Assembly: GCA_023954815.1 (NCBI GenBank)
Contig: JAGSHB010000040.1
Coordinates: 1-37,888 of the forward strand
Source of the DNA: Myxococcales bacterium
Lineage (GTDB): Bacteria > Myxococcota_A > UBA9042
DNA length: 37,888 nucleotides
Reading direction: 5' to 3'
Position numbers and translations under genes: made by a program. The first letter of the stretch is position 1. Every line of letters starts with the position of its first letter. The notes below the pieces were generated by a model, which worked only from the letters and a program-made list of their open reading frames with translations, was not told the origin of the DNA and did no database searches. Below are positions 1 to 37,888 of this stretch, in pieces.

Positions 1-33
1 GCGAACCACCACATTCGTCCTCGCTTCGTTCAT
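1..33 (-). CDS. Start of a leftward gene, cut by the window edge
   Basis: Read on the minus strand, an ATG at 33-31 opens a frame reading MNEARTNVVVR to the window edge with no stop. An AGGAG ribosome binding site lies at 44-40, six bases before the ATG, which is what makes this a believable start. Eleven residues are too few to assign a function. Confidence 0.45.
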   Translation of the reverse strand, partial: MNEARTNVVVR

Positions 34-567
34 CTCGTGCTCCTATTGCATTGGACCGTAGTCTGGTCGACAGACTCATCCACCGGGGGCGCTGACCACA
101 ACCCTGACCAGCAGATCACGTAGCGGCGCTGGGTACAGGACGCAGGTATTTTATGCGACGACCAAAGGAATACGGCTGGGCTGACGCAGTCTACTATCGA
201 GGGCGTGACGACGCGGCGGCAAGCGATGGGCGCTGTGTGGGCTGAGTCAGGTCGTGTTGTGGCTGCCGGAACTTTGGCTAAAATTCACCACTCGATGCGC
301 CAGAGGCCGGCAGGCGCCCGATTGTTGGGGGAAGGCACTGATACCCGGCCAGGCCCCTCGGATGGCTCTGGTGGGCTCTGTGGGGGCAGCGCGGGCATTT
401 GGGGGCTCGGAGATCGGGCTACGAGGGCTTGGCGGAAGCAGACGCTTCCCCAACACCCCTTGGTCACCGGTAGCAACCATCGGACAGCGATCAGTCCTTT
501 GCTCTCTGGGGTCGGCATGTTACTAATCGTTGACATATAGATTGAAGAGGCGACGTTTCGACACATC
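34..567. other. Intergenic stretch with no recognisable gene
   Basis: About 530 bases lie between the leftward start at 33 and the AbiE antitoxin gene. The short overlapping reading frames here (for example 205-540) have no recognisable domain, no good ribosome binding site and low-complexity Gly/Arg content, so I do not call them. I see no tRNA or insertion sequence ends. An imperfect palindrome at 517-536 (ATGT..A at one end, T..ACAT at the other) lies just before the antitoxin gene and could be its operator. A TTGACA-like hexamer overlaps it at 530-535, without a convincing -10. Confidence 0.4.
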
Positions 568-1200
568 ATGGCTGACCTTCACCAAGACCATTCCGGCGAA
601 CTCTCTCCGACGCAGCAGCGGACGCTTGCGCTGGTCCGGGAGGCAGGCGTGCTGCGGCCCCGCGACCTTGAGCCGCACGGCATCCCGCGAGAGCACCTGC
701 GGCGACTGCGGACAAAGGGGCTCCTCAAACAGGTCGGGCGAGGACTTTACGTGCTTCCCGACGCCGATCTCGGCACCCACTTCGGCCTGGCTACGGCCTG
801 TAAGCGGGTGCCGCACGGGGTGGTCTGCCTGCTGTCCGCTCTGCGCTTTCACGAGATGACGACGCAGGCGCCGTTTGAGGTGTGGATGGCGGTGGACCGT
901 CGCGCCCGGCTCCCCAAGGCGCCGGAGCTTCCCCTCCGTATTGTTCGCTTCTCGGGTGAGGCGCTGTGGCAAGGGGTCGACAAGGAGACTCTTGAGGGCG
1001 CCGAGGTTAGGGTCTACGGCCCTGCCAAGACCGTGGCTGACTGCTTCAAGTATCGGAACAAGATTGGGGTCGATGTCGCAGTCGAGGCCCTGCGAGACTA
1101 CTTCCGCCTTCGCAAAGGGACCGTGGACGACCTGTGGAAGTACGCCGGAATTTGCCGGGTCAAGTCTGTGATGCGTCCCTACATGGAGGCACTGGTGTGA
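568..1200 (+). CDS. abiEi: AbiEi-type antitoxin / transcriptional regulator (type IV toxin-antitoxin)
   Basis: The 210-residue product has the AbiEi layout. An N-terminal winged-helix domain (about residues 10-65, with REAGVLRPRDLEPHGI, REHLRRLRTKGLL and RGLYVLP) is followed by the C-terminal domain, including the typical VYGPAKTVADCFKYRNKIG and EALRDY segments. In characterised AbiE systems this protein represses its own operon and counters the AbiEii nucleotidyltransferase toxin without binding it. The stop overlaps the toxin start (GTGTGA), so the two are translationally coupled. The ATG lacks a strong nearby ribosome binding site: GAAGAGG at 543-550 is rather far upstream. The family call rests on layout and motifs read by eye. 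Confidence 0.85.
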   Translation: MADLHQDHSGELSPTQQRTLALVREAGVLRPRDLEPHGIPREHLRRLRTKGLLKQVGRGLYVLPDADLGTHFGLATACKRVPHGVVCLLSALRFHEMTTQAPFEVWMAVDRRARLPKAPELPLRIVRFSGEALWQGVDKETLEGAEVRVYGPAKTVADCFKYRNKIGVDVAVEALRDYFRLRKGTVDDLWKYAGICRVKSVMRPYMEALV

Positions 1201-2153
1201 CGTCGTCCAAGCTGAAGAACTTGCCCGCCTCCGTGCGTGCTCGCTTGCTGAACCTCGCTCGTGACAAGGGTGAGGACTTCGCAGGGCTACTCACGAGGTA
1301 CGTCCTGGAGCGGTTCATGTATCGGCTCGGATCGTCCGAGCACGCCGAGCGCTTCGTTCTCAAGGGGGCCACGCTCTTCGCCATCTGGAGCGATCAGCCG
1401 CATCGCCCAACCCGAGATCTCGACCTACTCGGCTTTGGCATCAATGATGTGCCCGCCTTGGTGGGGGTGTTCCAGCAGGTCTGCGAGCAGGACGTGGAGC
1501 CCGACGGCCTTGTCTTCGATCCCGCCTCGGTGCAGGGCGGGGTCATCCGAGAGGACCAGATCTACGAGGGCGTCCGAATCACGCTCTTGGCGACCCTTGC
1601 CCGAGCTCGCATCTCGGTCCAGGTGGACGTGGGGTTCGGTGACTCGGTTTTTCCAGAGGCCGAGTCCGTAGAAGTCCCGGTGCTGCTCGACTTCCCGCCG
1701 CCCGTGCTCAGCGCCTACGCTAAGGAGACTGTGGTTGCCGAGAAGCTCCAAGCGATGGTCGCCCTAGGAATCGTGAACAGCCGGCTGAAAGATTTCTACG
1801 ACATCTGGGTGTTGGCCAGACACAACGCCTTCGATGGCGCGGTGCTGAGCGAGGCCGTCCGTCGAACCTTCACCCGGAGGGACTCGTTGTTGCCACTGAA
1901 CCCACCCGTGGCGCTGACGCCGGAGTTCTCTGACGATTCAGCGAAGGCGGTACAGTGGCGAGCGTTTCTTCGTCGAGGTCGGCTGGTGGCGGGCGAACCG
2001 GGACTCGACGAGGTTGTCGTGTTCCTTGCCAGTTTCCTGCTCCCGATGCTCGGCCTGGGTGGGGGCGAAGTCACAGAGGACCTCGAATGGCCGCCCGGTG
2101 GCCCCTGGCGCTCGGTGCCGGGATCCGAATTTGGGACGCACGGGGCCGGATAG
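1197..2153 (+). CDS. abiEii: AbiEii-type nucleotidyltransferase toxin
   Basis: The start is taken as GTG at 1197, overlapping the antitoxin stop by two bases, with GGAGG at 1185-1189 seven bases upstream. The product is 318 residues, close to the family's usual size. Family landmarks are LKGATL (about 55-60), the nucleotidyltransferase motif RDLDLLG (73-79), VVAEKLQAM (about 179-187) and RLKDFYDI (about 195-202). In the known AbiEii/MenT relatives this DNA polymerase beta-like fold transfers nucleotides, for MenT onto tRNA, which stops growth and can abort phage infection. All catalytic landmarks are present, so the gene looks intact. It ends about 60 bases from ychF, at the edge of the core gene region. 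Confidence 0.85.
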   Translation: MTSSKLKNLPASVRARLLNLARDKGEDFAGLLTRYVLERFMYRLGSSEHAERFVLKGATLFAIWSDQPHRPTRDLDLLGFGINDVPALVGVFQQVCEQDVEPDGLVFDPASVQGGVIREDQIYEGVRITLLATLARARISVQVDVGFGDSVFPEAESVEVPVLLDFPPPVLSAYAKETVVAEKLQAMVALGIVNSRLKDFYDIWVLARHNAFDGAVLSEAVRRTFTRRDSLLPLNPPVALTPEFSDDSAKAVQWRAFLRRGRLVAGEPGLDEVVVFLASFLLPMLGLGGGEVTEDLEWPPGGPWRSVPGSEFGTHGAG

Positions 2154-2189
2154 GGCCGGACTCTGGAACTGGACTACGATGCAAGTAGT

Positions 2190-2213
2190 TGAAAATGAGG
2201 GCTCAAACCCCTC
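2190..2213 (-). terminator. Possible intrinsic terminator after ychF
   Basis: On the minus strand, a GAGGG/CCCTC stem with a seven-base loop (2213-2197) begins three bases after the ychF stop and is followed by ATTTTC. A second small stem, ACTAC/GTAGT (2173-2189), lies just beyond. The stem is short and the T-run weak. Read on the plus strand the same bases resemble a tRNA T-arm (see findings). Confidence 0.4.
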
Positions 2214-2215
2214 GG

Positions 2216-3307
2216 CTACACATTGAACCGGAAAAGCACCACATCCCCTTCCTGCATCACATACGCCTTGCCTTCGAGCCGCTTCTTACCGGCCGCAGCC
2301 ACAGCCGCCTCAGACTGATGCTCGAACAGGTCGTCGCAGCTGTAGATCTCGGCCTTGATGAAGCCGCGCTCGAAATCCGTGTGGATAACCCCAGCAGCCT
2401 GCGGAGCCGTCCAGCCCTTGCCGATGGTCCAGGCGCGGGCTTCTTTCGGCCCCACCGTGAAGTAGGTCTGCAGGCCCATGAGCTCAAAGGCGGCGAGCGA
2501 CATGCGGTCGAGCCCCGACTCGTTCAGGCCGAGATCTTCCAAGAAGGCGGTGCGCTCCTCTTCATCGTCCAACTCAGCGATCTCGGCTTCCATCGCGCCC
2601 GAGAGCACGACCACGTGGGCGCCTTCCTTGGCGGCGAGGGTGCGTACGGCCGTCACGTGCTCATTGTCTTCACTGGCGTCGTCGGTGTTCGCGACGTAGA
2701 GCATCGGCTTGCGGGTCAGCAGGTGCAGCTGCTGCGCGTGCTTTTCCTGGTCCTTGTCGACATCGACGGTACGGGCGGGCTCACCGGCGTTGAGCGCGGT
2801 CAGCATCTGCTCGCACAGGCTGGCGAAGATCTTGGCGTCCTTATCGCCACCACGAGCGGCGCGGGTCTCTTTCTTCAGCCGTTTTTCCAGCGACTCCATG
2901 TCGGCGATGAGCAGCTCGGTGTTGATGATGTCGGCGTCGCGCATCGGATCGACCGAACCCTCGACGTGCACGACGTTGCCATCGTCAAAACAGCGCACCA
3001 CGTGGGTGATGGCATCAGTCTCGCGGATGTTCGCTAGGAACTGATTGCCCAGCCCCTCGCCCTTGCTCGCGCCCTTGACCAGTCCAGCGATGTCGACGAA
3101 CTCGACCGTGTTGTAGATGGTCTGCTTGCTGCTGATGATCTTCGCCAAGCGATCGAGGCGCGCATCCCGCATGGGCACGATGCCGACATTGGGCTCGATC
3201 GTGCAGAACGGGTAGTTGGCGCTCTGGGCGCCCGCGTTCGTGAGCGCGTTGAAGATGGTGGATTTGCCGACGTTGGGTAGACCGACGATGCCGCAGGAAA
3301 GGGCCAT
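2216..3307 (-). CDS. ychF: Redox-regulated ATPase / Obg-family YchF
   Basis: The 363-residue length equals the usual YchF length when translation starts at ATG 3307. A GGAGG ribosome binding site at 3318-3314 decides this start against the longer open frame. The N-terminus is the classic [17 protein letters not shown]-loop, followed by the switch region [19 protein letters not shown]. The C-terminal TGS domain includes [14 protein letters not shown] and ends VLFRFNV. YchF binds ATP rather than GTP and associates with ribosomes; in other bacteria it affects stress and oxidative responses. It stands alone and is divergent from the lipoprotein genes. Confidence 0.97.
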
Positions 3308-3404
3308 GATTCGCCTCCGTTTTGAGGGCTCGCAGGGGACTGAACGAGCGCCGTACAAGTACGATACCGCACGGTCCAGTCCCTTTCTTTGTTTTGGGGG
3401 GCGC

Positions 3405-3439
3405 GGGGCGCGCGCCCCAATCCCCGATTCTCGGGGATT
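3405..3439. other. Two adjacent strong hairpins upstream of ychF
   Basis: GGGGCG-CGCG-CCCC at 3405-3418 is a 14-base palindrome. It is followed at once by AATCCCCGA-TTC-TCGGGGATT (3419-3439), a perfect nine-pair stem. The region between ychF (start 3307) and the first lipoprotein (3694) otherwise shows no gene. The hairpins could be an extragenic repeat or a terminator/insulator between the two divergent genes; no T-run follows on either strand. Confidence 0.5.
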
Positions 3440-3617
3440 TCCCCTCCGCATACGGGCAGCAGAGCTGCCCTATCTTGCCGGAGAGCCCGAGCTCCCAGCT
3501 GTACGGCCGGAAGATGCGCCTAGCTCAGCCGAAGTCGCAGGTAGCACGCAGGCGGGGGTTCGGGCAAGGGGCGCGGATGTCCCTGGTTGACCATCACGTG
3601 GCATCTGCATAGCCGAA

Positions 3618-3654
3618 TGACGGATTTCAGCCCGCAAACGCAAGGAGATTGCGC
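3618..3654 (+). repeat. 37-base leader element, copy 1
   Basis: The stretch from TGACGGATTT to GCGC recurs at 4998-5034 with only two substitutions (C/G and T/A). Each copy lies just under 40 bases before the start of one of the two paralogous lipoprotein genes. It contains an AAGGAGAT sequence resembling a ribosome binding site, but no matching start codon follows. Confidence 0.75.
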
Positions 3655-3693
3655 TGACTGCGCTCATCGTCTGTCTGCATGAAGGGAGCGAAG

Positions 3694-4920
3694 ATGCAGA
3701 CGAAAGTGGGGCGATGGGTCGTGCTGAGTTGGATGGTGGCGGCGTGTGCTTCGCCGACGTTGCCAGCGCACGATGCGGATCTAGCAAGCGATGTGGGAGA
3801 GGCGGCCGGTGCAGATGCGGCTTCAGCCGACGACGGCCCAGCGCCCGATGGGCTGGTGTCGGACGGAGGTGCTGCGGATGCTGGAACCATCGAGCCTGAC
3901 GATGGCGCGGCGGTAGCAAACAGCCAAGCCGACGTACCGGGCGCTGATGCCCAAATTGACACTGCATCGGCCTGCCCAACTGCCGTGGTTACCGTCTTGG
4001 AAGGATCCACTGTTGTGCCGGGCACCATGTTGCATCTCAACGGGGGCAAGAGTGTTGCTGCCGATGGCTCCGCCGTGACGAAGTACAACTGGAGTGTCAA
4101 GCAGCCGTATGGCTCCGCCCAGGTCTTCATACCCATGGCCAGCTTTTCCCATCCATCATTCACCACAAAGCTCGCTGGCGGATACGAGTTCTGCCTCTCG
4201 GTGTGGGATTCGACGAACACGAAATCGTGCCAGCCTGCGTGCGTGAAGGTGTCGGTGATCCCTGACGAAGCGGTACACGTCGAGCTGACTTGGACAACGC
4301 CCGGGGGTTCGGGACCTGGAACCTCCGCCCCCGGTGTCGCCGCGGACCTCGATTTGCACTTCGCTCACCCGTTGGCGGTCGGGGATGACTTGGATTGCGA
4401 CGGTCTCCCTGATCCCTGGTTTTCAGCCATGTTCGACTGTTTTTGGTTCAATCAAACTCCGAAGTGGGGACCGGTCGGTTCGGCTGTCGGAAAGCCATCT
4501 CTGAATGTCGGCCCTGGCGGGCCCGAGACTCTGCGCTTGGCCCAGCCTGAGGGCACATTGGCGTCACCTGCGTCCTACGAGATTGGCGTTCACTTCTGGG
4601 ATGATCACGGACTCGGGCCGTCCATCCCCACGGTCCGCGTCTACATGCTTGGCGTGTTGGTCATGAGCATCAAAGGCCCTCAGATGAAGATGCTCGACAT
4701 ATGGCATGTGGGCACGCTCCACTGGCCGAACGGTCTCAGCAGCTCTGGCAGCAAGAGCGACCCAGTCACGCTCTGTTTTCAGACGGGACAGCCGTGCAAC
4801 AAGAGCGACCCCGGCAAGAAGTGGACGGCCACCGGGGGGCACTGCCTGCACCCCTGCTACATCAAGAAGTCGTTTGCGACCGCGTTGGGCGCGAAACTAG
4901 GCAACTGCAAGATGCCGTGA
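3694..4920 (+). CDS. Secreted lipoprotein with PKD-like and calcium-loop regions (paralogue 1)
   Basis: I take ATG 3694 as the start because AAGGGAG at 3682-3688 fits it. The signal peptide MQTKVGRWVVLSWMVAAC ends in a lipobox with Cys18, so the 408-residue product is probably lipid-anchored. A disordered Ala/Asp-rich linker of about 70 residues follows, then a PKD-like beta domain (KYNWSVKQPYGSAQVF, then YEFCLSVWD). Next is a domain starting VELTWTTP and ADLDLHFAHP, with a DLDCDGLPD loop like thrombospondin-3/EF-type calcium loops. Paired cysteines end the protein (LCFQTGQPC, HCLHPCYI). The function is unknown. It is a clear tandem paralogue of the next gene. Confidence 0.85.
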   Translation: MQTKVGRWVVLSWMVAACASPTLPAHDADLASDVGEAAGADAASADDGPAPDGLVSDGGAADAGTIEPDDGAAVANSQADVPGADAQIDTASACPTAVVTVLEGSTVVPGTMLHLNGGKSVAADGSAVTKYNWSVKQPYGSAQVFIPMASFSHPSFTTKLAGGYEFCLSVWDSTNTKSCQPACVKVSVIPDEAVHVELTWTTPGGSGPGTSAPGVAADLDLHFAHPLAVGDDLDCDGLPDPWFSAMFDCFWFNQTPKWGPVGSAVGKPSLNVGPGGPETLRLAQPEGTLASPASYEIGVHFWDDHGLGPSIPTVRVYMLGVLVMSIKGPQMKMLDIWHVGTLHWPNGLSSSGSKSDPVTLCFQTGQPCNKSDPGKKWTATGGHCLHPCYIKKSFATALGAKLGNCKMP

Positions 4921-4997
4921 CGTCTTCGGAAACCTGCCCTATTCGCTCTCAGTGACTCCTACGATGACCTTTCGTCCGGGGCGTTGGTGAAGCCCAT

Positions 4998-5034
4998 TGA
5001 CGGATTTGAGCCCGCAAACGCAAGGAGATAGCGC
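4998..5034 (+). repeat. 37-base leader element, copy 2
   Basis: This matches 3618-3654 at 35 of 37 positions. It lies 36 bases before ATG 5071. The bases between the element and the start codon have diverged between the two copies, apart from the ribosome binding site, so the element stands out from its surroundings. Confidence 0.75.
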
Positions 5035-5070
5035 CGCTCCAGCTTGCTGGTACCCCTTGAAGGAGACGAG

Positions 5071-6330
5071 ATGCGCCTGAACCTGAGTGTCTGGATTGTA
5101 GCGAGCTGCATGACGCTGGCGTGCGCCTCCCCGACACTACGTATGCCAGATACAGGGACCGCCAACGTGGATGCCGCTGGTGGGGGAGGGGACGCTGTTT
5201 CGGATGAGGAGACCAATCTACCTGCAGATGCATCGGGAACAGTTGACTCGCCAGACGCCGGCTTTGGCACTGCGCTGGCAGATGTGCCGTCGGACGCGCC
5301 GCTGGTGGTGGATGCAACCGATAGCGCCGACAAGGACGCAGTCGGTCAGGCGGACGTGGGACCCTTGTGCCCCAAAGCGGTTGTCACTCTGGGTCAGGCC
5401 CCGCCGTTCATTCCCCAAAGCCAGGTGAAGCTGATTGGCGACAAGAGCGTCTCAGCGAACGGTTCGCCGGTGAAGTCCTATCACTGGACAGCCAAGCAGC
5501 CAGCCGGCTCGACGAGTGTGCTTGTGCCCAGCGCCACCTTTCCCAACCCGACGTTCCAGATGAACGTCGCTGGTGCGTACACCTTTTGCCTGACGGTTTG
5601 GGACGCCCAGGGGGTGATGAGTTGTCAGCTGACTTGCTTGACCTTGTTGGTGCTCCCTGACGAGGCCCTTCACATTGAGTTGACCTGGGACACGCCCAAT
5701 GACCCAGACCAGACCGATACAGGGCCTGGCGCCGGCGCCGACATGGATCTGCACTTTGCCCATCAAATGGCCGCTGGCCCTGATATTGACTGCGATGGTC
5801 AGCCGGATCCTTGGTTTTCCAACCCTTTCGACGCGTTCTGGTTCAATCCGAACCCGAATTGGGGGGCCGCAAATCCGCCAGGCCTCAACAACCCTTCACT
5901 CGATTTGGACGATACCGACGGCGCTGGGCCCGAGAACCTGAACATGAGCGATCCGGAGGGCACGCCGAATTCCCCAAAGAACTATGCGATCGGGGTGCAC
6001 TATTGGAGCGATCAGGGCTTTGGTGTGTCCACGCCCACCGTTCGGGTCTACGTGTTGGGCGCATTGGTGGCGACGCTGAAAGGCCCGCCGATGAACGCCA
6101 ACGACTTTTGGTACGTGGCCCAGTTGAACTGGCCCAATAGCGCGAGCACCACAGCCTCGACCGTCGTCCCGCTGACCTTGTGCTATCAGTCGGCGAGCCC
6201 ATGTCTCAAGAACAATCCGGGCAAGATGTGGATCGCGACGGGCAATCACTGCGTGTGTCCCTGCTACATCAAGCCTGGATTCTCTACGCCCCCGTCTGGG
6301 TCGAGCGCGAGCGGCTGTGTTGTTCCCTAA
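5071..6330 (+). CDS. Secreted lipoprotein with PKD-like and calcium-loop regions (paralogue 2)
   Basis: The start is ATG 5071 with AAGGAG at 5060-5065. The signal peptide MRLNLSVWIVASCMTLAC gives a lipobox Cys18 followed by the same ASPTL as paralogue 1. The 419-residue product has the same order: an Asp/Ala linker, a PKD-like domain (SYHWTAKQPAGSTSVLVP, YTFCLTVWD), then VELTW-type and ADMDLHFAHQ motifs, the loop DIDCDGQPD, and a cysteine-rich end (LCYQSASPC, HCVCPCYI). Most cysteines and all calcium-loop acids are kept, but the linkers are not. The role is unknown; a cell-surface or outer-membrane location is inferred from the lipobox and from an Ala-Ser rather than Asp after the cysteine. 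Confidence 0.85.
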   Translation: MRLNLSVWIVASCMTLACASPTLRMPDTGTANVDAAGGGGDAVSDEETNLPADASGTVDSPDAGFGTALADVPSDAPLVVDATDSADKDAVGQADVGPLCPKAVVTLGQAPPFIPQSQVKLIGDKSVSANGSPVKSYHWTAKQPAGSTSVLVPSATFPNPTFQMNVAGAYTFCLTVWDAQGVMSCQLTCLTLLVLPDEALHIELTWDTPNDPDQTDTGPGAGADMDLHFAHQMAAGPDIDCDGQPDPWFSNPFDAFWFNPNPNWGAANPPGLNNPSLDLDDTDGAGPENLNMSDPEGTPNSPKNYAIGVHYWSDQGFGVSTPTVRVYVLGALVATLKGPPMNANDFWYVAQLNWPNSASTTASTVVPLTLCYQSASPCLKNNPGKMWIATGNHCVCPCYIKPGFSTPPSGSSASGCVVP

Positions 6331-6331
6331 G

Positions 6332-6357
6332 CGAGCAGCCCCGCTGTAATCTGCTCG
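6332..6357. other. Hairpin after the second lipoprotein gene
   Basis: CGAGCAG (6332-6338) pairs with CTGCTCG (6351-6357), beginning two bases after the stop codon. There is no T-run, so it may be a transcript-end structure or a weak terminator. The rest of 6331-6453 shows nothing else. Confidence 0.3.
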
Positions 6358-6453
6358 TCACTGGCCTGTGACTCGACAACGTCCGCCTCGCACCCGACTC
6401 TCTGCTCCCCGCCGCGGCTCGACAAAGAGCCAGACGGGGACGGAGTCCGTGAC

Positions 6454-7167
6454 ATGACAAAGTCGACCGCCAGCGAAGGAAACAAGAAGGCTTCTCCACA
6501 AGGCGATCTCTTCGGCACCCGGCCTCACCGCATCGGCGATGAAGAGCGGCGCTGTAAACGTGAGGGTATCTGGCCAGTTGTGGGCACGGACGAGGTCGGT
6601 CGCGGGCCGCTGGCGGGGCCTGTTGTGGCGGCTGCGGTGCTCCTCAAAGACGGCGCGCGCCTGCCCGGATTGGACGACAGCAAGAAGCTGACTCACGCGC
6701 AGCGGGTCGCGCTAGTGCCTGAAATTGAACGGCAATCATTGGCCTTCGCTGTGGTAGAGGGCTCTGTGGCCGAGATCACGGCCCGAAACATCCTCGGTGC
6801 GTCGATGTGGGCGATGAATCAGGCCGTGTCGCAGGTGTGCGCAGCTTTGTCTGAGCAGTCGGTGACCCCGGCGCTCGTGCTGGTCGACGGCAATCGGCCG
6901 ATCCCTGGCTTCGACGCAGTAGAGCAGCGGCCCGTGGTCAAGGGCGACAGCCGCTCGCGGGCGATTGCGGCGGCGTCGGTGCTGGCGAAGGTGTACCGGG
7001 ACAACCTGATGGCGGAGATGGCCACAGCGTATCCCGGTTACGGTTTTGAGGTGCACAAGGGCTACCCGACCAAGATGCACATGCAGGCGCTGGCTGAGTT
7101 GGGGCCGTGTCCACACCATCGGCCGACGTTTGGTCCTGTTGCCAAGCTGCTCAAGGTGGCCAAGTGA
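6454..7167 (+). CDS. rnhB: Ribonuclease HII
   Basis: RNase HII cuts the RNA strand of RNA-DNA hybrids and starts removal of ribonucleotides from DNA. The 237-residue product has the family motif GTDEVGRGPLAGPV (catalytic Asp46 and Glu47), then LDDSKKLT, LVDGN and VKGDSRSRAIAAASVLAKVYRD, and ends near GYPTKMHMQAL and GPCPHHRPTF. The first 40 residues are an extra charged extension of unclear value, so a start further in cannot be excluded; the binding site for ATG 6454 (ACGGAG) is about ten bases away. The stop overlaps the yraN start. Confidence 0.95.
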   Translation: MTKSTASEGNKKASPQGDLFGTRPHRIGDEERRCKREGIWPVVGTDEVGRGPLAGPVVAAAVLLKDGARLPGLDDSKKLTHAQRVALVPEIERQSLAFAVVEGSVAEITARNILGASMWAMNQAVSQVCAALSEQSVTPALVLVDGNRPIPGFDAVEQRPVVKGDSRSRAIAAASVLAKVYRDNLMAEMATAYPGYGFEVHKGYPTKMHMQALAELGPCPHHRPTFGPVAKLLKVAK

Positions 7168-7535
7168 GCGCAGGGCAACGCCGCTCGGCCCACGAGATCG
7201 GTCTCCGCGGGGAGCGCTTGGTTGCTCAGCAGGCCAAGGCACACGGCTGGCGGGTGCAGGCCACGCGTCTGCGCACCGCTGCCGGTGAAGCGGATGTGTT
7301 CTGTGTCCGCGACGCGGTCGAGGGTCGGGTTGGTCTGGTGATCGAGGTGAAGACCGCCGAGGGGCAATGGCCGAGTACACAGCTCGTCAATGCTGCGCGG
7401 CAGGCCAAGCTGTGGCGGGTTGCTGGGCTGCTCGCTGAACAAGAGGACTTGGCCGAGGTGGGCGTGACGGTCTGCCTCGTGCGGCTGCTGCCCGACAAGG
7501 AACAAGTGCGCTGGGTTGCGCTCGAAGCTTGGTAA
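7164..7535 (+). CDS. yraN: YraN-family (UPF0102) endonuclease-like protein
   Basis: GTG 7164 overlaps the rnhB stop (GTGA), with AAGGTGG at 7154-7160, so the pair is coupled. The product is 123 residues, the normal YraN size. It has the restriction-endonuclease-like core: RSAHEIGLRGERLVAQQAKAHGW, then GEADVFCV and VIEVKT, matching the E-x(n)-GEiD-EVK pattern of the family. The biological role is not settled; neighbourhood with rnhB is widespread and suggests nucleic acid processing. It converges with rplS. Confidence 0.93.
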   Translation: MSAGQRRSAHEIGLRGERLVAQQAKAHGWRVQATRLRTAAGEADVFCVRDAVEGRVGLVIEVKTAEGQWPSTQLVNAARQAKLWRVAGLLAEQEDLAEVGVTVCLVRLLPDKEQVRWVALEAW

Positions 7536-7570
7536 ATAGGCTCGGCCGCGCTCCAAAGTGGCAGTCGTCC

Positions 7571-7611
7571 AAAAACGCAGACGCCCGACTCCTCAGAGAG
7601 AAGCCGGGCGC
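7571..7611 (-). terminator. Rho-independent terminator of the rplS operon
   Basis: On the minus strand the stem CGGGCG...CGCCCG (7610-7605 with 7587-7582) is extended by AG/CT and GAG/CTC pairs around a three-base loop. It is followed by G(C)GTTTTT, the T-run being 7575-7571. It lies about 20 bases after the rplS stop, between the convergent yraN and rplS genes. Confidence 0.85.
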
Positions 7612-7631
7612 CCAGACGAAGTTCCGAGGTC

Positions 7632-7979
7632 TTAGACCTGGTCGACGCGGCGCAGCTTGGCCTTCTTGCCGATGCGATCGCGCAGGAAGTAGATGCGCGA
7701 CTGACGGACGTAACCCTGGTGCATGACGTCGACCTTGAGCAGACGCGGGCTGTGCACGGGGAAGATACGCTCGACACCGACGCCGTGGCTGATCTTACGG
7801 ACGGTGAAGGTCTTCTTCAGACCCTCGCCGGCGACGCGCAGGACGGTTCCCTCGAACACCTGGACGCGCTCTTTGCTGCCCTCGATGATGCGGTTATGCA
7901 CGCGAACGGTCTGGCCGGTGCGGACGCTGGGGAGGTCGTAGCGGGCGTGCTGGCCCTCGACGTACTTGATCATATCCAT
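7632..7979 (-). CDS. rplS: 50S ribosomal protein L19
   Basis: L19 sits at the interface of the two ribosomal subunits. The 115-residue product has the usual length and signature: RTGQTVRVHNRIIEGSKERVQVFEG, then FTVRKISHGVGVERIFPVHSP and the lysine/arginine-rich end GKKAKLRRV. ATG 7979 follows GGAGGAG; an in-frame ATG two codons later is a possible alternative. It is the last gene of a leftward gpsA-rimM-trmD-methyltransferase-rplS cluster and has its own terminator. Confidence 0.97.
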   Translation of the reverse strand: MDMIKYVEGQHARYDLPSVRTGQTVRVHNRIIEGSKERVQVFEGTVLRVAGEGLKKTFTVRKISHGVGVERIFPVHSPRLLKVDVMHQGYVRQSRIYFLRDRIGKKAKLRRVDQV

Positions 7980-8017
7980 GGTGTCATCTCCTCCGGGTAG
8001 CGGTCGCCTCGTACGTG

Positions 8018-8045
8018 CCCGGCTCGGGTGGCTAGCGAACTAGCC
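8018..8045 (-). promoter_or_regulatory. Hairpins in the rplS leader
   Basis: In the 88 bases between the methyltransferase stop and rplS there is a perfect six-pair stem GGCTAG/CTAGCC with the loop TTCG on the minus strand (8045-8030). A smaller CCCG/CGGG stem (8028-8018) follows. The position, just upstream of a ribosomal protein gene, suggests a possible leader control element or processing site; this is inference. Confidence 0.3.
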
Positions 8046-8067
8046 GTGATTGCAGTGCTGGCGGCAC

Positions 8068-8640
8068 CTAGCCGCCGAGCAACCTATCGAGCGCAATCGC
8101 CGCAGCGGCGCGCACAGACAGGTGGTTGTAGCCGTCCGATGGACCAAGCTCTGGATCCCGCACGATGGCGGGCAGGCACACGTCGGCGCCCTCCACGAGC
8201 TCGGGGGCCATCCCCCAACCCGTACCGAATAAGATCAGTACAGGTCCGTCATGGTGGCGCAGTCGCTCGCGCATGCCAGGCCAGGACTCATCCGGGCCTT
8301 CCATACGAGCGCTGGTGGCCACCACCAGCGGTGCCTCTCCGGTCATCGAGACAATGGTCTCAACCGCTGAGGCAACAGACGGAGTAGCAGTGACACGGCG
8401 CAAGGCCTCGGCCCGACGATCGTTTCGCGTCAGGCCTTCTCCAACCGTCCAATGGTGCACCATTTCGGAGACCATCTTCTGTTGGAGCGTCACCGGGGTC
8501 ACGATAAAGAGTCGCTCGGCGCCGTAGGTACGGCTGGAACGACCGATGTCGTGTACGTCGACATTCGTCAACGCCGTCGTGATCGTCTTGCCTTGTCTAT
8601 CGACGCAAGGGTGATGCACGAGGGCGAGGAACATACGCAT
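8068..8640 (-). CDS. TM1570-type SPOUT RNA methyltransferase
   Basis: The 190-residue product starts MRMFLALVHHPCVDRQGKTI and contains TALTNVDVHDIGRSSRTYG, VTPVTLQQKMV and, near the C-terminus, LFGTGWGMAPELV and YNHLSVRAAAAI. This is the pattern of the small SAM-dependent methyltransferase family often encoded between trmD and rplS. The target RNA base is not known to me. ATG 8640 is chosen because GGGAG lies seven bases upstream; an earlier in-frame GTG near 8661 overlaps the trmD stop. The glycine-rich LFGTGWG stretch and SVRAAAAI fit the knotted SAM-binding site of SPOUT enzymes. Confidence 0.85.
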   Translation of the reverse strand: MRMFLALVHHPCVDRQGKTITTALTNVDVHDIGRSSRTYGAERLFIVTPVTLQQKMVSEMVHHWTVGEGLTRNDRRAEALRRVTATPSVASAVETIVSMTGEAPLVVATSARMEGPDESWPGMRERLRHHDGPVLILFGTGWGMAPELVEGADVCLPAIVRDPELGPSDGYNHLSVRAAAAIALDRLLGG

Positions 8641-8661
8641 AGGGCTTCTCCCGTCAAGCAC

Positions 8662-9408
8662 TTATCGTGATTTGTTATCGGTATTTGTGTGGCTCTGGCG
8701 AGCGCTGAGCACCTTGTCCCACAGATCGGGCCGTCGCGCTTGCGTTCTGAGCTCAGCTTGCGCTTGGCGCCACGCCGCGATCTTGCCGTGATCGCCTGAG
8801 AGCAGCACGGCTGGCACCTCTGCACCCTCGAAGATTCGCGGCCGGGTGTAGTGCGGATGCTCCAAAAGGCCCGCAGAATGGGACTCTGTGCCCACTTTGC
8901 CGCCGAGGGAGGCCGCATTACCGACCACGCCGGGCCGCAGCCGCGCTGTCGCCTCGATGATCGCCATGGCCGCGACCTCGCCGCCGTTGAGCACATAGTC
9001 CCCGAGGGACACCAGCTCGTCGGCCGCGTCTTCGATGCGTGCGTCGAAGCCCTCATAGCGCCCGCAGAGCAGCGTCAGCCCGGGGCCGTCAGCCCAGCGC
9101 TCGGCCGTGGCCTGATCGAAGGGTCGCCCCGCCGGCGTCAGCGCAACGATAGGCGAGTTGGTCGGCTGGGATTGCTGCACGGAACGCACACAGCTCAGCA
9201 TCACATCGGGCTTGAGCACCAGCCCGGCACCCCCACCAAATGGGGCGTCATCGACGGTGTTGTGCTTGTCTGTGGCAAAGTCACGGAAGTTATGCAGATG
9301 GAAGTCGAGCAGACCCTTGGCGCGGGCTTTGCCGAGCAAGCTCTCGTCGAGAAACCCCGCGAAAAGCCCGGGAAATAGGGTCAGAATGTCGTAGCGAAAG
9401 GAAGACAT
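8662..9408 (-). CDS. trmD: tRNA (guanine-37-N1)-methyltransferase
   Basis: TrmD methylates G37 next to the anticodon and so prevents frameshifting. The 248-residue product carries the complete set of knot motifs: YDILTLFPGLFAGFLDESLLGKA, DDAPFGGGAGLVLKPDV, LLCGRYEGFDARI, SLGDYVLNGGEVAAMAIIEA, then LLEHPHYTRP and LLSGDHGKIAAWR. The length is normal. It lies 24 bases after rimM and 21 bases before the methyltransferase start, so cotranscription is likely. Confidence 0.97.
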   Translation of the reverse strand: MSSFRYDILTLFPGLFAGFLDESLLGKARAKGLLDFHLHNFRDFATDKHNTVDDAPFGGGAGLVLKPDVMLSCVRSVQQSQPTNSPIVALTPAGRPFDQATAERWADGPGLTLLCGRYEGFDARIEDAADELVSLGDYVLNGGEVAAMAIIEATARLRPGVVGNAASLGGKVGTESHSAGLLEHPHYTRPRIFEGAEVPAVLLSGDHGKIAAWRQAQAELRTQARRPDLWDKVLSARQSHTNTDNKSR

Positions 9409-9432
9409 GGGGACTGATTCCAGGGCCTGCTG

Positions 9433-9984
9433 CTAGGCCTGCCAGTGATCCAAATCGCGAACTTCGACCCGGCCGGGCACTTGGCCAATCGAGGTGACGT
9501 ACGACTCCATGATCGGGATCAGCACGTCGCCGCCCGCGGTCAGACGAATCTCCAGGAGCTCGTTGGCGCCGTCGTGCACGTGCCGAACCACACCGAGTTT
9601 GTCGCCGCTGTCCGCATCGAAGACTTCGGCCCCGACCACATCGAAGTGATAGAACTCCCCGGGCTCGAGGTCGGGCAGCGTCTCGCGCTTCACCGACAGG
9701 ATACCGTGGGTCAATTTGCCGGCCTCGTCGCGACTTTCGACACCCTCCACCCGAACGATCCACAGATCGCCACCGGGCCGCGCAGACTCGAGCTGGAGCA
9801 GCTCCGGCGGCTTGCCCTTGCGGGTGATACGCAGCTCTTCGACCTCAAAAATGAGCGTGGAGTTCGGATTGAACGGCTGAACCTTGAGCTCGCCGCGCAC
9901 ACCATGGGGGCGGCCAATCCGGGCCATAGCCACCCAGTTCTTATTCTTGCTGGTCACTTTGGGATGGTCCTTGGCGAAGGGCAT
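9433..9984 (-). CDS. rimM: 16S rRNA processing protein RimM
   Basis: RimM helps assemble the 30S head near protein S19. The 183-residue product has the N-terminal barrel signature VAMARIGRPHGVRGELKVQPFN, then the PRC-barrel part EFYHFDVVGAEVFD, KLGVVRHVHDGANELLEIR and VLIPIMESYV. The start is uncertain: ATG 9984 has no clear binding site, and a GTG at 9957 with AAGGA about ten bases upstream is a good alternative that would shorten the protein by nine residues. Normally rpsP precedes rimM, but here gpsA does. Confidence 0.95.
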   Translation of the reverse strand: MPFAKDHPKVTSKNKNWVAMARIGRPHGVRGELKVQPFNPNSTLIFEVEELRITRKGKPPELLQLESARPGGDLWIVRVEGVESRDEAGKLTHGILSVKRETLPDLEPGEFYHFDVVGAEVFDADSGDKLGVVRHVHDGANELLEIRLTAGGDVLIPIMESYVTSIGQVPGRVEVRDLDHWQA

Positions 9985-10017
9985 AGATTGGCAAACGCGC
10001 GCTTGCCGGGGGCCCGT

Positions 10018-11049
10018 CTACCGCGGGATCCACTCATCCTTCAATGGGCGCGCCATGAGATTTTCCAAAGCTTCCATCAAATCGACCCCTTCCCACAGCA
10101 CGCGGTAGGCCCCTTCGATGATTGGCACCTGGTCCGCGACGCCGAGCTGCTGGGCCAGTTGCCAAGCGGACCGGCTGGTGAGCACGCCCTCAGCCACGGT
10201 GACGGTTGAACCCACGATCTCGTCGATCGATTCGCCGGCACCCAGTCTTTTGCCCACTGTGAAGTTACGGCTGAGATCGCTGGTGGCGGTCAGGACCAAG
10301 TCGCCCATGCCTGCCAGCCCCTGCAAAGTCAGGGGACTAGCGCCTTTTCGGATGGCCATGCGCGAGATCTCGCCAAGCCCGCGGGTGATGAGCCCGGCGC
10401 GGGCGTTGTTGCCAAAACCAAGACCGGTGGCCGCACCCGTGCAGATCGCCATGACGTTTTTCAGCGCGCCGCCCATCTCGACGCCGACGACGTCGCGGGT
10501 CGTGTAGCAACGGAAGCGGTTGGTGCTAAAGAGCTCCTGCACCTCGTGGCCAACCTTGGGCATGAAGCTCGCCACGGTCACAGCGGTCGGATGCTCCAGC
10601 GCCACTTCCTTGGCGAAGGACGGACCGGAGAGATAGGCCAGCTGGCTGTGTAGGCGGCGCGGCAGCACGCGCTCCAAGATCTCGTTGACCGTCTCTAGGC
10701 TCTTGTTCTCAATGCCTTTGGAGCAGCTAACGATGATGTGATCGTCGGTCAGCCAGTCATTGCAAGCGGCGAGGGTTTGGCCGACATAGGGCGTGGGCAC
10801 GACCGAGAGCAGCAGATGGGCGTGCTGGACGCAGGCCTGCATGTCGCCAGTTGCCGAGAGCTTTTCCGGGACGTCGAAGCCGGGCAGGAAGATCTTGTTC
10901 TCGCGGGCATCGTTGATGTCGTTGACGACCTCTTCTTCGCGCGCCCAGATGACGGTCTCGTGGCCAGCACGCGCGGCGTGAATGGCGAGGGCCGTACCCC
11001 AGGCGCCGGCACCCAATACACCGACACGGGTCGTGGTTTTTTCACTCAT
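10018..11049 (-). CDS. gpsA: Glycerol-3-phosphate dehydrogenase [NAD(P)+]
   Basis: GpsA reduces dihydroxyacetone phosphate to sn-glycerol 3-phosphate, the backbone for phospholipids. The start is ATG 11049 behind AGGAGG. The 343-residue product begins with a Rossmann motif (VGVLGAGAWGTALA) and has the family motifs SCSKGIE, YLSGPSFAKEVA, the catalytic-lysine segment GGALKNVMAIC, and TRGLGEISRMA with LAGMGDLVLT. It lies 33 bases upstream of rimM in the same direction, which is an unusual head for this ribosomal cluster. Confidence 0.97.
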   Translation of the reverse strand: MSEKTTTRVGVLGAGAWGTALAIHAARAGHETVIWAREEEVVNDINDARENKIFLPGFDVPEKLSATGDMQACVQHAHLLLSVVPTPYVGQTLAACNDWLTDDHIIVSCSKGIENKSLETVNEILERVLPRRLHSQLAYLSGPSFAKEVALEHPTAVTVASFMPKVGHEVQELFSTNRFRCYTTRDVVGVEMGGALKNVMAICTGAATGLGFGNNARAGLITRGLGEISRMAIRKGASPLTLQGLAGMGDLVLTATSDLSRNFTVGKRLGAGESIDEIVGSTVTVAEGVLTSRSAWQLAQQLGVADQVPIIEGAYRVLWEGVDLMEALENLMARPLKDEWIPR

Positions 11050-11546
11050 GGGGCCTCCTATGCGGGCTGGCGGATGGTGGTCGTGCGATTGCGCGGCCAT
11101 TGTGCGCCGATGTGGCCTGTACGCCAAGCGGGCGTCGGGGGTTGGTTGATCGGAGGCGGTGTAGCCGTTGGAAGATGCGGGTCGTGCTGGTCCCAATGGG
11201 TCTCGATTTTAGGGGGTGGGACGGTTTATGGGACTGGTGCTTCGTAGTTGTTTTGCTGCTAATAGCCTGAAAATACGGGGTCTATTGGTTTTGGGGCTTT
11301 GGCATTGGTCTTGCTCTGATTAGGGGCGACCCGGCGGAGCATCGCGGGTCGGCGGGGTTGCCGGACGCGGTCACCCCAGTCACGAAGGCTGGGCCGGAGG
11401 CTGCCATAGTTGGCGGTCAGGACGGCTATGGCGGTTCGTGGGTCAGTGCGGCTTTTTGCCGGATTGGTCTGCTCGGGGAGGCCCCAATTTTTTTGGGCCC
11501 AGTCCGCCTAGACCGCTCATTCATCCCGTCTAGCCGCGTATCGAGC
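11050..11546. other. Long intergenic region upstream of gpsA
   Basis: There is no believable gene here; the open frames that cross it mostly mirror gpsA and the ATPase gene. It probably holds the gpsA promoter, but I see no convincing -35/-10 pair. Small hairpins are visible: CGACCCG/CGGGTCG (11327-11333 with 11345-11351), a GGCCC..AA/TT..GGGCC structure around seven T bases (11480-11499), and CTAGAC/GTCTAG (11508-11513 with 11528-11533) just after the ATPase gene. Confidence 0.5.
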
Positions 11547-13034
11547 TCAGGGCCGCCAGGCCTCGCCGCCGCCTTGGGCTTCGACAAAAAGGTCCCGCAA
11601 ACTCCGATCCTGCCCGGCAGAGCGCGCCCGACGACGGGCCCACTCCCGCAGCGCCTTCACCTGCTCCTCATACGTCTCGACAAAAGGCACGGTCTCGCCA
11701 AGCGCCCGCTCCAAATCGGCATCCAGCAACCCCCGGCGCTCCTCAAAAGCCACCGCCAGCGCCTCGACCACGGCCTGCTCCAGCTCCGCCCCAGTCAACC
11801 GCTTCGCTGCCTTGGCCAACCCCTCCAGATCAAACCGCTCCGGATCACGCCCGCTGCGCCGCAGGTGAATCGCCAAGATCTCCTCGCGCACCTGCGTGTC
11901 CGGCAGATCGACGAAGAACGTCTCGTCAAACCGCCCCTTTCGCATCAACTCCGCCGGCAGGTGGTCCACCCGGTTCGCCGTCGCCGCCACGAAAACCCCA
12001 TCAGGATGTTCAGCCAGCCACGTCAAAAACGTCCCGAAAATCCGCGCCGTCACGTCTGATCCAGCTGCAGCGCCGGCAAATGCCTTGTCGATCTCATCCA
12101 CCCACAACACCACCGGCGCCATGGCCCCGGCGATCGCCAGCGCATTGCGTAGATTCTCCTCGGGAGCCGAGTCGCGGGTGAACAGTCGCCCGAGGTCAAA
12201 ACGCAGCAGCGGTAGCCCCAACGACTGCGCCGTGGCCTTGGCAAACAGCGACTTGCCACACCCCTGCACCCCAACGAGCAGCAGCCCGCGCGGCGCAGGC
12301 AGCCCAAAAGTCCGCGCTTCTTCGCCCAGCGCCCGCCGCCGCCTGCCCAGCCAACTCTTGAGCGTGTCCATCCCGCCAATGTCTTCGAGCGTTGGCGCCC
12401 AGGAGGCCACCTCCAACACGCCACCGTGGGCGATCAGGTCACGCTTTTCGGCGTGCAGCGCGGCAATATCGCCCTCGTCGAGCTTGTCTCGCCCGAGCCG
12501 CAACCGTCGCAGCGCCCGCCGCAGCTGACTTCGCGTCATCCCGCGCGCCGCCTGCAGGCATTGCTGCACCACGGGCACACTGGGGCCCACGCCATCATCA
12601 CCGGTCAGCGCTGCGGTCACGAGCTCCCTCAGCTCCGCGTCACTGGGCAGCCCGAGCTCCAGCACCACGCGCTCTCGGTCCAACTGCGGACACGCCCGCC
12701 GCACGGCCGACAGCAACACTACGCAATGCCCGTGTCGCTCGATATCCGGCAGGCTCTCCGTCAGCAGTTGCACAAAGGTGGCGTCGCCGAGCAGGTGCTG
12801 CCCCGCAGGAATGATCACCAGATGGCGTCCCTGTTGCGCCAACAACTCAGCAATAGCGTCACATCCCGCATCCACAACAGGCCGCCTGCCAAAGCGCGGT
12901 GCCAGCAAGCCCAGCCCGGCACGTTTGGCTGCATCGGCGACCACACGACGGGCGTCGTGGGCGTCGGGCGTCACGACATCGAGCAGCGGATAGCGCGCAG
13001 CGATACGATTGAACAACGGAATTGTACGATCCAA
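11547..13034 (-). CDS. Ycf46-like AAA+ ATPase
   Basis: The 495-residue product has a poorly conserved N-terminal half, where residues 60-130 resemble a degenerate P-loop or Toprim-like part. A full AAA+ module follows: Walker A GVQGCGKS (255-262), Walker B VVLWVDEID (308-316), and the second region of homology ATANRVDHLPAEL then RKGRFDE with arginine fingers (351-371). The PRGLLLVGVQGCGKSLFAKA and WVDEIDKAF wording is close to Ycf46-type ATPases of cyanobacteria and Myxococcota, whose cellular role is little known. The start is TTG 13034 with GAGAGG upstream; no ATG fits. It follows the response regulator gene by 30 bases. Confidence 0.85.
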   Translation of the reverse strand: MDRTIPLFNRIAARYPLLDVVTPDAHDARRVVADAAKRAGLGLLAPRFGRRPVVDAGCDAIAELLAQQGRHLVIIPAGQHLLGDATFVQLLTESLPDIERHGHCVVLLSAVRRACPQLDRERVVLELGLPSDAELRELVTAALTGDDGVGPSVPVVQQCLQAARGMTRSQLRRALRRLRLGRDKLDEGDIAALHAEKRDLIAHGGVLEVASWAPTLEDIGGMDTLKSWLGRRRRALGEEARTFGLPAPRGLLLVGVQGCGKSLFAKATAQSLGLPLLRFDLGRLFTRDSAPEENLRNALAIAGAMAPVVLWVDEIDKAFAGAAAGSDVTARIFGTFLTWLAEHPDGVFVAATANRVDHLPAELMRKGRFDETFFVDLPDTQVREEILAIHLRRSGRDPERFDLEGLAKAAKRLTGAELEQAVVEALAVAFEERRGLLDADLERALGETVPFVETYEEQVKALREWARRRARSAGQDRSLRDLFVEAQGGGEAWRP

Positions 13035-13064
13035 AGGTGCCTCTCATTGGCGCTGTCACGCCCA

Positions 13065-14522
13065 CTAGCGCCGCGGTGGTCGCCCAGGTTGGCCTGGGAT
13101 ATCAACCTCATAACGCGCGATTTTGGTCAGCAAACTCCGCTGCGAAATCTCGAGCAGCAGGGCGGCGTGGGTCCGGTTGCCGCCCGTTCGGCTCAGCGCA
13201 GCTTCGATCAGCGCGCGCTCGGTCGCTTGGACGGCTCGCGGGATGCTCAAGCTATCGGCCGGCAAGGTCAGCTCGGCCGTCGCGGGACGCTCCGGTTCAG
13301 GCGCCGCCCCGATCTGACTGGCGAGGCCCTCCGCTCGAATCTCCGGTGTCTCACTCATCACACAGGCTTGTTCGATCGCGTTTTGCAGCTCGCGCACATT
13401 GCCAGGCCAGCCGTAGGCCATCAGCCGCGCCATGGCGTGTGGGTGCACGCCGGTCACATCGGTCCCCAAGCGCTCATTGGCACGCGAAACGATAAACTGA
13501 ACCAGCAGCGGGATGTCCTGCACCCGATCTCGCAACGCCGGCACCTGCAGATCGATGACGCTGAGACGATAGAAGAGATCTTCCCGAAAGCGCCCTTGTG
13601 AAACGCGCTCCCTGGCCGATACAGCGCTCGCTCCCAGCACACGCACATCCACCGGCACGGGGCGATTGGCGCCCACTGGCCGGACCTCGCCCTCCTGCAA
13701 AACGCGTAGCAGTTTCACCTGCAAATGCAGCGGCAAATCAACGATTTCGTCCAAAAACAGCGTGCCGCCGTCCGCTTGCTCGAACAAACCCTGCCTGTCA
13801 GCGGTGGCGTCAGTAAAAGCGCCGCGCACGTGCCCAAAAAGCTCGCTCTCCAACAGGTTTCCCGGGATCGCTCCACAGTTCACCGCCACAAAGGGCTGGC
13901 CCCGACGCGGCGAGGCGCGATGCAGTGCCCGGGCAACCAACTCCTTACCGGTGCCAGATTCTCCGTGGATGAGCACCGTCGACGAAAAGCGCGCCACCCG
14001 CTCGATCTTGGTAAAGAGCTCGTGCATCACCGCGCTGCGGCCGATCATATTGTGAAAGACCTCCGGCGATTGCGCCTCAGGCCTCACAGCCGGGCGCTCT
14101 CCGCTCGCGCGTCGTGGGCTGCCATCGAGCCGCGCCTTTTCCAGCGCCAGTTCGACCTTTAGCTCCACCTCAGGCAGGCGAAAGGGCTTGCTCAGGAAAT
14201 CGACAGCACCACAACGAACGGCTTGTAGCGCCGTGTCGAGCTGTCCATAAGCGCTCATCACGATCGTTGGCGGCAGGCGATCTTCCTGAGACAGCCGCTG
14301 CACCAGCTCCAGTCCGGTCATGTGCGGCATGTGCACGTCGACCAGCATCAGATCGGGGGATTTGCCGCGCAGCAGCTCCAACGCCGACTCAGCGCTATCG
14401 GCGCCGAGGGTGTGGTGGCCGGTCCGCTCTAGGTGATCGCGGATCAGCCTGGCAAAAGTGATCTCGTCGTCGACCACGAGGATCGTAGCGCCGCCGCCAC
14501 TTCGCCCTCGCGCGGCCGACAT
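13065..14522 (-). CDS. Sigma-54-dependent response regulator (NtrC family)
   Basis: The 485-residue protein has three domains. A receiver domain (14-115) carries phosphoacceptor Asp62, acidic Asp18/19 and Lys112. A sigma-54 activator AAA+ domain (about 158-395) has Walker A GESGTGKE (187-194), the sigma-54 contact loop written GAFTDA (234-239) instead of the usual GAFTGA, Walker B TLFLDEI (254-260) and GWPGNVREL. A Fis-type helix-turn-helix ends the protein (about 436-471). The start ATG 14522 lies two bases after the DUF1844 stop. No histidine kinase gene is in the window, so the partner is unknown. Confidence 0.95.
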   Translation of the reverse strand: MSAARGRSGGGATILVVDDEITFARLIRDHLERTGHHTLGADSAESALELLRGKSPDLMLVDVHMPHMTGLELVQRLSQEDRLPPTIVMSAYGQLDTALQAVRCGAVDFLSKPFRLPEVELKVELALEKARLDGSPRRASGERPAVRPEAQSPEVFHNMIGRSAVMHELFTKIERVARFSSTVLIHGESGTGKELVARALHRASPRRGQPFVAVNCGAIPGNLLESELFGHVRGAFTDATADRQGLFEQADGGTLFLDEIVDLPLHLQVKLLRVLQEGEVRPVGANRPVPVDVRVLGASAVSARERVSQGRFREDLFYRLSVIDLQVPALRDRVQDIPLLVQFIVSRANERLGTDVTGVHPHAMARLMAYGWPGNVRELQNAIEQACVMSETPEIRAEGLASQIGAAPEPERPATAELTLPADSLSIPRAVQATERALIEAALSRTGGNRTHAALLLEISQRSLLTKIARYEVDIPGQPGRPPRR

Positions 14523-14524
14523 CT

Positions 14525-14797
14525 TTAAGATGCCCCGTCGCGCTGTTCCTGCACCCACGCCATGCGCACATCGTGCAGCAAGCGCGCCATTAACTGGGCT
14601 TCGTCTGGCGTGAGGTTGCCCTCGGTCTTTTCCTTCAGCATGGACAACATATCGATGCTCTGCCGTGCCATCGCCATGTTGGGCTGGGTCGGTGCGCCTG
14701 TTGGGTCAGGTACTTTCCCAAGGTGAAGCATCGCCGAACTCGCCAGAGATAGAACGAAAGTCGAAAAATCAATCGACGGTTGCGAAGAGTCGCTCAT
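14525..14797 (-). CDS. DUF1844 family protein
   Basis: The small 90-residue protein has the DUF1844 signature: IDFSTFVLSLASSAMLHLGKVPDP, then MARQSIDMLSMLKEKTEGNLTPDEAQLM. The family is common in Deltaproteobacteria and Bacteroidetes and has no established function; the sequence is predicted mostly helical with no signal peptide. The gene is the first of a leftward three-gene set (DUF1844, sigma-54 regulator, AAA+ ATPase) and is divergent from the RpoH-like sigma factor. Confidence 0.9.
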   Translation of the reverse strand: MSDSSQPSIDFSTFVLSLASSAMLHLGKVPDPTGAPTQPNMAMARQSIDMLSMLKEKTEGNLTPDEAQLMARLLHDVRMAWVQEQRDGAS

Positions 14798-14820
14798 AGT
14801 GCCTCATCCGATGGCGGCCA

Positions 14821-14848
14821 TTGCGCGGCGCGGCATCCGGGTTATCGT
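14821..14848 (+). promoter_or_regulatory. Candidate sigma-70-type promoter for the RpoH-like gene
   Basis: TTGCGC (14821-14826), 16 bases, then TATCGT (14843-14848), in the divergent region before ATG 14951. The match is moderate only. The leader also carries two GGGAAT copies near 14884-14902. Confidence 0.35.
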
Positions 14849-14950
14849 GTCGTGCCCCTGACGCAGCACCCATGCTGCCAGCTGGGGAATCCTCCTTGGG
14901 AATGTCCCGACCTGCATCGGGGTTTGTCAAGGAACAGGGAGTGGAGACAG

Positions 14951-15934
14951 ATGAGCAAAGAGCCGATCCTGAACAACCCGCTAGAGCAGTACCTGCGCGA
15001 GGTCAATGCGTATCAGCTGCTATCGCGTGAGGAAGAATACGAGCTCGCGACTCATTATCGGGACTCCGGTGATCCCGCCGCCGCGCGGGCGCTGGTGACC
15101 GCAAACCTCCGTTTTGTGGTGAAGGTGGCGTATCAGTTCTCGAACTACGACATCAAGCTCACGGATCTGGTCCAAGAGGGTAACATCGGCCTGATGAAGG
15201 CGGTGCAGAAGTTCAAGCCCGACACCGGTTACCGGCTGATCAGCTACGCGGTCTGGTGGATCAAGGCCTACATCCAGAACTACATCATCAATACGTGGTC
15301 GCTCGTTCGCGTGGGGCCGGTGGCGCAGCAGCGCAAGGTGCTCTTTGGCAAGCGCGAGCTTCCGGCGCCGTCGGTGCAAGGCCATGGGGACGTCAAACGC
15401 CTCGGTGCGGACGGCTCCGTCGAGGTGATCGACGTCGATGCCAATGTCGTCGACCCCACATCGGACGAAGCGACCTTCCTCATCGCTGCGGAGAGCGCCA
15501 CCGCCCCGACCAAGCGTCGGCGTAAGGCGCGTAAACCCACTCCGGGCGAAGTCGATGGCTGGCGCAAGGCGGCCCATGCTGCCCGCCGCGACATGAACAT
15601 CGACAACACGATCTCCGAAGACGGTCGCATGACCCTCGGCGAGACCCTGTCGTCTGACGATCCGACCGCCGAAGAGCAGTACGCCAGCGCTCAGATCACG
15701 GCCATGGTGGCCGATCGTCTGTCGGAGCTGCACGCTGATCTGAATGAAAAAGAGCTCACGATCTTGGAGGAGCGCCTGCTAGCCGAAGATGGCCGCACGC
15801 TCGCAGACGTGGGTAAGCAGTACGGCATCTCTCGCGAGCGTGTCCGGCAGATCGAAGCGAATCTGAAAAAGAAGATCGCCCGCCGGCTGGAAGGCCTGAG
15901 CCCGATCGCACTGCTAGAGCCGCCGCGCGCCTAG
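14951..15934 (+). CDS. rpoH: RpoH-like (sigma-32 group) RNA polymerase sigma factor
   Basis: The start is ATG 14951 with GTGGAG just upstream; the 327-residue product is longer than typical RpoH (about 285). Region 1.2/2 is classic: NPLEQYLREV, NLRFVVKVAYQF, DLVQEGNIGLMKAV (72-85) and ISYAVWWIKAYIQNYIINTW (97-116). The RpoH box is only partly kept (AQQRKVLFGKREL, 125-137). Residues about 138-215 are low-complexity (including KRRRKARK) where other RpoH proteins have the sigma-3 helices. Region 4 resumes (LNEKELTILEERLL, TLADVGKQYGISRERVRQIE). A role in heat-shock transcription is likely by family, but the promoter specificity may differ. Confidence 0.88.
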   Translation: MSKEPILNNPLEQYLREVNAYQLLSREEEYELATHYRDSGDPAAARALVTANLRFVVKVAYQFSNYDIKLTDLVQEGNIGLMKAVQKFKPDTGYRLISYAVWWIKAYIQNYIINTWSLVRVGPVAQQRKVLFGKRELPAPSVQGHGDVKRLGADGSVEVIDVDANVVDPTSDEATFLIAAESATAPTKRRRKARKPTPGEVDGWRKAAHAARRDMNIDNTISEDGRMTLGETLSSDDPTAEEQYASAQITAMVADRLSELHADLNEKELTILEERLLAEDGRTLADVGKQYGISRERVRQIEANLKKKIARRLEGLSPIALLEPPRA

Positions 15935-15991
15935 CCGGACCATCGCTGAGCGGCGCGCAATGCCCCCAAACGGTCGAGCTTCCGCACGCTG

Positions 15992-18900
15992 CTAAGCCTC
16001 GGGCGTCTTCCGGCGGCGACGAACCACGGTCTTCTTCACCTCTGCGTCAGCTTTCGGCTTTTTCCCCGTAACCACGGTGATTTTGCTGGCCGCCGCCTTC
16101 TTCGGAGCGGCCTTCTTCTTGGCTGCAGCCTTCTTCTTCGGCGCCGCTTTCTTCTTGGCCGCCGCCTTTTTCGGCGCTGCAGCCTTCTTGGCGGTCGTCT
16201 TCTTCGCCCCGGCCTTCTTCGCCGTGCGCTTTTTCTTCACCGGCTTGCCGTAGCGAGCCAAGCGGTCGAGCGCCAGCGCGAGATCGACGTCTTCTGGATC
16301 CGTGCCCTTGGACAGTGACGCGTTGAACGCACCGTCGGTGACGTAATGCCCCCAGGGGCCCTTGAGCACGCGGACTTCGCCGTCGTTTTCAGGGTTCTTG
16401 CCGACGTGGATACCCAGCTTGTCGCGCCGGGCCTGGTCGAGCAGCACCGTAGCCTTTTCGACCGTGACTTCCGCCGGATCCAGCTCTTTCAGGTTGTAGT
16501 TCGTCGTACCGTCGGTGACGTAGGGGCCGTAGCGGCCGCGCCACAGCGAGATCATGATGCCGTCGCTCTCGCGCTTGCCGATCTCTTTGAGCATCTCACG
16601 GCCGCGCGTCCGGGGCTGCGCGAGCACCCGAATCGCAGTCTCCAGGTCGACGTCCACGGCATAGGAGCCAGGCGGCAACGACCGGCTCTCAGCGCCGCAT
16701 TTGATGTAGTCACCGTAGCGGCCGACTAGGGCGATGATGGTCTCTTTCTTTTCCGGGTGCTCGCCGATGTCACGGGGCAAGCTCAACTGCTTCACCGCGG
16801 ACTCGAGCGTCACGTCTTCCGGCTTCATCCCCTTCGAGATGCTGACCATCTTGGGCTTTTCGCCACCCTTTTCGGCCTTTCCGAGCTGCAAGTACCAGCC
16901 GTAGCGACCGTTGCGCAGGAAGACGTCCGTGCCGTCGTCGGCCTGACCGAGCGGCGCGTCGCCTTTTTCCTTGGCCTCGATCAGCGCGATCGCGGCTGCG
17001 ATGTCGACCTCGTCAGGGGCGGTCTCGTCGGGGACAGAAGCCGTCCGCTCGCCAAACTTCACGAAGGTCCCGTAGCGGCCGATGCGCACGTTGATCGGCA
17101 CCTCGTCTACCTCACCGATGCAGATAGCGCTGGCGATGGCTGGATCGATCTGGTCCCTGACGTCGTCGAGCAGTGGCACGAGGCCCTTGGTCTCTTTGCC
17201 TCCGTCGGTGCTGGGGAAGCCGTCACGGTAGAAGCGGCGCAGGTAGCTGGCCGAATCCGCCTCGCCGCGGCTGATGGCGTCGAGCTGCGCTTCCATGTCC
17301 GCGGTGAAGCTGTAGTCGACGAGGTGCGGCATGTACTGCTCGAGCATGCGCACCACAGCGAGGCCCATAAAGGTCGGCACGAGGGCGCTGGCCTTTCTGA
17401 AGCAGTAGTTGCGGTTGAGCAGACTCTGGATGATCGCCGCGTAGGTCGACGGCCGGCCGATGCCCTTGTCTTCCAACGAGCGCACCAGGGTCGCGTCCGT
17501 CAGCCGAGCGGGCGGGCGCGTGTGGTGCTCATTGGCTTCGAGCGCCGGATCTTCACCCCATAGCAGCGTATCGCCCTCGGCCATCCGGGGCAGCATGCCG
17601 TCTTCGGAGCTGCGGTTCGGGTTGGCCACCGCCAAGAAACCGGGGAAGACAATCGCCCGACCGCTGGCCCGGAAAGTCGCCTGACCAATCGCGATGTCGA
17701 CCGTGGTCTGCTCAAGCTGCGCGTCCACCATCTGGCTGGCCACAGAGCGGCGCCAGATCAGGTTGTATAGCTTCCAGTGGGGCTCACCGAGCTTCGATTT
17801 GACGTCGTCGGGGTGCACGAAGCGTGTGCCAGACGGCCGGATCGCCTCGTGAGCTTCCTGGGCGCCAGCGCTCTTGGTGGCGTAGGCCCGCGGCTCAGCA
17901 GGGAGGTAGTCAGCGCCAAAACGCTCGCCGATCTCGGTGCGCGCGGCGTCGAGCGCCTCTTCAGACAGCCGGGTCGAGTCGGTACGCATGTAGGTGATGA
18001 GACCCTGCTCGTACAGGCTCTGCGCCAGACGCATGGTCCGCTGAGCGCTGAGCCGCAGCTTGCGGTTGGCCTCCTGCTGGAGCGTGGACGTCGTAAAGGG
18101 CGCTGAGGGGCGCTGCTTCTGCGGCTTCACTTCGCGCTTGGCGACGGTGGGTGTCTGGCTGAGCAAGTCTGCCACCAGCTTCTCGGCGGCGGTGCGCTCA
18201 AGCAGCAGGGAAGCCTGATTCTTCCGGGCGCCGGTGGTGCCGTCGAAATCGCGACTGCTAGCGATTCGCTGCCCGTCGATTCGCTGCAATGCGGCCGTAA
18301 AAGCGGTGCCATCGGTGCCAACTAGCTTGGCGGCGGCGTCCCAGTACTCGGTGGACGAAAACGCAATGCGCTCGCGCTCACGCTGGGCCAGCATCCGCAG
18401 GGCGACGCTCTGCACACGACCGGCGCTCAGACCCGGCTTGATCTTGCGCCAGAGCACCTGGCTCACATCCCACCCAAATAGACGGTCGACCACCCGGCGC
18501 GCGCGCTGGGCGTTGACCAGATCCATATCCAGCTCACGCGGAGTCGCCAACGAGTGCTGGATGGCCTTTTTCGTGATCTCGCGAAACACCAAACGCCGTA
18601 CTGGAACCTTCGGCTTGAGCTCTTCCACCAAGTGCCAGCTGATCGCCTCACCTTCGCGATCATCATCTGTCGCGAGGTACAGGGCGCTGGCTTCTTTCAG
18701 TTGCAGTTTCAGCGTGTCGATCTGGCGCTTTTTGGCCGCAGGGACGCGGTAGATTTCCTCGAGCGGCTCAAAGTTGTTGTCGATATTGACGCCGTACTTG
18801 ACCCACTTCTCGTCCCGACGCTTGTCCTTGGGCGTCAGGTCGGTCTTGCGCGTCACGAGGTCGCGGACGTGCCCGACACTGGCTTCGACCTCAAACCCAT

Positions 18901-19000
18901 CACCCAAGTACTTCCGGATCGTACTGGCTTTGGTTGGAGACTCCACGATCACGAGCACCGGTCCGTCCTTTGAGGTCCCTGTTGTGCTTGCCGATGTCAT
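15992..19000 (-). CDS. topA: DNA topoisomerase I (type IA)
   Basis: TopA relaxes negative supercoils by nicking one strand through a tyrosine. The 1002-residue enzyme has the Toprim start LVIVESPTKA (Glu20), acidic triad ATDDDREGEA (Asp112-114), SAGRVQSVALRM, and the active-site segment GLITYMRTDSTRLS with Tyr337. The usual zinc-finger cysteines are absent; instead the C-terminal half has five repeats of a GRYGxYV type. The last 84 residues (919-1002) are a Lys/Ala/Pro tail resembling histone H1, probably a DNA-binding extension. The ATG has GGAG nine bases upstream. It follows dprA by 45 bases, a common pairing. Confidence 0.97.
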   Translation of the reverse strand: MTSASTTGTSKDGPVLVIVESPTKASTIRKYLGDGFEVEASVGHVRDLVTRKTDLTPKDKRRDEKWVKYGVNIDNNFEPLEEIYRVPAAKKRQIDTLKLQLKEASALYLATDDDREGEAISWHLVEELKPKVPVRRLVFREITKKAIQHSLATPRELDMDLVNAQRARRVVDRLFGWDVSQVLWRKIKPGLSAGRVQSVALRMLAQRERERIAFSSTEYWDAAAKLVGTDGTAFTAALQRIDGQRIASSRDFDGTTGARKNQASLLLERTAAEKLVADLLSQTPTVAKREVKPQKQRPSAPFTTSTLQQEANRKLRLSAQRTMRLAQSLYEQGLITYMRTDSTRLSEEALDAARTEIGERFGADYLPAEPRAYATKSAGAQEAHEAIRPSGTRFVHPDDVKSKLGEPHWKLYNLIWRRSVASQMVDAQLEQTTVDIAIGQATFRASGRAIVFPGFLAVANPNRSSEDGMLPRMAEGDTLLWGEDPALEANEHHTRPPARLTDATLVRSLEDKGIGRPSTYAAIIQSLLNRNYCFRKASALVPTFMGLAVVRMLEQYMPHLVDYSFTADMEAQLDAISRGEADSASYLRRFYRDGFPSTDGGKETKGLVPLLDDVRDQIDPAIASAICIGEVDEVPINVRIGRYGTFVKFGERTASVPDETAPDEVDIAAAIALIEAKEKGDAPLGQADDGTDVFLRNGRYGWYLQLGKAEKGGEKPKMVSISKGMKPEDVTLESAVKQLSLPRDIGEHPEKKETIIALVGRYGDYIKCGAESRSLPPGSYAVDVDLETAIRVLAQPRTRGREMLKEIGKRESDGIMISLWRGRYGPYVTDGTTNYNLKELDPAEVTVEKATVLLDQARRDKLGIHVGKNPENDGEVRVLKGPWGHYVTDGAFNASLSKGTDPEDVDLALALDRLARYGKPVKKKRTAKKAGAKKTTAKKAAAPKKAAAKKKAAPKKKAAAKKKAAPKKAAASKITVVTGKKPKADAEVKKTVVRRRRKTPEA

Positions 19001-19045
19001 CCGTTCTCCAATGTCGCCCGTGATGGGGCGTGCGGCGCGGGTCGC

Positions 19046-20236
19046 CTAGTCGGAAAGTGAGGCCCTGCTACCCGTGTGATAGCGGCCCCACGCGTCTCGT
19101 TGCACCTGCCCCGTGAGGGTCCAGTGCAGCAGCAACTCAGCGACGGCGGCCCGTGGGTGTCCCGTCTTGCTGATGAGTTGCTCCAGGGTCACCGCGCCGT
19201 ATGAGACACAGCGGCGGATGTGGTTGTCCACGGTTTCCCCGGTGTTGGGAGTCATCGCTTCGCCCATGCCTGCTCCAGTTGGAGTCAGGCCGGGGTGTGC
19301 AATGGGCGCGTATCGTTGCCAGCGCCCGTCGCCGCCGTCAATGGCTTCCTTGCGAACTATGTCGGGTTGACCAAGCACAAGCTGCGCCGAAGTTGCCGAT
19401 TGCGTCTTACCGGATGGGCGCGTCCCCTCCCGTTTAGCGCCTGCCTTTGCCGCGCCAGTTGGCGGCACATCGTCTCGGCGCAAAAGCTGTGAACTCGCCC
19501 CTTGTCGAAGCTGTACCACCAGTTGGCGGGCGGAACCGTTGGTAGAAATCGCGCGAGCGCCGGCGTGAAGCAGCAGATTGGTTCCGGCCGCATGGGTCGT
19601 GCCTGGGCTCCACGGCACCGCCAACACCGGGACGCCCAAGCGCCACGCCTCCCGGGCGCAATGCAAGGAGCCGGAGCGCAGGTCCGCACAGATCACGATC
19701 ACCGCATCCACCAAGCGCGCCAAGATGGTGTTTCGCGTGCGGAATTGGGAGCGATGAAAAGCTGTTTCTGGCGAAAAAGGGCTGATTATCAAGCCCTCTG
19801 CGTTGATCTGGCTGTAGAGCGCGCCATGCCGTTTGGGGTAGATATCCCCCGCTGCCACGGGGGACACCAGCACCGTCAAGCCGCCTGCGCGCAGGGTACT
19901 TCGGTGGGCGACGGCGTCGATTCCGAGGGCCCCGCCGCTGCAGATCACAGCGCCTGCTTGGGCCAAGCCGGTGCAGAGTCGCTCGGCAACAAACACGTGA
20001 TCGGCGGTTGGCGTACGTGAGCCGATCACCGCGATTCGCTGGCCACTCAGCACCGAGAGATTACCTTGGGTCCATACGCTGCGGCGGCCCGGTCGTCGCA
20101 GCACCATCATCGGCGCGAGCTCCTGCCAAGGCTGAGACTCGGAAACGGCCTCGCTGGCCCGGTCTTCAGCTCCGCGGTCTCGATTTCCTGGGGCCAGATT
20201 TCCTGGGTCCCGATTGCCTGTGTCGTAGTCAGCCAT
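19046..20236 (-). CDS. dprA: DNA-processing protein DprA/Smf family
   Basis: DprA binds incoming single-stranded DNA and loads RecA in transformation. The start ATG 20236 has a strong GGAGGTGAC. The 396-residue product has the Rossmann-like DprA core: QRIAVIGSRTPTADH, ICSGGALGIDAVAHR, YPKRHGALYSQI, FRTRNTILARLVDAVIVI and SGSLHCAREAWRLGVPVLAVP. A C-terminal winged-helix-like part (GAVTLEQLISKTGHPRAAV) follows a variable linker. The N-terminal helix-hairpin-helix region of many DprA proteins is missing; instead there is a short GN-D-P repeat (GNRDPGNLAPGNRDRG). It precedes topA and follows rsmB on the same strand. Confidence 0.92.
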   Translation of the reverse strand: MADYDTGNRDPGNLAPGNRDRGAEDRASEAVSESQPWQELAPMMVLRRPGRRSVWTQGNLSVLSGQRIAVIGSRTPTADHVFVAERLCTGLAQAGAVICSGGALGIDAVAHRSTLRAGGLTVLVSPVAAGDIYPKRHGALYSQINAEGLIISPFSPETAFHRSQFRTRNTILARLVDAVIVICADLRSGSLHCAREAWRLGVPVLAVPWSPGTTHAAGTNLLLHAGARAISTNGSARQLVVQLRQGASSQLLRRDDVPPTGAAKAGAKREGTRPSGKTQSATSAQLVLGQPDIVRKEAIDGGDGRWQRYAPIAHPGLTPTGAGMGEAMTPNTGETVDNHIRRCVSYGAVTLEQLISKTGHPRAAVAELLLHWTLTGQVQRDAWGRYHTGSRASLSD

Positions 20237-20287
20237 GTCACCTCCAGCCCTGATCAGCGGTCGGCACAGACGAAACACACGCGGCAG

Positions 20288-20425
20288 TCACATTGGACGA
20301 CCGCGCGTATTGTCCTGCACGACTTCAAGCTGGCGAACCAACTCAAAGCAGCGCGCGATCAGCTCGTTCTGACCACGCAGCTCATAAAGACGCTGGCGAG
20401 TCGGAAAATCGTCGGGTGAGGATGA
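20288..20425 (-). other. In-frame coding-like continuation after the rsmB stop
   Basis: Directly after the rsmB TAA the same frame stays open for 45 codons to a TGA at 20290-20288. It reads a helix-like stretch with QRLYELRGQNELIARCFELV. No ATG start exists in the frame before the final codon, and no ribosome binding site is seen. It may be a remnant of a gene, a readthrough extension, or chance. The rest of 20237-20425 holds the dprA ribosome binding site and nothing else I recognise. Confidence 0.25.
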
Positions 20426-21781
20426 TTATTTTTTCAGGAGGCGGGCGGCGTAAAATGCGTCAACGCCGTACCACAAGGGGTGGCTGCGAAAATCGCCGTT
20501 GGTATCCAAGAGCGGATCGGCCCATTTCAGCTGATCGTCTTTGGGGGCGCGCTGCAGGTCGGGGCGCTCGGCCAGCAATCGCTCGACAACCAGGGGGCCC
20601 TCTTCGTGGGCGAAGGAGCAGACCGCAAAGATCAGCACGCCGCCAGGGCGCACCAAATCGGCAGCGCGCCGGGCCATGGCGAGCTGCAGGCCGTGGTTAG
20701 CGTACAAGTCGACCGCACCGCGGCGGTGCCTGATCTCGGGGCGACGCCGGATGGTACCCAGCCCGCTGCAGGGAGCATCGAGCAGCACGAGGTCGAAGCT
20801 CTCCGGCTCCAGATCGATAGCGCTGCTCGCATCGGCGGCCAGGGTCCCAGCCAGGGGGGTTCCCGACTGTGCAGCGAGTTGTTCAGCGTCGTCGAGGCGG
20901 GCTTGGCCGATATCGACAGCTGTCACCTCAGCGCCAGCCGCGGCCAAGAACAAGGACTTTGCTCCACGCCCCGCGGCGATGTCTGCAACCCTGAGTCCTG
21001 GCCCCGCGCCGACCCACTCAGCCACCGCCGCGCTGGCCGCGTCCTGGGCGATCAACTGCCTGTGCTCGAATAGACGGCCGGCGAATACGCTGCCAGCAAC
21101 CACCTCGAATGCACCGGGAATCTCGCCGACGCTCGCGACCTCAACCCCGTCGGCAGCCAGGGCAGCCAGCGCACCCTCACGCGCTGGCGCGACGACATGC
21201 ACATGCAAGGGCGCGCGCCCCTCAAAGGCCCGCTCCATCTCGTCTGGGGACTCGCCAATCGCAGCCGCAAAGTCGCGCACACGTCCGGCAATCCAGGGCG
21301 GGAGCGCCGAAATCGCTTGTCCGGTCCATGGTTGCTCCCGACTCAAGCGGCGCAGCACAGCGTTCACAAAGCCGACGCGACCCTGGCCGATCGCGTCGCG
21401 GTTTTCGTCGATGGTCGCCGCGATGGCAGCGTGGTCGGGCACCCGGTCGAGCCAAGCCAACTGGTAGAGACCGAGCCGCAGGGCGATCAGCGCCGCCGGG
21501 TCGATCCCCTGGAGTCCGCGGTCAAGTGCGCCCGATAGCCAGTGGTCGAGGACCCGCTGCTGCCTGAGGACGCCGTAGACCAGCTCCGTAGCCAGGCCGC
21601 GGTCGGTCGGGCTGAGCGCGGGCGATTGCCGGGCGGCGCGATCGAGCGCGCCTTGGCTACCCTCGCCGCGCTGCATCACTGCCCATAGGGCGGCACCTGC
21701 ACGTCTACGTGCGCCGTCGGGTTGATGTGATGGTCTCGGGCCGCGCTCGCGGGCCTGGCGGGGTCGCTTGGGAGGAGTCAT
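20426..21781 (-). CDS. rsmB: 16S rRNA (cytosine-967-C5)-methyltransferase
   Basis: RsmB (Sun/Fmu) methylates C967 of 16S rRNA. The 451-residue product has an N-terminal NusB-like helical domain (ATELVYGVLRQQRVLDHWL, FVNAVLRRLSRE) and a C-terminal methyltransferase domain. The SAM motif is VADIAAGRGAKSLFLA, and the two characteristic cysteines lie in LLDAPCSGLGTIRRRPEIR and FAVCSF. ATG 21781 is preferred over the longer frame because RsmB alignment begins there and GAAGG lies upstream. It is divergent from the membrane protein gene at 21882. Confidence 0.95.
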   Translation of the reverse strand: MTPPKRPRQARERGPRPSHQPDGARRRAGAALWAVMQRGEGSQGALDRAARQSPALSPTDRGLATELVYGVLRQQRVLDHWLSGALDRGLQGIDPAALIALRLGLYQLAWLDRVPDHAAIAATIDENRDAIGQGRVGFVNAVLRRLSREQPWTGQAISALPPWIAGRVRDFAAAIGESPDEMERAFEGRAPLHVHVVAPAREGALAALAADGVEVASVGEIPGAFEVVAGSVFAGRLFEHRQLIAQDAASAAVAEWVGAGPGLRVADIAAGRGAKSLFLAAAGAEVTAVDIGQARLDDAEQLAAQSGTPLAGTLAADASSAIDLEPESFDLVLLDAPCSGLGTIRRRPEIRHRRGAVDLYANHGLQLAMARRAADLVRPGGVLIFAVCSFAHEEGPLVVERLLAERPDLQRAPKDDQLKWADPLLDTNGDFRSHPLWYGVDAFYAARLLKK

Positions 21782-21881
21782 CTTGCGTGCTACCTTCTCG
21801 CGACGAATCGGCCGCGACCCGCAGGCTGGCGAGCCGGTCCGATCCCAGTCAAGCGCTTGTCGGCGCGGAGTCACCCCACCC

Positions 21882-22868
21882 ATGAGTTGGACACAGACCA
21901 AGCGCGCCATGCGACGCTGGTTACCCGCTGTTGGTACAGTGTTTTTGCTGGCTTATCTCGCGTGGAGCGCTGATCTAAAAGCAGTCAGCGCCGCGTTCGC
22001 GAGCGCTGATCTCGGTTCGGCAATCGCCGTATTGACCCTCGCCACCCTGGTCACCTGGGCCTACGACAGCGCGTGCTTGGCGTGGCTCGTCGGCCGGACG
22101 CTGGGTCATCGCGGCGAACCTGGCGGCGGCACCCTGCGCGAGCTGATGCCCCTGAAAGCTGCGTCCTATGTGCTCAATATCGTGAACTACAACGCGGCTA
22201 CCCTCGGCATGGCGTGGGTGGTCTCCCGCCGAAAAGGCGTCTCCTTCTTGGAGTCAGCGGCGGCATTGGCTGTGCTCAGCTACGTCGACCTAGTCGCGCT
22301 GGCTGGGCTGGTCGTCGCTGGGCTCGCGCTCGCGCCTGAGGTGCTCGGCGGCGAAGCAGAGTTGGTCGGTCGGCTGCACATCGTGGTGGTCGCGATTTTT
22401 TCTGCGGCGGTGTTTCTGCTTTTGGCACTGCAGTCGCCTCTCCGCCTCGGTTTTCTCGATCGCCTGCGCGATATCTCGGTCCTGCGCCCGCTCGCTGCGC
22501 TAAAGCCATTGGACATGGTCGTAGGCGTCACCATGCGCGCTGGCTTTGTGCTGCTGTACGTCGGAGCCAATTACCTGCTGATGCAGACCTTTGGGATGAC
22601 GCCGCGCATCGGAGCCCTCTTGGTGTTGGTCCCTGTGTTGACCGTCGTCGGTGTCGTGCCGCTGAGCGTCTCGGGTATCGGCACAACGCAGATCTTGATG
22701 CGCACCCTCTACGCGCCCTTTGTGGCCGATGGTCGGGCTGCCGGGCCCGTGATCGACGCTTGGTCGACCGCGATGATCTTCGGCTTCATCGCCGTTCGCC
22801 TGGTCGTCGCGGCGCCTTTTCTGCCCAAGGTGCTCGCCGAGCTACGTCATCGCCCCAAGGCGGACTAG
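21882..22868 (+). CDS. Lysylphosphatidylglycerol synthase TM-region (UPF0104) membrane protein
   Basis: The start is ATG 21882 with GGAG about 12 bases upstream. The 328-residue protein is almost all membrane segments (about eight), starting with AVGTVFLLAYLAWSADL. It contains landmarks of the family: LNIVNYNAATLGMAWVVSR, SYVDLVALAGLVV and VVPLSVSGIGTTQILM. Only the flippase-like membrane part is present; the aminoacyl-transferase domain of MprF is absent. Such stand-alone members are thought to act in lipid or isoprenoid-linked transport, but the substrate is unknown. Confidence 0.85.
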   Translation: MSWTQTKRAMRRWLPAVGTVFLLAYLAWSADLKAVSAAFASADLGSAIAVLTLATLVTWAYDSACLAWLVGRTLGHRGEPGGGTLRELMPLKAASYVLNIVNYNAATLGMAWVVSRRKGVSFLESAAALAVLSYVDLVALAGLVVAGLALAPEVLGGEAELVGRLHIVVVAIFSAAVFLLLALQSPLRLGFLDRLRDISVLRPLAALKPLDMVVGVTMRAGFVLLYVGANYLLMQTFGMTPRIGALLVLVPVLTVVGVVPLSVSGIGTTQILMRTLYAPFVADGRAAGPVIDAWSTAMIFGFIAVRLVVAAPFLPKVLAELRHRPKAD

Positions 22869-22917
22869 CCGGGCGAACGTGGCTGCAGTTGAGCTATTGT
22901 GTTGGAAATACGGAGCT

Positions 22918-23976
22918 CTAGAGGAAGGACGGCGGCTCGATAATCCCGAGCAGCGCCTGATGCTCCAGCTCGCTGACGATGCTCAGCACGTCCCCGTTTT
23001 TCGCCGTGTGAACCACGCTGTAGCCAGCCACCAAGTCACGCACGGCCCCATTGGGCTGCGCAGAGGGCATGGGCTCTGGCCGGTCGTCATCCCCACGGCC
23101 TGCGGGCAGGTAGCGGACGACGGTCACCGGCTTATCGAAGGCACGATAGCGGAACGCCACCACCCGATGGCCACCGAGATGGCCGAGCCGCGCGCCGAGT
23201 AGACGCACACCGGCGCCTTCAGCGATCGGCAGGGCGCTATGACCCGGCGCAGCGCGCCGCAGCCAGTCTTGCACCCGAGCTGTCCCCGCCACTTCAGGCG
23301 GCAACGGACGCCGATGACTCGACACCAGCGCGCGTAGGTTCGCGGCCGTACGAATCGCCTCGTACTGTCCATCTTTGGCCAAGAAGTCGTCGTTGACGCC
23401 GCCGCCGATCACTTCGGTCGAGCCCACATGCTCCACCTGCCGCACAGCCATTTTGTTTTCGGATTCGCAGTACTCGACGTTGCTACGCAGCGAGCGGGTC
23501 ACCCGCATGGCTGGTTTGTACCGCCGCGCCATCCGCTTGGGATCGGAGTTCCGCACCCCAGTGACGCCAGCGACCTTTGTCGGTGTGACGACCAGCTTGA
23601 CGGGGGCAGCCGCCACACGCCCACCGACGTGTCCGATCATCGAACCACCAGCAGGGGCTGTCTCCACCACATACTGCCAGCCCACGGTGACCACACCGAG
23701 ACTCGCCGCCAGCGCCAGCGGAATCGCCCACCGGGGCATACCGTGGCCACCCTCAGCGGCGTCCAAACCGGCACAAACCCGGCCGCGCAGATGAGAAGGG
23801 GCCTCGTCACAGCGCAGATGTTTGCGCACGCCCTCACGAAACCGGGCCGCCCGAGCGACATGATCGCGACACGGCGGACAGGCGGTAATGTGGGCTTCGA
23901 ACTCGGCCCGCTCACGGCGGTCAAATTCGTCATCGAGGTAGGTGTAGTCGTACTTCCGTACGTCGTCACAAATCAC
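22918..23976 (-). CDS. Zinc-finger anti-sigma factor (transmembrane)
   Basis: The 352-residue product begins at GTG 23976 with GGAG six bases upstream. The N-terminus has the zinc anti-sigma pattern: Cys3, then YLDDEFDRRERAEFEAH with His29, and the CPPC motif at Cys33 and Cys36. A single membrane helix (about 82-104, WAIPLALAASLGVVTVGWQY) separates this cytoplasmic part from a large exported domain of about 245 residues, which I do not recognise. It lies 42 bases after the ECF sigma gene, so it is the probable antagonist of that sigma factor. The exported part would be the sensor. Confidence 0.85.
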   Translation of the reverse strand: MICDDVRKYDYTYLDDEFDRRERAEFEAHITACPPCRDHVARAARFREGVRKHLRCDEAPSHLRGRVCAGLDAAEGGHGMPRWAIPLALAASLGVVTVGWQYVVETAPAGGSMIGHVGGRVAAAPVKLVVTPTKVAGVTGVRNSDPKRMARRYKPAMRVTRSLRSNVEYCESENKMAVRQVEHVGSTEVIGGGVNDDFLAKDGQYEAIRTAANLRALVSSHRRPLPPEVAGTARVQDWLRRAAPGHSALPIAEGAGVRLLGARLGHLGGHRVVAFRYRAFDKPVTVVRYLPAGRGDDDRPEPMPSAQPNGAVRDLVAGYSVVHTAKNGDVLSIVSELEHQALLGIIEPPSFL

Positions 23977-24018
23977 GTTTCGCTCCGGATCTACAAGAAC
24001 TTAGAGAAAAGAACTCCC

Positions 24019-24684
24019 TCACCCGGCTTTCTTGGCGCGCTTGCCACGTAGGCGGAACGCATCCATGGGGATGACCCCATCTTCATTGACTTCTGGCCGC
24101 TCGACGATGCCCTCATTGACGGCGTGGTCGAGCAATTTGCGCTGCATTTGGCGCCGCGCACGGTACAGACGGCTCATCACGGTGCCCACGGGGCAGCCCA
24201 TGACTTCGGCGATCTCCTTGTAGGAGAAGTCTTCCAAGTCGGCGAGCAGCAACACGGTGCGGAAGTCTTCCGGCAGCGAGTCGATCGCCTCTTGCATGTG
24301 CGTGCTGATGACGCCGTCGAGCAGCTGCTCCTCGAGGGGCCGGTAGATGCCAGAGCCCTGGTGGTGCTCGGCGACCTGCATCTCGATGTCTGGCAACGCG
24401 TCCGCTTCAACCATCGGCCGGCGCTTTTTCGCCCGCACAATATTGAAGAACGTGTTCGTCATGATGCGAAACATCCACGCGCGGCAGTTCGTCCCCGGCT
24501 GGTACCGGTGATGATTCTTGAGCGCCTTGATGTACGTCTCCTGCACCAGATCTTCGGCGTCTGCCGGGTTTCTGCTGAGGTGCATGGCGTAGCCGTACAG
24601 CGCGTCGAGGTGAGGCATGGCCTCTTTTTCAAACTCACGTCTCGCTTTGCTCTTGGCTCTGTCTTGCCCGAAGATTCCCAACAT
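24019..24684 (-). CDS. ECF-type RNA polymerase sigma factor
   Basis: ECF factors hold only regions 2 and 4. The 221-residue protein has region 2 (LDALYGYAMHLSRNPADAEDLVQETYIKAL, AWMFRIMTNTFFNIVRA) and region 4 (IDSLPEDFRTVLLLADLEDFSYKEIAEVMGCPVGTVMSRLYRARRQMQ). The start ATG 24684 is preferred because GGGAG lies upstream. A C-terminal tail of about 35 residues (EDGVIPMDAFRLRGKRAKKAG) is extra. It is followed by the zinc-finger anti-sigma gene; a possible self-recognised promoter lies at 24744-24772. Confidence 0.93.
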   Translation of the reverse strand: MLGIFGQDRAKSKARREFEKEAMPHLDALYGYAMHLSRNPADAEDLVQETYIKALKNHHRYQPGTNCRAWMFRIMTNTFFNIVRAKKRRPMVEADALPDIEMQVAEHHQGSGIYRPLEEQLLDGVISTHMQEAIDSLPEDFRTVLLLADLEDFSYKEIAEVMGCPVGTVMSRLYRARRQMQRKLLDHAVNEGIVERPEVNEDGVIPMDAFRLRGKRAKKAG

Positions 24685-24743
24685 CGTCTGTGTCTCCCTC
24701 GAATCTGCGCTCTGCCCGCTGGGCACAAGTGCCCTCCGACAGT

Positions 24744-24772
24744 AACAACGCACCACCCATCCCCGCTATTCC
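24744..24772 (-). promoter_or_regulatory. Candidate ECF-type promoter for the sigma/anti-sigma operon
   Basis: On the minus strand GGAATA (24772-24767), 16 bases, then CGTTGTT (24750-24744), resembling the GGAAC-N16-CGTT pattern of ECF promoters. It is about 60 bases before ATG 24684. A GGGCAC/GTGCCC hairpin (24721-24734) lies in the resulting leader. Confidence 0.35.
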
Positions 24773-24924
24773 AAGATGGATAAACTTTCTTCCACGCAAG
24801 CACAGATGGGGCGCTGCGCAAGGTCGGGGCCAAGTTGACTGGGCGCTCTGAGGCCGGGCTTTCGGGCAAATCGCTGCACGGCACAGAAAAAAACCGTGAC
24901 GGCGGAAAAAAGCGAGCTCAGTGC

Positions 24925-24952
24925 TTGACACAAAACCGCCGCTCCCTAGACT
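24925..24952 (+). promoter_or_regulatory. Sigma-70 promoter of the tRNA-His gene
   Basis: A perfect TTGACA (24925-24930), 16 bases, then TAGACT (24947-24952). Transcription would begin near 24959, a normal distance before the tRNA at 24996. This is the best promoter in the window. Confidence 0.7.
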
Positions 24953-24995
24953 CCGCATCCGCATCGAGTGCTGCGCGCACTGCATATGCAAGACC

Positions 24996-25072
24996 GGTGG
25001 ATGTAGCTCAGTTGGTAGAGCACGGGTTTGTGGTACCTGAGGTCGCGGGTTCAAGCCCCGTCATCCACCCCA
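24996..25072 (+). tRNA. tRNA-His (anticodon GTG)
   Basis: The acceptor GTGGATG pairs with CATCCAC, and an extra 5-prime G (24996) faces C25069, as expected for tRNA-His. The D-arm is AGCTCAGTTGGTAGAGC, the anticodon loop TTGTGGT gives GTG, and the T-loop is TTCAAGC. The CCA is encoded at 25070-25072. Confidence 0.97.
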
Positions 25073-25192
25073 AGGGATAGTCAGCTGTCATGGCAGCTAT
25101 CACTTGATTGGCTCATTCGAAGTCAAGTCCGGTCGGCAGCCAAGCCTCTCTTCGTGAGTCTCTTGGTTGGTTCGGACGACACTTCACACACT

Positions 25193-25265
25193 GGCTCCCT
25201 AGCTCAATTGGTAGAGCATCGGACTCTTAATCCGCAGGTTGAAGGTTCAAGTCCTTCGGGAGTCA
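25193..25265 (+). tRNA. tRNA-Lys (anticodon CTT)
   Basis: The acceptor GGCTCCC pairs with GGGAGTC (one G-T pair). The anticodon loop CTCTTAA gives CTT, and the T-arm is GAAGG-TTCAAGT-CCTTC. The 3-prime CCA is not encoded (ACCC follows). A small AGCTG/CAGCT hairpin lies between this gene and tRNA-His. Confidence 0.97.
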
Positions 25266-25282
25266 CCCCGGTGAAGACGTAC

Positions 25283-25317
25283 AGGCCCCCGTCGCTCGCG
25301 GCGGGGGCCTTGTCGTT
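25283..25317 (+). terminator. Rho-independent terminator after tRNA-Lys
   Basis: AGGCCCCCG (25283-25291) pairs with CGGGGGCCT (25302-25310) around a ten-base loop, followed by TGTCGTTT. The stem is very strong but the T-run is interrupted. Confidence 0.7.
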
Positions 25318-25399
25318 TCCGGGAATGAAGACGCCACAGGCTCGCATTCGTGTGTGCCTACGCGTCTTCAGCACTTGGCAGTGCAAGCGGCCCGACGTT

Positions 25400-25481
25400 G
25401 CGAGAGTGGCGGAATTGGTAGACGCACCAGATTTAGGTTCTGGCGCCTTTGGGTGTGGGGGTTCAAGTCCCCCCTCTCGCA
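25400..25481 (+). tRNA. tRNA-Leu (anticodon TAG)
   Basis: The acceptor GCGAGAG pairs with CTCTCGC. The anticodon stem CCAGA/TCTGG holds the loop TTTAGGT with TAG. The long variable arm typical of a leucine tRNA is present (GCGCCTTTGGGTGT). The CCA is not encoded. It ends 37 bases before the tig start, so tRNA and tig may share a transcript. Confidence 0.97.
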
Positions 25482-25518
25482 CCGGGCAGCCGCATTTGCC
25501 CCCTCTTTGGAGACAGCT

Positions 25519-26931
25519 ATGCAGGTTCAGGTCGAGTCGCTCAGCGCCGCACGTCGGCAGGTCAAAGTGCAGATTCCGGCAGGCGACGTGTCGCGTGTAT
25601 GGAGTCAGGTCGTCCGCCGCATCGGCGCCCGCGTCCGCATCCCTGGCTTTCGCCCTGGCAAAGCTCCGAAACGTCTCCTCGAGCGCCGCTACGGTTCGGC
25701 GATCCGCGAGGAGGTGCTTGAGCGCGTGCTGACCAAAGCCATCCCCGACGCGATCGAAAAGGCTGAATTGCAGCCCCTCGGCCGTCCTGAACTCGACGAT
25801 ATCGGCGAGATCAAAGACGCCACCGAGCTCGACATCACCTTCACGTGCGACGTGCTGCCGACCCTGAGCCTCGATGGCTACATGGGCGCTGAGTACACCG
25901 TCGATCGCGTCGAAGCTGACGACGAAGACATCGATGCTGAGCTCGAGACCCGCCGCCAGCGTGCCGCCGAGGTCATCGACGTCGACGACGCCGCTCAGAC
26001 CGACGATGTGGTGCGTTTCCGCTACTGCTTGCGTGCTGAAGGCCCGGCTGCAGCCGAGGAGCCCGATTGGCAGGAGCGCCGCGTTCCCGTCGGTGGCTCG
26101 ATCGCTTGGTTGTCGGCCCTGGTCGAAGGCAAGTCGAAGACCGACAAGATCGTCACCACCGTCGATGTCCCTGAGGATGAAGACGGTGATTTCGCCGGCA
26201 CGAAAGCCGCGCTCGAAGGCGCAATCCTGGGCGTTCAGCGCCGCGTGGTGCCGGATCTGGACGACACCCTGGCCGAGAAGCTGGGTCTCGCTGACCTCGC
26301 CGCTTTGCGCGAAGAGGCCGCCGCTGAGTGTGCTCGCCGCGCCGAGCGTCGTACGAGCCTCGCCCGCCGTCGTGCCGTCCTGGAGAGCATCCTGGCCAGC
26401 AACGAGGTGGACGCGCCCCGCACGCTCGTCGACCACGAGATCGACAACCGCATGAAGCAGATGTTCGGCGGCATGAACCTGGGTGATAACCCGGCGCTGT
26501 CCCGTTACCTCGGCGAGATGCGCGAGACCATGCGCGCCGAAGCTGAAGTCGGTGTGAAGCAGGCCCTGGTGCTGAGCCACTTGGCTGATTCGCACGAGCT
26601 CGAGGTCACCGAGGAAGACATCGACGCACGCATCGAGACGATGATTGCCGAGATGCCCGACATGGCTGACCGCATCAAAGAGAGCTTCGGCACCGAAGAC
26701 GCCCGCGGCCACCTGCGCTCGCAGATCACCGAAGACAAGGTCCTCGAGCTGATCTTGGAAAAGAGCACGGTGACCGAGGGTGAAGTGCGCCATCTCCGCG
26801 ACCCGGATGAAAAGCCCGAGGAAGCAGAAGCCGCCGCCGCCGAGGCTGACGAAGCCGCTGCTCCTGCTGAGGCCGCCGCCGCCGATGAGGCCGCCGCTCC
26901 TGCCGACGACGCAGAAGCCGCCGCCGAATAA
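25519..26931 (+). CDS. tig: Trigger factor chaperone
   Basis: Trigger factor binds at the ribosome exit tunnel and shields new chains. The start ATG 25519 follows TTTGGAGACAGCT. The 470-residue product has the ribosome-binding signature RIPGFRPGKAPKRLLERRYG (about 35-54), the helical arms (DAPRTLVDHEIDNRMKQM, QITEDKVLELIL), and a middle PPIase-like part (about 165-255). That part is divergent, lacking the usual GxxIPGFE text of FKBP-like domains. The last 40 residues are an acidic Glu/Ala/Pro run. It heads the order tig, clpP, clpX, lon that is widely conserved. Confidence 0.95.
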   Translation: MQVQVESLSAARRQVKVQIPAGDVSRVWSQVVRRIGARVRIPGFRPGKAPKRLLERRYGSAIREEVLERVLTKAIPDAIEKAELQPLGRPELDDIGEIKDATELDITFTCDVLPTLSLDGYMGAEYTVDRVEADDEDIDAELETRRQRAAEVIDVDDAAQTDDVVRFRYCLRAEGPAAAEEPDWQERRVPVGGSIAWLSALVEGKSKTDKIVTTVDVPEDEDGDFAGTKAALEGAILGVQRRVVPDLDDTLAEKLGLADLAALREEAAAECARRAERRTSLARRRAVLESILASNEVDAPRTLVDHEIDNRMKQMFGGMNLGDNPALSRYLGEMRETMRAEAEVGVKQALVLSHLADSHELEVTEEDIDARIETMIAEMPDMADRIKESFGTEDARGHLRSQITEDKVLELILEKSTVTEGEVRHLRDPDEKPEEAEAAAAEADEAAAPAEAAAADEAAAPADDAEAAAE

Positions 26932-26944
26932 TCCCCTGCCGCCG

Positions 26945-26980
26945 GCGACCGATTGGCGCTTGCGGAATAGCGCCGGTCGC
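26945..26980 (+). other. Bulged hairpin between tig and clpP
   Basis: GCGACC plus GGCGC (26945-26959, with the four-base bulge GATT) pair with GCGCC plus GGTCGC (26970-26980) to give 11 pairs around a ten-base loop. There is no T-run after it, so a partial terminator, processing site or stabilising structure is possible. Confidence 0.4.
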
Positions 26981-27068
26981 GCCAGGGTTGGGCCCGCTGT
27001 CCACACCGAGCACCGGTGGGCGTTCCTTTTCCCGTCTTGTTTGGCTGATGCCAACCTGAGAGGCGACC

Positions 27069-27662
27069 ATGTCCTGGGTTATCCCGACCGTCATCGAGAC
27101 CACCCCCCGCGGCGAACGTGAGTGGGGCATCTACTCGCGGCTTTTGCGCGATCGCATTATCTTTCTGGGCTCAGAAGTCACAGATGCGCTGTCGAATTCG
27201 ATCATCGCGCAGCTGCTGGTGCTCGAGAGTGAAGATCCCAAGAAAGAGATCTCGCTGTACATCAACAGCCCTGGCGGCTCGGTGACAGCTGGCTTGGCCA
27301 TCTACGACACCATGCAGTACATCCAGGCCCCGGTCTCGACCATCTGCATCGGTCAGGCGGCGTCCATGGGCGCTGTGCTGCTGGCTGCGGGTGCCAAGGG
27401 TCGGCGCTTCATGCTGCCCCACGCTCGCTCCATGCTGCACCAGCCCCTCGGCGGCTTCAGTGGCCAGGCGACGGATATCGACATCCAGGCCAAAGAGATG
27501 CTCTACATCAAAGGGCTGCTCAACGGCATCGTCGCCAAGCACACGGGCAAGACGTTGGAGCAGGTCAAAGCCGACACGGACCGCGATTACTACCTCAGCG
27601 CGGAAGAGGCGAAGGCCTACGGTTTGATCGATGAAGTGGTGCGGCGCGACGAAGTGGCATAG
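27069..27662 (+). CDS. clpP: ATP-dependent Clp protease proteolytic subunit
   Basis: ClpP is the barrel-shaped serine protease that degrades proteins unfolded by ClpX. The 197-residue product has the full triad: Ser99 in [12 protein letters not shown], His124 in SMLHQPLGG, and Asp173 in [12 protein letters not shown]. The N-terminal loop [13 protein letters not shown] and the [11 protein letters not shown] strand are normal. GAGAGGCGACC precedes ATG 27069. It is followed by clpX after 116 bases, which contain a likely separate promoter. Confidence 0.98.
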
Positions 27663-27681
27663 GTCTTTCGCGACGACCTTT

Positions 27682-27710
27682 TTGCAGGACATCGCGTAGA
27701 TTTCTACTAT
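27682..27710 (+). promoter_or_regulatory. Candidate sigma-70 promoter for clpX
   Basis: TTGCAG (27682-27687), 17 bases, then TACTAT (27705-27710), about 70 bases before ATG 27779. It would allow clpX expression apart from clpP. Confidence 0.5.
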
Positions 27711-27778
27711 CGTGCAACTATCGGCCGCTGAGCCGGTAGAGATGCGTCGGATTTCTCCCCCCGACGCCGTGGAGTCAG

Positions 27779-29032
27779 ATGAGCGACCGTCGACGCGATG
27801 CCAGCAACCTCTGCTGTTCATTCTGTGGCAAGAGCCAAAAGGAAGTGAAGAAGCTCATCGCAGGGCCCAGTGTCTACATCTGCGACGAGTGTATCGCCCT
27901 GTGTAACGACATCATCGCCGAGGAAGTGGAGCGGGACGAAAAGGGCCCGGCGCTTCAGGCGGTGCCCAAGCCAAAAGAGCTGCGCAAGACCCTCGATGAG
28001 TACGTCATCGGTCAGGACCGCGCCAAGCGGGTGCTCAGCGTGGCGGTGTACAACCACTACAAGCGCATCGACTACCGCGGCAACAAGCGCAACGACGTCG
28101 AGCTCGCCAAGAGCAACGTGATGCTGGTCGGGCCTACCGGTTCGGGCAAAACGCTGCTGGCGCAGACCCTGGCGCGCGTGCTGAAGGTGCCGTTCACCAT
28201 CGTTGATGCGACCACGCTGACCGAGGCGGGGTACGTCGGTGAGGACGTTGAGAACATCATCGTGCGTCTGTTGGAGGCGGCCGATCACGACGTCGACGCG
28301 GCGATGCGCGGTATCGTCTACATCGACGAGGTCGACAAGATCACCCGCAAGTCTGAAAACCCGTCGATTACCCGCGATGTGTCCGGTGAGGGCGTGCAGC
28401 AGGCCTTGCTCAAGATTCTCGAAGGCACCGTCGCCAACGTGCCGCCCAAGGGTGGTCGCAAGCATCCGCAGCAGGAGTTCATCCAGGTCGACACGACCAA
28501 CATCCTGTTCATCTGCGGTGGTGCGTTCAGCGGGCTCGACAAGATCATCGAGCGCCGGGTCGCCAACAAGACCATCGGTTTTGGCAAAGAAGCAGAGAAC
28601 ATCGACACCGAAGACGTCGGGTCGCTGCTGGCGAAGCTGGCGCCGGAAGATCTGCTCAAGTTCGGCTTGATCCCCGAGTTTATCGGTCGTCTACCCGTCG
28701 TGGCCACGCTCGACGAGCTCGATGAAGACGCGTTGGTGCGCATCTTGAAAGAGCCGAAGAACTCCCTGACCCGCCAGTACGCGCGGCTCATGGAGCTCGA
28801 CGGCATCAAGCTGAGCTTCACCGCTGACGCACTCAAGGCGGCGGCGGCAAAGGCGATCAAGCTCAAGACAGGTGCCCGTGGTCTGCGCGCGATCATGGAA
28901 GAGGCGATGCTCGACGTGATGTACGAGGTGCCCGGTAGCGACAACGTCGACGAAGTGGTGATCAACGAAGAGACCGTCACCCACGGCGCCTACCCCATCG
29001 TCGGTCTGAAGACGGAAGCTGCTGCGTCCTAA
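27779..29032 (+). CDS. clpX: ATP-dependent Clp protease ATP-binding subunit ClpX
   Basis: ClpX unfolds substrates and feeds them to ClpP. The 417-residue protein has the N-terminal zinc-binding domain (Cys13, Cys16, Cys35, Cys38), Walker A GPTGSGKT (118-125), pore loop GYVGEDVE, Walker B VYIDEVDK, the ClpP-docking loop IGFG (in NKTIGFGK), and sensor 2 [20 protein letters not shown]. The start ATG follows GTGGAGTCAG. All functional elements are intact and the length is normal. Confidence 0.98.
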
Positions 29033-29202
29033 GCGAGCTGTTTTCGCGCTGTATCCCTGATTTTTCAGCCTCATTTCGCGTTTTGGGCGCCTGATCTCTC
29101 CGGTCGGGCGGTCCTTCTTTACAAATCCGTCTGCGGATAGGACGACCCCGCGCGCTTTTTCGCCGAGCGAGTGCATCTTTTGCGCCCCGACCCGTTGCGC
29201 GA

Positions 29203-29233
29203 GTTGTCTGGCGTGTTTGATTGGCCCCTGTAT
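29203..29233 (+). promoter_or_regulatory. Candidate heat-shock (sigma-32-like) promoter for lon
   Basis: GTTGTCT (29203-29209), 15 bases, then CCCCTGTAT (29225-29233) resembles the sigma-32 -10 box CCCCATNT with a weak -35. It is about 40 bases before ATG 29276. The rest of 29033-29275 shows no gene. Confidence 0.3.
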
Positions 29234-29275
29234 GGTGAGCCCGTTGCGCTCAGCCAGTAGGACTTAGGAGCTCGT

Positions 29276-31657
29276 ATGCAGACTGCTCAATTGCCCGTCA
29301 TTCCGCTTCGCGGCGTCGTGGTATTTCCCCAAATGGTCGCTTCCCTCTTCGTGGGTCGGCCGCGTTCCTCCGCTGCCCTTGAGGCGGCGCTGGCACGTGA
29401 AGACAAGGCCATCGTCTTGGTGGCTCAGATCAACGCGCGGGACAATGACCCCGCCGCTGGTGATCTGTACGACGTCGCCTGTTTGGCGCAGGTCGACAAG
29501 GTGCTGCGGTTGCCCGACGGCACGATGAAAGTGAGCGTGCAGGGCGTCGACCGCGTGCGCGTGCAGTCGCTCTCTCCCGAGGGGGAGTTCTTGAGCGCCG
29601 TGGTGAGCCCGCTGAGCGCCGAGATGGAGATTGGACCTATCGAAGGCGACCCCGTCGAAGAGCTGGTTGGGCGCGTTCGCACTGCTTTTGAGGCCTTTGC
29701 GCGCGCAAGCCGCCGGGTGCCGCCGGAGGTGGTGGCGAGTGTCATCTCGATTGAAGAGTCCGGTCACTTGGCCGATATGGTCGCCGCTCACATGGGCCTG
29801 AAGGTCGGTGAACGCCAGCAGATCTTGGCCTTGTTACCCCTCCTGCCGCGGCTCGCTCGCTTGTTGGAGCTGATCGAGGCCGAGACTGAGGTCGCCAACG
29901 TCGAGCGTCGGATCCGCAAGAAGGTCGGCGTCACAGAGAGCGCTGGTCCGCGGGTCGGTGGCGACGAGAGTGAGGGGGACGAGTTCAAGAGTGAGCTCGA
30001 AGATCTCGCCCGTGAAATCACCGACAAAGACCTGCCCGACGAGGCCAAACAGCGGCTGGAGCGCGAGTTCCGCAAGCTCAAGATGATGAACCCCATGTCG
30101 GCGGAATCCGGCGTGCTGCGAACCTACATCGACTGGGTGCTGAGCCTGCCCTGGTCGGAGATGAGCGAGGACGTGCTCGACATCGTCGAGGCGCAGCGGG
30201 TCCTGGACGCGGATCACTACGGCTTGGAAAAGGCCAAAGAGCGCATCATCGAGTACTTGGCGGTGCAGCAGCTCACCGGCGGCGTCGGAAAGGGCCCGAT
30301 CCTCTGTCTCGCTGGTCCTCCCGGCGTCGGTAAGACGTCCTTGGCCAAGAGCATCGCTCGGTCGACGGGTCGCAAGTTCGTGCGCATCAGCCTCGGCGGT
30401 GTGCGCGATGAGGCCGAGATTCGCGGTCACCGGCGGACCTACGTCGGCGCGCTGCCCGGCAAGATCATCCACGCGCTGAAAAAGGCGGGCACGTCCAATC
30501 CGGTCATCTTGCTCGACGAGATCGATAAGATGAGCATGGACTTCCGGGGTGATCCGAGCTCGGCGCTGCTCGAAGTGCTCGATACGGAGCAAAACGAGGC
30601 CTTTGTCGATCACTACATCGACCTGGATTACGATCTGAGCAAGGTCTTGTTCGTCGCCACGGCCAACTTCCTGCAGTCGATTCCGATCCCGCTCAAGGAC
30701 AGGCTCGAGATCATTGAGCTCGGCGGCTACACCGAGCTCGATAAGCTGCAGATCGCCAAGCAGTACCTGGTGCCGCGGCAGGTCAAGGACAACGGCCTGT
30801 CCGACATCGACGTGAAGTTCTCCGAGGAGACCCTCAAGCTGCTCATCGGTAGCTACACGCGAGAAGCCGGTGTGCGCTCTTTGGAGCGGCAAATCGGCGG
30901 TGTTTGCCGGAAACTGGCTCGTGAATCCCTGGAGACCAAGCGCAAGCGCAAGCGTCTTCGCATCACGCCGAACAAGGCCCGCAAGCTGCTCGGCGCCGAG
31001 AAGTTCACCGACCGGGCCCACGAGGGCAAAGACCGGATGGGCGTGGTCAACGGCTTGGCTGTGACGTCTGTGGGCGGTGATTTGCTGCAGGTCGAGGTCG
31101 CGGTGTTGCCCGGCAAGGGCAAGCTGACCTTTACCGGCAAGCTCGGCGATGTGATGCAGGAGTCAGTTCAGGCGGCTATGAGCTACGTGCGGGCGCGGGC
31201 TGAGGCGCTGCAGCTCGACAAGACCTTCTACGAAAAGGTCGACGTGCACGTGCACTTCCCGGAAGGCGCCGTGCCGAAGGATGGGCCCAGCGCGGGTATC
31301 GCCATCGCCACAGGTCTGGTCAGCGCGCTGACCCAGGTGCCGGTGCGGTATGACATCGCGATGACCGGCGAAGTGACGTTGCGCGGCCGGGTCCTGCCCA
31401 TCGGCGGACTGAAGCAGAAGGTCATCGCTGCGCACCGAGCCGGCATCCATACGGTGCTCGTGCCGAAGGAAAATGAGCGTCACGTCGAGGACATCCCCAA
31501 GGAAGTGCTCAAGGACATGGAGCTGATCTTTGTCGAGCACGCTGACGAGGTGTTGCGCAACGCCCTGCGGCTCGAAGACGCCAAGGGGTTCCTGCCCGAG
31601 CCCTTCGGCATCAGCGCCGACTACCTCGGTATCTCAACACGACCGACGGCGCACTAG
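29276..31657 (+). CDS. lon: ATP-dependent protease Lon
   Basis: Lon degrades misfolded and regulatory proteins. The 793-residue product has an N-terminal substrate-binding domain starting [16 protein letters not shown], Walker A GPPGVGKT (347-354), Walker [12 protein letters not shown], and the protease domain with Ser672 in [10 protein letters not shown] and Lys715 in [13 protein letters not shown] 29276 follows AGGAGCTCGT. The length is normal for LonA. It ends the tig-clpP-clpX-lon block and converges with the arginase-fold gene. Confidence 0.98.
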
Positions 31658-31659
31658 CG

Positions 31660-31708
31660 CCAGCCCGAACTGCGCTCAAACCTCTGATTATCAGGCAGTT
31701 AGCGCTGG
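31660..31708. terminator. Bidirectional-looking hairpin between lon and the arginase-fold gene
   Basis: CCAGC pairs with GCTGG (31660-31664 with 31704-31708), AACTG with CAGTT (31668-31672 with 31696-31700), with symmetric three-base internal loops. A CTGA/TCAG stem (31684-31694) sits inside. It lies between two convergent stops but lacks a T-run. Confidence 0.4.
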
Positions 31709-31709
31709 G

Positions 31710-32729
31710 TCAGCGCGTCTGGGTGATGTAGCTCCACGCGATGCGTGCGGCCAGTCGCCCGGTCATGCCGTCTCTGTCGAAGCGCGGGTTGAGCCCGTAG
31801 ATACTCAGCTGGGTGGGGCAGGGCGATGACGCCAGGGCCTCGGCACCGCGCACGATGGCGGCCGCGGGGACGCCCGTCGCTATGGGTTCGGCAACGCCGG
31901 GCGCCTGGGCCTGCGACAGCGCGCTCAGGTCGACGCTGAGCGCCACGGCCGTGCATCTCGCCGTCAACGACGACAGCTCATCGAGCAGCGAGGTGGTGGC
32001 TGTGCGCCCCTCGCCAAGGTCGGGCCACCAGCGCATCACGACGCCCTGCTCCCGCAAGAAACGGACGTGCTTGGCGCTGCTCTCGCTGCGCTGAAGTCCC
32101 CATAATACGGTGTTTTCGCCCGAAAGCTGCGAGGCGCTCTCGCCCAACAAGCGACGTATGGCGGTGCCGTCATGGGGCTCGCCTTCGTGCACAAACGCGT
32201 CGGGTCGGGCGTCGATGTTGACCAACCCGCAGCGGGCAGCACCGCCATTGCGCCGAACCCACCGACCGAGGCCGAGGATTTCGCCGTAGAGGTTGTCTTG
32301 GCTGCCGCCGATGACCATGAGTCGTGCCTTGGGAAAACGGCCGCGCAGCACGTCCGTGACCTCGCCGAGTCGGGCGTGGGTCTCGTCGGTGCGACCGGCG
32401 CTGATGAGGTCGCCAGCGTCCAAAATACTGCCCGCCTTCCAGCCCTCTGGCGCATGCAGACGCCAGAAGTACTCACGGAAGCGCTGGGGCCCGTCCACTG
32501 CGCCAAGCCGACTCCCTCGCAGGCCCGCGCCGCGATCGCTCGCTACGCCCAGCAAGATGGCTTGCACGGCGTCAGCGCTCGGGTTGCCCTCCAGCGAGAC
32601 CATGAGGCTGCCCATGCGCAGGTCATCACGGCTGCGCGGCGGGGGCCTGCGGGTCGTGTCGAAGCGCACATAGCGCAAGGTGTCTGTCCCGCCCTTTTTA
32701 GCCGGACCTTCGCCGTCTCGCTTCGCCAT
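31710..32729 (-). CDS. Arginase/agmatinase-fold protein lacking metal ligands
   Basis: The 339-residue product fits the ureohydrolase fold and most resembles the formimidoylglutamase/agmatinase branch. It keeps the order of the three metal motifs but with changes. GGSQDN (141-146) replaces GGDHS or GGGHE, so the His ligand is Gln144. NIDARPD (171-177) replaces DAHxD, with Arg175 for His. SVDLSALSQAQAPG (265-278) replaces SxDxD-type text, with Ser269 for Asp. Three of six manganese ligands are therefore lost, so hydrolysis of a guanidino substrate is unlikely. ATG 32729 follows AGGAGGCGCGC. Confidence 0.8.
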   Translation of the reverse strand: MAKRDGEGPAKKGGTDTLRYVRFDTTRRPPPRSRDDLRMGSLMVSLEGNPSADAVQAILLGVASDRGAGLRGSRLGAVDGPQRFREYFWRLHAPEGWKAGSILDAGDLISAGRTDETHARLGEVTDVLRGRFPKARLMVIGGSQDNLYGEILGLGRWVRRNGGAARCGLVNIDARPDAFVHEGEPHDGTAIRRLLGESASQLSGENTVLWGLQRSESSAKHVRFLREQGVVMRWWPDLGEGRTATTSLLDELSSLTARCTAVALSVDLSALSQAQAPGVAEPIATGVPAAAIVRGAEALASSPCPTQLSIYGLNPRFDRDGMTGRLAARIAWSYITQTR

Positions 32730-32756
32730 GCGCGCCTCCTGAGTGAAAAACTAGCA

Positions 32757-32792
32757 GCGTGCTGCGACACTCATTTTATTGACGCCGCACGC
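32757..32792 (-). repeat. Stem-loop repeat, copy A
   Basis: GCGTGC-T-GCG pairs with CGC-C-GCACGC around a 16-base loop (32767-32782). The repeat matches copy B (32867-32902) at all but one base. Read on the minus strand it is followed by TAGTTTTT (T-run at 32750-32746), so it could also stop transcription, just before the arginase-fold gene. Confidence 0.7.
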
Positions 32793-32807
32793 AGCCAGGG
32801 ATGGGGA

Positions 32808-32846
32808 AGTCGCGGCTTGCCGCGACTGGGGGCGCTCGTAGCCCCC
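32808..32846. repeat. Two further hairpins between the repeat copies
   Basis: AGTCGCGGC-TT-GCCGCGACT (32808-32827) is a perfect nine-pair stem. It is followed directly by GGGGGC-(seven bases)-GCCCCC (32828-32846). No gene lies in this stretch. Confidence 0.65.
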
Positions 32847-32857
32847 CCATAGAACAG

Positions 32858-32909
32858 AAAAGTAGGAGCGTGCTGCGACACTCATTTTAATGACGCCGCA
32901 CGCTCCTAC
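32858..32909 (-). terminator. Terminator / stem-loop repeat, copy B
   Basis: On the minus strand a 16-pair stem with one mismatch (32909-32894 with 32877-32862) is followed by TTTT (32861-32858). It overlaps the stop codon of the TPR lipoprotein gene and should end its transcript. The inner part is the same repeat as copy A. Confidence 0.75.
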
Positions 32910-34099
32910 GGAACCACTTTCATCTTATACTTTGTCGGGTCCTTGCTCTGGCCTTTGCGCCGCGCATCCTGGCGCAGCAACGCCTTCATCCGCGAGAGCT
33001 GCGCCTTGGACTTGCTGATCCATGCCCCACCCGCGCCAATGCGCGACGCTAGGGCGATGTTTTTCTCAAAGATCACCACCGCCCGTTTGGCGAGATGGCC
33101 CGTATGCTTGAGCAGCTCGTCCTTGTAGGCCTGCTTTGTGAGCTCATCGAGCCCATCGGGCACCTCGGCTTTGTAGATATCGTCGATCAGCCGCGCGTAG
33201 AGGTTGCCGATGCGATACCCCGCCGCCAGGGACCACTTGGGGTGGTGCAGGCGCACCGCGCGGAAGTAGGAGGACTGGGCCTTGAGGAAGAGGTTGGCTT
33301 TGTCCTCCAAGTCGCGGCGCATGCGGGCCACCGGTAGCTTGAAGCGGATGGTCTCAAACAGCTCGCGGTAGATCTCGCCGCGCTGATAGTAGGCCAGCGG
33401 CACCCAGTGACTCGTCGCGACCGGCCGCAAGTCACGGTGCCTATCGTACAGGCGCTGCGTCTTGCGAAACGCCTTATCGGCCGCGTGGATCTTCCCCGCC
33501 AGCTTGAGGTTGAGCCCCTGACGCGTGACCGCCTCCAGGTGATCGAGGACCCCCAGCTCGCCGCCGATGAGCCGGATGACGTCGGGGTCGGTCAGCATGG
33601 CGCCGTAGACGGCGCCGGCCTGTACGTAGCGTTTGCGATAGTGCAGAGATTCGGCCAGCACGAAGACCGCGTCACGGGCGTCTCGACTGCCTGCCCCATG
33701 GCGTGCGGCGTGGCGAAATCGGTCGCTGGCCTCTTTGTATCGGCCGAGGCGCATGAGCCCGAGTCCGGCGTTGTAGCGCACGGCCCCCATGCCTTCGTGA
33801 TCGGGATACTCGCTGGCGATGATGTCGAAGAGCTCGACCGCTTCTTTCCAACGCTTGTCTTTGAATGCGGCGACCGCATCTGATCGCAACACCTCAAAAT
33901 CGCGGACATACACGCGGCGACCTGAGGGGGTCGTGCGCACCTTGAAGACGATGGGCTTGAGCGCAATCGGTTGCGCGCCGCCGCCGCAGCCTGCCGCCAT
34001 GAGGACGGCGAGCATCACGAGCACAGCTGCGCGGGCTGCTGGGAGCGGCGCATGGAGACAAGGCGCGTTGCCGTTTGGCGGGGAGTCCTGGGCCGACAC
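32906..34099 (-). CDS. TPR-repeat lipoprotein
   Basis: I take GTG 34099, five bases after AAGGAG, as the start; GTG 34105 is too close to that site. The 397-residue product has an Ala/Leu signal ending in the lipobox LMAAGC (Cys38). Helical TPR-like repeats follow: AVAAFKDKRWKEAVELFDIIASEYPDHE, then VRYNAGLGLMRLGRYKEASDRF and VFVLAESLHYRKRYVQAGAVY. The C-terminal third is helical with no recognised domain. Such lipoproteins often act in envelope assembly, but the role here is unknown. It follows hisS by about 55 bases and probably shares its transcript. Confidence 0.85.
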   Translation of the reverse strand: MSAQDSPPNGNAPCLHAPLPAARAAVLVMLAVLMAAGCGGGAQPIALKPIVFKVRTTPSGRRVYVRDFEVLRSDAVAAFKDKRWKEAVELFDIIASEYPDHEGMGAVRYNAGLGLMRLGRYKEASDRFRHAARHGAGSRDARDAVFVLAESLHYRKRYVQAGAVYGAMLTDPDVIRLIGGELGVLDHLEAVTRQGLNLKLAGKIHAADKAFRKTQRLYDRHRDLRPVATSHWVPLAYYQRGEIYRELFETIRFKLPVARMRRDLEDKANLFLKAQSSYFRAVRLHHPKWSLAAGYRIGNLYARLIDDIYKAEVPDGLDELTKQAYKDELLKHTGHLAKRAVVIFEKNIALASRIGAGGAWISKSKAQLSRMKALLRQDARRKGQSKDPTKYKMKVVP

Positions 34100-34153
34100 G
34101 CTCACTCCTTATCTGTGGCCAGTTTACAGCTGGTAGCCCATGAATTCAGGCGA

Positions 34154-35479
34154 TTAGTCGGCCAACAGCTTTGAGACCTCGGCGGCCAACGCTGCCCGCG
34201 CCACCTGATGTTGCTCTCCGCGGCCGAGGTGTTTGACCACGACGGTACCCGCCTGCACGTCGTCGGGCCCCACGACCACCGCGAGTGTACACCCGCGCTT
34301 GTCGGCCCGGCGAAACTGTTTCGCCAGCTTGCCTTCCAACGTGCTGACCTCGGTTGCAATTCCGCCGGCGCGCAACTCACTGGCCACGCGCATCGCATCG
34401 GCGCGGGCGGCCGCGTTAAATACCGTCACGAAGGCGGTGGCCCCATGGCTCGCAGCGGTGACCAAGCCGAGCTCACGCAGGGCAGCCAGCAGCCGATCGA
34501 GTCCCAGACTGATGCCCACGGCCGGCACCTCGGTTTTGCCGAACATGCCGATGAGCCCGTCGTACCTGCCGCCACTCATCACCGCGCCCATGGAGCTGAC
34601 CTTGTCGTCGGTCAGGCGGGTCTCGTAGATGACGCCGGTGTAGTAATCCAATCCGCGGGCGATGGTCGGGTCGATGGTCACCCCATCAGCAAATCCCGCG
34701 GCCTGTAGGAGACCGAGCACCTCGCGCAACCTGTCGATCGCTTCCCCAGGACCGACCAGGGCTTCCAGGGCATCGAGGGTCGCTGCGCCACTGTCACCAA
34801 CCGTTGAAAACGCCGTCATCAGTCGGTCGATCGCCTCGGCTTCCAAGCCCACTGCAGCCGCCAACTCTTTGCGAACGCCAGCCTCGCCAACCTTGTCCCA
34901 CTTATCGATAGCGCGCAGGGCGAGCAGCTGCTGCCCGTCGTCGTTCACACCAGCGAAGCCCAACAACGCAGCGAGCAGCCCTCGGTGGTTGAGGTGGATA
35001 CGTGCGCCCTTCACACCCAGATCGCGCAGAATCGACAGGCCGGTGCCCAAGACCTCCGCATCGGCCATGGGGCCTGCCGCACCGACGATGTCGACGTCGC
35101 ACTGCATGAACTCACGAAAACGGCCGCGCTGGGGTTTGTCCGCCCGCCAGACCGGCGCGATGTGATAGCGCCGAAAGGGCACGGGCAGGGCACCGCGGTG
35201 CTGTGCAACCACCCGAGCGAGCGGCACGGTCAGATCGTAGCGCATGGCCACCTGACGCTCGCCGTGATCGGCAAACTGATACAGGAGCTTGTCGCCCTCA
35301 TCGCCGTACTTGCCGGTCAGAATCTCCGCATATTCCAGGGTCGGCGTATCGAGCGGGCTGAAGCCATGGCGCCCGAAGGTCTGCTCGATGGTCCGGATCA
35401 TCTCGCGCCTGGGGATCATGTCCTGGGGCAGGTAGTCGCGGAATCCTTTGAGCGTGCGGGGTGTGATGCGCTTGGCCAT
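34154..35479 (-). CDS. hisS: Histidyl-tRNA synthetase
   Basis: HisRS charges tRNA-His; that tRNA is also in the window (24996). The start ATG 35479 follows GAGGAGG; the frame stays open further upstream but without support. The 441-residue class II enzyme begins ITPRTLKGFRDYLP. It has motif 1/2 text AMRYDLTVPLARV and RYHIAPVWRADKPQRGRFREF, then the histidine-binding ARGLDYYTG and MSGGRYDGLIGMFG, and an anticodon domain ending RADKRGCTLAVVVGPDDV. The length is typical. Confidence 0.97.
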   Translation of the reverse strand: MAKRITPRTLKGFRDYLPQDMIPRREMIRTIEQTFGRHGFSPLDTPTLEYAEILTGKYGDEGDKLLYQFADHGERQVAMRYDLTVPLARVVAQHRGALPVPFRRYHIAPVWRADKPQRGRFREFMQCDVDIVGAAGPMADAEVLGTGLSILRDLGVKGARIHLNHRGLLAALLGFAGVNDDGQQLLALRAIDKWDKVGEAGVRKELAAAVGLEAEAIDRLMTAFSTVGDSGAATLDALEALVGPGEAIDRLREVLGLLQAAGFADGVTIDPTIARGLDYYTGVIYETRLTDDKVSSMGAVMSGGRYDGLIGMFGKTEVPAVGISLGLDRLLAALRELGLVTAASHGATAFVTVFNAAARADAMRVASELRAGGIATEVSTLEGKLAKQFRRADKRGCTLAVVVGPDDVQAGTVVVKHLGRGEQHQVARAALAAEVSKLLAD

Positions 35480-35572
35480 CTCGGGTCCTCCTCGTGGCCG
35501 GCGAGATTGCCCGACGACGGCCTCGCGGGAAAGACCCCACGGAAAAGGGTCACGGGTCTCCTCTATTTGGCA

Positions 35573-35589
35573 AAGTGGTATGACCAGTT
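35573..35589. promoter_or_regulatory. FadR/PdhR-type operator
   Basis: AAGTGGTATGACCAGTT matches the E. coli FadR consensus AACTGGTCNGACCAGTT at all but two informative positions; its core TGGTNNNACCA is the GntR/FadR-family palindrome. It lies in the divergent region between hisS and the FadR-like gene, touching the -35 box of the latter, so binding should repress that gene. Confidence 0.7.
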
Positions 35590-35616
35590 GACAAGTTGAT
35601 GTGTGATTGGTTAAAA
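35588..35616 (+). promoter_or_regulatory. Sigma-70 promoter of the FadR-like gene
   Basis: TTGACA (35588-35593), 17 bases, then TTAAAA (35611-35616). The operator at 35573-35589 overlaps the first two bases of the -35 box. Confidence 0.6.
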
Positions 35617-35659
35617 GACGGCCACCGCCACCCGCTTGAGGTCGCGGCAAGGAGCCATC

Positions 35660-36394
35660 ATGACCCTGCGCCCCGTCGCCCGTGCCTCACTGAGTGACCA
35701 CGTCTTCGAGCAGCTGACCACTGAGATCGTCGAAGGGCGCTTTGAGCCCGGCAGTCAGCTGCCGTCGGAGCGGGCGTTGTGCGAGGCCTTGCAGGTCAAC
35801 CGCGGCGCCATTCGCGAAGCGGTCAAGCGGCTCGCACAGGCCGGGTTGGTCGACTCACAGCACGGCAGTGGTCACCACGTGCTGGATTATCGGCGTTCTG
35901 CGGGCCTCGACCTGCTGCCGAGGCTGCTTTTCCGGGCCGATGGCGATGTCGACCTGCGGGTCGTGCGCGGCGTGATGGAGATGCGCTTGGCGGTCGGTCC
36001 TGACGCCGCTGGGCGCTGCGCCAAGCGAGCTGATGCTGGCTGTCATGCCGCACTGAACGCCCTGGTGAGCCAGATGGAAGCGGCCGCGGATGACACCGAG
36101 ACGTTGCAGGACCTCGCCGTGCAGTTCTGGGACCGGATCGTCGACGGCAGCGACAACATCGCCTACCGCTTGGCCTACAACGCGATGAGTGAGGTCTACA
36201 GCCTGGTTCGGCCGGCGTTGATCGAGATCTTGGCGCCCGAGATTCGCGATGTCGCGCGCTGTCGCCAAATCGCCGAGGCGGTCAGTGCCCACAACGAGCC
36301 GTTGGCGACCGAGATTGCGCGTGCCTTGTTGGCCAAGGGCACCACCGCGCTCAGCGACGCCATGGATGCCTTGGATTTCACGGAAGCGCCGTAG
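35660..36394 (+). CDS. FadR-like GntR-family regulator
   Basis: ATG 35660 follows AAGGAGCCATC. The 244-residue product has an N-terminal winged helix (about 12-72: LTTEIVEGRFEPGSQLPSER, then VNRGAIREAVKRLAQAGLVDSQHGSG). Its C-terminal helical domain resembles FadR's acyl-CoA domain more than the metal-binding FCD type: SAGLDLLPRLLF matches FadR's SGLNILETLA, and QFWDRIVDGSDNIAYRLAYNAMSEVY matches FadR's [24 protein letters not shown]. The conserved metal His residues of FCD proteins are not seen. E. coli FadR is 239 residues. An operator of FadR type lies in its own promoter. The ligand is inferred to be an acyl-CoA. Confidence 0.85.
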   Translation: MTLRPVARASLSDHVFEQLTTEIVEGRFEPGSQLPSERALCEALQVNRGAIREAVKRLAQAGLVDSQHGSGHHVLDYRRSAGLDLLPRLLFRADGDVDLRVVRGVMEMRLAVGPDAAGRCAKRADAGCHAALNALVSQMEAAADDTETLQDLAVQFWDRIVDGSDNIAYRLAYNAMSEVYSLVRPALIEILAPEIRDVARCRQIAEAVSAHNEPLATEIARALLAKGTTALSDAMDALDFTEAP

Positions 36395-36442
36395 GAGCCC
36401 GGCCCCACCATGCACCGTTTTGTACGACATGAGGAGAAGAAG

Positions 36443-37192
36443 ATGACCCTGTCCGTAGCTGCACCAGCCGTAAGCCCCGGCATGAGCCGCCCCAAGAAGT
36501 CCGGCCCTTCCCCCAGCAAGTTGTCATCGGCCCCTGGTGGCTCGATCTCCCTGCTCCAGGCATGGAAGACCTTCCTGGCGCACCCCAACGCGTGGCTGCT
36601 GATTACAGCCCTCATCGGCACGGCGACGATGCGCGTCATCACCGGTGACTTTACCCCGTGGGATGCGCTCATTGTCGTGGCACTGGTCGCCTTTCATCCC
36701 TTCCAGGAGTGGTTGATCCACGTCTATGTCCTGCACTGGCAACCGCGAAAGTGGGGGCCGCTGACCATCGATTTCGAGCTCGCCAAGCGTCATCGCCATC
36801 ACCACGTCGATCCATGGGACATGCCGACGGTGTTCATCCCCAAGCGCACGCTCTGGTTTGCTGTCATCGCGCATTCGGTCGGTTGGCTCGCGATTATGCC
36901 GACGCAAGGTCTCGCGTGGACTGGGTTGGTTACGGTGACGATGATCGGGCTCGTCTACGAGTTTACTCACTACATCGTGCACACGACCTACAAGCCCAAG
37001 AGCAAGACCTACAAGCGGATTTTCCGCTACCACCGATTGCACCACTTCAAGAATGAGCACTTCTGGTACGGCGTGACGATGCACCAGGGCGACCGTGTCC
37101 TCGGCACCTTACCCAAGCACCAGCGGGACGTGCCCACCTCCCCAACCGCACGCAACATCGGCGGGGTCGCGGCTGGTGACTGCGACGTCTGA
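36443..37192 (+). CDS. Fatty acid hydroxylase / sterol desaturase family protein
   Basis: ATG 36443 follows GGAGAAGAAG. The 249-residue membrane protein has the histidine clusters of the di-iron family: HPFQEWLIH, KRHRHHHVDPWD, EFTHYIVH and RYHRLHHFKNEHFWYG, spaced between hydrophobic segments (AWLLITALIGTATM, LWFAVIAHSVGWLAIM, GLVTVTMIGLVYEF). These ligate two irons that hydroxylate or desaturate lipid chains with oxygen. The substrate is not visible. It lies 48 bases after the FadR-like gene in the same direction, so the regulator probably controls it. Confidence 0.88.
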   Translation: MTLSVAAPAVSPGMSRPKKSGPSPSKLSSAPGGSISLLQAWKTFLAHPNAWLLITALIGTATMRVITGDFTPWDALIVVALVAFHPFQEWLIHVYVLHWQPRKWGPLTIDFELAKRHRHHHVDPWDMPTVFIPKRTLWFAVIAHSVGWLAIMPTQGLAWTGLVTVTMIGLVYEFTHYIVHTTYKPKSKTYKRIFRYHRLHHFKNEHFWYGVTMHQGDRVLGTLPKHQRDVPTSPTARNIGGVAAGDCDV

Positions 37193-37269
37193 GCTTCGCC
37201 TGACCTGCGCCGCTCGGTAGGCATCTCTTGGCGACCGGTTGCGCACGGCCCCGGTCCCGCCGACACTGC

Positions 37270-37298
37270 CGCCGAGAGGCACGTTTTTCGCCTCGGCG
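37270..37298 (+). other. Hairpin before the last gene
   Basis: CGCCGAG (37270-37276) pairs with CTCGGCG (37292-37298) around a loop holding five T bases. It sits ten bases before ATG 37308 and after the hydroxylase gene, so it may end the upstream transcript or mask the weak ribosome binding site. Confidence 0.35.
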
Positions 37299-37307
37299 CG
37301 AGACCCA

Positions 37308-37888
37308 ATGAAGACCCTGCTCCCGGCTGTGTTGACTGTCCTTTCGTTTGTCTTGGGCGGCGCCGTCATGTTTGGGCTGGTGCAGGCCCGCGTCGTTGCG
37401 TCGCCGGTCGATCCCACCGGCCTGCCGGAACACAGCCACGGCGAGGCGGCAGACGGCGACATCGGCGTCAGTCTTGGCGAGTACCTGAAATTGCCCAAGA
37501 TGCCAAAGATTTTGCCGCGCCAGACCAGTCGCATCATCTATCTGAACCGGGAAGGCGTGCGGCTGCGCCCAGGCACCGACAACGCGGCCCACAACGAGTC
37601 GTCCATCGTGCGCGGATCGGGGCTGGAAGTCGCCGATGTGCCCGCATTTTCGGGATCTCAGCGCTCCTGGCGCCGCATCGTGAAGTGCCTGGAGAGCAAG
37701 TTCAAACCCTTCGGCGTGGTCGTGACAGACCAGCGGCCGGTGCATTCTGACAACTACATCATGGCGACCTTTGGCGGCACGGCGCGGCTGTTGGGTCGCA
37801 CTCGCAAGTCGTCGTCGCACACCGGCGGACTGGCGCCGTTCAACAGCCGTAGCATCCCTGGGGCGGTGGTGTTCATCTTCTCAAGCAC
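37308..37888 (+). CDS. Exported protein, cut by the window edge
   Basis: The frame from ATG 37308 stays open to the window end (193 codons). It starts with a clear signal peptide, MKTLLPAVLTVLSFVLGGAV, then a low-complexity stretch. A region with RIIYLNREGVRLRPGTDNA, HNESSIV, then CLESKFKPFGVVVTDQRPVHSDNYIMATFGG follows. That pattern reminds me of myxobacterial secreted proteins with a metallopeptidase-like fold, but the diagnostic HExxH would lie beyond the edge, so I give no function. The ribosome binding site is weak. Confidence 0.75.
   Translation, partial: MKTLLPAVLTVLSFVLGGAVMFGLVQARVVASPVDPTGLPEHSHGEAADGDIGVSLGEYLKLPKMPKILPRQTSRIIYLNREGVRLRPGTDNAAHNESSIVRGSGLEVADVPAFSGSQRSWRRIVKCLESKFKPFGVVVTDQRPVHSDNYIMATFGGTARLLGRTRKSSSHTGGLAPFNSRSIPGAVVFIFSS

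Follow-up and report, generated by a model that had tools for sequence, protein, structure and literature searches.

A HutG-like Protein with Replaced Metal Ligands in Myxobacteria That Carry FTCD or HutF

Introduction

HutG, the formimidoylglutamase, carries out a last step of histidine breakdown. Metal-site loss in proteins of the arginase fold has precedents. An arginase-like protein of Trypanosoma brucei, treated by Hai et al. in 2015, is said to have evolved without the manganese cluster, and in oral Fusobacteriaceae the arginase domain of an ODC/arginase protein, the subject of Mothersole et al. in 2022, has reportedly diverged, with its function lost in some species. MetCb of the Ni-dependent metformin hydrolase MetCaCb is a ureohydrolase pseudoenzyme that has lost its coordinating residues and acts as a protein binder (PMC11271267).

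Here we describe a HutG-like gene in a stretch of 37,888 nucleotides from a Myxococcales bacterium, referred to as the window. The protein has the fold of the HutG enzymes from B. subtilis (3m1r), V. cholerae (1xfk) and T. cruzi (4mxr) at 21–26% identity, and HutG proteins are its best sequence matches. Unlike HutG, it has replacements at three metal ligands, at the ELNP Glu and at the DAHxDxR Arg. In nine intact orthologues this Arg and all six ligands are preserved. The T. brucei protein is reportedly similar in having an arginase fold without a binuclear metal site, whereas the present one is bacterial, derived from hutG, and accompanied by intact orthologues in close relatives and by a visible metabolic correlate. 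The fusobacterial domain is reportedly part of a fusion protein, in contrast to the free-standing HutG found here, whose loss tracks a substitute enzyme. MetCb has its active partner in the same gene cluster, while the genome of the window holds no other PF00491 protein. In the literature searched, which left out most subscription journals, no report of a degenerate HutG tied to FTCD or HutF was found. Arginase-fold pseudoenzymes as such are already in print.

Results and Discussion

The gene is located at 31710..32729 on the minus strand, with an AGGAGG ribosome-binding site ahead of its ATG, and codes for a HutG-like (formimidoylglutamase-family) protein of 339 aa. PF00491 (Arginase) is the sole Pfam family of the protein (E 4.7e-21, 75.9 bits against a cut-off of 22) and is covered nearly whole, from profile position 3 to 277 of 280; the Pfam search revealed no other domain. 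The best NCBIfam model is hutG (TIGR01227), yet the score of 111.3 bits stays below the equivalog cut-off of 229.15, which is also missed by four intact orthologues with 166–180 bits. By sequence, the formiminoglutamases of T. cruzi and V. cholerae are the best solved relatives. An AlphaFold model built from the protein and 19 relatives reached a mean pLDDT of 90.2 and matched B. subtilis HutG best (Z 38.8, rmsd 2.2, 295 aligned residues, 21% identity), followed by HutG of T. cruzi (Z 37.8) and V. cholerae (Z 37.0). The initial annotation had proposed an arginase-fold pseudoenzyme that retains its fold. Retention of the fold and loss of the metal site were confirmed; the origin has to be corrected, since by sequence (T. 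cruzi) as well as by fold (B. subtilis) the protein derives from formimidoylglutamase and not from a generic arginase.

No match was obtained in an Rfam search of 31600–34200, and a promoter scan of 31600–34300 found none. A pattern scan of the genome contigs returned 48 stretches with no relatives among them. Flags for selenocysteine in this gene family could be discarded, as the TGA codons concerned are stops upstream of the start codon.

The replacement of two His ligands and one Asp ligand, as first noticed from the sequence, was verified in the codons and in phmmer, family and wider alignments, where the three positions are stable. Gln144 (32298..32300, minus strand, as for all codons given here) stands in place of the first His, Arg175 (32205..32207) in place of the second His, that of DAHxD, and Ser269 (31923..31925) in place of the last Asp of DxD. 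The motif frames remained recognisable as described before: the phmmer alignment sets GGSQD, DARPD and VDLS of the window protein against GGGHE, DAHFD and IDLD of V. cholerae 1xfk, and in a test for all six ligands (H, D-H-D, D-D) Asp173, Asp177 and Asp267 are kept and three of six are replaced. In addition, Gly312 (31794..31796) occupies the place of the Glu of ELNP, which we take to be catalytic, and Phe179 (32193..32195) that of the DAHxDxR Arg, which most of the examined HutG-like proteins have. This Arg occurs in all nine intact orthologues and in five other myxobacterial HutG-like proteins; the relative G024 and six proteins with arginase-like motifs, a class read by eye, have Asn there. 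We assume that position 144 corresponds to His101 in arginase numbering and is one ligand of the first metal, and that Arg175 and Ser269 presumably replace both private ligands of the second metal. The first His is not decisive by itself, because the solved T. cruzi enzyme has Asn at this position (GGGND), and Asn or Ser also occurs in two other myxobacterial relatives; what counts is the combination of replacements. Judged by these residues, the window gene is predicted to code no longer for a working binuclear manganese hydrolase, and the same holds for its genus. Outside the family, 12 of the 40 genomes with matches in the phylum search were examined. Three other HutG-like proteins (L206, L207 and L208 of the myxobacterial genomes G090, G333 and G228) carry Cys for the first Asp of the DxD pair (CLD) and keep the other five ligands.

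Orthologues were collected from 22 genomes of one myxobacterial GTDB family (f1) with the genera g1 to g9; the window belongs to G000 in g1. All of them are metagenome-assembled genomes (MAGs), and absences may be gaps. The gene is present in 18 of the 22 at 46–71% identity to the window protein; names such as Baikal and Erken suggest a lake origin for the genomes that carry it. All six ligands are kept in nine of the 18 orthologues (g2, g3, five of g6, g7 and g9), and between two and six are lost in the other nine, in differing ways: three of six in each of the three g1 copies, five in G006 of g4, and within g8 six in G013, two in G021, three in G018 and four each in G019 and G010. It had been left to a survey whether orthologues share the substitutions of the window protein. 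They do not: one half has no loss, and in the other the losses vary from lineage to lineage and match the possession of FTCD or HutF. The gene is absent from G007, G016, G001 and G014, the last two being only 67% and 58% complete; in G016 neither the gene nor a close TPR match was found, which may be a gap.

The surroundings of the gene are largely constant. Upstream of it in the window is a gene for a TPR protein with a lipoprotein-like signal, read from the ORF (32906..34105, minus strand); it is the direct upstream neighbour in 17 of 18 genomes, G006 being the exception. The histidyl-tRNA synthetase gene hisS (34154..35650, minus strand) follows past the TPR gene in 14 of 18; the stretches of G009 and G021 end too early, and in G018 none was found over a further 7.7 kb. 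The lon protease gene (29276..31657, plus strand) is convergent, with 52 bp between the two ORFs in the window, and takes this position in seven of 18 genomes (the window's own, G003, G002, G004, G009, G006 and, on a second contig, G005). The 18 HutG-like genes are one resident orthologue whose neighbourhood has mostly been preserved. Only 3 bases separate the end of lon from that of the TPR gene in G007 (g5), where the HutG-like gene is cleanly missing with the TPR gene still there.

In G006 (L160, 1418–5792) the TPR lipoprotein gene lies directly behind hutU and a hutI-like gene, a placement that hints at a part for the TPR protein in histidine use. An element that may form a hairpin occurs twice in the 176-bp gap between TPR and HutG-like gene (32740–32905). 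Common to both is the exact 20-mer AATGAGTGTCGCAGCACGCT, at 32756 and 32867 on the minus strand; each copy is followed by a short T run, and the second stands just before the ribosome-binding site. A terminator or attenuator function is conceivable for the element. Nine other stretches that were checked lack the 20-mer.

The state of HutG coincides with the equipment for histidine degradation. In the family hutU occurs in 18 and hutH in 19 of 22 genomes, and in G000 a hutI-like gene follows hutU. FTCD was found in eight of 22 (G006, G007 and all six g8 genomes), and both FTCD proteins that were scanned passed the FtcD equivalog cut-off. Strong HutF matches of 375–401 bits occur in four genomes (G000, G002, G003, G014), together with two fragments of 188 and 183 bits in G001. 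Weaker matches to the HutF amidohydrolase model are present in all 22; outside the five genomes just named the maximum is 83 bits (G007), and no intact genome exceeds 46. For HutF of G000, one model has a cut-off of 362 bits, which the score of 440 exceeds, and another a cut-off of 413, above the score of 388. FTCD or strong HutF is thus present in none of the nine intact and in all nine degenerate genomes (six FTCD, three HutF), for which a naive one-sided Fisher test gives p = 2e-5, the related genomes not being independent. All four genomes without the gene have FTCD or HutF as well (G001 fragments only). Intact HutG and FTCD/HutF are mutually exclusive in this family, whether FTCD was gained or is ancestral.

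PF05013 (FGase) proteins score 100–142 bits in G000, G002, G003, G009 and G014, and 40 bits in G006. This family was rejected as the main correlate, because one of the genomes with a strong match, G009, has an intact HutG-like protein; strong HutF is absent from it. For the deformylase step after HutF, the PF05013 protein of G000 reaches 28 bits against 279, and its identity is not secure. Two distant types of FTCD exist, the second only in G010 and G019. The other six (G006, L100, 7734–9563; G007; G013; G016; G018; G021) carry an insertion in the formiminotransferase domain, absent in the second type, that starts with CGNC, holds further His residues and by eye is zinc-finger-like.

A tree from six proteins (HutU, HutH, HisS, Lon, ClpX, ClpP) places the degenerate g4 as sister to the intact g2 (93%) and the gene-less g5 as sister to the intact g3 (99%). 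The genus g8 forms a clade (100%) and g1 stands apart, some deeper nodes being weak (37–68%). If lost ligands are never regained, the ligands were lost at least three times independently, with one further loss of the gene.

To explain these observations, we favour, with a probability of roughly 60%, that another formiminoglutamate route released HutG from catalysis and that the protein, now free of metal, persisted because of a binding or scaffolding function which the active form probably also has. FTCD or, in the genome of the window, HutF would take over formiminoglutamate, and HutG catalysis would become redundant. The pocket would be freed and would then drift or be remodelled lineage by lineage. 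The remainder would stay under selection because the folded protein, probably an oligomer like its relatives, would have a role other than catalysis. The role itself would consist in binding or scaffolding a putative partner and would already be present in the active form. It is conservation alone that suggests a non-catalytic role. The role is dispensable in G007, given the clean loss of the gene from between lon and the TPR gene. By position the TPR lipoprotein is the obvious candidate for the partner, though it survives without the HutG-like gene in G007.

If no role were left, the gene would be a slow relic on its way to loss, with frames that are open by chance or by selection against toxic misfolding. 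The clean absence in G007 and the lack of a match in G016, both of which have FTCD, fit such a course, as do the different residues in each lineage and the faster evolution of the degenerate copies relative to HisS (median ratio 1.33 in 15 pairs, compared to 0.93 in 28 intact pairs). Measured against the TPR neighbour, however, they are hardly faster than intact ones (median 0.96 vs 0.85, 36 pairs each). Further, the frames are open in all nine degenerate genomes, where a neutral simulation leads to the expectation of several stops: it left frames open in 2–7% of cases at 0.25 substitutions per site and in at most 1.2% at 0.5. With synonymous sites saturated and YN00 failing for seven of 11 pairs, NG86 gave dN/dS values of 0.17–0.26 among the three g1 species, 0.09–0.27 in three g8 pairs, 0.20 for G006 vs G004 and 0.085–0.28 in four intact pairs. 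No set gave a codon-model omega above 0.08, though the branches are saturated and those of g1 overlong. The open frame and dN/dS well below 1 between degenerate species argue that the protein is under purifying selection after ligand loss, and a mere relic appears unlikely to us. Together with the synteny, they also support that the gene is neither a recent nor a decaying copy; a recent duplicate or pseudogene is ruled out by synteny and the lack of stops.

Comparison of the nine intact proteins gives 132 invariant positions, and 61 of these do not vary in any of the 18. Asn71, Pro190 and Asp269 are replaced in all six degenerate lineages, as we grouped them, and His144, His175, Asn171, His181, Ser187 and Ala281 in five of the six. 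Among these are the ligand positions 144, 175 and 269 as well as two positions of the loop that follows DAHxD, 187 and 190; we read the recurrently replaced set as probable pocket residues, from motifs rather than from coordinates. Ligands are enriched among the changed invariant positions in G006 (p 0.001), G013 (3e-5) and G019 and G010 (0.02), while the enrichment is not significant in g1 (0.12–0.19), G021 (0.21) and G018 (0.06). Leaving out the intact lineages one at a time gave zero changed ligands, a circular result of no evidential weight, as intact was defined by the ligands. A remodelled pocket that runs another reaction, with another metal or none, could account for Q144, S269, F179, A190 and G312 being identical in all three species of g1. 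Precedents for unusual metals or substrates exist within the arginase fold, such as the Ni-dependent metformin hydrolase. The replacements are, however, not alike between g1, g4 and the g8 sublineages, and even within g1 residue 175 is Arg or Glu and residue 281 Glu or Lys. Because of these differences a reaction common to the degenerate lineages is unlikely, and the conserved neighbours TPR, hisS and lon point to no pathway either. We therefore consider a new enzyme improbable.

Even less can be said for a role in sensing or regulating the histidine pathway, in which the protein would still bind formiminoglutamate but leave it uncleaved; we hold this to be very improbable. Arg192, Arg193, Glu184 and Gln213 are invariant in all 18 proteins and could serve such binding, and the position of the TPR partner gene after hutU and the hutI-like gene in G006 would suit it. 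Against this, the Arg at 179 is lost in six of nine degenerate copies including that of the window, the loop 186–191 is rewritten, and the Pfam search gave no further domain in the window protein. Finally, a pseudo-subunit in a mixed oligomer with an active ureohydrolase, exactly the arrangement of MetCb with MetCa (a metformin hydrolase chain also matches our model, Z 34.6), has hardly any chance, as G000 (97% complete) gives a single PF00491 match and only four of nine degenerate genomes (G002, G003, G018, G021) have another such protein. The same single match rules out a second ureohydrolase compensating in G000.

For the favoured binding or scaffolding role, helix 114–131 (32337..32390, minus strand) offers a possible interface. 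Ten of its 18 positions are invariant in all 18 orthologues (p 2.4e-4); as the most extreme of 21 elements this corresponds to about 0.005 after correction, for an element picked after the fact. Seven of the ten invariant positions are absent from three outgroup proteins, and ETHxR, Glu123 and Arg131 are also found in the HutG-like proteins of G288 and G333 outside the family. Since the pattern is partly common to these two, the conservation in part predates the family and may be structural, caused by the fold or the oligomer. A more far-reaching version of the favoured reading, which we put forward tentatively and with the odds somewhat against it, is a moonlighting HutG: its binding role, perhaps involving helix 114–131 and the TPR lipoprotein, would predate and outlive catalysis and would have led to repeated independent conversion into a pseudoenzyme at one locus.

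Conclusion

For nine of the 18 genes of this family, an automatic label of the kind "formimidoylglutamase" or "arginase family protein" would be misleading. If HutG is indeed a moonlighting protein, the active site was discarded at each takeover by another route and the second role was usually kept. The origin of pseudoenzymes is usually guessed from single end points. Here, close relatives show one gene intact, in partial or full degradation, and deleted, and the probable cause, a substitute enzyme, can be read from the genomes. The succession of steps can therefore be tested, as can a second function hidden in HutG.
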